DNA from: an uncultured Bacteroidales bacterium
GTDB lineage: Bacteria; Bacteroidota; Bacteroidia; Bacteroidales; Muribaculaceae
DNA length: 64,000 bases
Direction of reading: 5' to 3'
NCBI GenBank assembly: GCA_947072905.1
Contig: CAMTKF010000001.1
Coordinates: forward strand, 62,001-126,000
The notes below the pieces were generated by a model. That model had not been told where the DNA came from. It did no database searches and saw only the letters and a program-made list of their open reading frames with translations. Positions within the stretch are counted from its first letter, which is position 1, and each line of letters opens with the position of its first letter. Below, one piece after another: positions 1 through 64,000 of the stretch. Made by a program: the position numbers and the translations under genes.

Positions 1-1
1 T

Positions 2-622
2 GTGTGTTCAAAAATGAGCCGGCTCACATCGTATCTCGTTTTTCCAAGCATGCTGGGACTTATGGCAATGGCTACGCCCATATTTCACACTCTGTTCGGG
101 AGTAAATGGGATCCGTCGATTATTTTATTTCAACTTTTAATTTTCAGAGGGATATTTACCATCTTCACCGGTCTGTATAACAACTTCCTGCTTGCCAAGT
201 CGCATGCTCGTACCATAATGTGGATGGAGATACTTCGCGACAGTGTGGCCATAGCAGCGCTTGTAGCCACTTTGCCATTCCTAAACGAAACAAAGCCCGG
301 AAATCCGGTGTGGGGTCTGGAAATATTGTTGTGGGGTCAAATCTTAAGTTCGGCTATCACATTCACCGTTACCATGATTTACACTGCAAAACTCATCAAG
401 GTCAATATTATGCGGCTAATATTCGATATAGCTCCATATCTGTGCCTTACACTGCTTATATTGCCTATAATGACCGCAGCAGGTTGGCTGAGCGATATAC
501 CTGTAATTACTTTGATTATAGAAATCGTGGTAGCTTCCGGTCTTTATTTTGGAGCTAACAAAATATCCGGCTCAAAAATACAGGACGAAGTAATAGGCTA
601 TTTATCAAAGAAAAAGATTTAG
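2..622 (+). CDS. Polysaccharide/lipopolysaccharide flippase (MATE/Wzx-like), C-terminal fragment truncated by window edge
   Basis: Hydrophobic multi-TM translation with GLYNNFLLAKSHARTIMWMEI, typical of the C-terminal half of Wzx-type exporters; ORF open at the window start. Confidence 0.75.
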   Translation: MCSKMSRLTSYLVFPSMLGLMAMATPIFHTLFGSKWDPSIILFQLLIFRGIFTIFTGLYNNFLLAKSHARTIMWMEILRDSVAIAALVATLPFLNETKPGNPVWGLEILLWGQILSSAITFTVTMIYTAKLIKVNIMRLIFDIAPYLCLTLLILPIMTAAGWLSDIPVITLIIEIVVASGLYFGANKISGSKIQDEVIGYLSKKKI

Positions 623-1192
623 CAACTCGTGAATCTGCGGAAGAATGGCGCAATCAGGCGAATTGATTATTTTTTGATGTGGAATAGCGTTGAGCGATTC
701 TGATTCCTGCGATTTTATTCGCGCTATAATCTGCTCCTCGCTCAAGCCATTGCGTTTCTTTACCCTTTCTATTCTCACCCGATATGGTGCGGTCACTTCC
801 CACACATCGTCCACCATATAGACCATACCGCTGCTTACAGGTATGGCAGTCTCTACAAACTTCACACCGCGCTCTGTCCCTTTATCTGTCGCCCATTGTG
901 CAATGTCAGCTTTAACAGCTCTATGCACGATGTTATTGAGACGCAACAAGGCTTGAGAATCACGGAATACCACTTCTGAAATAAGTTTACGGTCAATGAC
1001 TCCATCTACTACTGATTGAGGATGTATTTCGTCGCACAGACGTTCATGGATTCTCAAATCAGTATCCATTATCTGCTTGGCTCTTGAATCACAATCGTAT
1101 ACTTCATAACCGAGCGAACGCAGAATCTCAGAAACTACTGATTTGCCGGAACCGATGCCTCCGCAAATTGCAATCAACCGGACTTTTTTCAT
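605..1192 (-). CDS. coaE: Dephospho-CoA kinase
   Basis: P-loop GGIGSGKSVVSEILRSLGYEVYDCDSRAK; 195 aa. Confidence 0.95.
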   Translation of the reverse strand: MKKVRLIAICGGIGSGKSVVSEILRSLGYEVYDCDSRAKQIMDTDLRIHERLCDEIHPQSVVDGVIDRKLISEVVFRDSQALLRLNNIVHRAVKADIAQWATDKGTERGVKFVETAIPVSSGMVYMVDDVWEVTAPYRVRIERVKKRNGLSEEQIIARIKSQESESLNAIPHQKIINSPDCAILPQIHELLNLFL

Positions 1193-2160
1193 AATTCCTC
1201 AATGTAATATTCAGCACTGTCAGAAGCCAGATGCACGTTTTGAAGATTATCTGAAGCCTCTGAAATACGCAGTTTTATCATTCTTGAATTGCTGTGGTTG
1301 ATTGAATTGTAATCGGCGGTAACACGTATGTACGGGTCTGTATTTTTATAATCCGATACAGATATCATATACATTACCTCTACCTGGGCCGGAAATGTAA
1401 TGAGCTTCTGACCTTCAGGAACATTTACCGCATCAACAGTAACCTTACGGGTCTTGAATATCAACGGCTCCACATTGAATGTAAGATCAATTGAATCGGG
1501 AATCACGCACGAATTTGCCGGAGGTATAAGTGCTACTCGTTTGGTTACCGTCTCGTTGATAGAGTTAAGGCGTATAGGTTCGGTAGTAATGGCTTCCACC
1601 GATTCGGGTAATACACCTATGGTATAAACTTTTACAGAATCGGCCGAGAGTTTGGGCTGTCCAGTTATGGTAGCCTGCGGGCCGGGTGTGACGATATAGT
1701 CAGGATTAACCGGCAGAATTACCGGCGGCTGAGATGTAAACGACAGATTGATTGAGTCGGGCGAGATTACAATGACATTTGCTCCGTCAAAAGCGTTTCT
1801 TGCAATCGACTTGAGGTCTGTATCGGTCAATCGTATGCTGTTCCCTACCCTGTATTGTCTGAAATCAATGTTGAAGTCGGGTATTCTGCCCCAGTTGAGT
1901 TTCATCAACTGAGTACCCTTGGCGTTGATACTGACCGACATTATCTGCGGCACCCTCGACACGATAGTTATCGAATCGGGCACATGAGTGATTTTAACCG
2001 GCATTCTCACATCAGCCTGAGCCTCATCGTTAAGAGCGGTCACCCACCACAACATTGCCGAAATCACTAAAAAGACTGAGAAGGTAAGCAGGTTATGCCC
2101 TCGGCGAGAGTGCAAACCTACCCAAAATTTCTTGAATATGTCTTTTATAGTGTATTTCAT
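1189..2160 (-). CDS. YbbR-like domain protein (CdaR-like), N-terminal TM
   Basis: One N-terminal TM plus YbbR-type repeats; start set to MKYTIKD (2160) rather than the ORF-track start; overlaps coaE by 4 nt. Confidence 0.8.
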   Translation of the reverse strand: MKYTIKDIFKKFWVGLHSRRGHNLLTFSVFLVISAMLWWVTALNDEAQADVRMPVKITHVPDSITIVSRVPQIMSVSINAKGTQLMKLNWGRIPDFNIDFRQYRVGNSIRLTDTDLKSIARNAFDGANVIVISPDSINLSFTSQPPVILPVNPDYIVTPGPQATITGQPKLSADSVKVYTIGVLPESVEAITTEPIRLNSINETVTKRVALIPPANSCVIPDSIDLTFNVEPLIFKTRKVTVDAVNVPEGQKLITFPAQVEVMYMISVSDYKNTDPYIRVTADYNSINHSNSRMIKLRISEASDNLQNVHLASDSAEYYIEEL

Positions 2161-2211
2161 AAATATACACGGACGCACAGTTATCAGTGCGCCCGTTGTT
2201 TTAGATTATTT

Positions 2212-2550
2212 TTATTTTGCGTTATTTGACTGCTGGGCATCCTGAGCGGCTTCAGAAGCCGAAGGATATACAGAGCCCTTGTCAATTGTAATCTTTACAG
2301 AGGGAGCGATTTCCACCATGAAAGTCTTTTCGTTTACTTCTGTGATTTTACCGAAGATACCGCCGGCGGTAACAATCTTATCGCCTTTAGAAAGACCTTC
2401 GCGGAATTTTTTAATTTCTTTCTGACGCTTCTGCTGCGGACGGATCATAAACAACCAGAAGACCAGAAGGAGAAGCACAATCATGATTATGCCACTGAAA
2501 CCACCGCCTTGAGCAGCGGCATCTTGAAGAGGGATGAATTGAAGAATCAT
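2212..2550 (-). CDS. yajC: Preprotein translocase subunit YajC
   Basis: MIRPQQKRQKEIKKFREGLSKGDKIVTAGGIFGKI signature. Confidence 0.95.
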   Translation of the reverse strand: MILQFIPLQDAAAQGGGFSGIIMIVLLLLVFWLFMIRPQQKRQKEIKKFREGLSKGDKIVTAGGIFGKITEVNEKTFMVEIAPSVKITIDKGSVYPSASEAAQDAQQSNNAK

Positions 2551-2595
2551 TTTTTTATTTGTTAGTCGGACATTTCTGTCCCGGTTTAGGGTATT

Positions 2596-4044
2596 TTACT
2601 TTTTATTTTCATCTATATTCAACGGTTTGCGAAGCTCTCCGTTTTCGATGAGCATGTTAACAATCGAATACAGGATTCCGTTGATGAACGGGCCTGAACG
2701 ACGGGTAGAATAATCGTTGGCAATTTCTATATATTCATTTAATGAAACCGGCAGAGGTATTCCGGGGAAATTGTCAATTTCGGCTATAGCGGCTATCATA
2801 ATTACGATATCCATGAAGGCCAATCGTTCAGGATCCCAATCGGGATTGATAAATTTGTCGATATATTCGCGATACTGTTCGCGCTTGTCAACGGCGTATG
2901 TGAAGAGTTTCATGCCGAATTCAGCATCTTCCTCATCTTTATATTGAGGCAGAAATCTCACGCCTTCGCCGTTTTCAGACTGAGCAAATTTGCGGATGGT
3001 CTTCAGAGCGAAGGTACCCATTGTGGCCAAATCGTCATTCCAGAAAATAGACTTGGCTTCAAGTGCCTCGGCAAGCGCGTCAGAGGGCAGAACCACATTG
3101 CGCATGATGTTGCGCCAGAATTCGCAATCAGTCTTCCAGTCTGTAGTCTCAAGCTTCATGTATTCGGCATAAATATCCGAAGCAAGAATGGCATCAAGCA
3201 GATTTTTGAGAAGTCCGGGCGAATCGACCCATGTTGACTTGTGTTCGTCTACAAAGTCGGTTAATGTTTCGTTACCTTCGAGGAATTTTGCGAATGCGTT
3301 GTCCACAAAACGGCTGTCGGGATTCAGGTCGGCCGCAGTTGCAAGATATTTGCCTTTAGCAACTTCCTGACGGTCAACTTCCTCGCGTGTAAGTTCCACA
3401 ATAAGCAGGAAAAGGTCGAAATAAAGCTTATAAGCCTGGTCAAGCGAATCCTCCAGATCCTTGCGTGCTTTGGTATACATTGCCCTTGAATCATTGTAGG
3501 CATTGAGGGTGTTTACCGCCTGCATTATACCTCGGTGCAGACCTGCGAGCGAGAAGTCGGGATTCCGGCGCAGAATTTCAGTAACTTCAGAATCTTTCAG
3601 TATTGTTGTTTCAAGCAATACTGTCCAAAGTTTCACGTCGTCTTCAAGACTATGCGAACGCTTGCGTGCATAATCGGTGAATACGGTAGTGGCTGCGAGT
3701 TTGTCGGAAAGTTTCTGCAGATAGGGCTTGAAGGAATTTAGGTCGGCAATATCCTTATAGGTTATTGCTTTTAAAACAGTGTTATCGGCCAAAGCCCTGC
3801 CTACACGGTTGGTACGGAACTTGGGATGTACGTCTATCGCTGCAAGAGAGCGTTTAGGATTATTAGTTCTGATGCCCGAAAGTTCTTGAATCAAGGAGAG
3901 CATATCAAGATATACTGAATAAGCGAATCTGCGGTCGCGCGATGCGGCCTCGGGGGCGGCATCAATTTTGAATTCGCTACGGGAAAGCAGATACGAGTAA
4001 AGAATCTGAACTACCTTAATTCTTATAAGAATGCGATTTATCAT
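2596..4044 (-). CDS. nusB: Transcription antitermination factor NusB, expanded form (482 aa)
   Basis: N-terminus MINRILIRIKVVQILYSYL and C-terminal NusB core (INPDWDPERLAFMDIVIMIAAIAEIDNFPGIPLPVSLNEYIEIANDYSTRRSGPFINGIL). Confidence 0.85.
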   Translation of the reverse strand: MINRILIRIKVVQILYSYLLSRSEFKIDAAPEAASRDRRFAYSVYLDMLSLIQELSGIRTNNPKRSLAAIDVHPKFRTNRVGRALADNTVLKAITYKDIADLNSFKPYLQKLSDKLAATTVFTDYARKRSHSLEDDVKLWTVLLETTILKDSEVTEILRRNPDFSLAGLHRGIMQAVNTLNAYNDSRAMYTKARKDLEDSLDQAYKLYFDLFLLIVELTREEVDRQEVAKGKYLATAADLNPDSRFVDNAFAKFLEGNETLTDFVDEHKSTWVDSPGLLKNLLDAILASDIYAEYMKLETTDWKTDCEFWRNIMRNVVLPSDALAEALEAKSIFWNDDLATMGTFALKTIRKFAQSENGEGVRFLPQYKDEEDAEFGMKLFTYAVDKREQYREYIDKFINPDWDPERLAFMDIVIMIAAIAEIDNFPGIPLPVSLNEYIEIANDYSTRRSGPFINGILYSIVNMLIENGELRKPLNIDENKK

Positions 4045-4177
4045 ACGGGAATGTTCTTTGTCTGATGTTAGGGGTTTCTCTTGTTATAATCCACAAACCG
4101 GGGTTCATGAATTTAACTCGACAAAGTTACGACTTTTTAACGATTGTTTTGTAATCGGACGCTGAAAATTTTTAAAA

Positions 4178-5215
4178 TTATTCTTGATTTTCTTCTTTCA
4201 GCGGATTCCAGCCTTGAGCTTTGAGTGGAATTTCGTTGCCATCGCGTGTCACCATGGCACATCCCTCGGCTTTATCGGCCACATAACCTATAAGGCGCAC
4301 ATCCTTCAAATTATCAATCTTTTCCTTATCGGTAAGAGGTACTGTGAACAGCAGTTCATAGTCCTCACCTCCGTTGAGAGCGGCTGTCACGAGATTCATG
4401 TTCAGCTCTTCGGCCATCACGGCAGTCTGATAGTCGATGGGAATACGGTCTTCGTACACGCGGCAACCGGTATCGCTCTGCTTGCAAATGTGTATAAGCT
4501 CTGATGACAGACCATCTGAAACGTCCATCATAGCTGTAGGCTTTATGCCGGCCGATGCGAGTTCTTCGATTATATCGCGTCGAGCCTCAGGTTTGAGCTG
4601 GCGTTCGATGAGGTATTCCTTTCCTGAGAAATCGGGAACAAAGTCCTTGCGTCCGGCCGAAGCCACCTTTTCACGTTCAAGGAGTTGCAGGCCCATATAT
4701 GCTGCGCCCAAATTTCCGCTCACACATATCAGGTCGGTAGGACGTGCGCCGTCGCGGTAGACTATTTTATCACGTTGTGCCTCGCCAAGGCATGTTATCG
4801 AAATAACCAGTCCCTGGTTTGATGCAGATGTGTCGCCACCTACAAGGTCTACTCCGTATGCTTCGCAGGCAAGACGAATTCCGGCATACAGCTCTTCGAT
4901 ATGTTCAATAGTGAAACGGCGCGAGATACCCAACGACACTGTAATCTGACGCGGATAACCGTTCATCGCATAAATGTCTGAGAAATTAACTACAGCACTT
5001 TTATATCCGAGGTGCTTCAACGGTACGTATGTAAGGTCGAAATGCACATTCTCCAACAGCAGGTCTGTGGTGACGAGTACATCATTCTTTGATTCATAAT
5101 GCATCACAGCCGCATCATCACCTACTCCACGCAGTGTGGATTCATTTAATTTGGGAAGATTTTCTGTAAGTCGGTCGATAAGACCGAATTCTCCGAGAGT
5201 TGATATTTCAGACAT
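4178..5215 (-). CDS. thiL: Thiamine-monophosphate kinase
   Basis: GVGDDAAV..., LVGGDTSAS, MMDVSDGLSSEL, GGEDYELLFTV motifs. Confidence 0.95.
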   Translation of the reverse strand: MSEISTLGEFGLIDRLTENLPKLNESTLRGVGDDAAVMHYESKNDVLVTTDLLLENVHFDLTYVPLKHLGYKSAVVNFSDIYAMNGYPRQITVSLGISRRFTIEHIEELYAGIRLACEAYGVDLVGGDTSASNQGLVISITCLGEAQRDKIVYRDGARPTDLICVSGNLGAAYMGLQLLEREKVASAGRKDFVPDFSGKEYLIERQLKPEARRDIIEELASAGIKPTAMMDVSDGLSSELIHICKQSDTGCRVYEDRIPIDYQTAVMAEELNMNLVTAALNGGEDYELLFTVPLTDKEKIDNLKDVRLIGYVADKAEGCAMVTRDGNEIPLKAQGWNPLKEENQE

Positions 5216-5299
5216 TTTGTTTCAGAATATATTATAAGGAGGAATCAGGAATGCTGTGCTATTGCCTTACATTCCCGATTCCTCGGTATGGTTTAAATA

Positions 5300-6115
5300 T
5301 TACGAACGCTTTACAACCTCAGTGATGAGGGATACTACAGTGGGCTGAGCCTTTACGGCAGCCTGCTGCACCTCTTCGTGAGAGGGAACATCCTTGATGT
5401 CTTTGCCACCGAGATCTGTGATTACAGATACGCCAAACACACGCATTGATGCGTGGCGTGCAACAATTACTTCAGGAACAGTAGACATACCTACAGCATC
5501 GCCGCCGATAATGCGGAAATATTCGTATTCGGCAGGAGTTTCGAATGTAGGGCCGGTGGTACCTACATATACACCGTGCATCAGACGCAAGCCTTTTTCC
5601 TCGGCAACTTTGTCAGCGAGTTCAATAAGCCCGGGGTCATAAGCGTCTATCATGGCAGGGAAACGGGTGCCAAGTTCGTTGTAGTTCTTGCCGCGGAGGG
5701 GATTCTCTGGGAAAAGATTTATATGGTCTGTGATTACCATAACATCGCCCACTTTGAATTCCTTGTTCATACCCCCTGAGGCATTTGATACAAACAAGGT
5801 ATCAACGCCGAGAGCTTTAAAAACACGTACAGGGAATGTGACCTGTTTCATGTTGTAGCCTTCATAGTAATGGAAACGGCCCTGCATGGCAATGACTCGT
5901 TTACCGCCCAATGAACCGAAGATAAGGTTGCCCGAATGGCCTTCTACGGTCGAAACAGGCATATTGGGTATTTCGGAATATGGGATATACTGCTTGTCTT
6001 CCATGAAGTCTACAAGTGAGCCGAGACCTGTACCAAGAATAATTGCAGTCTTGGGCATTTCGCCGGTTACCTTCGAACGAAGGAATTCGGCAGTTTGATT
6101 GATTTCAGTTAGCAT
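5300..6115 (-). CDS. Purine-nucleoside phosphorylase
   Basis: ILGTGLGSL, GHSGNLIFG, GRFHYYEGY, FVSNASGGMN, GPTFETPAEYEYFRIIGGDAVGMSTVPEVIVARH. Confidence 0.95.
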   Translation of the reverse strand: MLTEINQTAEFLRSKVTGEMPKTAIILGTGLGSLVDFMEDKQYIPYSEIPNMPVSTVEGHSGNLIFGSLGGKRVIAMQGRFHYYEGYNMKQVTFPVRVFKALGVDTLFVSNASGGMNKEFKVGDVMVITDHINLFPENPLRGKNYNELGTRFPAMIDAYDPGLIELADKVAEEKGLRLMHGVYVGTTGPTFETPAEYEYFRIIGGDAVGMSTVPEVIVARHASMRVFGVSVITDLGGKDIKDVPSHEEVQQAAVKAQPTVVSLITEVVKRS

Positions 6116-6190
6116 GGTTTGTTTTGTGTTGTGTTATGTATATTAAGTACTCAACTGTCCTTAATAACGGAATTTAAGCCTTAAATGTTG

Positions 6191-7279
6191 TCAAGGACGA
6201 CTATTTCGTATCAAACGGGTTAATTCCTGGCTGAACTCTCGGTTGCCGTGGACATCAAATTCCACCTTAACCGGCAGATAATATGTGATGGCTCTGAGTT
6301 CAGGCGGGAAATACGGACTTGCCACCATCCGCACCGCATCTTTTTCAGTCGTGATAAGGATGCGGTTTTTACCTTTCATTGTTTTGTACCGCTTAAGGAG
6401 CATCTGAAAGTCCTTGCGGTTGAAATTATAGTGATCGGGAAATATATTTACCCTTACCTTTGGCATATAGCTCTTGAGATAGCGGATAAATGGCCTTGGA
6501 TTGTTGATGCCTGCCACTGCGAGAATTGAGTCTTCAGCATCCATCCATTCCAGACACGGCACACCGCGGCTCTGATCAGGGAAAAGCGGCACAAGCTGTT
6601 GGTAAGAATATCGCGAGAAAAATACGTCCTGATACGGGAACAGTCCCAGGTTCTTTTTGAAAAGCGCATAGTCGAGGTCTTTCATCGTGTCGGGACACTT
6701 TGATACCACAACTACATCAGCTCGGTTAATACCCCTTACAGGTTCGCGCAGGCGACCGTATGGCAGCATCTTGTCTTCGTAAAGAGGACGGTTGAACTCA
6801 GTCACCACTATCGACACAGCAGGCTTGACGTAGCGGTGCTGGAAAGCATCATCAAGCACCACCAGATTCAACTCGGGGTCAAGACGCTGCAACTCGCGGA
6901 TTCCATGCACGCGGTCCTCGCATACAGCCACGGTAACTTTCTTACCGAATTTCTGATACATCTGAAAAGATTCATCACCTATATCGCGAGGTTTTGAAAA
7001 CGGTGTGGCAAGTACAAAGCCCTTGGTTGAGCGTTTGTATCCGCGCGACAAAATGGCAATATGGAAGTTGTTGCGCAGAGCCTCCACTATATATTCGGTA
7101 TGCGGAGTCTTGCCGGTTCCACCTACGGCAAGATTTCCCACAACTACAATAGGAATATCAAATTCATGTTGCGGCAAAATCTTCCAGTCAAACATTTTAT
7201 TACGAACGTAGATTATCGCGCCATAAAGCTTGGAGCATGACAACAGTATCAGTTTCGATATAAATGAGCGGAACGTCAC
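6191..7279 (-). CDS. lpxK: Tetraacyldisaccharide 4'-kinase
   Basis: VVGNLAVGGTGKTPHTEYI P-loop, LDDAFQHRYVKP. Confidence 0.93.
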   Translation of the reverse strand: MTFRSFISKLILLSCSKLYGAIIYVRNKMFDWKILPQHEFDIPIVVVGNLAVGGTGKTPHTEYIVEALRNNFHIAILSRGYKRSTKGFVLATPFSKPRDIGDESFQMYQKFGKKVTVAVCEDRVHGIRELQRLDPELNLVVLDDAFQHRYVKPAVSIVVTEFNRPLYEDKMLPYGRLREPVRGINRADVVVVSKCPDTMKDLDYALFKKNLGLFPYQDVFFSRYSYQQLVPLFPDQSRGVPCLEWMDAEDSILAVAGINNPRPFIRYLKSYMPKVRVNIFPDHYNFNRKDFQMLLKRYKTMKGKNRILITTEKDAVRMVASPYFPPELRAITYYLPVKVEFDVHGNREFSQELTRLIRNSRP

Positions 7280-7324
7280 TTTCTGATATACTTAAATGAT
7301 CGTATTGAATATCAACGCTTGGCC

Positions 7325-9082
7325 TTATTCTATTATCATCTCCGGCATACGTGCCTGTATGGGATTCATTGACTGCAGACGGTCGATTGTACGGAGAATC
7401 CTTACACTGTTGGCGTCTAAAGTCATGTTTCCGATATTCATGTTCTTTTTGGCCTCAGCGAGGAACTGCGAGAAGAACTTGTCTTCAACCACCGGATATG
7501 ACACCACTTTGTCGGCATTGATACCGGCAATTTCGGCAATTGCTTCTACTGTGGCATTAAGGCTGCCGATTTCATCAACGAGACCAAGGCCAAGGGCTGC
7601 ACCGCCTGTCCATACACGACCTTCGGCAATTACTTTTACTGAATCCTGACTCATATCTCTTCCATTGGCCACACGCTTTGTGAACAGATCGTAGGTGTTT
7701 TCCACCGAGCCTTGCAAAGCCTGGAGCTGCGAGGGAGTAAGACCGGTGAGCAATGAGGGGAATGCAGCGTTGGCATTTGTTTGAACTGTCGAGAATGAAA
7801 GTCCGAGCTTGTCTGTGGTAAGTTCGCTGAAATCAGGAATCAGGCCAAATACACCGATCGAACCGGTCAATGTAGTATGATCGGCAAAAATCTTGTCAGC
7901 ACCGCATGAGATGTAGTAACCGCCTGATGCTGCCATATCGCCCATTGAAACATAGAACGGTTTATTCTTGGACTTGAAATATTCAAGAGCTTCCCAAATC
8001 TGTTCGGATGCGAAGGCTGAGCCGCCGCCCGAATTTACGCGAAGTACAAGCGCGGCAACATTCTTGTCGTCGGCAAGCTGGATGATTTCAGGAACCATCT
8101 TATCGCCAACGATGCCACCTTCGCCCGAATCTACAATATCTCCTACTGCATACAGCACGGCAATGTGCCTCTTGTCGGGATTAACCTCCTTTTGAGTCAT
8201 CATATACTCGGAAGGAAGTACCAAAGGCAGCTCATCATCATCATCGAGAGTAAGCTCGTAGCGGAGTCGTTTCTCCACAAGACGGCGATACCTCAGCAAG
8301 TCTACGGCGTTTGCGGCAAGAACACGGTTCTGCGGCCACATGGCAATGAGTGAATCAGCCCACAGGTTTACTTCTTTTTCAGAAACTTTTCTATGAGCGG
8401 TAATAATACCGGACATATAGTTCCACATTGAATCTATCATAACCTGTGTCTGCAGACGCGATGCGGGACTCATTTCAGTAGTCATGAAAGGCTCTACAGC
8501 GCTCTTGAACGTGCCTACACGCACGACCTGCATCTTTACACCGATTTTATCAAGAAGACCTTTGAAGAAAGGCACCTGAGAAGCCACGCCGTGAACGTCA
8601 ACGCTGCCCATAGGATTAAGGTAAATACTGTCAGCTAAAGCCGATATCATATAATCGCCCTGAGAGTAAGCATCAGCGTATGAATAAATCCACTTGCCCG
8701 ACTCCTTGAATTCCTTCAGAGCCTCTATCACTTCCTCGCGCGATGCAGCCCCCATTGCAGAGCCTGAAGCGTCGATAAAAATACCTTCGATTTTTGAATC
8801 GTCCTTTGCGAGACGGATAGATTTCACAATATCGTCAAGTGATTCGCTTCCGCTCTCCATATTCTGTAGCATCTGCCACACATCAGCAGGCTGCACCCTC
8901 TCGGGAATCTCTCCATTGAGTTTCAAGTACAGAATAGAGTGTTTTGGAACCACCGGTTTGTTGTCAGAACCTGAGGCAACCAGCGCTCCCACAACGGCAA
9001 CGCCTACCATAAAAATAAGAAAAATCGAAATCCAGAAGCCCGCGATAGTGCCGAGCATGGAGATAAAGAATTTTTTTAACAT
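7325..9082 (-). CDS. sppA: Signal peptide peptidase SppA (67K type)
   Basis: LRVNSGGGSAFASEQIWEAL, GGYYISCGADKIFAD, GSIGVFG; start set to MLKKFFISMLG (9082). Confidence 0.92.
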   Translation of the reverse strand: MLKKFFISMLGTIAGFWISIFLIFMVGVAVVGALVASGSDNKPVVPKHSILYLKLNGEIPERVQPADVWQMLQNMESGSESLDDIVKSIRLAKDDSKIEGIFIDASGSAMGAASREEVIEALKEFKESGKWIYSYADAYSQGDYMISALADSIYLNPMGSVDVHGVASQVPFFKGLLDKIGVKMQVVRVGTFKSAVEPFMTTEMSPASRLQTQVMIDSMWNYMSGIITAHRKVSEKEVNLWADSLIAMWPQNRVLAANAVDLLRYRRLVEKRLRYELTLDDDDELPLVLPSEYMMTQKEVNPDKRHIAVLYAVGDIVDSGEGGIVGDKMVPEIIQLADDKNVAALVLRVNSGGGSAFASEQIWEALEYFKSKNKPFYVSMGDMAASGGYYISCGADKIFADHTTLTGSIGVFGLIPDFSELTTDKLGLSFSTVQTNANAAFPSLLTGLTPSQLQALQGSVENTYDLFTKRVANGRDMSQDSVKVIAEGRVWTGGAALGLGLVDEIGSLNATVEAIAEIAGINADKVVSYPVVEDKFFSQFLAEAKKNMNIGNMTLDANSVRILRTIDRLQSMNPIQARMPEMIIE

Positions 9083-9354
9083 CTTGACTTTATTGAGAAT
9101 TTCATTGAATTTCCATACCTGAGTAATTATCAATATTTCAAAATGCTCTGAATTGACGCACCCCGAATATCAATTGATACCCATAATATAGTTGATTCTT
9201 TATGCTCATTAGACGCCAAAATTACAAAAAAATAGCAGATTGACAGAGTTAAAGTTTGTTAATGTAATTATATATGTGACAATTTCTTTTCAGTCATCCA
9301 ATTCTTAACCAACCAACTACCCTTTTCGCTTGTTTTATTTTAAACTTAAAAAAA

Positions 9355-10032
9355 ATGTACAAATACCTACTGCCCATATTGATACTTCTCGTTTTCAGCG
9401 TAGGTGCAAGCGCCCAAAATTCTGCAAACAGTCCTCTCGTCAAAGAAAACTCGGGTACGGACGGTTTTTCTACACATCTTGCCTTCGAGCTGACCACTCC
9501 CACAGGAAGTGCCGGCCGCTGGTCTACCGGAGGTGGTGCTTCGCTTACCATTTGCTACTCCCATTTCATTACAGACCACATGTTTATCGCACCCGGAGTA
9601 GGTGGATTTTACAACTCAATGGGTACAGACTTCATACCACAATACAATAATATTTATGAAGGCACGGTAAAGAACTGGGGCGTGCGCGTACCTGTTTTCT
9701 TAGGCTATCAACTTAGTTTGGCCCAGGACATAAACATGGCCTTTGCCACAGGACCAATGCTTAACATAAACCTTTATGCCCGCGAACAAGCCACTCCCAA
9801 CTTCAATGCCGACCCGATAGAGCCGTCAGAAAGCATCAATCTCTTTGGTCAGGGATTCAACAGACTTGACCTGCAATGGGATTTTTATATCGGACTCATT
9901 TATAAACAGCGATATAGCATAGGATTTTCGGCCGGCGCAGGTATCACTAATGTGGCTTCGATGACAGAAGGACAACGACGGCTCAATATCCGTCGCAATA
10001 ACTTTTCATTCATGCTCAGCTATACATTCTGA
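9355..10032 (+). CDS. Outer membrane beta-barrel protein (PorT-like fold), function unknown
   Basis: N-terminal signal peptide, alternating amphipathic strands, terminal aromatic residue (SYTF). Confidence 0.6.
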   Translation: MYKYLLPILILLVFSVGASAQNSANSPLVKENSGTDGFSTHLAFELTTPTGSAGRWSTGGGASLTICYSHFITDHMFIAPGVGGFYNSMGTDFIPQYNNIYEGTVKNWGVRVPVFLGYQLSLAQDINMAFATGPMLNINLYAREQATPNFNADPIEPSESINLFGQGFNRLDLQWDFYIGLIYKQRYSIGFSAGAGITNVASMTEGQRRLNIRRNNFSFMLSYTF

Positions 10033-10086
10033 ACTGTATTTGAACCATATTTTTTTCAAAAATTTGAATAATCAGGGATTTTTTTA

Positions 10087-10094
10087 TACCTTTG
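10087..10094 (+). promoter_or_regulatory. Bacteroidetes -7 box (TACCTTTG) upstream of guaA
   Basis: Matches TAnnTTTG; about 45 nt before the probable guaA start. Confidence 0.6.
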
Positions 10095-10137
10095 CACTCA
10101 TATTAATAAAGAATCACTTTCATAATTGAAAGCGCTT

Positions 10138-11661
10138 ATGTCCCAAAAGATTGTCATACTTGATTTCGGTTCGCAAACTACACAACTCATAGGTCGTCGT
10201 GTTCGTGAGCTCAACACTTATTGCGAGATTGTGCCGTATAATAAATTCCCCGCCGATGACCCCGATATCATCGGCGTTATCCTTTCCGGCAGTCCTTTCT
10301 CGGTTTATGATGAAAAATCATTTAAAGTAGATGTAGCCCCGATAGCCGCCCGCTACCCGGTGCTTGGAATTTGCTACGGTGCCCAGCTCCTTGCCTGGCA
10401 GAACGGAGGCGTGGTAGAAAGTGCCCCTTCAAGAGAATATGGCCGTGCCATACTTTCTGAAGTTAACGATACTGACGCTCTGTTCCGTGATATCACTCCG
10501 GGCGAGACCGTATGGATGAGCCACGGCGATACAATCACCGTCCTCCCCGAAAACTTCAATATCATCGCTTCAACCGATGATGTAAAATGCGCAGCATTCC
10601 ATGTAGAGGGCCGCGATATATGGGGTGTGCAATTCCATCCCGAAGTTTTCCATTCTACTTGCGGTACAAGACTGCTTTCCAACTTCGTAAAGGATATTTG
10701 CGGTTCGAAAGGCGACTGGAATGCCGATGCTTACATCGAAACTACCGTTGCGGCATTGAAGCAACAGCTTGGCAACGACAAGGTGGTGCTCGGCCTGAGC
10801 GGTGGTGTTGACTCGTCGGTAGCTGCCGTATTGATTTCACGCGCCATAGGCGATAATCTCACATGTATCTTTGTTGATCACGGTCTGCTGCGTAAAGATG
10901 AATTCGCACAGGTGATGAATGACTATCGCTGCCTTGGCCTTAACGTAATCGGCGTTGATGCTTCAGAAGAATTCTTTGCAGAACTTAAGGATGTGAAAGA
11001 TCCTGAACGCAAACGCAAAATTATAGGTAAAGGCTTTATCGACGTATTTGACAGAGAAGCACACAAACTTAAAGATGTGAAGTGGCTTGCGCAAGGTACA
11101 ATTTATCCCGACCGCATCGAATCGCTTTCGATTACCGGTACTACAATCAAGAGCCATCACAACGTAGGCGGACTTCCCGAAAAAATGAATCTGAGCTTAT
11201 GCGAACCTCTGCAATGGCTCTTCAAAGACGAGGTAAGAGCCGTAGGCCGTGCTCTGGGTATGCCCGAACACCTCATCACACGTCACCCCTTCCCCGGACC
11301 GGGTCTTGCCGTACGCATTCTCGGCGACATCACCCCCGAAAAGGTACGTATACTGCAGGAAGCTGACGACATCTTTATCCGCGGACTGCGCGAATGGGGC
11401 CTCTACGATCAGGTATGGCAAGCCGGAGTAATCCTGCTGCCCGTGCAGAGCGTAGGTGTAATGGGTGACGAACGCACATACGAGAGTGCGGTGGCTCTGC
11501 GCGCCGTGACATCGACCGATGCCATGACCGCCGACTGGGCACATCTGCCATACGAATTCCTTGCAAAGGTTTCCAATGAGATAATAAATAAGGTAAGAGG
11601 CGTGAATCGTGTAACATACGACATTTCTTCAAAGCCGCCGGCAACCATTGAGTGGGAATAA
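10138..11661 (+). CDS. guaA: GMP synthase (glutamine-hydrolysing)
   Basis: GATase class I ([10 protein letters not shown]), [17 protein letters not shown]-loop, C-terminal [14 protein letters not shown]...; start set to [11 protein letters not shown]. Confidence 0.97.
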
Positions 11662-11773
11662 AATTCCGGTACAATTTCTAAATCTGTCTTTAGCCTTAAT
11701 TTTCACTATTAACCTCAGGCAATTCATACTATTTAGCAACTTAAACTAAAACATATAATTTTTTACGATTCTG

Positions 11774-13423
11774 ATGAAGAAGAGTCCACTACAGAAAGCC
11801 CGTGCGGCTTATCAACCCAAACTGCCCATCGTACTTACAGGTGCAGTAAAAGCCATCGAAGGCAAACCCACTCAGTCTGTTGCAAACCAGGCTGAAATCA
11901 AGGCATTGTTCCCCAATACATACGGCCTGCCCGAACTCAAATTTGAAAAAAATCCCGCTCCCACAGCCGGAAAGCCCGTTAATGTAGGTGTAATCCTTTC
12001 AGGCGGACAGGCACCCGGCGGACATAACGTGATATGCGGATTGTTTGACGGTATCAAAAAGATTCACCGCGACAGCCGTCTTTTCGGTTTCCTCATGGGC
12101 CCCGGCGGTCTTGTTGACCACAAATATATAGAGCTGACATCGGCCATCATCAACGAATACCGCAACACCGGCGGTTTTGACATCATCGGTTCAGGCCGTA
12201 CAAAACTCGAAACCAAAGACCAATTTGACAGCGGTCTCGAAATCTGCAAAGAACTTGGCATCAATGCCCTCGTTATCATCGGTGGTGACGACTCAAATAC
12301 AAATGCAGCTGTACTCGCCGAATACTACAAGAGCATCAATGCCGGCGTACAGGTTATCGGCTGCCCCAAGACCATCGACGGCGACCTCAAGAACGAATGC
12401 ATCGAAACTTCATTCGGTTTTGACACCGCTACAAAGGTATATTCAGAAGTTATCGGCAACATCCAGCGCGACTGCAACTCTGCCAAGAAGTACTGGCATT
12501 TCATCAAACTTATGGGCCGTTCGGCAAGCCACATCGCTCTTGAATGTGCACTTCAGACCCAACCTAATGTCTGCATCATCTCTGAAGAAGTTGAGGCCAA
12601 AGACATGACACTCGACCAAGTAGTGGACTACATCGCAAACATCGTAGCCCAGCGCGCCAAGTATGGCAACAACTTCGGTACAGTTCTTATTCCCGAAGGT
12701 CTTATCGAGTTCATCCCCGCTATCAAGAAGCTTATCGCCGAGCTTAACAACATCCTCGCAATCAACGCCACAGAGACTGCAGGCCTCAACAGCGCCCAGC
12801 TCGAAGAATTCATTCTCTCGCACCTCAATGAAGAGAATGCTGCTACAATCAAGAGCCTGCCCACAACTGTAGCCCGCCAGCTCATGCTCGACCGCGACCC
12901 CCACGGCAACGTACAGGTATCGCTCATCGAAACCGAAAAGCTTCTCAGCGAAATGGTAGGCAAGCGCCTTGCTGAAATGCAAGCCGCCGGTCAGTATGAC
13001 GGCAAGTACTCTACTCTGCATCATTTCTTCGGCTATGAAGGCCGTTGCGCAGATCCTTCAAACTTCGACGCCGACTATTGCTATGCCCTGGGCTTCAACG
13101 CAGCATGCCTGATCAATGCAGGTGTTACCGGCTATATGTCATCTATCCGCAACCTTGTTAAGCCTGCTGTTCAATGGATTGCCGGTGGTATTCCAATCAC
13201 CATGATGATGAACATCGAACACCGCAACGGTGCTGACAAGCCCGTAATCCAAAAGGCTCTTGTACGTCTTGACGGCGCACCCTTCAAGAAGTTTGCCGCT
13301 CAGCGCGATGACTGGGCTATGAACACTTGCTACATCTATCCCGGACCCATCCAGTACTTTGGACCGGCGGAAGTTTGCGACCAGCCCTCGCTCACACTCC
13401 GCTACGAGCACCAGGGTAAGTAA
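11774..13423 (+). CDS. pfp: Diphosphate--fructose-6-phosphate 1-phosphotransferase (PPi-PFK)
   Basis: [45 protein letters not shown] (PPi-type GGDD and PKTIDGD motifs). Confidence 0.95.
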
Positions 13424-13446
13424 GATATTCCCGACTCTCAGCTTGC

Positions 13447-13498
13447 AGAGCCTGTCCATCGGGGAGCAATTCAGCTCACGGACAGGCTCTTTTTTTTG
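13447..13498 (+). terminator. Rho-independent terminator after pfp
   Basis: AGAGCCTGTCC ... GGACAGGCTCT 11-bp stem followed by a T run. Confidence 0.9.
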
Positions 13499-13580
13499 TC
13501 CTTTTTAACCGTTATCTCCAACTGATAGACATACTATAATATTTATCACTTACTTTAAGTCATTTTTACAAAATTTTTCG

Positions 13581-13588
13581 TAACTTTG
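13581..13588 (+). promoter_or_regulatory. Bacteroidetes -7 box TAACTTTG
   Basis: TAnnTTTG 20 nt before the 13608 ATG. Confidence 0.6.
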
Positions 13589-13607
13589 GCACAAATTTAT
13601 TTCTTAT

Positions 13608-14357
13608 ATGAATATAAGCCGACAGTATCGCTTCATCTCACTGTTTTGCCTTGTAACGATGTTATTCCCAATATCATCTTACTCTCAAGAAAAATTCAGC
13701 CGAAATATCGAAAATATATCTTTTGTCCCTAAAGGGCAATGGATTGGCGGCGTCAGTGTGAACTATTCGCAAAGCGACCAAAATAATTATCAATTCCTTA
13801 TTTTTGAAAAAATATCCGGAGATACCTATACATTCAAGGTAAGTCCGATGCTGCTTTACGCCTTCAAGGACAATCTGGCTATGGGCGGACGATTCGCCTA
13901 CTCGCGTTCACGCACAAGACTCGAGAGTGCCGACGTAGTACTTGATTCAGAGACGGATTATAACGTTGACAATCTGTACTCAATTACCCACTCATATTCG
14001 GGTACATACTGTTTCCGCCAATACATGTCGCTCGGAGCTAACACTCGCTTCGGCCTGCTGAATGAAGTACAGCTGCAACTTGGAGGCGGACAGTCAAAAA
14101 TATGCAGTGGCACAGGTGAGGACTTCACCGGTACATATTCAAGGCACTTTGACTTCAACGTAGGTCTGGCTCCCGGCCTGATTGTATTTCTCAACAACTA
14201 CTCGGCTCTTGAAGTAAATGTTGGCGTGCTCGGTTTCAACTACCGTCACAACAAATACACTACCGATCAAATATACGTGGCCAACATGCGCACATCATCG
14301 GCAAACTTCAAGATCAATCTGTTTTCAATCACCTTCGGGATGGCATTCTACATTTAG
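13608..14357 (+). CDS. Predicted secreted/outer-membrane beta-barrel protein, paralog 1
   Basis: Signal peptide; FVPKGQWIGGVSVNYSQ ... NVGVLGFNYRHNKYTTDQIYV, similar to the next ORF. Confidence 0.65.
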   Translation: MNISRQYRFISLFCLVTMLFPISSYSQEKFSRNIENISFVPKGQWIGGVSVNYSQSDQNNYQFLIFEKISGDTYTFKVSPMLLYAFKDNLAMGGRFAYSRSRTRLESADVVLDSETDYNVDNLYSITHSYSGTYCFRQYMSLGANTRFGLLNEVQLQLGGGQSKICSGTGEDFTGTYSRHFDFNVGLAPGLIVFLNNYSALEVNVGVLGFNYRHNKYTTDQIYVANMRTSSANFKINLFSITFGMAFYI

Positions 14358-14360
14358 AGC

Positions 14361-15215
14361 TTGTTAATAATCATGAAGAAATTCTTCCTTATAATATTAG
14401 TGATGCTATCGGTCATGGCGCCCATGCCCCTAATGGCCCAGCAAATCGTACGCAAGCAGCTGGCGCCTGTTAATCCCGACATGGACGAAAAAGTGATCGT
14501 CGGCAACGATACCGTGCCTATCGTGATACCCGAGCGCAATCTCGGACGATTCGATCGCGGACTCTATAATTATCTCTTCATTCCAAAAGGCAAATGGAGC
14601 TTCGGACTCACTGCATCTTACGGCGAATTGAATACTGACGACGTACAGATTCTGTCACTGATGAAAGATTTTGATTTCAAAGGCAAGATATATTCAATAA
14701 AGCCTTTCATATCTTACTTTATCCGCAACAACCAGTCGGTAGGTTTGCGTTTCAACTACTCGCGTGGCATAGGCGACCTTGCCAATCTCGGAGTGGATTT
14801 TGACGATGATCTCAATTTCAATCTGAAAGATGTAAGCTATTATACACAAAGCTATTCCACCTCTCTGTTTTATAGAAATTACATTGGCCTTAACAAGAGC
14901 AAACGCTTCGGTATCTTCAACGAAGTTGATGTGACAGTTGGCAGTGGCTCAGCCCGATTCAAACGAATTTATGATGGAAAGCCCAAAGATACCCGCAATG
15001 TGATAACCCAAGGAAGCATAAACTTCAGTCCCGGTGTATGTGTATTCATTCAGGAGTATGTTGCATTCAATGTCTCATTCGGTGTTTTTGGTATTAACTT
15101 CAAACGCGAACATCAGACTACCGATAATATTGATGAAGGCACACGCTTTACCTCCGGTGCCAATTTCCGCTTCAACATCTTCAACATCAACTTAGGAATG
15201 ATGGTAGTAATATGA
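14361..15215 (+). CDS. Predicted secreted/outer-membrane beta-barrel protein, paralog 2
   Basis: FIPKGKWSFGLTASYGE ... SFGVFGINFKREHQTTDNIDEG parallels the preceding ORF; signal peptide at MKKFFLIILVMLSVMAPMPLMAQ (start may be 14373). Confidence 0.65.
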   Translation: MLIIMKKFFLIILVMLSVMAPMPLMAQQIVRKQLAPVNPDMDEKVIVGNDTVPIVIPERNLGRFDRGLYNYLFIPKGKWSFGLTASYGELNTDDVQILSLMKDFDFKGKIYSIKPFISYFIRNNQSVGLRFNYSRGIGDLANLGVDFDDDLNFNLKDVSYYTQSYSTSLFYRNYIGLNKSKRFGIFNEVDVTVGSGSARFKRIYDGKPKDTRNVITQGSINFSPGVCVFIQEYVAFNVSFGVFGINFKREHQTTDNIDEGTRFTSGANFRFNIFNINLGMMVVI

Positions 15216-16777
15216 AAAAAGCTTTATTCTACATATCCATCCCGGCTCTGGCACTCGCTACCGCCGGTTGCATAAAAAATGATATACCCTACCCTCGTAT
15301 ACAACCTAATTTCCTTACATTCAATGTAGAAGGTCAAACCCGAGGTACAGCTATCGACTCTGCGACACGCACCGTAACGGTGTATCTCCCTGAGACGGTG
15401 GATATATACAATGTAAATGTATCCGATTATACCCTCACCTCCCGAGCAAGCATGGTGAGCGGCGATTTTTCGCAGCCCGTCAATCTCTCCAAGCCTTACG
15501 ATGTAGTGCTGCATCTTTATCAAGACTGGACATGGCGCATCAATGCCTCGCAGGAAATAGAGCGATATTTCACTGTAAGCGGTCAGGTGGGCGCAGCAGT
15601 AATAGATGTACCCGGCAGACGTGTGGTTGCTTCGGTCACAAAGAAGACATCTCTTTCGTCCGTATTGGTTGAAAGCATAAAACTCGGGCCGGAGGGTTCG
15701 ACCATGCTTCCTGATATGGAAGGCAAACGCATTGACTTCACAAATCCTGTAAAAGTTGAAGTGACAGAATGGGGTCGTACATCAACATGGACAATCTTCA
15801 TAGAACAATCAGAATCAGACGTAACCACCGAGCGTATTGATGCCTGGACCAACGTTGCTTGGGTGTATGGCAGCGGAGAAGCAAACAAGACCAATGGCGT
15901 GGAATATCGTATAAAAGGCGACTCTGAGTGGACTAAAGTTTCTCAAAACGACATAGTGAGCGACGGCGGCAATTTCCATGCCCGAATTCTGCATCTTTCG
16001 CCTGCCACCACATACGAGGGCCGTGTATACTCTGATGACATATACGGAGAAACAATTGAATTTACGACCGGAACCGCTGTTCAAGTTCCAAACAGCAGTC
16101 TTGACGACTGGTGGCTCGATGGCAAAATCTGGAATCCCTGGACCGAAGGCGGTGAACAATATTGGGATACCGGCAATAAAGGCGCCACAACGCTCGGAGC
16201 ATCCAATTCTGTTCCTACCGACGATACTTCAACCGGACAAGGATGGGCTGCAAAGCTCGAAACAAAGTTCATAGGTATAGGTGCGCTTGGCAAACTTGCC
16301 GCAGGCAACCTTTTTGCCGGTCGTTATGTCAAGACTGAAGGTACCAACGGTATACTGTCGTTTGGCAGACCTTTCACACAAAGGCCTACAAAAATGAGGG
16401 GCTACTTCAAATACAACAGCGCGCCCATCAACTACGTTTCCGGCGAATGGTCAAACCTCAAGGGGCAACCGGATTCTTGCATAGTATGGGTAGCGCTCAT
16501 TGACTCAGACCAGCCTTGTGAGATACGCACCAATCCAAAGAACCGCAAACTCTTCAATGAAAACGGTCCGGAGGTGATAGCTTACGGAAAAATGGAATAT
16601 GGCCAGACTGTAACCGATTACATTCCGTTTGAGTTTGAACTTGAATACAAGTCTACATCGCGGGTTCCCAAATACATACTTATCACCGCATCGGCATCAA
16701 AATATGGAGACTACTTCACAGGTGGCACCGGTTCGGTATTATATCTTGACGACCTGCAACTCCTGTACGATTACTAA
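15212..16777 (+). CDS. PCMD-like (putative carbohydrate metabolism domain) lipoprotein
   Basis: Lipobox ATAGC; C-terminal region VPNSSLDDWW...GWAAKLETKFIGIGALGKLAAGNLFAGRYV...LYLDDLQLLYDY resembles PCMD; overlaps the preceding ORF by 4 nt. Confidence 0.7.
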   Translation: MKKALFYISIPALALATAGCIKNDIPYPRIQPNFLTFNVEGQTRGTAIDSATRTVTVYLPETVDIYNVNVSDYTLTSRASMVSGDFSQPVNLSKPYDVVLHLYQDWTWRINASQEIERYFTVSGQVGAAVIDVPGRRVVASVTKKTSLSSVLVESIKLGPEGSTMLPDMEGKRIDFTNPVKVEVTEWGRTSTWTIFIEQSESDVTTERIDAWTNVAWVYGSGEANKTNGVEYRIKGDSEWTKVSQNDIVSDGGNFHARILHLSPATTYEGRVYSDDIYGETIEFTTGTAVQVPNSSLDDWWLDGKIWNPWTEGGEQYWDTGNKGATTLGASNSVPTDDTSTGQGWAAKLETKFIGIGALGKLAAGNLFAGRYVKTEGTNGILSFGRPFTQRPTKMRGYFKYNSAPINYVSGEWSNLKGQPDSCIVWVALIDSDQPCEIRTNPKNRKLFNENGPEVIAYGKMEYGQTVTDYIPFEFELEYKSTSRVPKYILITASASKYGDYFTGGTGSVLYLDDLQLLYDY

Positions 16778-16827
16778 AATTTTTGACAACAGGCATAAAT
16801 GAGAGGACAACTTTAGCAAATTTTTGC

Positions 16828-16835
16828 TATCTTTG
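16828..16835 (+). promoter_or_regulatory. Bacteroidetes -7 box TATCTTTG
   Basis: TAnnTTTG 27 nt before the 16862 ATG. Confidence 0.6.
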
Positions 16836-16861
16836 TTCTCTCAATTGCGAATATCTAAGAA

Positions 16862-17638
16862 ATGAATCAGAATATCAATATAAAAGGTATAAATATAGCA
16901 TATAACAAGGTTGGCTCGGGCCATCCTATGATTCTGATGCACGGATGGGGCTGCGACAGCAGCGCCCTCAGATTGTTTGAGCGTGTAGGCTCTGAGCATC
17001 ACGAAGTTTACAATATTGATTTGCCGGGATTCGGCAAATCGGAAGAGCCGCCTACGGCTTGGGGCGTTAACGAATACACCGAAATGCTCGAAGACTTTGT
17101 GAGGATTCTCGGTTTAAATAATCCCGTTATACTCGGACATTCGTTCGGAGGACGCATTGCCATACTATTCGCATCGCGAAACAAAGTATCGCGTCTGCTT
17201 CTTGTAGATGCAGCCGGCATCAAGCCCAAACGCACTCTTTCATACTATTATAAAATCTACAGCTACAAACTGGCAAAGTGGATATACCCCAATCTGGTAG
17301 GCCGCAAACGAGCTAATGAACTGATTGAAGAAATGCGTTCACGCAGAGGCTCATACGACTATGTAAATTGCTCTACGCAGATGCGTAAGGTTATGGTCAA
17401 CGTGGTCAACAGCGATCTCAAAAGCGTGATGCCTAAAATCAAGGCGCCCACACTTCTGATATGGGGCGAGGAAGATACAGCCACCCCTCTACGCGATGCC
17501 CAGATAATGCAAAAGCTCATACCCAACGCGGGGCTGGTATCGTTCCCCGGTGCCGGACATTTCAGCTTCGTAGATAACCCGTATCAATCTGCTGCTGTAG
17601 TAAGGCGTTTCATATCGTCATCCATTTCTTCCGATTAA
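16862..17638 (+). CDS. Alpha/beta-fold hydrolase
   Basis: GHPMILMHGWGCDSS, VILGHSFGGRIAI nucleophile elbow, GAGHFSFVDNP catalytic His. Confidence 0.9.
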   Translation: MNQNINIKGINIAYNKVGSGHPMILMHGWGCDSSALRLFERVGSEHHEVYNIDLPGFGKSEEPPTAWGVNEYTEMLEDFVRILGLNNPVILGHSFGGRIAILFASRNKVSRLLLVDAAGIKPKRTLSYYYKIYSYKLAKWIYPNLVGRKRANELIEEMRSRRGSYDYVNCSTQMRKVMVNVVNSDLKSVMPKIKAPTLLIWGEEDTATPLRDAQIMQKLIPNAGLVSFPGAGHFSFVDNPYQSAAVVRRFISSSISSD

Positions 17639-17640
17639 TC

Positions 17641-19239
17641 ATGACAATAAATATTATTTTTGCAATAATAGCTGCAATCGTCATGGCTTGCACGCTCGTA
17701 TATGAGCTTAAGCGCGACCTGATGATGTTTCAACAGAATTCTTATAGGCCATCAAGATACCGCACATGGCTTTCTGAATCCAAAGACACAACTTCTATGT
17801 GGCGTCTGGCGGCATTGGTGATATTCTTCATATCCATCTCATCGTTCTCGCATCCTTATGCTACTGTAATTCTAACTGTGGCTTTTGGAATAATCTGCAC
17901 AGCGCACCTTAAAAAGCAGAAATACAAGAAACCGCTTGCATGGACTGCACGAGCCAAGCGTATTTTTACCGTGGCCTGTATTCTTTCGGCGGCAGCAGCG
18001 GTAGCAGGCTGGTTCATATCACCTGCCGGCTCATTCGTTTTTGAGAGAATCACAGCAATGGCCTCGGCACTGCTTGCCGCTTATTGCGCCTCGCACATCA
18101 TAATTATTGTGGCAAACTTCATCCTTAAGCCGGTTGAGGCCGCCGTCACACGCCACTACTACAATGATGCCGCAAACATACTTAAGGGAATGAAAGACCT
18201 TAAGATTATTGGTATCACAGGCTCCTACGGCAAAACCAGCACAAAACACTATCTGCACCGTATTCTGTCTGAAAAATATGACACACTGATGACTCCGGGA
18301 AGTTTCAACACCACCCTCGGAGTTGTACGCACTATACGCGAATACCTCAAGCCATACAACGAGATTTTCATCGTTGAAATGGGTGCTAAAAATATTGGCG
18401 ATATCAAAGAAATATGCGACCTCGTTCATCCGCACATGGGTATCATAACAGCTGTAGGCCCGCAACACCTCGAATCATTCAAAACCATTGAGAATGTACA
18501 GGCCACAAAGTTTGAACTTGCCGATGCAATCCCCTCTGACGGCGTTGTTATCATAAACAACGATTTCCCGAAGATTGCCGACCGCAAGGTTGATAACTGC
18601 GGCTGCATGAGGTATGCGATAAAAGCCGATGCTCCATGGCGTGCGGTAAACATAAGCTATGGCGCCGACGGCACAAGTTTCACCGTAAAGGGCCCTGAGG
18701 GTTTTGAGCTTGCGCTGAAAACACAACTGATGGGCGAAGCTAATGTCAGCGACTTATTAGCCGCCATTGTATGTGCCGTAAAGCTTGGTCTGGAGAATAA
18801 AGCTATTCAAGCTGCGGTTGCTTCAATCGAACCCGTAGAACACAGATTGTCGGTTAAACGTACCGCAGGCGGAATCACCATACTCGACGATGCTTTCAAT
18901 TCTAATCCCGTAGGCTCACGCATGGCTCTTGAAGTGCTCGGTACAATGCGTACCGGCAAACGCATTGTGATAACACCGGGTATGATCGAACTCGGCTCGG
19001 AACAGCAAGAGTTGAACTTGCAACTTGGGCAGACAATAGCCCAAAACGTAGATATTGCAATAGTTGTAGGCCACTACAACCGCGAGGCTATTGCCGAAGG
19101 AATCCGCAGCAAGGACTTCCCGGATGAGAATCTGTATCTTGTAGACTCCTTTGCCGAAGCTCAAAAAATCCTCGCCTCCATAGCCGCAAAAGGCGACACC
19201 GTTCTTTACGAAAACGATTTACCTGATACATTCAAGTAA
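17641..19239 (+). CDS. Membrane-anchored Mur ligase, MurF-like
   Basis: N-terminal hydrophobic segments, then GITGSYGKTSTKHYL, FIVEMGAKNIGDI, HRLSVKRTAGGITILDDAFNSNPVGS, VLYENDLPDTF. Confidence 0.88.
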   Translation: MTINIIFAIIAAIVMACTLVYELKRDLMMFQQNSYRPSRYRTWLSESKDTTSMWRLAALVIFFISISSFSHPYATVILTVAFGIICTAHLKKQKYKKPLAWTARAKRIFTVACILSAAAAVAGWFISPAGSFVFERITAMASALLAAYCASHIIIIVANFILKPVEAAVTRHYYNDAANILKGMKDLKIIGITGSYGKTSTKHYLHRILSEKYDTLMTPGSFNTTLGVVRTIREYLKPYNEIFIVEMGAKNIGDIKEICDLVHPHMGIITAVGPQHLESFKTIENVQATKFELADAIPSDGVVIINNDFPKIADRKVDNCGCMRYAIKADAPWRAVNISYGADGTSFTVKGPEGFELALKTQLMGEANVSDLLAAIVCAVKLGLENKAIQAAVASIEPVEHRLSVKRTAGGITILDDAFNSNPVGSRMALEVLGTMRTGKRIVITPGMIELGSEQQELNLQLGQTIAQNVDIAIVVGHYNREAIAEGIRSKDFPDENLYLVDSFAEAQKILASIAAKGDTVLYENDLPDTFK

Positions 19240-19295
19240 TAAATGCTCGTATCTGTTAGATTTAATTAAAGAAAAGATCAATAAAAGAATTAAAA

Positions 19296-20456
19296 ATGAA
19301 AACTAAAATTGGAGTGTTTTTCGGTGGCCGTTCCACCGAGCATGAAATTTCTATAATTTCTGCCAACCAGGCCATCAATGCTTTCAATCCGGAAAAATAC
19401 GAAATTATTCCAATTTACATCTCAAAAGAAGGCAAATGGTACACAGGTCGTGAACTGCTCACCCTGTCAAACTACCGCAACATACCCGAGCTCCTGAAAA
19501 AGGTTACAGAGATTTACATGAAGCCCATATATGGAGACTTCAATCTTTATAATGCCAAGAAGTCGATGTTTGGCAAAGAGATTTTTGACACTCTCGATCT
19601 TGCCATACCCGTGCTTCACGGAACAAATATGGAAGACGGTCGTTTTGAAGGCCTGCTTGAGACAATCGGTATACCATACGCAGGCTGCGACACACTTGCA
19701 TCGGCAAACGGCATGGATAAAATCACCATGAAGATGATTCTCAGCGCTGATGGTATTCCTGTAGTTGATTATGTGTGGTTTACCGACCACAAGTGGGCCT
19801 CAGACCGCGATGCAATCATAGAAAAGATTGAGAAAAAGTTATCATATCCCGTAATTGTGAAGCCTGCCGACCTCGGTTCATCCATAGGTATCGGCACTGC
19901 CCATGACCGCGAAGCCTTGATTGAAAAAATCAACAATGCCACACGCTTCGCCTCGCGCATCATTGTTGAGCACATGGTAACCAATCTTCGCGAAATAAAT
20001 TGCTCGGTGCTCGGCGATGTTGATGAATATCAGACCTCGGTGCTCGAAGAACCAATCAAAGCAGAAGAAATACTGAGCTACGGCGACAAATACATGGCCG
20101 GCGGCATGCATGCTGCACAAAAGAGAATTCCGGCAGAACTCTCAGCTGATCTCGCCGCAGAATGCTCTCGCTTGGCCGGTGACACATTCAGTGTTCTCGG
20201 ATGCCATGGTGTGAGCCGTGTAGACCTTATAATCGACGCCGATATAAATAAGGTGTATGTAAACGAAATCAACACCATCCCCGGTTCTCTGAGCTATTAC
20301 CTGTGGGAAGCCGGTGGCCTGACATTCGAGGCTCTCATGGATAAACTTGTAAAACTTGCGCTTAAACGTCAGCGCTCGATGCAAAATAAAACCCTTACTT
20401 TCGACCAGAATATCTTCGCTCTTGGAGGCGGAGTAAAAGGTGGATTGAAAAAATAA
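19296..20456 (+). CDS. ddl: D-alanine--D-alanine ligase family protein
   Basis: VFFGGRSTEHEISIISA, PVLHGTNMEDGRFEGLLETIGIPYAGCD, VKPADLGSSIGI, VNEINTIPGSLSYYLWEA. Confidence 0.92.
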   Translation: MKTKIGVFFGGRSTEHEISIISANQAINAFNPEKYEIIPIYISKEGKWYTGRELLTLSNYRNIPELLKKVTEIYMKPIYGDFNLYNAKKSMFGKEIFDTLDLAIPVLHGTNMEDGRFEGLLETIGIPYAGCDTLASANGMDKITMKMILSADGIPVVDYVWFTDHKWASDRDAIIEKIEKKLSYPVIVKPADLGSSIGIGTAHDREALIEKINNATRFASRIIVEHMVTNLREINCSVLGDVDEYQTSVLEEPIKAEEILSYGDKYMAGGMHAAQKRIPAELSADLAAECSRLAGDTFSVLGCHGVSRVDLIIDADINKVYVNEINTIPGSLSYYLWEAGGLTFEALMDKLVKLALKRQRSMQNKTLTFDQNIFALGGGVKGGLKK

Positions 20457-20466
20457 TCACACTACG

Positions 20467-20520
20467 GTATAAAAATGCAGCCGCTGCGATGAAATAGTCG
20501 CAGCGGCTGCATTTTTATAC
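20467..20520. terminator. Bidirectional terminator hairpin between convergent ddl and the wHTH gene
   Basis: GTATAAAAATGCAGCCGCTGCGA / TCGCAGCGGCTGCATTTTTATAC, 23-bp perfect inverted repeat with A/T flanks. Confidence 0.9.
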
Positions 20521-20535
20521 ACTACTGTCCGGAGA

Positions 20536-20781
20536 TTATTCCTGTACAAGTGATACAATGAATTCCTTCTCGTCTTCATCGTCCACATTGATTTCGATCT
20601 TACCTTCACGGGCGAGCCAACCAAGTGCGGCGAATGTTTCTTTATCTTTGAGTTTTGTTACTTTCTTGAGTTGTTTGACACCCATGGCATCAGCAGCTGC
20701 AAGAGCCTGCCATATCAGGCCGGCGTTTTTTCCTATTACTTCTGCGTTCATAGTTGAAATTGTTATATTGTTGTTAGACAT
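20536..20781 (-). CDS. Small winged-helix domain protein (DUF2582-like)
   Basis: IWQALAAADAMGVKQLKKVTKLKDKETFAALGWLAREGKIEI. Confidence 0.75.
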   Translation of the reverse strand: MSNNNITISTMNAEVIGKNAGLIWQALAAADAMGVKQLKKVTKLKDKETFAALGWLAREGKIEINVDDEDEKEFIVSLVQE

Positions 20782-20953
20782 AAGTAGGTTTACGCTACAT
20801 AATAATTTTTTGCAAATATACGGATTTTCTCGTTATTTTATTGCTATTAAAATAACAAAATTAACAAAAAATAGTTGTATTTTTTATAAATATCTATATA
20901 TCAAGTAAATAAAATTTTTCGCTTCTATTATATTTCTTGTATGAAAATTGTTG

Positions 20954-20961
20954 TATCTTTG
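20954..20961 (+). promoter_or_regulatory. Bacteroidetes -7 box TATCTTTG upstream of rsgA
   Basis: TAnnTTTG 34 nt before ATG. Confidence 0.6.
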
Positions 20962-20994
20962 TAATAAATTTCAAAAGAGACGATTATTATAACA

Positions 20995-21945
20995 ATGCAA
21001 GGTTTAGTAGTAAGAAATACAGGTTCTAATTATATAGTGGCCACTGACAACGATCCGTCGGTGGAAATTCCATGCAAAATAAAAGGAAATTTCAGGATTA
21101 AAGGAATACGCACTACAAATCCGGTGGCAGTTGGCGACCATGTGACCATAGGTACGCCGGGGCCTGACGGAGTTGCGTTTATTACGGCTATTTCACCGCG
21201 CAGAAATTATATAATCCGTCGCGCGAGCAATCTTTCCAAGGAATCCCACATCATTGCGGCCAATGTAGACCTTGCCATGCTGGTGATCACAGTTGCCCAC
21301 CCTACCACATCAACAACTTTCATAGACAGGTTTCTGGCAACAGCGACTGCCTACAACATACCGGCGCTTATAGTCATCAATAAAATAGATCTGCTCACAG
21401 AACCAGAGGACAACGATCTGCTCGAAGCCATCAAATATCTATATACTTCAATTGGCTATCAAGTGGCTTTCATTTCTGCCAAGACCGGCCGGGGTATTGA
21501 TGATCTGCGTAACATAATCAGTGGCAAGATAGTTCTGGTCTCAGGCAACTCAGGTGTTGGTAAATCCACGCTCATAAATGACCTCGTTCCGGGACTTAAC
21601 CTCAAGATATCAGAAATTTCGGCAGTACACGATACCGGGGTTCATACAACCACTTTCAGCGAACTCTTCAGGCTACCGGGTGACGATGGCGGAGCGATTA
21701 TTGACACACCCGGAGTCAGAGGATTCGGTACAATTGACTTCGATAAATATGAGGTAGCGCATTATTTCCCCGAACTTTTTGAGATTTCAAAAGATTGCCG
21801 GTTCAACAATTGCACTCATACACACGAGCCGGGATGTGCGGTGTTGGAAGCTCTTGAAGAAAACCGTATAGCACAGAGCCGCTATGCCTCATACCTCTCG
21901 ATTCTCGACGACGCACAAGACGAAAAATATCGCAAAGGTTATTAA
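20995..21945 (+). CDS. rsgA: Ribosome small-subunit-dependent GTPase A
   Basis: INKIDLL, VSGNSGVGKSTLIND, DTPGVRGFG, CRFNNCTHTHEPGCAV zinc motif (circularly permuted GTPase). Confidence 0.96.
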   Translation: MQGLVVRNTGSNYIVATDNDPSVEIPCKIKGNFRIKGIRTTNPVAVGDHVTIGTPGPDGVAFITAISPRRNYIIRRASNLSKESHIIAANVDLAMLVITVAHPTTSTTFIDRFLATATAYNIPALIVINKIDLLTEPEDNDLLEAIKYLYTSIGYQVAFISAKTGRGIDDLRNIISGKIVLVSGNSGVGKSTLINDLVPGLNLKISEISAVHDTGVHTTTFSELFRLPGDDGGAIIDTPGVRGFGTIDFDKYEVAHYFPELFEISKDCRFNNCTHTHEPGCAVLEALEENRIAQSRYASYLSILDDAQDEKYRKGY

Positions 21946-21950
21946 GACAT

Positions 21951-22013
21951 TCAGACATAAAAAAACAGGAACACAGTAAATGACAGCTGTGTTCCTGTTT
22001 TTTTTATGTCTGA
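21951..22013. terminator. Bidirectional terminator between convergent rsgA and tnaA
   Basis: TCAGACATAAAAAAACAGGAACACAG ... CTGTGTTCCTGTTTTTTTTATGTCTGA. Confidence 0.9.
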
Positions 22014-22016
22014 AAA

Positions 22017-23393
22017 TTATTTAAGGGGTTCAAGTTGCACGGTGAAATGGCGCATGAGTTCGGTTTCCCAAACAATCTTATAGCCACGTGTGATGCTCTC
22101 ACGACGGTCAAACACGTTCTTCAGAGCTACAGCAATCACATCCATGTGATTGTTGGTATATACTCGGCGAGCTATGCACAGACGCAGAAGGTCCATACCT
22201 CCGAAACGGTTTTCGCGTGTTACAGGATCACGGTCGGCAAGGATGTATCCGATTTCGCAACCGCGTACACCGGCTTCCTTATACAGCTCTATGGCAAGAG
22301 TCTGGGCAGGGAATTCTTCTTTGGGGACTTTTGTCAGCACAAGACCGGCGTCTACAAAGATTGCATGACCACCCACGGGACGCTGATAAGGAATACCGAA
22401 TTCATCAAGGCGCGAAGCAAGATACTGTACCTGACGTATACGGGTGTCGAGATTTGCAAACTCGGTATTTTCGTCGAGGCCTACCGCCAGAGCTGCCATA
22501 TCGCGACCATTCATACCACCGTAGGTAAGATAACCCTCAAACGGGATGCAATACTTCTTGGCACCCTCATACCAATCCTCGTGGCGGGTGGCGATAAATC
22601 CACCCATGTTCACGATACCGTCTTTCTTGGCCGACATTGTCATGCCGTCGGCGTATGAGAACATTTCGCGGGCTATTTCCTTGATTGTCTTGTCGGCATA
22701 ACCCTCTTCGCGTGTCTTTATGAAGTATGCGTTCTCGGCAAAGCGAGCAGAGTCGAGAATCACACGTTTACCATATTTATCAGCAACACGGCGTACTTCC
22801 TTGAGGTTTTCCATTGATACGGGCTGTCCGCCTGCGGTGTTGTTTGTAACAGTGACTACGATAAATGCTACTTTGTCGCCATTTTCAGCGAGCACTTTCT
22901 CAAGCTTGGCAACATCAACATTGCCCTTGAAAGGCAATTCGAGCTGAGTGTTTTTTGCCTCGTCAATAGTGCAGTCGAGAGCGGTGGCTTTACGGCTCTC
23001 GATGTGACCTTTGGTGGTATCGAAGTGAGAATTACCCGGTACTATGTCGCCTTCTTTCACCAGATGCGAGAACAGCACATTCTCGGCAGCACGACCCTGA
23101 TGGGTAGGAATAACGTATTCAAAGCCGGTGATTCGGGTAATCACATCCTTCAGTTCATAGAATGAGCGCGAACCGGCATAGCTCTCGTCGCCCATCATCA
23201 GCGCAGCCCACTGGCGGTCGCTCATGGCACCGGTGCCCGAGTCGGTCAAGCAATCTATATATACTTGATCGGCAGGTAGTTGAAAAAGATTATAGTGAGC
23301 ATCCTTAATCCATTGCTCACGTTCTTCACGGGTTGAAGTGCGGATATGTTCAACCATTTTTATTTTCCAAGATTCAGCTATAGGTAGTTCCAT
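22017..23393 (-). CDS. tnaA: Tryptophanase (beta-eliminating lyase)
   Basis: IPTHQGRAAENVLFS, DSARFAENAYFIKTREEGYADKTIKEIAREMFSYADGMTMSAKKDGIVNMGGFIA. Confidence 0.94.
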   Translation of the reverse strand: MELPIAESWKIKMVEHIRTSTREEREQWIKDAHYNLFQLPADQVYIDCLTDSGTGAMSDRQWAALMMGDESYAGSRSFYELKDVITRITGFEYVIPTHQGRAAENVLFSHLVKEGDIVPGNSHFDTTKGHIESRKATALDCTIDEAKNTQLELPFKGNVDVAKLEKVLAENGDKVAFIVVTVTNNTAGGQPVSMENLKEVRRVADKYGKRVILDSARFAENAYFIKTREEGYADKTIKEIAREMFSYADGMTMSAKKDGIVNMGGFIATRHEDWYEGAKKYCIPFEGYLTYGGMNGRDMAALAVGLDENTEFANLDTRIRQVQYLASRLDEFGIPYQRPVGGHAIFVDAGLVLTKVPKEEFPAQTLAIELYKEAGVRGCEIGYILADRDPVTRENRFGGMDLLRLCIARRVYTNNHMDVIAVALKNVFDRRESITRGYKIVWETELMRHFTVQLEPLK

Positions 23394-23576
23394 GGTAGTT
23401 GATTTAAATTATCAATCCTCAAAATTAATCTATTTCTTTAATTTCACATACATAAAAACATGTGTTATTAAGCATATTTCGTATTTTTAACAGATAATTT
23501 TCTGATTTCAACCTTCTATTTAATGATATTATTTGTTTGTTTTGTTAATACTTATTGTGTAATTTTGCATCCATAT

Positions 23577-24374
23577 ATGAATATTTTTGAAACCATAAGT
23601 CTGCGTCGCAGTGTCCGCAATTTTGACGGATGCGCTATTTCTGATTCTCAGGCAAAACAGATCAGACAGAGTATACAACGAGCTTCATCTCCTTTTGGAG
23701 GGAAGTATACTATAAAACTTGTAAATGTTGACGATGTTGATGAATTCAAGCCTTCGACCTACGGTGTTATAAAAGGTGCCAGGTCATATCTGTTGCTCGG
23801 TCTTGAAGTCTCAGACCCGCGATCATGGCTCTCGGGGGGATATGCTCTGGAACAGGTTGTGCTCGACATAACTGCCATGCAGTTGGCAACGTGTTGGGTT
23901 TCAGGTACGTTCAAGAGCAGTTCATTTGAGCGTGTGGCAGCCTTGCCACAAGAACAAAAACTTATAGCAGTGATTCCGGTCGGTGTACCTGCCCAACAAA
24001 AAAGCTTCATAGAACGGCTGATGCGTACATTTGCCAAATGCGGCACCCGCAAGCCATTCTCCGACATGTTTTTCATGAATAACTTCTCAACTCCGCTTCC
24101 CGAAGACGGACAATTTGCAAAGCCGCTCGAAATGATGCGCTGGGCACCGTCAGCCGTAAATGCCCAGCCGTGGAGGGCGTTGGTTAAGGGTAATCAAGTT
24201 GATTTTTACTATACCGGCAGTGGTAATGCCAAGATTCTCGATATGGGCATAGGATTGTGCCATTTTGCACTCGCGTGCGAAGCCCTCAATGTGACCGGCG
24301 CATACGTTAATAATGAGTTTCATGAATCAGGACCGGACGGAACCACTTATTTGATTTCGTTTATACAGGCATAA
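23577..24374 (+). CDS. Nitroreductase family protein
   Basis: MNIFETISLRRSVRNF, LEMMRWAPSAVNAQPWR; start at 23577 preferred over the 23523 ORF start. Confidence 0.85.
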   Translation: MNIFETISLRRSVRNFDGCAISDSQAKQIRQSIQRASSPFGGKYTIKLVNVDDVDEFKPSTYGVIKGARSYLLLGLEVSDPRSWLSGGYALEQVVLDITAMQLATCWVSGTFKSSSFERVAALPQEQKLIAVIPVGVPAQQKSFIERLMRTFAKCGTRKPFSDMFFMNNFSTPLPEDGQFAKPLEMMRWAPSAVNAQPWRALVKGNQVDFYYTGSGNAKILDMGIGLCHFALACEALNVTGAYVNNEFHESGPDGTTYLISFIQA

Positions 24375-24420
24375 AAAATCGGTACAGATTCAAGAAGTGC
24401 AGAATCTGTACCGATTTTTA
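24375..24420. terminator. Bidirectional terminator between convergent genes
   Basis: AAAAATCGGTACAGATTC ... GAATCTGTACCGATTTTT perfect 18-bp inverted repeat. Confidence 0.9.
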
Positions 24421-24430
24421 AGAATCTGAT

Positions 24431-25003
24431 TTATTGAGGTATTGCGTAGCTCAAGGTTTCTATGTAATACCCTACGGTAAGGGTTGTATCGGCCGGATTG
24501 ACATTAGCCATTGAGTCAAGACGCGCTTTCATTCCAAGTGCTGAGTTTCCGCTGCGGGCCTCTGCATCGCAATGACCTTCAGCCACCTCTTTTTCATATT
24601 TGGCCACCATAGCGTCAACCTCAGAGCGAGTCACAAAGTTAGGAGTTACGATTCCGGATACGGTGATTGCCTTTTCGGGGCATGAGGGATCGAATGCCCC
24701 ACCGATTGCTTCGGTAGCCACACACATCAGCAATGAAGGAGTAGCTGTTGTATCGGGATTGGCAAGGAAAGCTTTGGTGCCTCCATGCTTGCACAGATGG
24801 CTGCATACGCCCTCAACCGTTACGGTATCACCGGCATATTCAGCCGGATTTGCCAAAAGGCGGTCAACTGTTATCGTGGGGAGTGCTGCCATGCTCAGGC
24901 TGTCGGCATCCGACTCGGCACCTTTACCCGAACCGCCACACGACATAAGTCCGGTGGATGCTACTGCAAGCGCACCGGCAATGATAAATTGTGATAATTT
25001 CAT
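24431..25003 (-). CDS. Lipoprotein with probable OB-fold-like domain, function unknown
   Basis: Lipobox GLMSC; YAGDTVTVEGVCSHLCKHGGTKAFL ... ITVSGIVTP. Confidence 0.65.
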   Translation of the reverse strand: MKLSQFIIAGALAVASTGLMSCGGSGKGAESDADSLSMAALPTITVDRLLANPAEYAGDTVTVEGVCSHLCKHGGTKAFLANPDTTATPSLLMCVATEAIGGAFDPSCPEKAITVSGIVTPNFVTRSEVDAMVAKYEKEVAEGHCDAEARSGNSALGMKARLDSMANVNPADTTLTVGYYIETLSYAIPQ

Positions 25004-25108
25004 AAATATTTATTGTATAGATAAATTTCAGGATAATTTGTATTTCTGCAAATTTACAAAAAAATCGTACATATTCAATAATTACAGATTTTTTACGTTA
25101 ATAAATAT

Positions 25109-27088
25109 ATGAAATCTGATGTAATAAAATATATCCTTGCAGCATGTATCTTAGCCGGTATGGCTATATCGTTGCCCTCGTGTGGCGGCGCCAAACTCTC
25201 CACTGCCAATGAGCAGATGGCACGTGGCGAATATTTCGATGCAGCCAAGACTTACAGGAAAATATACAATAAACATACAAAAAAAGAAGAACGCCCTCTG
25301 CGTGGCGAAGTTGCTTTCAAAATGGCCGAATGCCATCGTCACCTCAACCAATTCCAAAGAGCTGCGGCTGCATACCAGAATGCAATACGCTATGAATGGC
25401 CCGACACAATGGCCTATCTCTATCTTGCCGAGATGCAACATGGTGCCGGACAATATGCGCAGGCGGTAAAAAGCTACGAAGCATTCCTCGACATGCGTCC
25501 CGACAGCAAGGAGGCTCAAACCGGCCTCGCCGGTGCGAAAAAAGCACTGGCCAAGAGTGGCGGCACACGATACGTTGTGCGCAAGGCCGACATGTTCAAT
25601 TCTCCACGCAGCGACTTCTCGCCTATGTTTGTGCCGGGACAATACGACAGGCTTTATTTCTCAACCACACGCGAGAAAGTCAACGGTCCGCGCAGCGAAA
25701 TAACCGGTATGAAAAAAGGTGATATATGGTTTGCCTCAAAAAATGAACAAGGTGTATGGCAACGCCCCGAACCGGTTGAGGGCGAACTGAATACCGAAAT
25801 GGACGAAGGCATAATGAGCTTCTCTCCGGATGGCAACATGATGTATCTGACACGTGCACGCCGCGAACCCAATTCGCCCACCACCGTAGAGATATTCACT
25901 TCGCAACGCAGCGATGCCAAGTGGAGTGCTCCCGTTAAATATGTAATCTCGGGTGATACCCTCTCGGCTATGGGTCACCCGGCTGTTTCGCCGGACGGTC
26001 AATGGCTATATTTCTCAAGCGACATGCCCGGCGGCTCGGGCCAAAGGGATATATGGCGCGTAAACCTGATTGAAAAAGTAGGAACTCTTGAGAATCTCGG
26101 CGAGTGGATCAATACTCCGGGCGATGAAATGTTTCCTTTCGTCCGCTCCGATTCTGTCTTATACTTCGCATCAGACGGCCATCCCGGTTATGGAGGTCTC
26201 GACCTCTTCAGAGCAGAGCTTAAGAAATCGGGCGGCTGGCAGGTGACTAACATGGGCACACCGGTAAATTCCTCGGCAGACGATTTCGGAATAACATTCG
26301 GCGAGGGCGAAAGCGGATTTTTCTCTTCAAACCGCAATGACGCCCGCGGCTATGATGCAATATACTCTTTTGAACTGCCTGATCTTAAGATATTGATTTC
26401 TGGCTGGGTGCTCGACAAGGATGAAGAACCCGTACCAAATGCAGTCATAAGAATTGTAGGAAACGACGGCTCAAATCAGAAGCAGGTAGCACGCGACGAC
26501 GGCTCTTTCTCGTTTCCGCTGCAACGTGGTGTCAGCTACGTGATGCTTGCCGGCGCAAAAGGGTATCTTAATGCCCGTCAGGAATTTACGAGCGATACAG
26601 CCGAAGAAGATGCTGAGTATGGCGTTGACTTCATACTGGCTTCGATTCACAAGCCTGTGGTGATTGACAATATATTCTACGATTTTGACAAAGCCACACT
26701 AAGACCGGAATCAAAAGAAGCTCTTGACGAAATGGTGCAGGTACTCAAAGATAATCCAAACGTGACTATCGAAATGGCATCGCACACCGACCGCAAGGGT
26801 ACAGATGAATACAACATCAACCTTTCGAGCCGCCGCGCACAATCTGTTATAGATTATCTGATTGAAAATGGCATCTCTGCTGACCGCTTGCAAAGTCAGG
26901 GCTATGGAGAATCGCGCCCCAAGACTATCACTAAAAAACTTGCGCGCGTATATCCGCAATTTAAGGAAGGCGACATCCTTACTGAAGATTACATCCTTCA
27001 GCTCAGCCCCGAAGATCAGGAAATAGCCGATCAAATCAATCGTCGCACAGAGTTCCAGGTACTCTCTATTGACTATCAAATGTTCTGA
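25109..27088 (+). CDS. OmpA-family lipoprotein with TPR, WD40/PD40 propeller and carboxypeptidase-regulatory-like domain (PorE-like architecture)
   Basis: Lipobox SLPSC; TPR-like N-terminus; SPDGNMMYLTRA/SPDGQWLYFSSDMPGG propeller repeats; ISGWVLDKDEEPVPNAVIRI; C-terminal NIFYDFDKATLRPESKEALDEM OmpA motif. Confidence 0.88.
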   Translation: MKSDVIKYILAACILAGMAISLPSCGGAKLSTANEQMARGEYFDAAKTYRKIYNKHTKKEERPLRGEVAFKMAECHRHLNQFQRAAAAYQNAIRYEWPDTMAYLYLAEMQHGAGQYAQAVKSYEAFLDMRPDSKEAQTGLAGAKKALAKSGGTRYVVRKADMFNSPRSDFSPMFVPGQYDRLYFSTTREKVNGPRSEITGMKKGDIWFASKNEQGVWQRPEPVEGELNTEMDEGIMSFSPDGNMMYLTRARREPNSPTTVEIFTSQRSDAKWSAPVKYVISGDTLSAMGHPAVSPDGQWLYFSSDMPGGSGQRDIWRVNLIEKVGTLENLGEWINTPGDEMFPFVRSDSVLYFASDGHPGYGGLDLFRAELKKSGGWQVTNMGTPVNSSADDFGITFGEGESGFFSSNRNDARGYDAIYSFELPDLKILISGWVLDKDEEPVPNAVIRIVGNDGSNQKQVARDDGSFSFPLQRGVSYVMLAGAKGYLNARQEFTSDTAEEDAEYGVDFILASIHKPVVIDNIFYDFDKATLRPESKEALDEMVQVLKDNPNVTIEMASHTDRKGTDEYNINLSSRRAQSVIDYLIENGISADRLQSQGYGESRPKTITKKLARVYPQFKEGDILTEDYILQLSPEDQEIADQINRRTEFQVLSIDYQMF

Positions 27089-27090
27089 TT

Positions 27091-27924
27091 ATGAAATTCC
27101 GTACGGAAATAGGAACCCTGAAGGGCGGATTCAACATAAGCCATGACGATCGCATAGTGCTGCTCGGCTCATGTTTTGCTGACAATGTAGGCGAGCGGCT
27201 CCGGCAAGATGGCTTCAACGTGGTGTATAATCCACTTGGACCATTGTTCAATCCCGCCTCTATTTTCTCAGTATTGAAACGCGGGCGCAAGGAGTTTTCG
27301 CCTGACGAATTTATAAATTTCAACGGCGTATGGCATGCCCTAAGCTTCGCCAACCGATATCAGGACAGCGACCCTGTCCGGCTTGCCGACACTCTTAACT
27401 CAGAATACATTGCCTTATGCGATGCAATTGAAAATGCCACCGTGCTTATCATCACATTCGGAACAAACAAGGTTTATGAGCTGGCGTCGGATAATTCCAT
27501 TGCAGGTAATTGCCACAAACTGCCGGCTGCATTTTTTCATGAAAGATTTCTGCCTGTAGAGGAAATACTCGCTCTGGCAAATGGACTGTCTTTCGGTCCT
27601 AAAACCATATTCACACTAAGTCCTGTAAGATACCCCGGCGACGGACTTCCGCAGGGCTTTTTGTCTAAAGCGACATTGCGTGTGGCCATTGATCAACTGT
27701 GCGCTGCTGTCGGTGCCGACTATTTTCCGTCATACGAGATAGTAAACGATGATCTGCGCGATTACAGATTCTACAATCCCGACTTGCGTCATGTCTCTGA
27801 CATGGCTGTAACATATATTTACGAACATTTTTCAGATACTTACTTTTCCAAAGATACAATTGCCCGTGCGGAGATTTGTCATAAACAATTTCTACGCAGC
27901 GCACACCGACAAATTATAAAATAA
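27091..27924 (+). CDS. GSCFA domain protein
   Basis: VLLGSCFADNVGERL (GSCFA), ITFGTNKVYE, LSPVRYPGDG. Confidence 0.9.
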   Translation: MKFRTEIGTLKGGFNISHDDRIVLLGSCFADNVGERLRQDGFNVVYNPLGPLFNPASIFSVLKRGRKEFSPDEFINFNGVWHALSFANRYQDSDPVRLADTLNSEYIALCDAIENATVLIITFGTNKVYELASDNSIAGNCHKLPAAFFHERFLPVEEILALANGLSFGPKTIFTLSPVRYPGDGLPQGFLSKATLRVAIDQLCAAVGADYFPSYEIVNDDLRDYRFYNPDLRHVSDMAVTYIYEHFSDTYFSKDTIARAEICHKQFLRSAHRQIIK

Positions 27925-27928
27925 GGTC

Positions 27929-30259
27929 ATGACTCTTTCTGAAATCATAGAAATAACAGGTGCCGAAAAGGTAAAGCACACGGATTTACACATCAACGAG
28001 TTCCTGTTTGACTCGCGTTCGCTCAGTGAACCCGCGCATACGATGTTCTGCGCAATTTCCACCGATTCGGCTGACGGTCACTCATTTATCGCCGACCTCT
28101 ATGCCAAGGGTGTACGTATGTTCATGGTAGAACGCATTCCCGATTGGGCCAGACGTTGCAGCGATGCAGTCTTTATCAAGGTTGAGAATGTTCTCAAAGC
28201 GGTAGAACGCATCGGAAGTCAGGCACGTAGTTCGCTCAACTGCCCTGTTGTAGGTATCACAGGATCTCAGGGTAAAACAGTTGTAAAAGAATTGATATAT
28301 GAAGCGGCCGGCGGTGGCGCCTGGCGCAGCCCGCGCAGTTGGAACTCCCGCCTTGGTGTGCCGGTTTCTTTGCTTGAGGTTCCTGCCGATACTTCGGTAG
28401 CACTCGTTGAATGTGGCATTGACAGTGCAGGCGATATGGAAGAAATAGAGAAAATCGTAAAACCGGATTTTGGTATACTGACAAGTATTACCGATGAGCA
28501 CGACAACGGATTCAACTCCCGTGAAGAAAAAATACGCGAGAAACTCAAGTTGTTCAAAAATGTCTCCGTTCTGATATACGATGCGTCAACCCCATTGGTT
28601 GACAATATTGTCCGAGAAACATTCCCGGCCGAAAATCTGCGTCCGGTCAAAGCCGACAGCATCGACAACATAAACAAAGCGTTAGCCAAGGCAACTCTTA
28701 AAGAGCTTGGAATGGATGATAGCAGAGTGGACAATATAGAACCTATTGCCAACCGCATGGCCGTACACGAATGTGTCAACGACTGCGTGATGATTTACGA
28801 CGGATTCACTCACGATCTTCGTTCGCTGAAATCCGCGCTCGACTTTATGCGCAGACGCTCGACATCGGGCCGTACATCCACACTGATCACTTCTGATTTC
28901 AAGGCTGACAGAGATACTTATGCACAGCTGGCCCGCATGCTCAAAAATTTCGGTGTTAACAGGATAATAAGCATAGGCAGTGCCATAAATGAATATACTT
29001 CGGAATTTGATCCGTCAATCAAAATAGAGACGGTCGATACAGTTGCATCGTTTATAAAACAATATGATATCAACCGTTTTTCATCAGAAACGATATTGAT
29101 TGCCGGAAAACCGTCATCAGACTTCCTGCAAATCAAGGCCATACTCGAGAGTGCGCGTCATGATTCAATTTTTGAAATTAATCTTGACGCAATAACCCAT
29201 AACTTCAATTACTACAGATCGCTTGCCGACTCATCAACCGGATTTGTGGGTATGGTGAAAGCTTCGGCCTACGGAACCGGTGCTCTTGAAGTGAGCAAAA
29301 CCCTACAAGCCCAGGGAGCCGCTTATCTGGCGGTAGCTGTGATTGATGAAGGGGTTGAACTGCGTCGTGGCGGCATCACTATGCCCATCATAGTTATGAA
29401 CCCTGTAACCACCAATTACAAGGCCCTGTTTGACAACAAGCTCGAACCGTCGGTATTCTCGCTTCGAGAACTGAATGTACTTGTAAACGAAGCCCGCAAG
29501 GCCGGTGTAAGCCGGTTTAAAGCACATATCAAACTTGATACCGGCATGCACCGTGTAGGCTTTGTTGAAAGTGAGATTCCACAGCTTATCAAAACCCTAA
29601 GCGAAACTCCCGAGGTTTACGTAGCATCTGTTTTCTCACACCTCGCCACCGCCGATTGCCCCGATGAGAAAGAGTATACCGAAATGCAACTCTCGACATT
29701 CGACCGACTCTCCCGTATAATTGTTGATAATACACCCCACCCTGTGCTGCGGCACATACTCAATACTGCCGGTATAATGACTCATCCTGAAAGACAATAC
29801 GATATGGTTCGTCTGGGTATAGGCCTGTACGGAGTTAGCCCGCTTGATGATGATTCAAATGATATACGTCCGGTTGCTACTCTCAGAACCACTATTATTT
29901 CAATAAAACGATGGCCGGCAGGTACCACCATCGGATATGGACGTCGTGGCAAGCTGTTGCAGGATTCTGTCATTGCCACCGTGCCTATCGGTTATGCTGA
30001 TGGAATTGACCGCCACCTTGGCTGTGGCAACGCATCCTTCATTGTCAATGGAAAGGAATGCCCAACTGTAGGCAGTATTTGTATGGACCAGTGCATGATT
30101 GATGTAACAGGAGTTACTGATGTGGCAATAGGCGATGACGTCGAAATTTTCGGAACACAGCAGCCTGTAGAGAAGCTTGCACAAATACTTGAAACCATAC
30201 CCTACGAGCTTCTTACATCTGTATCGCCACGCGTAAAGCGCGTTTATTACAGAGACTAA
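27929..30259 (+). CDS. Bifunctional MurF-like Mur ligase / alanine racemase fusion
   Basis: N-terminal Mur ligase (GITGSQGKTVVKELIY) and C-terminal Alr (FEINLDAITHNF, MVKASAYGTG, KLDTGMHRVGF, GSICMDQCMIDVT). Confidence 0.93.
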   Translation: MTLSEIIEITGAEKVKHTDLHINEFLFDSRSLSEPAHTMFCAISTDSADGHSFIADLYAKGVRMFMVERIPDWARRCSDAVFIKVENVLKAVERIGSQARSSLNCPVVGITGSQGKTVVKELIYEAAGGGAWRSPRSWNSRLGVPVSLLEVPADTSVALVECGIDSAGDMEEIEKIVKPDFGILTSITDEHDNGFNSREEKIREKLKLFKNVSVLIYDASTPLVDNIVRETFPAENLRPVKADSIDNINKALAKATLKELGMDDSRVDNIEPIANRMAVHECVNDCVMIYDGFTHDLRSLKSALDFMRRRSTSGRTSTLITSDFKADRDTYAQLARMLKNFGVNRIISIGSAINEYTSEFDPSIKIETVDTVASFIKQYDINRFSSETILIAGKPSSDFLQIKAILESARHDSIFEINLDAITHNFNYYRSLADSSTGFVGMVKASAYGTGALEVSKTLQAQGAAYLAVAVIDEGVELRRGGITMPIIVMNPVTTNYKALFDNKLEPSVFSLRELNVLVNEARKAGVSRFKAHIKLDTGMHRVGFVESEIPQLIKTLSETPEVYVASVFSHLATADCPDEKEYTEMQLSTFDRLSRIIVDNTPHPVLRHILNTAGIMTHPERQYDMVRLGIGLYGVSPLDDDSNDIRPVATLRTTIISIKRWPAGTTIGYGRRGKLLQDSVIATVPIGYADGIDRHLGCGNASFIVNGKECPTVGSICMDQCMIDVTGVTDVAIGDDVEIFGTQQPVEKLAQILETIPYELLTSVSPRVKRVYYRD

Positions 30260-30299
30260 GAGCGTGTTTGAATTTAACACACTATAAACGAACATAATA

Positions 30300-30344
30300 C
30301 GCCGCCCGCCGCGCACCGTGAGTTACGATGCGCGGCGGGCGGTG
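30300..30344. other. GC-rich hairpin between convergent genes
   Basis: GCCGCCCGCCGCGCA ... TGCGCGGCGGGCGGT inverted repeat (one G-U pair), no T tract. Confidence 0.7.
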
Positions 30345-30354
30345 TCACAACGTT

Positions 30355-30858
30355 TTATTTAAACAATTTCTGGAAAATCAGGGCGTCGGCATACTCGGTC
30401 TTTCGCCTGAGCCAAGAGCGCAATCGGCCGGCAGGTTTGAATCCGGCTCCGGTAAACAGCGCTTTGGAGGCATCATTGTCTATTGCCACATAAGCCCATA
30501 ACTGGTGCATGCCGAGAGTGCGTATGACGTATGCCTCAAATATCTCCAAGGCCTCTTTTGCATAGCCCTGGCGGCGGCGCGACTCATCAATATAAATACC
30601 GACTCCGGCTCGGCGGTTGACAGGATCAAAGTCAAACATGTCGATATGTCCGACAACCGCATTAAGCGATTCGTCATTTATCATCATGCGCAGTTCGCGT
30701 GTGCTGAAAGGATCAGCCTGATAGTTCTTGATGTATTCCCACACCTGATAGCGCGACAAAGGGGCGCTCTGTGGCAGGGATTCGTTAAAACCGGGGTCGT
30801 TTTCCCACAGGAATATGCTGTCGACATCGGTCTGTTCGGGGGCTCGTAAGGTAATCAT
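30355..30858 (-). CDS. GNAT family N-acetyltransferase (RimJ/RimL-like)
   Basis: RAGVGIYIDESRRRQGYAKEALEIFEAYV acetyl-CoA binding motif. Confidence 0.88.
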   Translation of the reverse strand: MITLRAPEQTDVDSIFLWENDPGFNESLPQSAPLSRYQVWEYIKNYQADPFSTRELRMMINDESLNAVVGHIDMFDFDPVNRRAGVGIYIDESRRRQGYAKEALEIFEAYVIRTLGMHQLWAYVAIDNDASKALFTGAGFKPAGRLRSWLRRKTEYADALIFQKLFK

Positions 30859-30869
30859 AGCATTATGAA

Positions 30870-31499
30870 TTAAGAATCAAAGGGACGGCGGTCGAGAATA
30901 GATCGTCCTAAGGTAAGCTCATCAGTGTACTCAAGCTCATTACCCACAGCCACACCACGCGCAAGTCTGGTCACTATAAGATTTTCGGGCGAATTCTGCG
31001 TAAGATTTCTGTAGATATAGTAAGCCGTTGTATCGCCTTCCATCGTGGGGCTGAGGGCCAGAATCACTTCATCAATCTCAGGATTTGCCTTCACACGGCT
31101 TACCAAAGACGCTATTTCAAGACGATCTGGACCTATGCCATCAATAGGCGAAATCACACCTCCAAGCACGTGATACAAACCGGTGAAACGGCCTGTACGC
31201 TCCACGCTCAGCACGTCGCGAACATTCTCGACCACACATATCTTGCTGCGGTCGCGACGACTGTCGGCGCAAATAGGACAAAGTTCGGTTTCGCTGATAT
31301 TATGACATTCACTGCAATAGCGTATACCCCGGCGCAAGTCTATAATGCTTTGACCGAGAGCCACAGCCTCGCGCTCATCGCGCCTGAGCATATACAGAGC
31401 CAGGCGCAAAGCTGTTTTCCTGCCCACTCCGGGCATCCTTGAAAGCTCCGTTACAGCCGATTCAAGCAATTTAGATTGAAACTCGTTTTCTGAAGTCAT
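30870..31499 (-). CDS. recR: Recombination mediator RecR
   Basis: [20 protein letters not shown] Hh[17 protein letters not shown] zinc finger, TOPRIM; start set to MTSENEF. Confidence 0.95.
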
Positions 31500-32409
31500 T
31501 TTGATACATTTTTTTAACATACCTCACAGTGGTGTCCCAATAAGGGAAACGCAGTGTAAGCATATTGCCGCCCGAGATACTGACTGTGGCATCGGTATCC
31601 ACCTTTGTACCGTTCATGTCATACCAATCAAGATTGTATATATCATCAAAACCGGTATTATAAAAACGACCTTTAATAGCCAAAGGTTTCCATATATGCC
31701 TTATTTCATTGTCTGTCGAGCGGATGAATATTATTTCATATCCCTCATCAACTGCCGGCACAACGGCTATGGTATAACGCACTTTAGATGATACTCTGAG
31801 TGCCGGTGAATCCTGATCGTAATGATCCCAGACACCAACTATAGGGTCCCGGCTTGATGAGATATAGTCATTCAAAGCTTCCAAATCTCCAAAACGGCAT
31901 TTTTCTATATCGGGGGCCGCAACAATCTCCACATCCTCGCGCAAAGGCTTGGATTTGCCGGTATGCACCACTTCATAATAAATTCCATTTCCTTTGATAT
32001 TGAAAGTATGATTGAAGAGCGCTTCAGTCTGGCCAAACTCTATTTTAATGCGCCCCGGTTTCACAAGCGAGAGCCTGAATGAAAGTCCGTCGCGTTTCTT
32101 GTCGTGTTCATACAGTGGGAATGTAAGCGTTGAATCCTCTTTTTCCACACCGTCCTTGAATGTGCTGATTCTGAGATTTACAAAATCGCGATTAAAAAAA
32201 TCATATCCCGAATCTTTATTGACTGTTGCCATGAACTGCTTGTAACCGGTAGTAGAGTCTTCCTCAGCAACCTTTAGGATATATTTTGTTTTTTCCTCAA
32301 CAGGCATACGATGATGCACCCTGAGCCATGAGGTGGTTACGGGAATACGCTGCCATGCCTGCGCCATAATTGCCATCAAGCAAAATAATGTCGTCAGAAG
32401 GCATTTCAT
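31471..32409 (-). CDS. Secreted protein of unknown function
   Basis: Signal peptide [18 protein letters not shown]; no recognised domain; overlaps the recR 5' end. Confidence 0.6.
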
Positions 32410-33320
32410 AATCCTGTTATAGACCTTACTCTGTTTACAAATTCCTCCCTGTCAAGATTGTAAGGCAACCATTCGATATGATGGCCTCTGCGCTCCATAC
32501 CCCTGAACCATGTCATCTGGCGTTTGGCGAACTGATGTATGGCTGTCTCAAGCCCGCTGAACATCTCTTCGTATGTAGTAAGGCCGATTAAATGTTCGGT
32601 AAGATATTTGTATTCAAGACCATAATAAATGAGATCTTCAGGCGCAACGCCCTCAGCCAAGAGCCTGCGCACCTCGTCGAGCATGCCGCTGTCAAGGCGC
32701 TTGCGCAGTCTTTCTGATATGCGCGAGCGACGTTCATCGCGCGTGATGTCCACTCCTATCACAACTGCATTTTCGATAGGGTGAGGCAAAGCCTTGACTG
32801 CCTTCTTGGGATGTTCGTTGTAATAGGTCTCTATTTCAATAGCTCTGATGGCGCGTTTCACACTGTCAACATCTGTAGTATTGTGAAGATTTTTCATTGA
32901 AGCAAGTATGCCTGTAAGCTCCTCGAGCGATTTGTCGGCAAGTTCATTGCGCAATGATTCATTGCATGGCACTTCCGGAAGGACAAGGCCATTGAGCAAA
33001 GCTTCAACATACATGCCTGTGCCGCCAACAATTACAGGCAACCTGTCGCGACTGCGTATATCATCTATCGCAGCGTTGGCATCGCGCAGATATTCATACA
33101 AGTTATACTTATATCCTGCGGGCGCCATATCAATCATGTGATACGGTACATCGCCATATTCCTCAAGGTCTTTTCCTGTACCAAGATCCATTCCGCGGTA
33201 AAGCTGCCGAGAGTCGGCGCTTACAATCTCTCCGCCAAAAGCCCGGGCACAATCTACGCCCCTTACAGTCTTTCCTGAGGCTGTAGGACCCACGATTGCC
33301 AATGTGCTTACCTGCTTCAT
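32406..33320 (-). CDS. miaA: tRNA dimethylallyltransferase
   Basis: IVGPTASGKTVRGVDCA, ISADSRQLYRGMDLGTGK, KRQMTWFRGM. Confidence 0.95.
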   Translation of the reverse strand: MKQVSTLAIVGPTASGKTVRGVDCARAFGGEIVSADSRQLYRGMDLGTGKDLEEYGDVPYHMIDMAPAGYKYNLYEYLRDANAAIDDIRSRDRLPVIVGGTGMYVEALLNGLVLPEVPCNESLRNELADKSLEELTGILASMKNLHNTTDVDSVKRAIRAIEIETYYNEHPKKAVKALPHPIENAVVIGVDITRDERRSRISERLRKRLDSGMLDEVRRLLAEGVAPEDLIYYGLEYKYLTEHLIGLTTYEEMFSGLETAIHQFAKRQMTWFRGMERRGHHIEWLPYNLDREEFVNRVRSITGL

Positions 33321-34594
33321 CAGAATTTTGAACCTGTTATCTTGTGCCAGAAACGACGGGTACGGAAAAACGGGCGGTCCTGATTATTGTTGGATATTGC
33401 AAACCAACTGACATCATTGTAATCAACATTCCAGTTCTTAAGATCGCGCAGACGGAATGTAGGACGATAATGTTTTATAGGATACAGACGACGACCCTCG
33501 GTGTCGTATGTTTTCCAAGCCATCGTAATAGTGAAGATTCTGTATATCTCATCAGTCAATTCGGCTGAGAGACGAGCAGTCTTGATCATTCGGTCGAGCT
33601 GGTCGAGTGTAAACCATGTACCCTGATCTTTAACAGAAGGATAGTCCTCGGCTTTTACAAATGCGGCATAGTGCTTCATCTGAGGCAATATGTCGCTAAG
33701 ACTTGTTTCGTAAAGATAACGTAATTCGAAATCCTTACATCCGGAAATATTTTCAAAAGCCTTTTTGACCGCCTCATCACTGATATTGTCAAGCTTGGAA
33801 ATCTGAGTTACAGCAGGTGTATCCCAGCGGTCATGCTCATTTAGGGTGAGCAGCATTCGGTCATCAGACAGTACTATATATCGAATTACAGTTCCTGAAT
33901 TTTTAGCATTAAAAGCAATCGGGCCTATGACAGCTGCAATATTGCCACAGCGGTTCCATACGAAATAAAGCGAGAATACATACAGGGCTACCGGCATCCA
34001 TGTGAAGAAGAATACATCGGGTGTATTCATATTCACATTTATATAATACTTGAAGTAATACCACCACTCAACCGCGCTCATACCGGCCGAGATGAACAGC
34101 ATGAGTTGTACCTGATAGTGCGATTCGCGCCTGTACAGTGAGCTTATAACATTATTGGCCGATGTGCTCACACCATTGCGCAACAGTGAGGTATTGCGCA
34201 GCATTATCCACAGGCTCATCACTATCATCACTGGAAATACTACCAGCGATGTAATATAAGGTATCTGTTTATTGATATTTGACTTGTCTATAAACTGCTC
34301 AAATACAGGATGTGCATTCAATATATTTATTGCAAGCATTACCATAGAAGACCAAAACAACGTGAGTATTGACACACTCAGCATCACCGTGCTTCCGGGT
34401 ACACTATATGAGGTACGGCGTCGCAGTACTATAAGCTCGATATATGCAAGGATGAATACCGGAAATGGCAACCATACCTTAGGCACAATTCTCGAAAGAA
34501 TCAGCACTACCGCTATAAATCCGAATGCTATCGCCCAGTTGGCCCATAGCGACAGCATCAATGTATGAGTATTCTTTCCACTATTATATTGCAT
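33320..34594 (-). CDS. Multi-TM protein with a C-terminal soluble domain, function unknown
   Basis: Several N-terminal hydrophobic helices followed by about 180 soluble residues. Confidence 0.6.
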   Translation of the reverse strand: MQYNSGKNTHTLMLSLWANWAIAFGFIAVVLILSRIVPKVWLPFPVFILAYIELIVLRRRTSYSVPGSTVMLSVSILTLFWSSMVMLAINILNAHPVFEQFIDKSNINKQIPYITSLVVFPVMIVMSLWIMLRNTSLLRNGVSTSANNVISSLYRRESHYQVQLMLFISAGMSAVEWWYYFKYYINVNMNTPDVFFFTWMPVALYVFSLYFVWNRCGNIAAVIGPIAFNAKNSGTVIRYIVLSDDRMLLTLNEHDRWDTPAVTQISKLDNISDEAVKKAFENISGCKDFELRYLYETSLSDILPQMKHYAAFVKAEDYPSVKDQGTWFTLDQLDRMIKTARLSAELTDEIYRIFTITMAWKTYDTEGRRLYPIKHYRPTFRLRDLKNWNVDYNDVSWFAISNNNQDRPFFRTRRFWHKITGSKF

Positions 34595-34600
34595 GATTTA

Positions 34601-36787
34601 TCATAGATTTTTATTAAACCAATCGAGCATCTTTCCATAAACAACCGAACGTGCATTGCAGCCGTTGATAGAATGGTTCATGTTCGGGAAAATGAGCATA
34701 TCGCATATATCGCCTTGTCTTTCGAGGCGCGATACAAATTCGATTGAATTGGCAGGATGAACATTGTCGTCGGAAGTTCCGTACATTATCAATAACGGAC
34801 ATTTGAGACGAGATGTTCTCATAAGAGGCGCCGAACGGCGATAACCGTCTTCATTCTGCTGAGGTGTCAGCATATATCTTTCGGCATATACTGTATCGTA
34901 GAAGCGCCAGTCGGTGACAGGAGCTACAGCTACGGCTGCAGCATAAGGAGCATCATCGGCAGTGGCAGCCATCAGAGTTTCATATCCACCATAGCTCCAA
35001 CCGAATATACCTATTTTATTGGCATCAACGTAGGGCAACGAGGCTGCATAGCGGGCTGCGGCTATCTGGTCAATGGTTTCATAATGGCCGAGATTCTTGT
35101 ATACCACATCGCAGAAAGCGCGGCCACGGCCACCGGTGCCACGACCGTCGACGCATATCACCACATAACCGGCTTGCGCGAAAGCATCCATCCAGTCAAG
35201 CTGCCAGCGATTGAGCACTTCCTGCGAGCCGGGTCCACTGTACTGGTACATGATACACGGTGACTTCTGCGACTTGGCATTTGTGGGACGGATTATAAAA
35301 CCGTTGAGTGTGACGCCTTCGCTCTGCATGGTGAAAAATTCGCGCTTTGCGACCTTGTTGCCCACTCGTGCCATGTATGCCGAGTTGTCTTCAAGCACTC
35401 TTACTTCCTTGCCGGCCGAGGTATTGATGGTATATACCGGAGCCTGCTCGGTAGAGCTGTATGTTTTGGTCATATAGGTGCAACCCGGGGCGAATTGAGC
35501 CGAAGATGTACCCTTGTTGGAAGATATGTCGGTAGATATACCCTTGCGGTCAATTTTTCTGATAGTCCTGTCCATGGGAGTAGGCGCAGCTACCTGATAG
35601 TAGTGGTTGCCGAGCGCATCAGAGCCGTAGTAAGCCGTAACATCGCATTCATCCTTGGTTATCTGACGCATCTCAGCTCCCGCGTATGTATATTGATACA
35701 GCTGGTTGTAACCTGATTTCCACGAATTAATGATAAATGAATCCTTTCCAAGCCATAGAGATTCGTATGTTACGGGATCAATCCACGACTTTGAATCCTC
35801 ATTATATATGGATTTGGCTACTGTAGACTTGGGATTTACGCGATATATTTCAAAATGGTTCTGGTCGCGGTTGAGCGTAGACACTATCAGGCTTTCAGGA
35901 TTGGGTCCGTAGGCTATGCGCGGAATATACTCTATGCGATTGTCGGGCAGAGTTATTTCCTTGAGTTTGCGGGTCTCTACATCGTAGCTGTGGAGACTTA
36001 CCTTGGAGTTGGGTTTGCCGGCTACGGGATACTTATAGTTCCATACTTTGGGATAAAGTGCAGCCGACTCATCAGGATTGCAAGCACCTTCATAGCGCAT
36101 CATATCGTAAGTGGGCACATCCGTCTCGTTATATTTTATGAAACAAAGGTTCAAATCGTCGGGAGCCCAAGCCATGGAAACGGTTGTCTGGAATTCTTCC
36201 TCATAAACCCAATCGGGCACACCGTTTATCACTTTGCCGTATGCGCCGTCTTCGGTCACGGCTACCTCTGTCTGATAATCGAGCTTGCGAACATAAATAT
36301 TGTTATCCTCGCCCACGAAGGCCACCATTCTGCCGTTTGGCGAGAATATGGGTGCCTGCTGAACTTTGAATTTACTTGATAGCGGACGCAGCAGTCGCGT
36401 ACGGATTTCGTAAGTATAATATGAAGCGCGGAACGAACGGCGGTATATATAATTGGCGCCGGTCCATACAAGGATTTTAGAAGCGTCGCTGCTCAGAGTG
36501 AATCCCTCAATGCGGTCGAGCGTATTCTCGCGAGTGTTCGACAGGTCGATAAGTACTTCTATTTCCTTGCCGGATTTTATATCGTATTTCACCACTTTTT
36601 TACCATCGGCCGACAGCATTGCATACGACTGACCATCGGGCATATATGTAAATCCTACCGGACGCGATGCTACATTGTCGGGGTAAACGTATCCGGCCAT
36701 ATCGCGCACTGACTGATTGGCAGCGTATGTTCCGGAAGCTGATAAAATTGTTGCGAATAATGTTATGGCTTTAATTGTATTTTTCAT
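34601..36787 (-). CDS. S9 family peptidase, dipeptidyl peptidase IV-like
   Basis: GRGTGGRGRAFCDVVYKNLG, IGIFGWSYGGYETLMA catalytic Ser, C-terminal GTSDDNVH and NHSI. Confidence 0.93.
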   Translation of the reverse strand: MKNTIKAITLFATILSASGTYAANQSVRDMAGYVYPDNVASRPVGFTYMPDGQSYAMLSADGKKVVKYDIKSGKEIEVLIDLSNTRENTLDRIEGFTLSSDASKILVWTGANYIYRRSFRASYYTYEIRTRLLRPLSSKFKVQQAPIFSPNGRMVAFVGEDNNIYVRKLDYQTEVAVTEDGAYGKVINGVPDWVYEEEFQTTVSMAWAPDDLNLCFIKYNETDVPTYDMMRYEGACNPDESAALYPKVWNYKYPVAGKPNSKVSLHSYDVETRKLKEITLPDNRIEYIPRIAYGPNPESLIVSTLNRDQNHFEIYRVNPKSTVAKSIYNEDSKSWIDPVTYESLWLGKDSFIINSWKSGYNQLYQYTYAGAEMRQITKDECDVTAYYGSDALGNHYYQVAAPTPMDRTIRKIDRKGISTDISSNKGTSSAQFAPGCTYMTKTYSSTEQAPVYTINTSAGKEVRVLEDNSAYMARVGNKVAKREFFTMQSEGVTLNGFIIRPTNAKSQKSPCIMYQYSGPGSQEVLNRWQLDWMDAFAQAGYVVICVDGRGTGGRGRAFCDVVYKNLGHYETIDQIAAARYAASLPYVDANKIGIFGWSYGGYETLMAATADDAPYAAAVAVAPVTDWRFYDTVYAERYMLTPQQNEDGYRRSAPLMRTSRLKCPLLIMYGTSDDNVHPANSIEFVSRLERQGDICDMLIFPNMNHSINGCNARSVVYGKMLDWFNKNL

Positions 36788-36794
36788 AATTCAG

Positions 36795-38207
36795 TTAGAA
36801 AAGCGATAATTGATCAGGATTGTTGATCTGTGGAGCCTTGCGGCGCGGAGCTCTGTAGCCGAAGTCGGCTTCAGATTCAGACGGGCGCATTGAGGGTGTC
36901 TCGGCCGGAGGGGTCTTGGTAAACCACTCTCCGCTTTCAAATGTTTCCTCCATTGCACAGAGGTCGTCTTCTGAAATACGTGGTGCGGTTTCTTCAGCTA
37001 CCGCCCCGAAGTCCACCTGCATTTCAGCCACAACTGTCGGAGGTCTCAATGCGCTGATCTGCGATTTGAGCGACTTCTCGCGTTCGGCGTTCTTGCGTTG
37101 GTTCTCGGCTATGGTTGCTTTAAGGCTGTCGATCTCAGCATCTTTCTGACCTATAGTTTTCTTTTGGGTTTTTACTTTTTCGGTGAGGCGTGTCATCGCC
37201 TGATCAAATTCTCCAAGACGTCTTGTAACTTCGTCATAGTCCTTGAGCAGGTTGTTCAGTTCCTCTATTTCTTTTGTTTTAGATATATTTTCGTCTTTCA
37301 ACTCCTGAAATCGGGCTACAAGAGCTGCAAGTTCGTTTTCTTTTTCTTTAAGACCTTCATTTGCCTTATTAAGCAATTGCTTTTCGGCATCGAGAGCTTC
37401 GGCATGACGTTTGCGCAAATCCTCGCGTATTTCTTCCGAAACTCTGATCTGCTCTTTCATTGATGCTATACCCTCGCTCATTTCTTCTATCTGCGAAGTG
37501 AGCTCATTCTCGCGTTTGGCAAATGCCGAGTCGGGATTTTTTCGCAGCTCGTTCAACTCCAGATTCAGGGCCTGTATGTCAGCCTGCGCCTTCTCAAGGT
37601 CTTCCTGCTGCACATTGGCAACCTTTATACGGTTGACGAGCGAGCGGTTTTCGAGTTCGTATTGTTCACGTTCGCTTTCGAGTTTGGCCAGCTGCGATTC
37701 AAGGTCATGCACGCGCTCGGTAAGCGCACGTTTCTGGCGGTCTGCACTCAGTTGCTTCTGCTTGATATCGCTCGACTGTTTTTCTATTTCACCGGCCTTG
37801 ACTTTCAAAGCATCAAGCTCGGCCGCCATTGAGCTTTGGCGGGCTTTCCATTGGGCATCGCAATATGCTTCTGCCGCTACTCCTATCGAAGCTAAATAAT
37901 CTTTGATTCCCTGATCGAGCGAGTCAAACAAAATCTTGCGTTGTATCTCCTGATTTACAGCTTTACCTATAAAATCGGGCAATGAAGTATCTACCACCTC
38001 AACCACCTTCGCAAATATTTTTTCCTGCATGGCAGGATCAAAAGTTATCGGCTCTAACTGTTGGGGCGAAATGGCTTCATTATCTGCCTGAGGTTTTGAC
38101 TCCTCTGTTTCTTCTCCGGCAGCAGTGTCTTCATATATTGAATCGTATTCTTCCGTTTCGTCAGGGCCGAAACCTAACGACCGTTTTATTATTGATATGA
38201 TGCTCAT
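36795..38207 (-). CDS. Long coiled-coil protein, function unknown
   Basis: Extended heptad-like Q/E/K/L-rich region; 4-nt overlap with the upstream PPDK-like gene. Confidence 0.65.
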   Translation of the reverse strand: MSIISIIKRSLGFGPDETEEYDSIYEDTAAGEETEESKPQADNEAISPQQLEPITFDPAMQEKIFAKVVEVVDTSLPDFIGKAVNQEIQRKILFDSLDQGIKDYLASIGVAAEAYCDAQWKARQSSMAAELDALKVKAGEIEKQSSDIKQKQLSADRQKRALTERVHDLESQLAKLESEREQYELENRSLVNRIKVANVQQEDLEKAQADIQALNLELNELRKNPDSAFAKRENELTSQIEEMSEGIASMKEQIRVSEEIREDLRKRHAEALDAEKQLLNKANEGLKEKENELAALVARFQELKDENISKTKEIEELNNLLKDYDEVTRRLGEFDQAMTRLTEKVKTQKKTIGQKDAEIDSLKATIAENQRKNAEREKSLKSQISALRPPTVVAEMQVDFGAVAEETAPRISEDDLCAMEETFESGEWFTKTPPAETPSMRPSESEADFGYRAPRRKAPQINNPDQLSLF

Positions 38208-41206
38208 GGTTCAGATTCAGGTTTATTATCAACATCGGGCCGCGGCAGTGCCACAATGCCTACTCCGGCTCTTCCGTTGATTGCAATTGTCAATGGGTGT
38301 TCAAAACGTACTACTCTGATATAACCGTCGTCGTACTCGGCCGGCATCGAATCAAGCAGTGCTGTTTCGTAACGTGCTTCTTTGATTTTTGGATCAATGG
38401 TAAAATACCCCACTCCAAAAGATGTGAGATTATGGAAAAAGTGTGTTCCCTGGCTCGGTTCAACCCTATAATTCTCGAGACCGGCCTCTACAATCAGGCG
38501 CGATGCCGAAATATCGGCCCACTTTACGGGTATGCCAAGCGCCGGATCAGACGAGCCCCAACGCCCCGGGCCTATAAGGATATAATTCTCGCCTCGGGCA
38601 AGAAATTGTCTATTCAATTTTTCAATTTCTGGCACAAGTTCCCGGTTGAGTGCCGAGTCAAATACGTCGGGTTTAACGTAAACTATCGTAGATATACCTT
38701 CCACACTGCCGTTGCCGATTGCTGTAGTACTCCTTAGTATGATCTCCTCGGAGGGTATGGCATCGAGCATTGCATCTGTTATCAGCTCCTTACGGTCGAT
38801 AATCGGGCGTATCTGCAGCCAATAAATGTGACCTTTATCGTCAGAGCCGGCTGCATCAGGCTTGATATTGCCGGCAAATTCTATCTCAATGGGACGCTGC
38901 ATGGCAGCCTGACCGTTGTGTAGCATAAAATCTATGGCTGACGCCAAAGGGAATACCTTGTCGCGCAGCACATTGGCAAATGTAACTACCCTTCGGCCGG
39001 AACCTTGCTCATAATCTTTAAGATAGCCGTCGCGCGCATCGTAGGTTGAGACAAGGTAACGCAAGTCGCCCGTATTGGCGAAGTCCTGCACCGATCGGCT
39101 TACTATGTTATATGAATCGTCTATTGTGACGTCGATATCCTTATCTATTGTCGCAGGCAGCGCACACAGTTTGGTCTGGGTCTGTTTAAGAGCCAGATCA
39201 AGAGTGGATGTCTGCAATACATGATCGGGATGACGTGGCGAGAAACGCAGGCCCACACCACCGTCCACTATATACTTACCAAGACCTATCGCTATCTCTG
39301 CCACTCCGTCCTCCGGCGTCTCATCGCCCAAGGGGTAATAGTTAAGCGAGCGCCCTACTCCCGAGAACGACGGGAAATACAGGCCTCCGCGGTCCTCACC
39401 GATTACTTCCTGAATTATGACGGCCATCTTTTCCTGATCAATAATATTGGATGTGGCAGTCATATATGCTTTGCTTGCCTTGTAGAACACCGAGGCATAT
39501 ACACCTTTTACCGACTCGGTGAGCATACGCAGACGCTCCTCGCGGTCGGCTGTATAAGGCACCATATAGGTGGCATATATACCGGCAAACGGCTGGTAAT
39601 GAGAGTCTTCAAGCAGACTTGACGATCTTATGGCCAGGGGGCGGTCTATCACATCAAACAAAGCCATGATATCCTCTCTGACTCTTTCGGGCAGACGGGC
39701 TGCAAGAAACCGTTCGAGTATCTCCTCATCGCGGGCATCACTCAGAGCTATAGGATACAGCTCGTTGGCAGCCATGAATTCATCAAATATGTCTGTACAC
39801 AGCACCACAGTGCGCGGAATGGAAATAGAGGCGCCCTGAAAGTTGTCGCATACCGGATTTATCTTGATAATTGAGTCAATGAATGCAAGGCCACGGCCTT
39901 TACCGCCGAGCGAACCTTGCCCGATGCGGGCAAAGTTTGAATATCGGTCGAATCTGTCGCGCTGATACACCGCCACAACGCCGCGGTTCTTCATCTTGCG
40001 ATATTTCACAATAAGATCGAAGAACAATTGCTTTACCTCGGCGGCATCTTCAATGTTGCGGAAACGGTGACGGCGTATGACATCGGCTACAGCGAATATC
40101 GCTCTTGAATACAACCACCGCGACACATCATTGTGAATGCAGTGATACAACAGAGCCTCGTCAGGAATGTCAAAAATACGTTTTTGCAAATCCTTAAGCT
40201 CGTGAATGCGCATTATCTCCAGTCCGGTATGCGGGTCTTTGATTACGAAATCTCCGAAACCGAAATTTGACATTATGGCTTTGCCAAGATCTACGGGCAG
40301 CTTTTTGGAATTCTTATCAAGGAACACCCCGCCAATGCGTTCGACATCGGCCGCATTCTCAACCTCGCTCGATTCTATAATCAAAGGTAAAGTAGGATCT
40401 TTTTCGCGAAGATATTCGGCAAGACGTATTCCGGCTTTGGGGTCTTTTACACCGCCACGCGCAAACGATACGTCTGAAATAACGCCCAGCATATTCTCGC
40501 CGAATTTCTCATACATCGCCACGGCTTCCTCGTAGTCGCGGGCGAGCATCACCTTGGGTCGGCCACGCATTCTGAGCATGCGCTCGTGGTCGTTGAGTGC
40601 CTCAGTAGAAAATTCGCGGCTCTGCGTGAGCAGGAATTTGTAGATGTGCGGTAGTACGGAAGAATAGAATCTTACAGAATCCTCCACCACCATAATCATC
40701 TGTACTCCTACCTGAGTGATGTCCTCGGCGTTCATCTTATCCTCAAGAAGCTTTATTATGGCAAGCAGCAGATCCATATTGCCCAACCATGAGAACACAT
40801 AGTCTATATTGGATAAATCTGAATTGGCAAGCCTGCGCGAAACCTCTTTGGAGAACGGAGTCAGCACCACCAGCGGTGTCTCGGGCGACAGAGCTTTCAG
40901 AGTCTTGCAACCTTCAAAGCATTCGGCCAGCTCAACTCCGGGCATGATTATGGCCAAATCATAGTGATGAGATCTCATAGCCTCAACGGCGGCATTCATG
41001 TGCGATACTCTGGTGACACGCGGCGGCGAACTGAGATTGAGCGACACATATTCCATATACAGCTGCTCATCAACACGACCGTCCTCCTCGAGCATGAACG
41101 CATCATAGCGCGATGCAACGAGCAACACATTAAATATGCGACGCTGCATCAACTTGTCAAAGGCTGTATCTTTCAAATACAATCTGCTGAGTGATTGATC
41201 ATCCAT
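38204..41206 (-). CDS. Two receiver-like domains fused to a PEP/pyruvate-binding (PPDK N-terminal) ATP-grasp domain
   Basis: VVEDSVRFY ... GVISDVSFARGG ... SSEVEN ... FLDKNSKK receiver residues; PLAIRSSSLLEDSHYQPFAGIYATY PPDK signature. Confidence 0.85.
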   Translation of the reverse strand: MDDQSLSRLYLKDTAFDKLMQRRIFNVLLVASRYDAFMLEEDGRVDEQLYMEYVSLNLSSPPRVTRVSHMNAAVEAMRSHHYDLAIIMPGVELAECFEGCKTLKALSPETPLVVLTPFSKEVSRRLANSDLSNIDYVFSWLGNMDLLLAIIKLLEDKMNAEDITQVGVQMIMVVEDSVRFYSSVLPHIYKFLLTQSREFSTEALNDHERMLRMRGRPKVMLARDYEEAVAMYEKFGENMLGVISDVSFARGGVKDPKAGIRLAEYLREKDPTLPLIIESSEVENAADVERIGGVFLDKNSKKLPVDLGKAIMSNFGFGDFVIKDPHTGLEIMRIHELKDLQKRIFDIPDEALLYHCIHNDVSRWLYSRAIFAVADVIRRHRFRNIEDAAEVKQLFFDLIVKYRKMKNRGVVAVYQRDRFDRYSNFARIGQGSLGGKGRGLAFIDSIIKINPVCDNFQGASISIPRTVVLCTDIFDEFMAANELYPIALSDARDEEILERFLAARLPERVREDIMALFDVIDRPLAIRSSSLLEDSHYQPFAGIYATYMVPYTADREERLRMLTESVKGVYASVFYKASKAYMTATSNIIDQEKMAVIIQEVIGEDRGGLYFPSFSGVGRSLNYYPLGDETPEDGVAEIAIGLGKYIVDGGVGLRFSPRHPDHVLQTSTLDLALKQTQTKLCALPATIDKDIDVTIDDSYNIVSRSVQDFANTGDLRYLVSTYDARDGYLKDYEQGSGRRVVTFANVLRDKVFPLASAIDFMLHNGQAAMQRPIEIEFAGNIKPDAAGSDDKGHIYWLQIRPIIDRKELITDAMLDAIPSEEIILRSTTAIGNGSVEGISTIVYVKPDVFDSALNRELVPEIEKLNRQFLARGENYILIGPGRWGSSDPALGIPVKWADISASRLIVEAGLENYRVEPSQGTHFFHNLTSFGVGYFTIDPKIKEARYETALLDSMPAEYDDGYIRVVRFEHPLTIAINGRAGVGIVALPRPDVDNKPESEP

Positions 41207-41303
41207 GCTCCATAGGATTATTGTTTTTGCAAAGTTAAAAAATTTTGTTTAAACAACGGCCGAATTTTATGGAAAAGTTGCAGCCGATATGAGGAATTTT
41301 TTT

Positions 41304-41311
41304 TAACTTTG
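41304..41311 (+). promoter_or_regulatory. Bacteroidetes -7 box TAACTTTG upstream of pyrB
   Basis: TAnnTTTG 74 nt before ATG. Confidence 0.55.
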
Positions 41312-41384
41312 TGCAGTATTATACAGAGCAGAACTCACGATTCAATTTTTATCGCGGGAGATGCCCAAAATATTCTGATGTACT

Positions 41385-42299
41385 ATGAACCCAAACAGTC
41401 TTGTATCCATTGCCGACATAACGAAGGATGAGATTTTAAGCTTGCTCGAACGTGCACGCTACTTCGAGGAACACCCCAACAGCAAAATCCTTGACGGACG
41501 TGTCGTGGCAACCCTTTTCTTCGAGCCGTCCACCCGCACCCGTCTCAGTTTTGAAACTGCTGTAAACCGTCTCGGCGGTCGAATTATCGGTTTCTCAGAC
41601 CCGGGCACCTCATCATCGGCCAAAGGCGAAACCCTGAAGGATACCATAAAGATGGTTGCCAACTATGTTGACCTCATTATCATGCGTCATCATCTCGAGG
41701 GTGCGGCACGTTATGCCACCGAAGTAACCGAAGTTCCCGTAATCAACGCAGGCGACGGCGCCAACCAGCACCCGTCGCAGACCATGCTTGACCTCTATTC
41801 AATATACAAGACACAAGGACGCCTCACCGACCTGACAATAACCATGGTGGGCGACCTTAAATATGGCCGCACAGTACATTCGCTGCTTATGGCTATGAAA
41901 TACTTCAAGCCAAAGTTCAACTTTGTGGCTTCCAAAGAACTGGCCATGCCTCAGGAATACAAGGATTTCTGCGATGCCGAAGGAATCGAATACACGGAAA
42001 CCACCGACTTCTCACCCGAGGTAATCAACTCCTCCGACATTATATACATGACCCGTGTGCAGCGCGAACGATTCACCGACCCTATGGAATATGAACGTGT
42101 GAAAGACCTCTACACACTGCATAATGCCATGCTCGACGACTCAAAACCAAATCTGCGCATATTGCATCCGCTGCCCCGTGTCAACGAAATCGACATTGAT
42201 GTTGACGACAACCCCAAAGCTTACTACTTCGAACAAGCCCGTAACGGACTTTTTGCCCGCCAGGCTATAATAACACGTGCTCTCGGAATTGATATCTGA
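41385..42299 (+). CDS. pyrB: Aspartate carbamoyltransferase catalytic subunit
   Basis: [27 protein letters not shown]. Confidence 0.97.
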
Positions 42300-42304
42300 A
42301 TCTT

Positions 42305-42766
42305 ATGGAAACTAAAAAAGAACTCGCCGTTGCCGCTCTGCGCCACGGCACCGTAATCGACCATATTCCATCATCAGCATTGTTTAAGGCTGTAAAAATC
42401 CTGGGCCTCGAAAACTGCGACAATGCCGTAACAATCGGTTGCAATCTCGCGAGCAAGAAACTCGGCACAAAGGGCATAATCAAGGTTGCTGACAAGATTT
42501 TTGACAGCGCCACTCTCAACCGCATAGCCCTTATAGCTCCCACAGCAGTAGTCAATATTATAAACGACTACGATGTTGTGGAGAAGCATCCCGTAGCTTT
42601 GCCCGATACCATAGTAGGCATAGTGCGTTGCGCCAATCCAAAGTGTATCACCAACAACGAGCCCATGTCAACCAAGTTTGATGTGATCGAACGTGAGCCC
42701 GAGACCATAATACGATGCCGCTATTGCAACCATGCGGTTAAAGGCTCTGATGCAAAAATCCTCTGA
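42305..42766 (+). CDS. pyrI: Aspartate carbamoyltransferase regulatory subunit
   Basis: GTVIDHIPSSALFKAV, C-terminal CANPKCITNNEP...CRYCNH zinc site. Confidence 0.96.
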   Translation: METKKELAVAALRHGTVIDHIPSSALFKAVKILGLENCDNAVTIGCNLASKKLGTKGIIKVADKIFDSATLNRIALIAPTAVVNIINDYDVVEKHPVALPDTIVGIVRCANPKCITNNEPMSTKFDVIEREPETIIRCRYCNHAVKGSDAKIL

Positions 42767-42788
42767 TATACACTCTAACAAGCTCTGA

Positions 42789-43352
42789 ATGAAGCTAAGC
42801 TGGAAACCCGGAACGATGCTTAACCCGCTCCCGGCGGTATTGGTTTCTTGTGGCGACAGTCACAGGTCCAACCTCATCACCATAGCCTGGACCGGTACAA
42901 TATGCACCAATCCTCCTATGCTCTATATATCGGTGAGACCAGAACGGTTTTCATATAATCTTATCAAAGAGAATATGGAATTCACGGTCAATCTCACCAC
43001 TGCCGATATGGCACGCGCTACAGACTACTGCGGAGTGCGTTCAGGCCGCGACCACGACAAATGGAAAGAATGCGGACTTACGCCCGAAACCGGTCAAGCC
43101 GTAAGTTGCCCTTCTATAAAAGAGTCGCCGCTGTGTATAGAGTGCCATGTAAAGCAGATAGTACACCTCGGCTCCCACGACATGTTTATAGCCGAGGTTG
43201 CCAATGTGCTTGCCGACGAGCAATACATCGACCCTGCCACCGGTGCCTTCGATCTGGCAAAAGCCAATTTGCTGAGCTACTCACACGGAAAATATTTCGA
43301 CACCGGGAGCTATCTCGGACATTTCGGATTTTCAGTTAAAAAGAAAAAATAA
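42789..43352 (+). CDS. Flavin reductase family protein (FMN-binding split barrel)
   Basis: PLPAVLVSCGD...NLITIAWTGTICTNPPMLYISVRPERFSYNLIKE. Confidence 0.88.
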   Translation: MKLSWKPGTMLNPLPAVLVSCGDSHRSNLITIAWTGTICTNPPMLYISVRPERFSYNLIKENMEFTVNLTTADMARATDYCGVRSGRDHDKWKECGLTPETGQAVSCPSIKESPLCIECHVKQIVHLGSHDMFIAEVANVLADEQYIDPATGAFDLAKANLLSYSHGKYFDTGSYLGHFGFSVKKKK

Positions 43353-43385
43353 CCTTGCCTCAAAGGTCCTTAAAAATACGATTCA

Positions 43386-44666
43386 ATGGAAAAAGATTCG
43401 CAAATTTTCAATCTCATCGAGCTGGAACACCAGCGCCAGAAAAAAGGTATCGAACTTATCGCGTCAGAAAACTTCGTCAGCGACGATGTGATGCGTGCAA
43501 TGGGCTCATGCCTCACCAACAAGTATGCTGAAGGCTATCCCGGCCACCGCTATTATGGCGGCTGCGGTGTGGTAGATCAGGTGGAAGACCTCGCCCGCGA
43601 CCGCGTAAAAGCCCTTTTCGGTGCTGAATATGCTAATGTTCAGCCCCACTCGGGAGCTCAGGCCAACATGGCTGTCTTCATGGCTTGCATGAAACCCGGC
43701 GATACCTTTATGGGACTCAATCTGGCTCACGGAGGACACCTCTCACACGGTAGCCCTGTCAACTTCTCGGGCCTTGTATTCAATGCCGTTGAATACAATG
43801 TAGATCGCTCTACCGGTCTTGTTGACTATGACCAGATGGAAGAAACCGCACATCGTGTGAAGCCCAAACTCATCGTAGGCGGCGCAAGTGCTTATTCGCG
43901 CGAATGGGATTATGCCCGCATGCGCAAGATTGCCGATGAAGTAGGCGCTATCCTCATGATTGATATGGCTCACCCTGCCGGACTTATCGCTGCCGGACTC
44001 CTTGAGAATCCCCTGCCCTACGCCCACATCGTGACTTCTACCACCCACAAGACCCTCCGTGGTCCCCGCGGTGGTATTATCCTGATGGGCAAAGACTTCG
44101 AGAATCCTTGGGGCAAGACAACACCCAAAGGCGTGGTGCGCATGATGAGCTCGTTGCTCGACTCAGCTGTATTCCCCGGTGTTCAGGGCGGCCCGCTCGA
44201 ACACGTAATTGCCGGTAAGGCAGTAGCATTCGGCGAAGCTCTCAGCCCCGAATTCAAAGTCTATCAGACACAGGTGCGCGAGAATGCTCGCGTAATGTCA
44301 AAAGCCCTTACCGACCTTGGCTATGATGTGGTTAGCGGCGGTACCGACAACCACTGTGTACTCGTAGACCTGCGTTCCAAGTTCCCCGAACTCACCGGTA
44401 AGGTTGCAGAGAAGGTACTGGTTGACGCCGATATCACAGCCAACAAGAACATGGTTCCGTTTGACTCACGTTCGCCGTTCCAGACCTCAGGTATCCGTCT
44501 TGGCACACCCGCAATCACCACACGCGGCGCCAAGGAACCCATGATGGGCCAAATCGTAGAGCTGATTGATACCGTTCTGTCAAACCATGAGGATGAAAAG
44601 ATTATCACCTCTGTGCGCGAGAAGGTAAACAGCATCATGATGGAATATCCCATGTTTGCCTGGTAA
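43386..44666 (+). CDS. glyA: Serine hydroxymethyltransferase
   Basis: [42 protein letters not shown]-Lys motif. Confidence 0.97.
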
Positions 44667-44672
44667 AACCTG

Positions 44673-45371
44673 ATGTCAAAAAAGATTCACATCATAATTG
44701 TAGCTGCCGGCAGCGGTTCCCGATTCGGGGGATCGCTGCCCAAGCAGTTTTGCGATCTCGCCGGCAAGCCGGTGCTGATGCGTACCATCGAGGCCTGCCG
44801 CGGAGTGCTGCCCGGTGCGACTGTCACAGTAGTTGTATCTGAGGAAATGCTTGACTACTGGCACATGCTCTGCGATGCACTGCAGTTTGACTCGCCCGAC
44901 ATAGCAATCGGAGGCAGCTCACGGTTTGAGTCGGTGCACAACGGCTTGGCAAAGGTAGAGCCCGACACCGATATAATCATGGTACACGACGGAGCACGCC
45001 CCTTGCCTACCCGCGACATATTCCATTCTCTTGTCGAAGCTCTTGACAACAAGAAATGCAATGGCGCCATCCCGGCGATAAATGTGACCGACTCGCTTCG
45101 TCGTCTGGCACCTGACAACGATATGAGCGAGGCTGTTGACCGCTCGGTATACCGTGCGGTACAGACCCCACAGGCCTTCCCGGCCAAACTGTTGACTGAA
45201 GCATACGAAAAAGCAGCCAAAAGCGGTAACGAATTCACTGACGATGCCTCGGTGATGGAATTTGCCGGATTTAATAAATTGAAACTTGTACCCGGTAATA
45301 TCCGCAATATAAAGATCACCAATCCGGGCGATCTTGCTTTGGCTTCGTACTATATCAACCGGCTCTCATGA
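44673..45371 (+). CDS. ispD: 2-C-methyl-D-erythritol 4-phosphate cytidylyltransferase
   Basis: IIVAAGSGSRFGGSLPKQFCDLAGKPVLMRTIEA; VHDGARPLPT. Confidence 0.95.
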   Translation: MSKKIHIIIVAAGSGSRFGGSLPKQFCDLAGKPVLMRTIEACRGVLPGATVTVVVSEEMLDYWHMLCDALQFDSPDIAIGGSSRFESVHNGLAKVEPDTDIIMVHDGARPLPTRDIFHSLVEALDNKKCNGAIPAINVTDSLRRLAPDNDMSEAVDRSVYRAVQTPQAFPAKLLTEAYEKAAKSGNEFTDDASVMEFAGFNKLKLVPGNIRNIKITNPGDLALASYYINRLS

Positions 45372-47458
45372 ACTCACTGAGGCGGCTCGACATAAAATAC
45401 GTTAAAGGCATCGGCCCCAAACGTGCCGAACTGCTGTCGAAGGAGTTGAATATACGCACCGCCTACGACCTGCTGCACCATTTTCCAAGCTCATACGTTG
45501 ACCGTACTTCGATATACACTATACGTGAGTTTGAGGGAGATATGCCCTCGGTGCAGGTCAAGGGGCGATTCATAAACTTCAACGTATTGGGCGAAGGCGC
45601 AAAGACTCGCCTTGTGGGCATATTCACTGATGGCAGTGCTACCATGGAAGTGGTTTGGTTTCAGGGAATAAAACGCATACGCGAGTCATTGCACACATCT
45701 ACAGAATACATCCTGTTCGGAAAGCCGACCACTTTCAACGAGCGGTGGCAAATGTCGCATCCCGAAGTAGATACCCTCGAAAAAGCCGCTACCCAGATAG
45801 GGCTTCGAGGGGTGTACCCGCTCACAGAGAAACTGCGCGACCGCAATATAGGTTCGCGCCAACTGCATGACTGGATTTGCGAGTTGCTGAATTCGCGTCC
45901 GCCATTTGCAGAATCACTACCCGCATCTGTTATCGAGGAGTGCAAACTGATGAGTCTTGACAGAGCCATCAGGGAAATTCATAAGCCGTCGGCCCCGGCA
46001 TCGCTGGCCAAAGCAAGGGAACGCATGAAGTTTGAAGAACTTTTCTACATTCAGACCGACATGCTGATGCGTTCGCGCGACCGTAAGTCAGTGACCGAAG
46101 GATTCCGCTTCACATCCATAGGCAGATACTTCAATAACTTCTACTCCACGTGCCTGCCCTTTCCGCTGACCGGGGCACAGAAACGCGTGATCAAAGAAAT
46201 AAGGATAGACACCAACACCGGGCGCCAGATGAACCGCCTTGTGCAAGGCGATGTAGGCTCGGGCAAGACCCTCGTAGCCCTTATGTCTATGCTCATAGCC
46301 TTGGACAACGGTTTTCAGGCGTGCCTTATGGCGCCGACCGAAATACTTGCAGGTCAGCACTATGAGACCATCCGTAGCCTTGCAGCCCCAATAGGTGTGA
46401 ATGTAAGGCTTCTCACCGGCTCAACCCGCAGCCGCGAGCGGCAGGAGATACACGAAGCCCTGGCATCAGGGGAACTTCATATTCTCATAGGAACGCATGC
46501 CGTTCTTGAAGATCCGGTAAAATTCCGTAATCTTGGAATGGCCGTTATTGATGAACAACATCGCTTCGGCGTTGCCCAAAGAGCCCGTCTGTGGGCCAAA
46601 AACACATGTCCGCCACACATACTGGTTATGACCGCCACCCCCATTCCGCGAACTCTTGCCATGACCGTATACGGCGACCTCGACGTATCTATAATTGATG
46701 AGCTTCCGCCGGGACGAAAGCCTGTGACCACACTGCTGCGCTACGACTCCAAACGCGAGGAAGTATACCGCGCAATAGGACGGCAACTTGCCGAAGGCCG
46801 TCAGGTCTACTTTGTATATCCTCTTATTGACGAAAACGAAAAGCTCGACCTGCGCTCGCTCACCGAGGGATATGACCTTATATGCGAGACATTCTCCAAT
46901 TACAGGGTGGCATTTGTTCACGGAAGACTAAAACCTGCTGAAAAAGACTATCAGATGGAGCTGTTTGCATCAGGCAAGGCACAGATTCTTGTAGCCACCA
47001 CCGTGATAGAAGTAGGCGTGAACGTACCCAATGCTACAATAATGCTGATTGAGAATGCCGAGCGATTCGGACTTAGTCAGTTGCACCAACTGCGCGGACG
47101 TGTAGGGCGTGGCGCTAATCAGAGCTACTGCATACTTATGTCAAAACTGAAGATTGCCAAAGAGACGCGTGAGCGCCTTGAACTGATGACACAGACCTCC
47201 GACGGATTCGTGATAGCCGAAGCCGATATGCGCATGCGCGGTCCGGGCGACATTGAAGGCACTATGCAGAGCGGCATACCCTTTGAGCTGCATATTGCCA
47301 ATCTGGCCACCGATGGAGAGATAATCTCACAGGCCCGACACGCCGCCGAACATCTGCTTGACTCAGACCCCACCCTCAGTCTACCTGCCAACCGAACATT
47401 CCTTATCTCGCTCAAAGAAGCGGTATCGCGTTCGACTGACTGGAGCAGAATCAGCTGA
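45368..47458 (+). CDS. recG: ATP-dependent DNA helicase RecG
   Basis: VQGDVGSGKTLVALM, VIDEQHRFGVAQR, MTATPIPRTLAMTVYGDLDVS, QLRGRVGRG. Confidence 0.97.
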   Translation: MNSLRRLDIKYVKGIGPKRAELLSKELNIRTAYDLLHHFPSSYVDRTSIYTIREFEGDMPSVQVKGRFINFNVLGEGAKTRLVGIFTDGSATMEVVWFQGIKRIRESLHTSTEYILFGKPTTFNERWQMSHPEVDTLEKAATQIGLRGVYPLTEKLRDRNIGSRQLHDWICELLNSRPPFAESLPASVIEECKLMSLDRAIREIHKPSAPASLAKARERMKFEELFYIQTDMLMRSRDRKSVTEGFRFTSIGRYFNNFYSTCLPFPLTGAQKRVIKEIRIDTNTGRQMNRLVQGDVGSGKTLVALMSMLIALDNGFQACLMAPTEILAGQHYETIRSLAAPIGVNVRLLTGSTRSRERQEIHEALASGELHILIGTHAVLEDPVKFRNLGMAVIDEQHRFGVAQRARLWAKNTCPPHILVMTATPIPRTLAMTVYGDLDVSIIDELPPGRKPVTTLLRYDSKREEVYRAIGRQLAEGRQVYFVYPLIDENEKLDLRSLTEGYDLICETFSNYRVAFVHGRLKPAEKDYQMELFASGKAQILVATTVIEVGVNVPNATIMLIENAERFGLSQLHQLRGRVGRGANQSYCILMSKLKIAKETRERLELMTQTSDGFVIAEADMRMRGPGDIEGTMQSGIPFELHIANLATDGEIISQARHAAEHLLDSDPTLSLPANRTFLISLKEAVSRSTDWSRIS

Positions 47459-47537
47459 AAGTTGCAGTTTTTAAACAGATTCATCACACGGAGCGTAAAT
47501 TATTAAACAAGCGTTGACCGTGTTCATTATTTTTTTG

Positions 47538-47545
47538 TAACTTTG
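47538..47545 (+). promoter_or_regulatory. Bacteroidetes -7 box TAACTTTG
   Basis: TAnnTTTG 44 nt before the MFS gene ATG. Confidence 0.6.
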
Positions 47546-47588
47546 CAACGAATCATGTCAATTCACAAATCAATCATTATACATAATT

Positions 47589-49079
47589 ATGACACAAGAA
47601 ATTAAAGTTCTTCTAAAAGACAAAGCATGGGCAAGATGGACCGCATTGGTGCTTGTGGCACTGATGATGTTCTTTGCATACATGTTTGTTGATGTGATGG
47701 GCCCTATAAAGAGCCTGCTGCTCCCCGACCTGGGATGGAACTCTACAGCCTATGGTACATACCGCGCTTCGGAATATTTTCTAAATGTTTGCGGTTTCCT
47801 GATTGTAGCCGGTTTTATCCTTGACAAAATGGGTATCCGCTTCACCGGCGTACTCTCGGCGTCACTCATGGTGATAGGTGCCGGAATCAAACTCTACGGT
47901 ATCAGCGATCTATTTGCAGGAAGCGCCCTGGCCGAATGGCTTGATACTTGGTGGGTGTCTATGCCTGCAAGTGCCAAGATGGCCTCGCTCGGTTTCATGA
48001 TATTCGGTTGCGGTTGTGAAATGGCCGGTACTACCGTTTCAAAGACAATCGCAAAATGGTTCAAGGGCAAAGAGATGGCTCTTGCCATGGGTCTTGAGAT
48101 GGCGATAGCACGTATCGGTGTTTTCGTAATATTCTCTATATCACCGATGATAGCCGAAAGCATGGGTTCTGTAGTTGCACCGGTGGCTTTCTGCACAGTG
48201 CTACTGCTTATCGGTCTTATCTGCTACTGCATATTCTGTGTTCTTGATACCAAACTTGACCGTCAGCTCGGTGCAGCCGCATCCGACGAAGAGGGTGAGG
48301 AAGAATTCAAGGCTTCAGACATCAAGAAAATCTTTTCAAGCCACATATTTTGGGTTGTAGCACTTCTGTGCGTTCTTTACTATTCAGCAATCTTCCCGTT
48401 CCAGGCTTATGGTGCCGAAATGTTGCAATGCAATCTTGACGGTATCTCCGCACAACAGGCAAGTGACATATTCCGTTGGTTCCCTGTCGGGGCTGCAATC
48501 ATAACAATATTTCTTGGCAATTTCCTCGACCGTAAGGGTAAAGGTGCGACCATGCTCATTTTAGGTGCTATACTTCTTATAGCATGTCACCTTATATTCG
48601 CTCTTCTTCTGCCTGTCACTCACAGCGAAGTCCTGGCCTACTCTACCATCATCGTACTCGGTATATCTTTTGCTCTTGTGCCGGCTGCTCTGTGGCCAAG
48701 TGTGCCCAAGATTATCGAAGAAAAAGTGCTTGGCAGCGCATATTGCTTGATTTTCTGGGTACAGAACATAGGCCTCTGCCTTGTACCTCTGCTTATCGGT
48801 GCTGTTCTTGACTCTGTAAACGCCACTAATCCCGGTGTAGTAGCCGCAAAGAATCAAATTGAAGCAATGAAAGCAGCCGGAGTTGACAACCCCGACGTAT
48901 TCATTCCTTACAATTATACCATACCCATGCTGATCTTCGCATGTTTTGGTGTTTTGGCTCTGCTGCTTGCCATCTATCTGAAAGCTCTTGACAAACGTAA
49001 ACACTACGGTCTTGAAGCTCCCAACATCAAGGCTTCCGTCTTGGCAGAGGAAGCTGAGGTTGAATCTGCTGAAGAATAA
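47589..49079 (+). CDS. MFS transporter
   Basis: About 12 predicted TM segments; KWFKGKEMALAMGLEMAIARIG and NFLDRKGKGATML MFS-like loops. Confidence 0.88.
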   Translation: MTQEIKVLLKDKAWARWTALVLVALMMFFAYMFVDVMGPIKSLLLPDLGWNSTAYGTYRASEYFLNVCGFLIVAGFILDKMGIRFTGVLSASLMVIGAGIKLYGISDLFAGSALAEWLDTWWVSMPASAKMASLGFMIFGCGCEMAGTTVSKTIAKWFKGKEMALAMGLEMAIARIGVFVIFSISPMIAESMGSVVAPVAFCTVLLLIGLICYCIFCVLDTKLDRQLGAAASDEEGEEEFKASDIKKIFSSHIFWVVALLCVLYYSAIFPFQAYGAEMLQCNLDGISAQQASDIFRWFPVGAAIITIFLGNFLDRKGKGATMLILGAILLIACHLIFALLLPVTHSEVLAYSTIIVLGISFALVPAALWPSVPKIIEEKVLGSAYCLIFWVQNIGLCLVPLLIGAVLDSVNATNPGVVAAKNQIEAMKAAGVDNPDVFIPYNYTIPMLIFACFGVLALLLAIYLKALDKRKHYGLEAPNIKASVLAEEAEVESAEE

Positions 49080-49126
49080 TTGAGCAAATTTTTAATCCAA
49101 AACTTGCAAATTCCAAAATAAAGCTT

Positions 49127-49134
49127 TAACTTTG
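49127..49134 (+). promoter_or_regulatory. Bacteroidetes -7 box TAACTTTG upstream of tRNA-Gln
   Basis: TAnnTTTG 19 nt before the tRNA 5' end. Confidence 0.65.
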
Positions 49135-49152
49135 CACCGCTTTTAGGCAGAT

Positions 49153-49223
49153 AGTCTTATGGTGTAATGGTAGCACTACAGGTTTTGGTTCTGTCTGTCC
49201 AGGTTCGAATCCTGGTAAGACTA
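49153..49223 (+). tRNA. tRNA-Gln, anticodon TTG
   Basis: Manual cloverleaf: acceptor AGTCTTA/TAAGACT, D-stem GTGT/GCAC, anticodon stem ACAGG/TCTGT with loop TTTTGGT, T-arm CCAGG TTCGAAT CCTGG. Confidence 0.93.
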
Positions 49224-49226
49224 CAG

Positions 49227-49270
49227 AAATATCACCAATTCGTTTCAGTTAGCGGGTTGGTGATATTTTT
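49227..49270 (+). terminator. Rho-independent terminator after tRNA-Gln
   Basis: AAATATCACCAA ... TTGGTGATATTT followed by T run. Confidence 0.85.
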
Positions 49271-49399
49271 ATTATGAGTGGAACAAATAATGCGCCAATA
49301 ATTATAAAAACGCATTCATCATTATCCACTACGAAATAAAGATATTGTCGGGCTATATGTTGTTTCTTTTTGCATCACTCATTCACATATACCGACTGC

Positions 49400-49434
49400 A
49401 GCGCGATTGGCCACTAAGGCCGGTCGCGCTTTTT
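49400..49434 (+). terminator. Second terminator-like hairpin in the tRNA-Gln/channel intergenic region
   Basis: AGCGCGA..GGCC...GGCC..TCGCGCT followed by TTTT. Confidence 0.65.
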
Positions 49435-49561
49435 ATCGTGGCATTGCATGACAGGACGAACTTTTATGTTTGGCAGCGCGTTTCTTTTTATATAAGTAAC
49501 CGTTGAAAAATAGTTTATATCATCTGCTTACTTAAAAACCGAATTTCTAAACAATTCATCC

Positions 49562-50287
49562 ATGGCAACTAATTCATCATCATCTGTGCCACAACGCAGT
49601 CCGGAATATCTTAAGGTGAAGAAGATTATCCTTACCTCGCTTAACCTTGTTGTTTTAATTCTGTCGGTTCTGCTGATTGTATTCATGTCTATAGAGACAT
49701 TCGATAAAGAAGATTTCCTGCAAAACCACACATACATGACGTTCCAGTTCTGGGTATGTATTGTATTTATGATTGATTTTTTTGTGGGATTGGCATACTC
49801 CGATGACAAGTTGAGGTATTTCAGAAGACATATAGTATTTCTTATTCTGTCAATTCCATATCTCAACATAATCAACCAGCTTGATCTGCAACTCACATAC
49901 GATGCCATGTATTTCATTCGGTTCATACCGCTGGCACGTGGCGCGCTGGCTATGAGCATAGTAATGGGCTATCTTTCGAGTAATGCCATATCAAGCCTGC
50001 TCGTCTCGTATATTGTCATAATGATATTGGTGGCTTACTTCTGTTCGCTCATATTCTATCAGCGCGAATCAGGCGTAAATCCGCAGGTCGATTCGTACTG
50101 GACAGCCCTGTGGTGGTCGGCAATGAATATGGCTACCGTGGGGTGCAATATCAATCCGGTGACAGTCTCGGGAAAAATAGTCGCGGTGGTGCTTCCTATT
50201 TCCGGCATGATAATCTTCCCGCTCTTCACCGTATACCTCACCGACTTCGTAACGCGCAATATAAGCAAGGCAAAACAGAAAAATTAG
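49562..50287 (+). CDS. Voltage-gated-like (6-TM) potassium channel family protein with atypical filter
   Basis: TM topology, R/K-rich stretch before S5, pore region WTALWWSAMNMATVGCNINPVTVSGKIVAVVLPISGM. Confidence 0.75.
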   Translation: MATNSSSSVPQRSPEYLKVKKIILTSLNLVVLILSVLLIVFMSIETFDKEDFLQNHTYMTFQFWVCIVFMIDFFVGLAYSDDKLRYFRRHIVFLILSIPYLNIINQLDLQLTYDAMYFIRFIPLARGALAMSIVMGYLSSNAISSLLVSYIVIMILVAYFCSLIFYQRESGVNPQVDSYWTALWWSAMNMATVGCNINPVTVSGKIVAVVLPISGMIIFPLFTVYLTDFVTRNISKAKQKN

Positions 50288-50307
50288 TGGAATTGCAGAG
50301 TTTTTTG

Positions 50308-50315
50308 TAACTTTG
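50308..50315 (+). promoter_or_regulatory. Bacteroidetes -7 box TAACTTTG
   Basis: TAnnTTTG 14 nt before the WxcM-like gene ORF start. Confidence 0.6.
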
Positions 50316-50328
50316 CAATAAATCTAAT

Positions 50329-51207
50329 ATGGCTTGCCTTATGATTGAGTTACCCAAAGTTGAGGACATTCGTGGAAACCTTTCGTTTATCGAGAGTGGC
50401 AACCGTGGGGTATGCCCGTTTGAAATAGAACGTGTGTACTGGATTTACGATGTGCCAACCGGACGAAAACGCAACGGCAGAGCTTTGCGGCACACCTCAG
50501 AAATGATAGTGGCAATGAGCGGAAGTTTTGACGTGGTGTGCATTAAACCGGATGGCACAAAAGAGGTCCACAGCCTAAACCGCAGCGACAGGGCACTGCA
50601 TATACCTCCCGGCACGTGGCGCGAAATCAATAATTTCTCGACAAACTCAGTAGCCATGGTACTCGCTTCAGGGCCATATAATGCAGATGAATATATATTC
50701 GACCCCGAAGGATTAGGTGAGGAATCACCGCAACCGTGCGCTGATTGCCATGAGGAAAAATCTGCAAAGACTTTTGCCGATCCGCATAAACACTCAGACC
50801 TGGCTAATGTAAGACGCATAACATTCGACCGCCATAAGCATGCAAACGGCACGCTTTCTGTGGCCGAGAACGGTGCGCCTCTGATTCCATTTGATATCCG
50901 CCGAGTCTTTTACCTGTATGATGTACCGGCCGATGCCAAGCGCGGCGGACATTCGCATTATCAGGCCGAAGAACTTATAATTGCTCTTTCAGGCAGTTTT
51001 GACGTAGTACTCGACGACGGCAAACATGCGCCCGAGCGTTTTTCACTTAACAGGCCATATACCGCACTCTACGTCCCCACCGGGCTATGGCGCACACTCG
51101 ACAACTTCTCGGGCGGATCGGTTTGCATGGTTCTTACATCAGAACGCTACTCCGAGCCCGACTATGTTAGAGATTACCAACTATTCAAGCAACTTACGGC
51201 TTTATGA
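50329..51207 (+). CDS. Tandem WxcM-like/sugar 3,4-ketoisomerase (FdtA/QdtA) cupin protein
   Basis: Two repeats: IERVYWIYDVPTGRKRNGRALRHTSEMIVAMSGSFDVV and IRRVFYLYDVPADAKRGGHSHYQAEELIIALSGSFDVV; start may be 50341. Confidence 0.87.
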   Translation: MACLMIELPKVEDIRGNLSFIESGNRGVCPFEIERVYWIYDVPTGRKRNGRALRHTSEMIVAMSGSFDVVCIKPDGTKEVHSLNRSDRALHIPPGTWREINNFSTNSVAMVLASGPYNADEYIFDPEGLGEESPQPCADCHEEKSAKTFADPHKHSDLANVRRITFDRHKHANGTLSVAENGAPLIPFDIRRVFYLYDVPADAKRGGHSHYQAEELIIALSGSFDVVLDDGKHAPERFSLNRPYTALYVPTGLWRTLDNFSGGSVCMVLTSERYSEPDYVRDYQLFKQLTAL

Positions 51208-52325
51208 GCAAGAAACATTACAAATTTCTGGACCTGAAAGATGTCAACGCACCGTGGTTAGACGAAATCAACGATGCAGTGAGCCGTGTGGTACATAGCG
51301 GCCGCTATGTAGGCGGCCCCGAAGTGCAGAATTTCGAGAAATTGATGGCAGAAACAGTTGGCGGAGGTGTCGCAGCCACAGGGGTGAGCAACGGTCTTGA
51401 CGCCCTGCGGCTTATTTTCAGAGCTTACATGGAGATGGGAGTAATGAAGCCGGGCGACGAAGTGATTGTGCCAGCCAACACGTATATCGCTTCGATTCTC
51501 GCCGTTACCGACAACGCTCTGAAGCCTGTATTTGTGGAACCCGACATCAGAACTCTGAACCTCGACACTGCACAGATAGAGAGTCATGTCAGTCCCCGCA
51601 CACGTGCCATCCTCACAGTGCATCTGTACGGGCGCACATGCTACGACTCCACCATGCAGGATGTGGCAGATAAATTCGGCCTAAAAATCGTAGAGGACAA
51701 TGCACAGGCAATAGGAGCGACATACTCTGACAGCCGACAGACCGGTGCGCTGGGCGATGCCGCAGCATTCAGTTTCTACCCTACCAAAAATATAGGTGCG
51801 CTGGGCGATGCCGGAGCTGTAACAAGTCGCGATTCCCAACTTATCTCTGCGGTAAAAGCCCTTGCAAATTATGGTTCGGATTATCGTTACCATAATATTT
51901 ACCAAGGGCTTAACTGCCGTCTTGACCCTATACAGGCAGCCATACTTTCGTGCAAACTGCCGTACCTCGATGCAGAATGCAAGCGCAGATCGCATTTGGC
52001 GTCAATATACGAAGAGGAAATCAACAATCCTTTGGTAAGCAAACCATTATATACAGCGCACGAGGACATGGTGTGGCATCAATACGTGGTAATGACACCG
52101 CACCGCGAAGAGCTGCGCAATTATTTGCTCGAAAACGGCGTCGAGACCGAAGTACACTACCCCACTCCACCGCACCGACAGCCATGTATGCACGAATATG
52201 CCGACCTCAACCTGCCCGTATCAGACAGGATTGCCCGCGAGGCGGTGAGTTTGCCAATATCGGCATGTACATCGGCCGATGATGCTGTAGAGATAGCAAA
52301 AATAATCAACAATTTTTCAAAGTGA
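51204..52325 (+). CDS. DegT/DnrJ/EryC1/StrS sugar aminotransferase
   Basis: GVSNGLDALRLIFRAYME, VEDNAQAIGATY, FSFYPTKNIGALGDAGAV. Confidence 0.95.
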   Translation: MSKKHYKFLDLKDVNAPWLDEINDAVSRVVHSGRYVGGPEVQNFEKLMAETVGGGVAATGVSNGLDALRLIFRAYMEMGVMKPGDEVIVPANTYIASILAVTDNALKPVFVEPDIRTLNLDTAQIESHVSPRTRAILTVHLYGRTCYDSTMQDVADKFGLKIVEDNAQAIGATYSDSRQTGALGDAAAFSFYPTKNIGALGDAGAVTSRDSQLISAVKALANYGSDYRYHNIYQGLNCRLDPIQAAILSCKLPYLDAECKRRSHLASIYEEEINNPLVSKPLYTAHEDMVWHQYVVMTPHREELRNYLLENGVETEVHYPTPPHRQPCMHEYADLNLPVSDRIAREAVSLPISACTSADDAVEIAKIINNFSK

Positions 52326-52329
52326 ATCA

Positions 52330-53652
52330 ATGAGCGTCAATAACGACCAATCAATAAAAGCACTATATCATACTTTCGGTTGCAAACTAAACTTCTCAGA
52401 GACCTCGACAATAGCGAGGAAACTCGGAGAGAAAGGCATACGCCGCGTGAGCGGTGCTGAAACACCCGACCTGATTATCATAAATTCATGCAGCGTCACC
52501 GAGCTTGCCGACAAGAAATGCCGTCAGACCATACGCTCGTTCAACAAACGATATCCCGAAGCGCCTATTATCGTAACCGGCTGTTACGCACAGCTCAAAA
52601 GCGACGATGTTGCCGCGCTGCCGGGTGTGGCGATTGTGGCCGGTGCAGACCGTAAGATGGATATTGACTCATTTGTAGAAAGCTTCCTCAACGACCGTCG
52701 CAAGCGTGTGGAAGTTTGTCCGACAAAAGACATAAGGGAATTCAAGCCATCGTGCGAACGCGGCGACCGTACCCGATATTTCCTTAAGGTACAGGATGGT
52801 TGCGACTGTTGGTGCACGTACTGCACCATACCGTTGGCACGCGGACGCTCGCGCTCGGGCAGCATAGAATCTATTGTGGCACAGGCCGAGAAAGCCGCCG
52901 CCGAGGGTGGTAAGGAAATCGTTATAACCGGTGTAAATATAGGCGACTTCGGCAAAGGCCGCGACGATAATTTCTTTGATCTGTGCAAAGCGCTCGACAA
53001 GGTTGAGGGAATAGAGCGTTACCGCATTTCGTCAATCGAGCCCGACCTGCTTTCAGACGAATTGATTGACTGGGTGGCACAATCGCGCGCTTTCATGCCA
53101 CATTTCCACATTCCTCTGCAATCAGGAAACGATGAAGTTCTGAAACTGATGCACCGCAGATACGACACAGCCCTATTCCGACACAAAATAGAACGTATCA
53201 AGGAAAAGATGCCCCACGCATTTATCGGAGTGGACCTGATGACCGGCACACGAGGCGAGTCGCCCGAGCGGTTCGAGCAATCGCGCGCTTTTGTCGACAG
53301 TCTCGACATCACCCGCCTGCATGTATTCCCCTACTCTGAACGCCCCTCAACCAAAGCCCTGTCAATAGACGGTGCAGTGAGCGACACAGAGAAACATCGC
53401 CGTACAAATATCATGCTTCGTCTAAGCGAAGCCAAATGGGCTGTGTATGCCGAGAGTTTTGTCGGCAGCGTGCGCCATGTGCTTCTTGAACATCCTCAGG
53501 GCAACGGCAAGCCGATGGCCGGCTTCACCGACAATTATCTCAGGGTTGAAGTGAAAGATGCCACTCCCGACCTCGACAATCAGATTGTACCCGTGAGACT
53601 GCTCAGTGTTGACGCACCAAACGAAGTTCTCACCGGTGAGTTGGTAAAATAA
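52330..53652 (+). CDS. mtaB: tRNA (t6A37) methylthiotransferase MtaB
   Basis: TFGCKLNFSETS, INSCSVTELADKKCRQ, VQDGCDCWCTYCTIPLARGRSRS radical SAM motif. Confidence 0.94.
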   Translation: MSVNNDQSIKALYHTFGCKLNFSETSTIARKLGEKGIRRVSGAETPDLIIINSCSVTELADKKCRQTIRSFNKRYPEAPIIVTGCYAQLKSDDVAALPGVAIVAGADRKMDIDSFVESFLNDRRKRVEVCPTKDIREFKPSCERGDRTRYFLKVQDGCDCWCTYCTIPLARGRSRSGSIESIVAQAEKAAAEGGKEIVITGVNIGDFGKGRDDNFFDLCKALDKVEGIERYRISSIEPDLLSDELIDWVAQSRAFMPHFHIPLQSGNDEVLKLMHRRYDTALFRHKIERIKEKMPHAFIGVDLMTGTRGESPERFEQSRAFVDSLDITRLHVFPYSERPSTKALSIDGAVSDTEKHRRTNIMLRLSEAKWAVYAESFVGSVRHVLLEHPQGNGKPMAGFTDNYLRVEVKDATPDLDNQIVPVRLLSVDAPNEVLTGELVK

Positions 53653-53677
53653 CGCGTAAAAATATCAACCTGAGCCT

Positions 53678-54538
53678 ATGTATTTTCTCGCTGATATAAT
53701 CTACTTCTTGTTGTACAGAGTTGCCGGTTATCGCAAAGATGTCGTGCGCAAAAATCTCGCTGAATCTTTTCCTGATAAAAGCAGCGGAGAACTGCGCAAG
53801 ATAGAGAAACGCTTTTATCGCAATTTCGCTGATTCATTAGTAGAGACATTGCGACTGATGCACGTCAGCGACAGCTACATGGCCCGGCACATGCAATTTG
53901 AAAACATAGAGCTGATAGACCGTTACCTTGACAGCGGGCAAAGCATAATAGTTTATTTCGCACATACATTCAACTGGGAGTGGGCACCATCGGTGAGCCT
54001 GCATACCAAGCTCAAGCCCTCAGAAAAAGTTGAATTCGGGCAGGTTTACCGTCCGCTCAAGTCGGGATTCGCCGACCGAATGATGCTCAGGTTGCGCAGC
54101 CGTTTTCATTCAATATGCTATCCCAAGTCCTCTACCCTGCGCTGCCTGCTCAAAGCCCGAAAAAAAGGCATGCTCACCATCACCGGATTCATGAGCGATC
54201 AGCATCCGAGCCATGGCGATCCCGGCTATCCCACAACCTTTCTCAACCATCCTACCTTGATGATTACCGGAACCGAGACACTTGCCCGCAAACTCAAAAT
54301 GGCGGCCATATACTGGGATATGGAAAAAACCGGACGTGGAAAGTATAAGATAACGGTAAGACCATTGGCCGACAACGTGGCCGACACTCCCGAAGGCGAG
54401 ATTACCGAAAAGTATACCCGAATGCTCGAACAAACCATCAGACGCGACCCGGCAATATGGCTTTGGACTCACAAACGCTGGAAACGTCCGGTAAACATGG
54501 AGCTACTGAATAATGAACGAAATGACAACACAAAATAA
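53678..54538 (+). CDS. LpxL/HtrB-family lysophospholipid (lipid A) acyltransferase
   Basis: RKNLAESFPDKS, AHTFNWEW (HX4E), WLWTHKRWKRP. Confidence 0.9.
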   Translation: MYFLADIIYFLLYRVAGYRKDVVRKNLAESFPDKSSGELRKIEKRFYRNFADSLVETLRLMHVSDSYMARHMQFENIELIDRYLDSGQSIIVYFAHTFNWEWAPSVSLHTKLKPSEKVEFGQVYRPLKSGFADRMMLRLRSRFHSICYPKSSTLRCLLKARKKGMLTITGFMSDQHPSHGDPGYPTTFLNHPTLMITGTETLARKLKMAAIYWDMEKTGRGKYKITVRPLADNVADTPEGEITEKYTRMLEQTIRRDPAIWLWTHKRWKRPVNMELLNNERNDNTK

Positions 54539-55532
54539 ACCGGCAGTAGCCGTTATAATCCTTAACTGGAACGGCGCTGCACTACTCAAAGAATATCTGC
54601 CGCAGGTTGTAGCCAATACCAACCCCGAGACAGCACGTGTGATTGTAGCCGACAACGGTTCCACCGACGACTCGCGCAAAATTCTCGAAGAGCAATTTCC
54701 TGAGGTCGAGACATTATATTTCGACCGTAATTACGGTTTTGCCGAAGGCTACAACCGTGCGATAGAGCATTATCGTGATTATCACTATGTGGTGTTGCTC
54801 AATTCAGATGTGGCACCGGCGCCACAGTGGATAGACGACCTCTACAGTTTCATGAACGCGCATCCCGAAGCCGGTGCTTGCCAGCCAAAGCTGCGGGCAT
54901 ATATGGAGCGCGAAAACTTTGAATATGCAGGAGCTTGCGGAGGATATATAGACCGCAACGGCTATCCGTATTGTCGCGGACGCATCTTCGCCACCTGCGA
55001 AGCCGATAATGGCCAATACGACACCGTGGCCGAGGTTGACTGGGCTTCGGGAGCAGCACTCATGACACGCCCCGAAGTGTATCTTGAATGCGGAGGGCTT
55101 GACCCCAAATTCTTCGCACACATGGAAGAGATTGACCTGTGTTGGCGCATACGCCTCAAAGGTTATAAAATATATGCTGTGCCTCAAGCTGTTGTCTATC
55201 ATCTGGGCGGAGGATCGCTACCACCGTCAAATCCCCGCAAGACATATCTCAACTTCCGCAACAATCTGCTGATGCTCTACAAGAATCTGCCCGACGATGT
55301 CCGTGGCAAATCATTGTTCACACGCAGATTACTCGACACGATAGCATGGCTTAAATTCGTAGCCACTTTTCAGTTTGGCAATGCCGGGGCCATACTCAAA
55401 GCCCATCGTGATTACCGTAAAATGATGCCGGAAATGAAGGTGGCCGGAGCTGCAGAAAACCTGATTGAAAAAAGGCCCAACATCCTTGTCAGATATTATC
55501 TCAAGGGTCAGAAAACTTTCGACAAGTTGTAA
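54513..55532 (+). CDS. Glycosyltransferase family 2 (rhamnosyltransferase-like)
   Basis: VAVIILNWNGAALL, VIVADNGSTDDS, LLNSDVAPAPQW, GGLDPKFFAHMEEIDLCWR. Confidence 0.92.
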   Translation: MNEMTTQNKPAVAVIILNWNGAALLKEYLPQVVANTNPETARVIVADNGSTDDSRKILEEQFPEVETLYFDRNYGFAEGYNRAIEHYRDYHYVVLLNSDVAPAPQWIDDLYSFMNAHPEAGACQPKLRAYMERENFEYAGACGGYIDRNGYPYCRGRIFATCEADNGQYDTVAEVDWASGAALMTRPEVYLECGGLDPKFFAHMEEIDLCWRIRLKGYKIYAVPQAVVYHLGGGSLPPSNPRKTYLNFRNNLLMLYKNLPDDVRGKSLFTRRLLDTIAWLKFVATFQFGNAGAILKAHRDYRKMMPEMKVAGAAENLIEKRPNILVRYYLKGQKTFDKL

Positions 55533-55616
55533 CAGCTCCTTTTATCAAGTTATTCAAACAAGCTCTAAAATTATTTAAAACCGTAGCATCATAATTGTTT
55601 TTCATAGGGAATTTCG

Positions 55617-55624
55617 TAACTTTG
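55617..55624 (+). promoter_or_regulatory. Bacteroidetes -7 box TAACTTTG
   Basis: TAnnTTTG 71 nt before the nhaC-like GTG start. Confidence 0.55.
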
Positions 55625-55694
55625 CGTATAATTTGATTCAAAAACTGACGCGATTGTCAGTGTAAACGCATTTTTAAAAGAATTTTTCTGATAG

Positions 55695-57119
55695 GTGAAA
55701 AGATTATTTGCACTCTCGCCCCGCAAAGCGTCGTGGCGGATTTCAGCAATTCCGTTATTATCACTTGCTGTAATACTGATACTTATTATACTGATTGAAG
55801 GCCCCTTGGCGGTAAGCGATTACTCGCCGATTGCCTTATTGGGATGTTCGGCTCTTGCGCTGCTGCTGTCTGTGAGAAACAAGTATCTCTCGCGACGCGG
55901 ATTTGCCATAGGCCTGCGTCGCAGTGCCACTCAGATACTCCCTGCCATACCCATGCTGATATGTATAGCCGCATTGGCTACCACATGGATGCTGTCGGGC
56001 GTGGTGCCGACATTGGTAGAATACGGTTTGCTTATGCTCAATCCACAGTGGTTTCTCGTTACGGCTTGTGTGGCCTGCGCCATGGTGTCGGTTATAACCG
56101 GCAGCTCTTGGTCTACCATCGCCACCATAGGTGTGGCTTTTCTCGGCATAGGAACAGCTATGGGTTACAGTGCAGGCTGGACAGCCGGAGCCATAATTTC
56201 AGGCGCATATTTCGGCGATAAGGTTTCGCCGCTGAGCGACACCACCGTAATCGCATCCTCCACATGTGATGTAGATCTTTTCACCCACATCCGCTATATG
56301 ATGATTACCACTACCCCTGCCATGGTGATATCACTCATAGTGTTTGCAGCAAAAGGACTTATGACGGGCGGTGCGCCGATAGAAGGGTCAATGGATATGC
56401 TGAGCGGCATAAACAGCACCTTCAACATTACCCCTATGGTGCTTATAATTCCCGTTGTTACACTGATAATGATTGCGATGCGCATACCCACGCTCAAGGT
56501 GCTGATTATAAGCAGTTTTATGGCATCGGTGGGCGTATTCATATTTCAACCGCAGCTGCAGATGTCGGTGACAGATGTACTTTCGAGCACCCTGTCAGGA
56601 TATGAAAGCCACAGCGGAATAGAGGCAGTAGACAGCTTGCTGAGTACCGGCGGCATAATGGGTATTATTCCGGTAGTATATCTGGTAGTAGCGGCCCTTA
56701 TATTCGGCTGGATCATGATAGGCTCGGGAATGCTGGCGTCGGTAGCCGAATTTATCACACGTAAGCTCAAGCACCGCACCTCTATAGTATCGGCGACTAT
56801 CGCAACAGGCTTTGCAATGAACGCCACCACAGCCGACCAGTACCTGTCAATTATCCTCACAGGCAACATCTACCGCAATCTGTTCAAGCGTAACATGATG
56901 GAGAAGCGCCTGCTGAGCCGAACGCTCGAAGACGGTGTCTCGGTTACTTCGCCTATCATCCCGTGGAGTTCTTGCGGTGTTACACAGGCTACGGTGCTGG
57001 GGGTTCCCACGGTCACTTATCTGCCCTATTGCCTGTTTAACTATCTCACCCCTATAGTATCGCTAATTGTTGTATCTACAGGATTTAAGATAAAGAGCAA
57101 AATCAAGAAAACGGCATAA
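55695..57119 (+). CDS. nhaC: Na+/H+ antiporter NhaC family, GTG start
   Basis: TGSSWSTIATIGVAFLGIG, AGAIISGAYFGDKVSPLSDTTVIASS, SPIIPWSSCGV. Confidence 0.92.
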   Translation: MKRLFALSPRKASWRISAIPLLSLAVILILIILIEGPLAVSDYSPIALLGCSALALLLSVRNKYLSRRGFAIGLRRSATQILPAIPMLICIAALATTWMLSGVVPTLVEYGLLMLNPQWFLVTACVACAMVSVITGSSWSTIATIGVAFLGIGTAMGYSAGWTAGAIISGAYFGDKVSPLSDTTVIASSTCDVDLFTHIRYMMITTTPAMVISLIVFAAKGLMTGGAPIEGSMDMLSGINSTFNITPMVLIIPVVTLIMIAMRIPTLKVLIISSFMASVGVFIFQPQLQMSVTDVLSSTLSGYESHSGIEAVDSLLSTGGIMGIIPVVYLVVAALIFGWIMIGSGMLASVAEFITRKLKHRTSIVSATIATGFAMNATTADQYLSIILTGNIYRNLFKRNMMEKRLLSRTLEDGVSVTSPIIPWSSCGVTQATVLGVPTVTYLPYCLFNYLTPIVSLIVVSTGFKIKSKIKKTA

Positions 57120-57142
57120 ATCCTTAAAAATATCTAAATAAC

Positions 57143-57195
57143 AGGGCTTATATGAATTTTTGAGCAAAAATCTTCAATATAAGCCCTATTTTTTA
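57143..57195 (+). terminator. Terminator-like hairpin after nhaC
   Basis: AGGGCTTATAT ... ATATAAGCCCT followed by ATTTTTTT. Confidence 0.8.
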
Positions 57196-57203
57196 TATAT
57201 TTG
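57196..57203 (+). promoter_or_regulatory. Bacteroidetes -7 box TATATTTG
   Basis: TAnnTTTG 73 nt before the 57276 ATG. Confidence 0.5.
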
Positions 57204-57275
57204 CATTAAACTAAATGGCTGTTTTAAAGTCTAAATAAAAAAATAAGTAAATAGAATATATCAACAAAGGCTGCT

Positions 57276-58469
57276 ATGAAATCACGACGATTTTTTCTTC
57301 TCTCGATACTGATTGCAGGCGCCACGGCTCTTGCATTTGCTTCATCGTCACCCGCCTCGTGGGATGATGAGGAAGACGATATCTACTATAATGAGTCAAA
57401 GTCGAAAAACAAGACTCAAAATAAAAACAAAAAAGGACAGAACTCAAATTACAATTATACACCGGCAACAGTTGTAAGCGATTATCCCGATCCATCTACA
57501 TATACTCCGGCCGCAGGGAGCGGACTGAATGTGGATGTTGACACATATAATCGCCGTGGACAGTTCCTTGTGCCCGACTCCATATCGCTCGACTCGCTTG
57601 AAGTGCTCGAAAAGAATATGCAGAACAGCGACACATACGGATATACACGCCGCCTGGAACGCTTCCACGACGGTGATGTAGTCAACGGATCTGATGACCA
57701 GGCATTGATTGACTCGTATTATTCGCAACCTGTCACTCAAGCAACCGACGTAAACATCTATGTAAGCGCATCGCCCTGGTACTCACCCTGGTATACAGGT
57801 TGGTATGGTGGCTGGTATGATCCCTGGTACGGTCCGTCGTGGAACTGGCGTTGGAACATGGGATGGTACGACCCATGGTACTCATGGAGCTGGGGCCCGT
57901 CATGGTCATGGGGTTGGGGCCCGTCGTGGGGCTGCGGTCCTGCATGGGGCTGGGGACCCGGATGGGGAGCCGGTTGGCATCCCGGACATGGACCTTCGTG
58001 GGGAAATAACAACTGGTCGGTAAATAACCCCGGTGTATCAGGCACCCACCGTCCGTCGCACGGAACCGGAATGGCCGGCGTCAGCTCTACAACCGGTCGC
58101 CGTCCCGGAGCCATCAGTGCCGGTGCATCAAGCGCACGTCCCGGCAACATGGGTCGACCCGGCAATATGGGCTCAAGCACCAACCGCCGTCCCGGCTCAT
58201 CGGCATCGCCCTCATACGGCGGAAGCCCATCAGGCTCAAACCGCGGTACCATCAACACCAACCGCGGCCGTAACCGCTCATATAACAACTCGAGCAGCGA
58301 ATCGCGATCAAACAATTCATGGAACCGCAGCTCAAGCAGCAGTTCATCATCCCGCAGCAGCTGGGGTACCGGTGGCGGCGGCGCACGCTCTACCCACCGG
58401 TCAAGCGGCAGTTTCGGCGGTGGAAGCCGAAGCGGCGGCGGAGGTGGTGGCGGACGCGGACGTCGTTAA
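57276..58469 (+). CDS. Secreted low-complexity protein rich in Trp/Gly/Pro then Gly/Ser/Arg
   Basis: Signal peptide; WYSPWYTGWYGGWYDPWYGPSWNWRWNMGWYDPWYSWSWGPSWSWGWGPSW; C-terminal SGGGGGGGRGRR. Confidence 0.75.
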   Translation: MKSRRFFLLSILIAGATALAFASSSPASWDDEEDDIYYNESKSKNKTQNKNKKGQNSNYNYTPATVVSDYPDPSTYTPAAGSGLNVDVDTYNRRGQFLVPDSISLDSLEVLEKNMQNSDTYGYTRRLERFHDGDVVNGSDDQALIDSYYSQPVTQATDVNIYVSASPWYSPWYTGWYGGWYDPWYGPSWNWRWNMGWYDPWYSWSWGPSWSWGWGPSWGCGPAWGWGPGWGAGWHPGHGPSWGNNNWSVNNPGVSGTHRPSHGTGMAGVSSTTGRRPGAISAGASSARPGNMGRPGNMGSSTNRRPGSSASPSYGGSPSGSNRGTINTNRGRNRSYNNSSSESRSNNSWNRSSSSSSSSRSSWGTGGGGARSTHRSSGSFGGGSRSGGGGGGGRGRR

Positions 58470-58485
58470 CTCCAAAGATATACAT

Positions 58486-58516
58486 ACCCGCAGACCGGAT
58501 TATCCGCTCTGCGGGT
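58486..58516 (+). terminator. Hairpin terminator after the W/G-rich gene
   Basis: ACCCGCAGAcCGGATtATCCGcTCTGCGGGT inverted repeat; weak T tract. Confidence 0.65.
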
Positions 58517-58648
58517 TATAAATTTAAGACTATTTAAATGCGAATCCTCTTAAACCAAAGCACATCTGAAGTGTTAATATATTTAAATTAAAAACTGTAA
58601 AAAACCGAATATGGATTTTATCCGTAAATAAATAATTCAGTTTCAGCT

Positions 58649-60262
58649 ATGAAAAAGACCATACTTGCAGCCCTCGCAATAAGTGCTCCGGCAGTATTAT
58701 CGGCACAGAGTGCTGTAGACGCATATCAACTTTCACAGACCGAGCTACGCGGCACTGCCCGATTCATGGCAATGGGCGGAGCATTCACAGCACTTGGCGG
58801 TGACCTCTCCACTCTCAATCAGAATCCGGCCGGTATAGGTGTGTACAGACGCAGCGAAATAGGTGCCACCCTCGACATCTCTCCCCGCAAGATCACTTCC
58901 ACCACCAACAGTACCAAGGAAAGCATGTCGAAAACCAAGGTGTACTGCAATAACTTCGGTTATGTAGGTACAGCCCGTCTTGACGGTGCATTGCGTACCT
59001 TCTCGTGGGGAGCCAGCTATAATCGCGTAGCATCTTTCGACAGGGCTTATTCGGCCTACACAGCCCGCACCAACGGCTCTCTGTCAAACTACATAGCATC
59101 ATTTACAAGCGCGCCCGAGAGCGACCTTAACTTTGGCGAGAAATATAATCCCTATCTTGATTCAAACGAAGACTGGCTCTCGATTCTTGCCTACAATTCA
59201 TTTATGATCAATCCCAAGGCGGGCGGCGGCTACCAAGGTCTGCGTAATGAGCACACCATAGGCGATGCCCTCTCAGAAGTACGCGAAAGCGGATATGTAG
59301 ACGAATACGCCATCGACTTCGGCGGAAATATAGGCAATGTGGTTATGTGGGGTATAGGTTTCGGTATCACTGACCTGAGCTTCAACCAGACCACATACTA
59401 CTCAGAGAGTATGGAAAAAGCTACAATCCCTACCGAAAGCGAAGGTCCCAACGGTGATGTAATCGGCAAACTTCAGGAAGGCAATGCCGGTGTACAGCTT
59501 CGCAATTACCGTAACATCAGCGGTAACGGTTTCAATCTCAAACTCGGTGTGATTCTCAAACCCATAAACGAATTCCGTGTAGGTTTCGCAGTCCACACTC
59601 CCACATGGCATCATCTCTCATCATCGTCATACGCCGGAGTTGACTACAGCTATTTTAATCCCGGAGCTGCCGAGAGCAAGCTTAATCCTATAGCCGGCAC
59701 TGAAGAAACCGATGACGCCTTCTACAATTTCCACCTCAATTCGCCCTGGAAAATCATGGTAGGTGCAGCAGCGGTGATTGGCAACCAGGCAATCGTGAGT
59801 CTTGACTACGAACGTCAGGCTTACGGCAACACCAAGGTAAGCTATCAGGACCAACGCGGCGACTACGTGAGCGATGACTATGTGAATGATGATACCAAGG
59901 CTTATTTCAAGGCTGCGAATATAATTCGTTTAGGTGTTGAATACCGTCTGACACCGGCCTTTAGCCTGCGTGCCGGTTACAACTACACATCCACTTCTAC
60001 CAAAGAAGAAGCCCTTGACGGCAATATGGAAATCTTCACAGCCGGTACAAACCCCGCTTACTCGCTCAACCGTTCGATCAACTCATTATCGTTGGGCGTG
60101 GGTTACCACTACCAAGCCTTCTATGCCGATGCAGCCTACGTTTACCGTAATAAGAAATCAAGCTATTATGCTTTCACACCCTATCAGGGTATAAGCTCAC
60201 CCAAAGCCGACCTTACTGAAGTAACAAACTCTATAGTACTGTCGGTAGGTTTCAAATTCTGA
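58649..60262 (+). CDS. Outer-membrane transport protein, OmpP1/FadL-like
   Basis: Signal peptide; TARFMAMGGAFTALGGDLSTLNQNPAGIGVYRRSEIG; beta-barrel C-terminus VLSVGFKF. Confidence 0.85.
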   Translation: MKKTILAALAISAPAVLSAQSAVDAYQLSQTELRGTARFMAMGGAFTALGGDLSTLNQNPAGIGVYRRSEIGATLDISPRKITSTTNSTKESMSKTKVYCNNFGYVGTARLDGALRTFSWGASYNRVASFDRAYSAYTARTNGSLSNYIASFTSAPESDLNFGEKYNPYLDSNEDWLSILAYNSFMINPKAGGGYQGLRNEHTIGDALSEVRESGYVDEYAIDFGGNIGNVVMWGIGFGITDLSFNQTTYYSESMEKATIPTESEGPNGDVIGKLQEGNAGVQLRNYRNISGNGFNLKLGVILKPINEFRVGFAVHTPTWHHLSSSSYAGVDYSYFNPGAAESKLNPIAGTEETDDAFYNFHLNSPWKIMVGAAAVIGNQAIVSLDYERQAYGNTKVSYQDQRGDYVSDDYVNDDTKAYFKAANIIRLGVEYRLTPAFSLRAGYNYTSTSTKEEALDGNMEIFTAGTNPAYSLNRSINSLSLGVGYHYQAFYADAAYVYRNKKSSYYAFTPYQGISSPKADLTEVTNSIVLSVGFKF

Positions 60263-60282
60263 TAAGCATTTTACAACCATAG

Positions 60283-60317
60283 CTCAGCCGCCGTTTATTA
60301 CGGTGGCTGAGTTTTTT
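60283..60317 (+). terminator. Rho-independent terminator
   Basis: CTCAGCCGCCGT TTATT ACGGTGGCTGAG TTTTTT. Confidence 0.93.
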
Positions 60318-60378
60318 GTACGGTCTTTATGAACAAACGGCCTTTTAAAAGCCTTATACTGCAAAGACCAAATACTAT

Positions 60379-61815
60379 ATGAATACACCAACGATATACT
60401 CCAAATTCAAAGAAACTGTAAACAAATATCCCGATGCGCCGGCTGTCATAGAGGATGACAGGATGCTGTCATACACTGAACTTGACAACATGGCCGACAG
60501 CATAATGGCTAAATTCTATGATTCCAAGCCCGATTTTGTAGGGATAGTAATGCATCACGGCGCCGAGCAGATAGCTGCCATGCTGGCGGTGCTGAAAAGC
60601 GGTGCGGCATACGTGCCCGCCGAGCCTACCCTGCCGCAGGAACGCATAGACTATATGATGCACACAGCCGGGGTTAAAATGATCATAACTGACAATTACT
60701 GCCGAAACCTCGCTCCGACCGCAGCTGCCATGTACGACCGCTCCACTGCCGAGGGGGTGGCTTACGTATTATATACCTCCGGAACTACCGGCAAACCAAA
60801 AGGTGTTGTAGTCGAAAATCACTCTGTAGTCAATTATGCCCGCGCTTTCGAACACGAATTTCATACCGGGCCCGGCGACGTGATGCTCCAATATTCAGTT
60901 TGCTCATTCGACATTTTTGTGGAGGAAGTATTTACGACTCTTCTCAACGGAGCTGCCCTGTGCATACCGTCTACAGCGATACACAACGGTTCTCTTGCCG
61001 GACTGATGAGATTTGCTGACCGACATAAGGTAACGATAATCGACGGATTCCCCTACCTGATAGCCGAGATGAACAAATTGCCGGAAATTCCAAACTCAAT
61101 AAAATTGATAATAAGCGGAGGTGATGTAATACGCGACAGCTACATATCAAACTTGCGCAACCGAGGAGTAAAGATTTACAACACATACGGCCCCTCGGAA
61201 ACTACGGTATGCTCAAACTACTATCGCGTAGATAATGCCAAACCTCTGGGAGACGGCACATTCCCCATAGGCAAGGCTGTGCAAGGCGTCAGGGTAAAGA
61301 TTCTTGACAAGAATCTTAATGAGGTAAAACGCGGTGATACGGGTGAAATATGTATTTTCGGGGAAGGAGTGAGCCGCGGTTATCTCGGCAATCCCCCCGA
61401 GCAGAAGAACTTTGTGACACTTGACGACGGCACCCGCATGTACCGCAGCGGCGACCTCGGATACGAAATGCCCGACGGCAATATAGAATTTCTGCATCGA
61501 CGCGACGAGCAAGTGATGATTTTGGGCAAAAGGGTCGAACCCGAAGAAGTGGAAAATGTGTTGAATACATGCCCGTGCGTAGACCGTGGCGTGGTACGTG
61601 CGTTCAAGGATGAAAACAGTCTGCATTATCTTGTAGCATATATAATGGCCGGCAAGGACTGCACCCTGCATAAAGTGCGGGCATGGTTGAAATCAAAGCT
61701 TACCGACTTCATGATTCCTGAGTTTTTTGTAAAGGTACACAGCATACCGCTAACACGTCGCGGCAAAGTAGATGTTGAGGCCCTGCCTGTGGTTATGAAA
61801 GAAGGAGGCGTATGA
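60379..61815 (+). CDS. Stand-alone amino-acid adenylation (NRPS A-domain-like, AMP-binding) enzyme
   Basis: YVLYTSGTTGKPKGVVVEN, CSFDIFVEEVF, NTYGPSETTVCS, MYRSGDLGYEMPDGNIEFLHRRDEQVMILGKRVEPEEVE, PLTRRGKVD. Confidence 0.9.
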   Translation: MNTPTIYSKFKETVNKYPDAPAVIEDDRMLSYTELDNMADSIMAKFYDSKPDFVGIVMHHGAEQIAAMLAVLKSGAAYVPAEPTLPQERIDYMMHTAGVKMIITDNYCRNLAPTAAAMYDRSTAEGVAYVLYTSGTTGKPKGVVVENHSVVNYARAFEHEFHTGPGDVMLQYSVCSFDIFVEEVFTTLLNGAALCIPSTAIHNGSLAGLMRFADRHKVTIIDGFPYLIAEMNKLPEIPNSIKLIISGGDVIRDSYISNLRNRGVKIYNTYGPSETTVCSNYYRVDNAKPLGDGTFPIGKAVQGVRVKILDKNLNEVKRGDTGEICIFGEGVSRGYLGNPPEQKNFVTLDDGTRMYRSGDLGYEMPDGNIEFLHRRDEQVMILGKRVEPEEVENVLNTCPCVDRGVVRAFKDENSLHYLVAYIMAGKDCTLHKVRAWLKSKLTDFMIPEFFVKVHSIPLTRRGKVDVEALPVVMKEGGV

Positions 61816-62261
61816 TGATTGAATTGCGCGTTATAGAGTCAGTAGATGAGCTTATGGCATGGCGCACGGAGGTAATAGCCAATGTGTTTGGCAAAAAGCC
61901 TGATGAAGCCCTGCTCGAGGCCAACCGCAGGTATTACAAGACACATATACCCGACGGGAGCCACGTAGCCGTCGTAGCATCACGCGATGGCACAGACTGC
62001 GGGTGTGGTGCTGTGTGTTTTTCAGACGAGCTGCCGTCGCCCGACAATCCCGGTGGCCTCTGCGCATATCTGATGAACATATATGTGCGCAAAAGTTACA
62101 GAAATGCAGGAGTTGCCCACAGCATTGTCACGCATCTGATTGAAATAGCCCGTCAGCGCAATTGTGGCAAGATTTACCTTGAAACCACCGCCGACGGCCG
62201 TCCTGTTTATTATTCTCTTGGTTTCCGGGATATGCCGGATATGTTGAAATTATGGCACTGA
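61812..62261 (+). CDS. GNAT family N-acetyltransferase
   Basis: YLMNIYVRKSYRNAGVAHSIVTHLIEIARQRNCGKIYLETT. Confidence 0.9.
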   Translation: MMIELRVIESVDELMAWRTEVIANVFGKKPDEALLEANRRYYKTHIPDGSHVAVVASRDGTDCGCGAVCFSDELPSPDNPGGLCAYLMNIYVRKSYRNAGVAHSIVTHLIEIARQRNCGKIYLETTADGRPVYYSLGFRDMPDMLKLWH

Positions 62262-62932
62262 ATATTTCGATAGATAATCTGCAATGTCTTTGCAGTGATA
62301 ATAGATGCAACAGTAAGATTGCTTATATATTATATCCCATCGAGGGTTTTCTGGATAAATGGATTGACCAAGCCGCCAAAGATTACGGCACAACTATAGT
62401 GGTGATAACCGGAATGGATTGGCAAAATGTGTTCAGTCCGTGGCCGTCCAAAGGCGTCCCGGCCGGAAGCCCTGATTTCAAGGGCGAATCCGGTGAGTTT
62501 CTTGATAAGCTTCAAAATGATGTAATCCCGAAGATTGAATCAAAAATCGGATGCCATGCTACTCCCGAACGCTCTCTTATAGGAATATCTATGTCGGGGC
62601 TGTTTGCGCTGTGGCAATGGATGTTGTGTGACACCTTTACCAATATAGCTTCGCTGTCGGGTTCGTTCTGGTATGAGGGTTTTGTTGATTGGTTTGATAA
62701 ACAACAAATCAGCGATAAAAACGGACAGGCATTTTTTCTGTTGGGTACTCAGGAACCAAAATCTGTCGTAAAAGCATTTCAATCAGTCGGTATCGCAACA
62801 GAGGCAATAGTGAGCCGATTGAAAAATGAGGGAATAAACGTTCGGTTTATGAGTGTACCGGGCAACCATTACTCCAATCCTTTACCAAGACTTGAAGCTG
62901 CATTCTCAGCACTGTATTCCGGCCAAAGATAA
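62252..62932 (+). CDS. Alpha/beta hydrolase / putative esterase
   Basis: SLIGISMSGLFALWQWMLCDTFTNIASLSGSFW esterase-type nucleophile elbow; C-terminal PGNHYSN His. Confidence 0.75.
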   Translation: MALNISIDNLQCLCSDNRCNSKIAYILYPIEGFLDKWIDQAAKDYGTTIVVITGMDWQNVFSPWPSKGVPAGSPDFKGESGEFLDKLQNDVIPKIESKIGCHATPERSLIGISMSGLFALWQWMLCDTFTNIASLSGSFWYEGFVDWFDKQQISDKNGQAFFLLGTQEPKSVVKAFQSVGIATEAIVSRLKNEGINVRFMSVPGNHYSNPLPRLEAAFSALYSGQR

Positions 62933-63008
62933 GTGATTGGGCCACCAACCCCACTGCCGAGTACCGGCTTGTCCGATAATTTATGTATTTCGCAGGCTAT
63001 GGTGTCAT

Positions 63009-63323
63009 TCAGAGCTGTGCGGCGTCTATTTCGTCTGCATAGGTATTAAGCCGGGTGGCAATGTCGCGGAATGCCCGGGCTAGTTGTGCATACTCGGCTT
63101 CTGTGAAAGCCCGTTCTTTGTGACATACAGTAGCACCGTGTAGCTTCTGAGATAACCATGATTGGGTACGATTAAAGTATTGCTCGGCCAGCTGAGTTTT
63201 GTTGATTAGTCCTTTGAGTTCATTAAAAATCACAAATACAGCGCCGTCCTTATCATGTATCAATTGGCTACGGCGGTATTCGGGGTCACAAAGTTTGTCG
63301 AATGCAGGTTTTATGTTATCCAT
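63009..63323 (-). CDS. DUF5053-like small protein
   Basis: AEQYFNRTQSWLSQKLHG and AQLARAFRDIATRLNTYADEI; assigned from recall only. Confidence 0.6.
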   Translation of the reverse strand: MDNIKPAFDKLCDPEYRRSQLIHDKDGAVFVIFNELKGLINKTQLAEQYFNRTQSWLSQKLHGATVCHKERAFTEAEYAQLARAFRDIATRLNTYADEIDAAQL

Positions 63324-63448
63324 AGTCTCTTTGTTTCTTTATTACAAATATTATAAAAATTACATTATTATATAATTTTTTAAACCGTTTTTTTAATAAT
63401 TCCCAGAGAGGGTTTAGTCAATACCAAAAAAAAGCAGCTATAGTTTAT

Positions 63449-63796
63449 TTAACGCTTGACCTTTGTACACCGTTTATATATCTCGCAGTAAGCACACTGA
63501 TTGCACGAGGCACTTTTGAACTCTCGATCGCATTCGTCTGATTTACGAACAGCAGCTTCAGCTACTATATCGTCATAATTCCTATAAATACCGGTATATA
63601 CCCCTGTCCGCTCGCACTCCCTGAGTCCTCTGAAAAGGTCTGTATCTTCAATTCCTTTCCTGATCTCCTCATCTGTAGGCGTTTCTTCAAATTTAAAAAT
63701 AGGCTTCCCTCGGATTGCACACCACAGCATAATAATTGCATAATATAACATGACTATAGCAATAGTACAACCGATAATTTTACCAAGTATCATCAT
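63449..63796 (-). CDS. Small protein with N-terminal TM and C-terminal Cys cluster, unknown
   Basis: MILGKIIGCTIAIVMLYYAIIMLWCAI TM; CNQCAYCEIYKRC; TATATTTG -7 box just upstream on the minus strand. Confidence 0.55.
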   Translation of the reverse strand: MMILGKIIGCTIAIVMLYYAIIMLWCAIRGKPIFKFEETPTDEEIRKGIEDTDLFRGLRECERTGVYTGIYRNYDDIVAEAAVRKSDECDREFKSASCNQCAYCEIYKRCTKVKR

Positions 63797-64000
63797 AATT
63801 ATATCTGCTTTAACAATAATCCATTAGAGCTTTTGCAAATATAATAAAAATATAGCAAACGAACAAACAGATATCGAATACGCTATATCTCACGAGATGA
63901 TTGCCGACAATCGGATTGAATTTGCCGTCAAACGGCAGTCGCGCGACAAAGCCCAGATTACATCTGTAGTTTCGGGCATTTTTTCAATAAAATCATTCAG

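Follow-up and report, generated by a model that had tools for sequence, protein, structure and literature searches.

A receiver-ATP-grasp protein of Bacteroidales with a coiled-coil partner carrying a predicted sliding-clamp-binding motif, and a recurrent glutamate dehydrogenase neighbourhood in its relatives

INTRODUCTION

What is the role of a protein in which two receiver domains precede an ATP-grasp domain, and what has this protein to do with the coiled-coil protein encoded next to it? The question is raised by positions 36795 to 41206 of the window, i.e. the 64,000-nt stretch of DNA analysed here, from a gut bacterium of the Muribaculaceae. An earlier note had described there a receiver-gated orphan ATP-grasp enzyme with a coiled-coil neighbour, outside the standard PPDK or PEP synthase roles, and had put forward an uncharacterised signalling or phosphotransfer system as a possibility. 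The last point stands as to function, since none was found for the REC-PPDK family in the open-access papers searched, but not as to architecture, which was already noted in 2015 and 2018 (PMC4395418, PMC5847659); the passages of these two papers on REC-PPDK give no function, C-terminal domain or gene neighbours. What is new is the recurrent glutamate dehydrogenase (GDH) neighbourhood of the REC-PPDK relatives and the coupling to a coiled-coil gene with a predicted clamp motif. Three features had been overlooked in the earlier note: a conserved C-terminal domain (about 808-990), the glutamate/2-oxoglutarate gene context and the sliding-clamp motif.

RESULTS

All features described below are on the minus strand. 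The 1000-aa REC-REC-PPDK_N-CTD protein, delineated from the ORF, Pfam and a family survey (38204..41206), is followed by the 470-aa coiled-coil protein (36795..38207), the start of which overlaps the enzyme stop by 4 nt; sizes, strand and overlap are as the earlier note gave them. A DPP-IV/S9 peptidase gene (34601..36787; ORF and Pfam) lies downstream after a 7-nt gap. Among the 80 loci closest to that of the window, the peptidase gene is present in 34, and the coiled-coil gene comes directly after the enzyme gene in 49, often with a 4-nt overlap. The pairing is thus not due to chance, though it is not universal, and the gene-pair conservation that the earlier note had proposed to check is real but partial. 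The REC-PPDK family itself was detected in 130 of 149 Bacteroidales genomes and in 286 of 297 Muribaculaceae (E<=0.001), though part of these 286 gave weak receiver-type matches only.

The AlphaFold2 model of the 1000-aa protein (pLDDT 84) displays two receiver folds, and Foldseek matches it to tandem-receiver proteins (PleD, 3luf) as well as to PPDK; the Pfam Response_reg match, at residues 61-121, was under the Pfam cut-off (24.8 bits). Pseudo-receiver 1 (residues ~24-160; 40727..41137) lacks the phospho-acceptor Asp: in an alignment of 52 homologues, reaching down to 36-43% identity with the window protein, the corresponding position 88 is M or T in 49, I or W in the rest, and never D. Receiver 2 (residues ~168-316; 40259..40705) has the canonical E175, D176, D245, S279 and K298, all present in 52/52 homologues save D176 (50/52). 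When the PF00072 features were scored, receiver 2 was found to possess the acidic pair, the phospho-Asp, the Ser/Thr and the Lys, and receiver 1 failed on the phospho-Asp. A helical linker (residues ~337-406; 39989..40198), defined from the AlphaFold2 secondary structure, leads to the ATP-grasp domain; the equivalent region of a 1171-aa paralogue gave a sub-threshold Pfam match to DUF5752. As judged from its sequence, a fusion of REC and PPDK domains in Bacteroidota, the window protein belongs to the known REC-PPDK response regulators.

The PPDK-type ATP-grasp domain spans residues 432-807 (38786..39913; Pfam PPDK_N, E 5e-37). Six residues, K436, R527, E774, E776, Q798 and R800, are each found in 52/52 homologues, and the catalytic set appears complete. 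No Pfam match to a PEP-utilizer domain (PF00391) or to a C-terminal PEP/pyruvate TIM barrel was found in the 1000-aa protein, which stops after a C-terminal domain of ~185 aa. The domain reading of the earlier note, i.e. two receiver-like domains of which the second alone retains the functional residues, followed by a PPDK N-terminal nucleotide-binding domain devoid of the other two PPDK modules, is thereby upheld. We also considered a split enzyme with its PEP-utilizer encoded elsewhere. The sole PEP-utilizer domain of the genome is part of a separate 906-aa PPDK, so that this search yields no split partner; possession of that PPDK agrees with the non-standard role initially proposed for the window protein.

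The C-terminal domain (residues ~808-990; 38237..38785) is highly conserved and, in spite of its lack of a Pfam match in the window member, its fold was modelled at high confidence (pLDDT 88.9). It contains H922, in PSQGTHFF (38441..38443), which is present in 52/52 homologues and in 4 distant relatives, and which opens helix 922-929 in the model. The order of the structural elements and the placement of H922 resemble those of a phosphohistidine swivelling domain. Descent from a PEP-utilizer domain was nevertheless rejected, and the likeness is one of analogy only: hhalign comparisons with Bacteroidales PPDKs and with 45 PEP-utilizer segments, as well as a profile search of the PDB, gave no support for homology, and Foldseek with the isolated domain found no significant match in the PDB.

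The gene context of the relatives is informative. GDH adjoins the REC-PPDK gene in 20 of 25 loci of a phylum sample, in 6 of 29 Bacteroidales loci, in 5 of 20 additional ones, and in 4 of 5 loci picked mostly for their tandem paralogues; the loci being related by descent, these counts are not independent. The adjacency occurs in several relative orientations, and GDH is also near the enzyme gene in Parabacteroides and Phocaeicola. The alpha and beta genes of a 2-oxoacid:ferredoxin oxidoreductase adjoin the enzyme and GDH in two loci (L251 and L258), and a PAS-HisKA_3-HATPase histidine kinase is encoded directly downstream of the enzyme in two others according to Pfam (L003 and L016) and in a third by eye (L007). 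This context suggests that the 2-oxoglutarate/glutamate node is under receiver-gated control. The Muribaculaceae have lost the linkage, GDH being found within 6 kb in 0 of the 80 loci closest to that of the window; this counts against the response-regulator reading given below, as does one enzyme-less genome (L142) that keeps GDH beside the coiled-coil gene. According to the title of Baggio & Morrison (1996), GDH activity in B. thetaiotaomicron requires one or more trans-acting genes located downstream of gdhA. A locus-tag search in that species returned nothing on the REC-PPDK enzyme, and BT_1971 proved to be a catalase; the 1996 gene therefore need not be the REC-PPDK enzyme.

It is also conceivable, if somewhat unlikely, that the protein is a small-molecule metabolic phosphotransferase, in the manner of rifampin phosphotransferase (RPH) or PEP synthase, switched by its receivers, with GDH nearby as a member of the same pathway rather than as a regulated target. 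The intact ATP-grasp catalytic set would suit such a role, as would the fact that the closest solved relatives are small-molecule dikinases and the precedent of RPH, where an ATP-grasp and a His domain modify a non-pyruvate substrate (PMC4844700). However, no substrate-binding domain akin to the PEP/pyruvate barrel was recognised, and the receivers and neighbouring histidine kinase suggest regulation.

The coiled-coil partner has a fast-evolving core and some conserved parts. The N-terminal segment (MSIISIIKRSLGF; family MSFFxxLKRAFGF; 38169..38207) is possibly an amphipathic helix, with a hydrophobic moment of 0.457 versus a background of 0.279 (SD 0.15). Per-column conservation in the alignment delimits the stretch KQLSADRQKRAL..DLE..LESEREQYELENRSLVNRIKV (residues 151-199; 37611..37757). 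The protein ends in QLSLF (36798..36812), and the pattern Q[LM]xL[FW] terminates 51 of 56 full-length partners versus 0 of 539 other nearby genes. The consensus of sliding-clamp-binding motifs is QL[S/D]LF (PMC12309361) and such motifs are typically C-terminal (PMC12309361, PMC4549789); the partner is thus predicted to dock on the sliding clamp via a canonical C-terminal motif. This prediction is drawn from sequence, and position 5 is W in about a third of the family members instead of the usual F, which would also be compatible with some other C-terminal docking signal. We think this unlikely, given the exact QLSLF of 12 members, the Q at position 1 and L at position 4 in 51/51, and the typical C-terminal placement. 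In the source genome, the exact QLSLF C-terminus is found in the partner only. The idea that such C-termini are common throughout the genome was rejected, the looser pattern giving 7 matches versus 10 in a reversed control. The Y-family polymerase of the genome could not serve as calibrator of the motif, its C-terminus having no clear one. Anti-phage defence and SMC/MukB readings of the partner were discarded, similarity being at the coiled-coil level only; no ATPase head domain was found in its 470 aa.

DISCUSSION

Our tentative reading, held with a little less than even confidence, is that of a response regulator with an ATP-grasp phosphotransferase output acting on the glutamate node and, in Muribaculaceae, coupled to a separate clamp-docking coiled coil. 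A histidine kinase would phosphorylate D245 of receiver 2, the Asp-less receiver 1 serving as a fixed interaction or dimerisation module; phosphorylation would release the ATP-grasp domain, whose predicted activity is the transfer of an ATP phosphate to H922 of the C-terminal domain, or straight to a partner. Ancestrally, the protein would have acted on the 2-oxoglutarate/glutamate node, with GDH as the most likely target. In Muribaculaceae, the enzyme gene would have left the GDH locus and become translationally coupled to the coiled-coil gene, the product of which, functioning separately, would dock on the DnaN clamp through its QLSLF-type end. Should the ATP-grasp domain be an ATP/ADP sensor only, the protein would act by binding, e.g. 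by holding GDH active, and not by phosphotransfer. The C-terminal domain, for which no match among known phosphohistidine domains was detected, could accommodate this, but the invariance of six catalytic-type residues and of H922 over so divergent a set of sequences makes it decidedly doubtful.

The coiled-coil coupling is a Muribaculaceae-centred addition, shared with a few related families, and it is not obligate. The clamp motif is kept in 10 genomes (g250) with no enzyme match beyond weak receiver-type hits, and the g262 genomes keep the enzyme with no coiled coil detected. The two functions are therefore separable, and an obligate two-protein phosphotransfer system is unlikely. A single dedicated complex through which the replication fork of Muribaculaceae would respond to nitrogen or energy status, to which direct adjacency and the clamp motif lend themselves, is likewise very improbable in view of these solitary genes and of the fast-evolving core of the partner. 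The fullest version of the response-regulator reading, in which a new ATP-grasp phosphotransfer domain switches GDH/2-oxoglutarate metabolism and, in Muribaculaceae, a clamp-docking scaffold links nitrogen/energy state to the fork, is a long shot.

The enzyme is almost ubiquitous among the Bacteroidales, a major group of human-gut bacteria whose ammonia assimilation is said to be under a control unlike that of model bacteria. That GDH and KGOR genes recur beside it yields a specific prediction open to experimental test, and this neighbourhood may bear on the requirement for a trans-acting gene announced in the 1996 title. The coiled-coil protein is a candidate new bacterial sliding-clamp client, from a family known chiefly through genomes of uncultured members.

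How does the locus compare with known systems? With PPDK, PEP synthase and rifampin phosphotransferase, the window protein shares the PPDK_N ATP-grasp domain and its Lys/Arg/acidic/Gln-x-Arg set; unlike them, it has no recognisable PEP-utilizer His, PEP/pyruvate barrel or rifampin-binding domain, and carries a different conserved C-terminal domain instead. The ALR-associated PPDKs, as presented in the relevant passage of PMC4395418, similarly have receiver(s), one of them Asp-less, fused to the PPDK ATP-binding domain. Like the gene(s) near gdhA of Baggio & Morrison, a parallel drawn at the level of the paper's title only, members of the REC-PPDK family are found close to GDH in the Bacteroidaceae and Tannerellaceae. 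Finally, the partner ends in a QL[S/D]LF pentapeptide, as do C-terminal clamp clients such as PolC (QLSLF) and the IS1634-family transposases, but it differs from these in having no polymerase, nuclease or transposase domain: apart from its conserved N-terminal segment, it consists of a coiled coil only.

Organisation of the enzyme

The enzyme is a real, widespread protein of already known architecture. Both minus-strand ORFs lie where the earlier note had placed them, the 1000-aa enzyme gene at 38204-41206 and the 470-aa coiled-coil partner gene at 36795-38207, with a 4-nt overlap; the full-length enzyme is single copy in the source genome (2.69-Mb assembly, 94 contigs), which has its nearest named relatives among the Muribaculaceae. 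The AlphaFold2 model (pLDDT 84.4) and a 52-sequence alignment, from which the residue counts out of 52 are taken, bear out the two proposed receiver folds, followed by a helical linker, an ATP-grasp domain and a C-terminal domain. The top Foldseek matches were tandem-receiver proteins (PleD, 3luf) and PPDK (1ggo, 5lu4). On the window enzyme, Pfam matched nothing beyond PPDK_N (residues 432-807, E 5e-37) and, below threshold, a receiver at residues 61-121. Receiver 1 was thought to lack the phospho-acceptor Asp, and indeed no sequence has Asp at that position; receiver 2, whose key residues the earlier note had judged plausible, is canonical, with E175, D245, S279 and K298 in 52/52 sequences and D176 in 50/52.

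In the ATP-grasp domain, K436, R527, E774, E776, Q798 and R800 are invariant. The motifs GGKG, RSS, EIEF and LQIRP match them to the PPDK/rifampin phosphotransferase set, a correspondence made by motif save for K436, the only residue paired (with the GGKG lysine) by a weak profile alignment. In rifampin phosphotransferase, Lys22 and Arg117 are important in the first phosphotransfer (PMC4844700).

Distribution and paralogues

The family was found in 286/297 Muribaculaceae (genus g250 giving mostly weak receiver-type matches only), in 130/149 Bacteroidales genomes and, at E<=0.001, in 44/198 genomes phylum-wide, some of these being receiver-only matches. A full-text search of open-access papers returned no functional study of it. 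Many Bacteroidales carry a second, often tandem, paralogue (1150-1200 aa, 35-38% identical). At four loci (L235, L236, L237 and L238) the tandem copy begins with an extra region of ~150 aa, GAF-like by eye and without Pfam match, ahead of two receivers, PPDK_N and the C-terminal domain. Receiver-less forms of ~580 aa, 34-40% identical over residues ~410-985, occur in same-phylum genomes, in several of them alongside ~1065-aa forms. Distant receiver-less proteins (L027-L030) retain PPDK_N and the GTHFF domain; in L027 and L030 the chain closes with a stretch that is nucleotidyltransferase-like by eye.

The coiled-coil partner

The proposed coupling of the two genes held in part: the partner directly follows the enzyme gene in 49 of the 80 closest loci, often with an identical 4-nt overlap and followed by DPP-IV, membrane-protein and MiaA genes, but the operon is lineage-specific and each gene also occurs without the other. 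In the window, a tight minus-strand run (30355-38207) continues after the coiled coil with a DPP-IV peptidase, a predicted membrane protein, MiaA, an unknown gene, RecR and a GNAT acetyltransferase, the first three of which are found again in relatives.

Most of the partner is fast-diverging; only the N-terminus, residues 151-199 and the C-terminal pentapeptide are conserved. The N-terminus, MSFFxxLKRAFGF, has a hydrophobic moment of 0.457 versus 0.279 for the background, 14% of which is higher. The last five residues are Q[LM]xL[FW] in 51/56 full-length partners and in 0/539 other genes of the same loci; three further families (f67, in two genomes, f99 and f127) terminate likewise. The clamp-binding consensus is QL[S/D]LF, more broadly QxxLF, and is frequently C-terminal (PMC12309361, PMC4549789). 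At L105, the gene downstream of the enzyme is RNase HII-like by eye and ends in QPRLF, a QxxLF-type motif.

The partner gene is retained in ten g250 genomes and two others that lack a full enzyme match; each of the ten g250 copies terminates in QMSLF, followed by at most one more residue. Several genomes of genus g262 have the enzyme with no partner detected, and other lineages carry a shorter coiled coil without the clamp motif. These three patterns indicate that the partner has a function of its own, probably clamp-related, and that its pairing with the enzyme in one operon is specific to certain lineages; the partner is a candidate independent clamp client beside the enzyme. Six other Muribaculaceae loci (L082, L083, L096, L097, L106 and L109) have a motif-less coiled coil of 170-276 aa after the enzyme, most terminating in DW..P. 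At L142 (genome G332), glutamate dehydrogenase (GDH) and coiled-coil genes are neighbours ~480 nt apart; the interval holds no significant enzyme remnant, and the enzyme seems to have been lost by deletion between them.

The glutamate neighbourhood

GDH adjoins the enzyme gene in 20/25 phylum-sample loci, directly upstream on the same strand in 19 of these 20; 6/29 Bacteroidales loci show the adjacency too, with the genes oriented differently. It was also beside the enzyme gene in 5/20 further Bacteroidales loci and in 4/5 loci of a sample picked mostly for tandem paralogues; in Parabacteroides distasonis and Phocaeicola massiliensis it flanks the enzyme gene on both sides. No adjacency was seen within 6 kb in the 80 closest loci, nor within 7 kb in Prevotella sp. 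oral taxon 299. Since adjacency recurs in different orientations, selection for proximity is suggested, although the loci are phylogenetically non-independent. Two loci (L251, L258) have the order 2-oxoacid:ferredoxin oxidoreductase alpha, beta, enzyme, GDH. At two others (L003, L016) a PAS-HisKA_3-HATPase kinase gene follows the enzyme gene, and its product is the expected phosphate donor for receiver 2. According to its title, a 1996 paper found that in B. thetaiotaomicron one or more trans-acting genes downstream of gdhA are required for GDH activity. The segment needed was reportedly ~3 kb, the size of the enzyme gene; in this species, however, BT_1971 is a catalase, and the gene of that study may be a different one. 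From the neighbourhood we hypothesize a receiver-gated control of the 2-oxoglutarate/glutamate node.

The C-terminal domain

The ATP-grasp and C-terminal domains are a mobile module. Residues ~808-990 of the window enzyme have no Pfam match and contain some of its best conserved stretches (GPGRWGSSDPxLGIPVKW, PSQGTHFF). H922 is invariant across the 52 sequences and kept by four distant relatives; the isolated domain was predicted with a pLDDT of 88.9. The earlier note saw no recognised phosphohistidine domain, consistent with hhalign, a Pfam run on 55 members, a PDB profile search and Foldseek (best E 0.04, folds unrelated), none of which supported homology to the swivelling domain; the domain was not assigned as a PEP-utilizer. 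Compared by eye, it resembles the phosphohistidine swivelling domain in strand/helix order, with H922 placed between two strands at the point where a helix begins, and, as in PPDK, it immediately follows the ATP-grasp domain.
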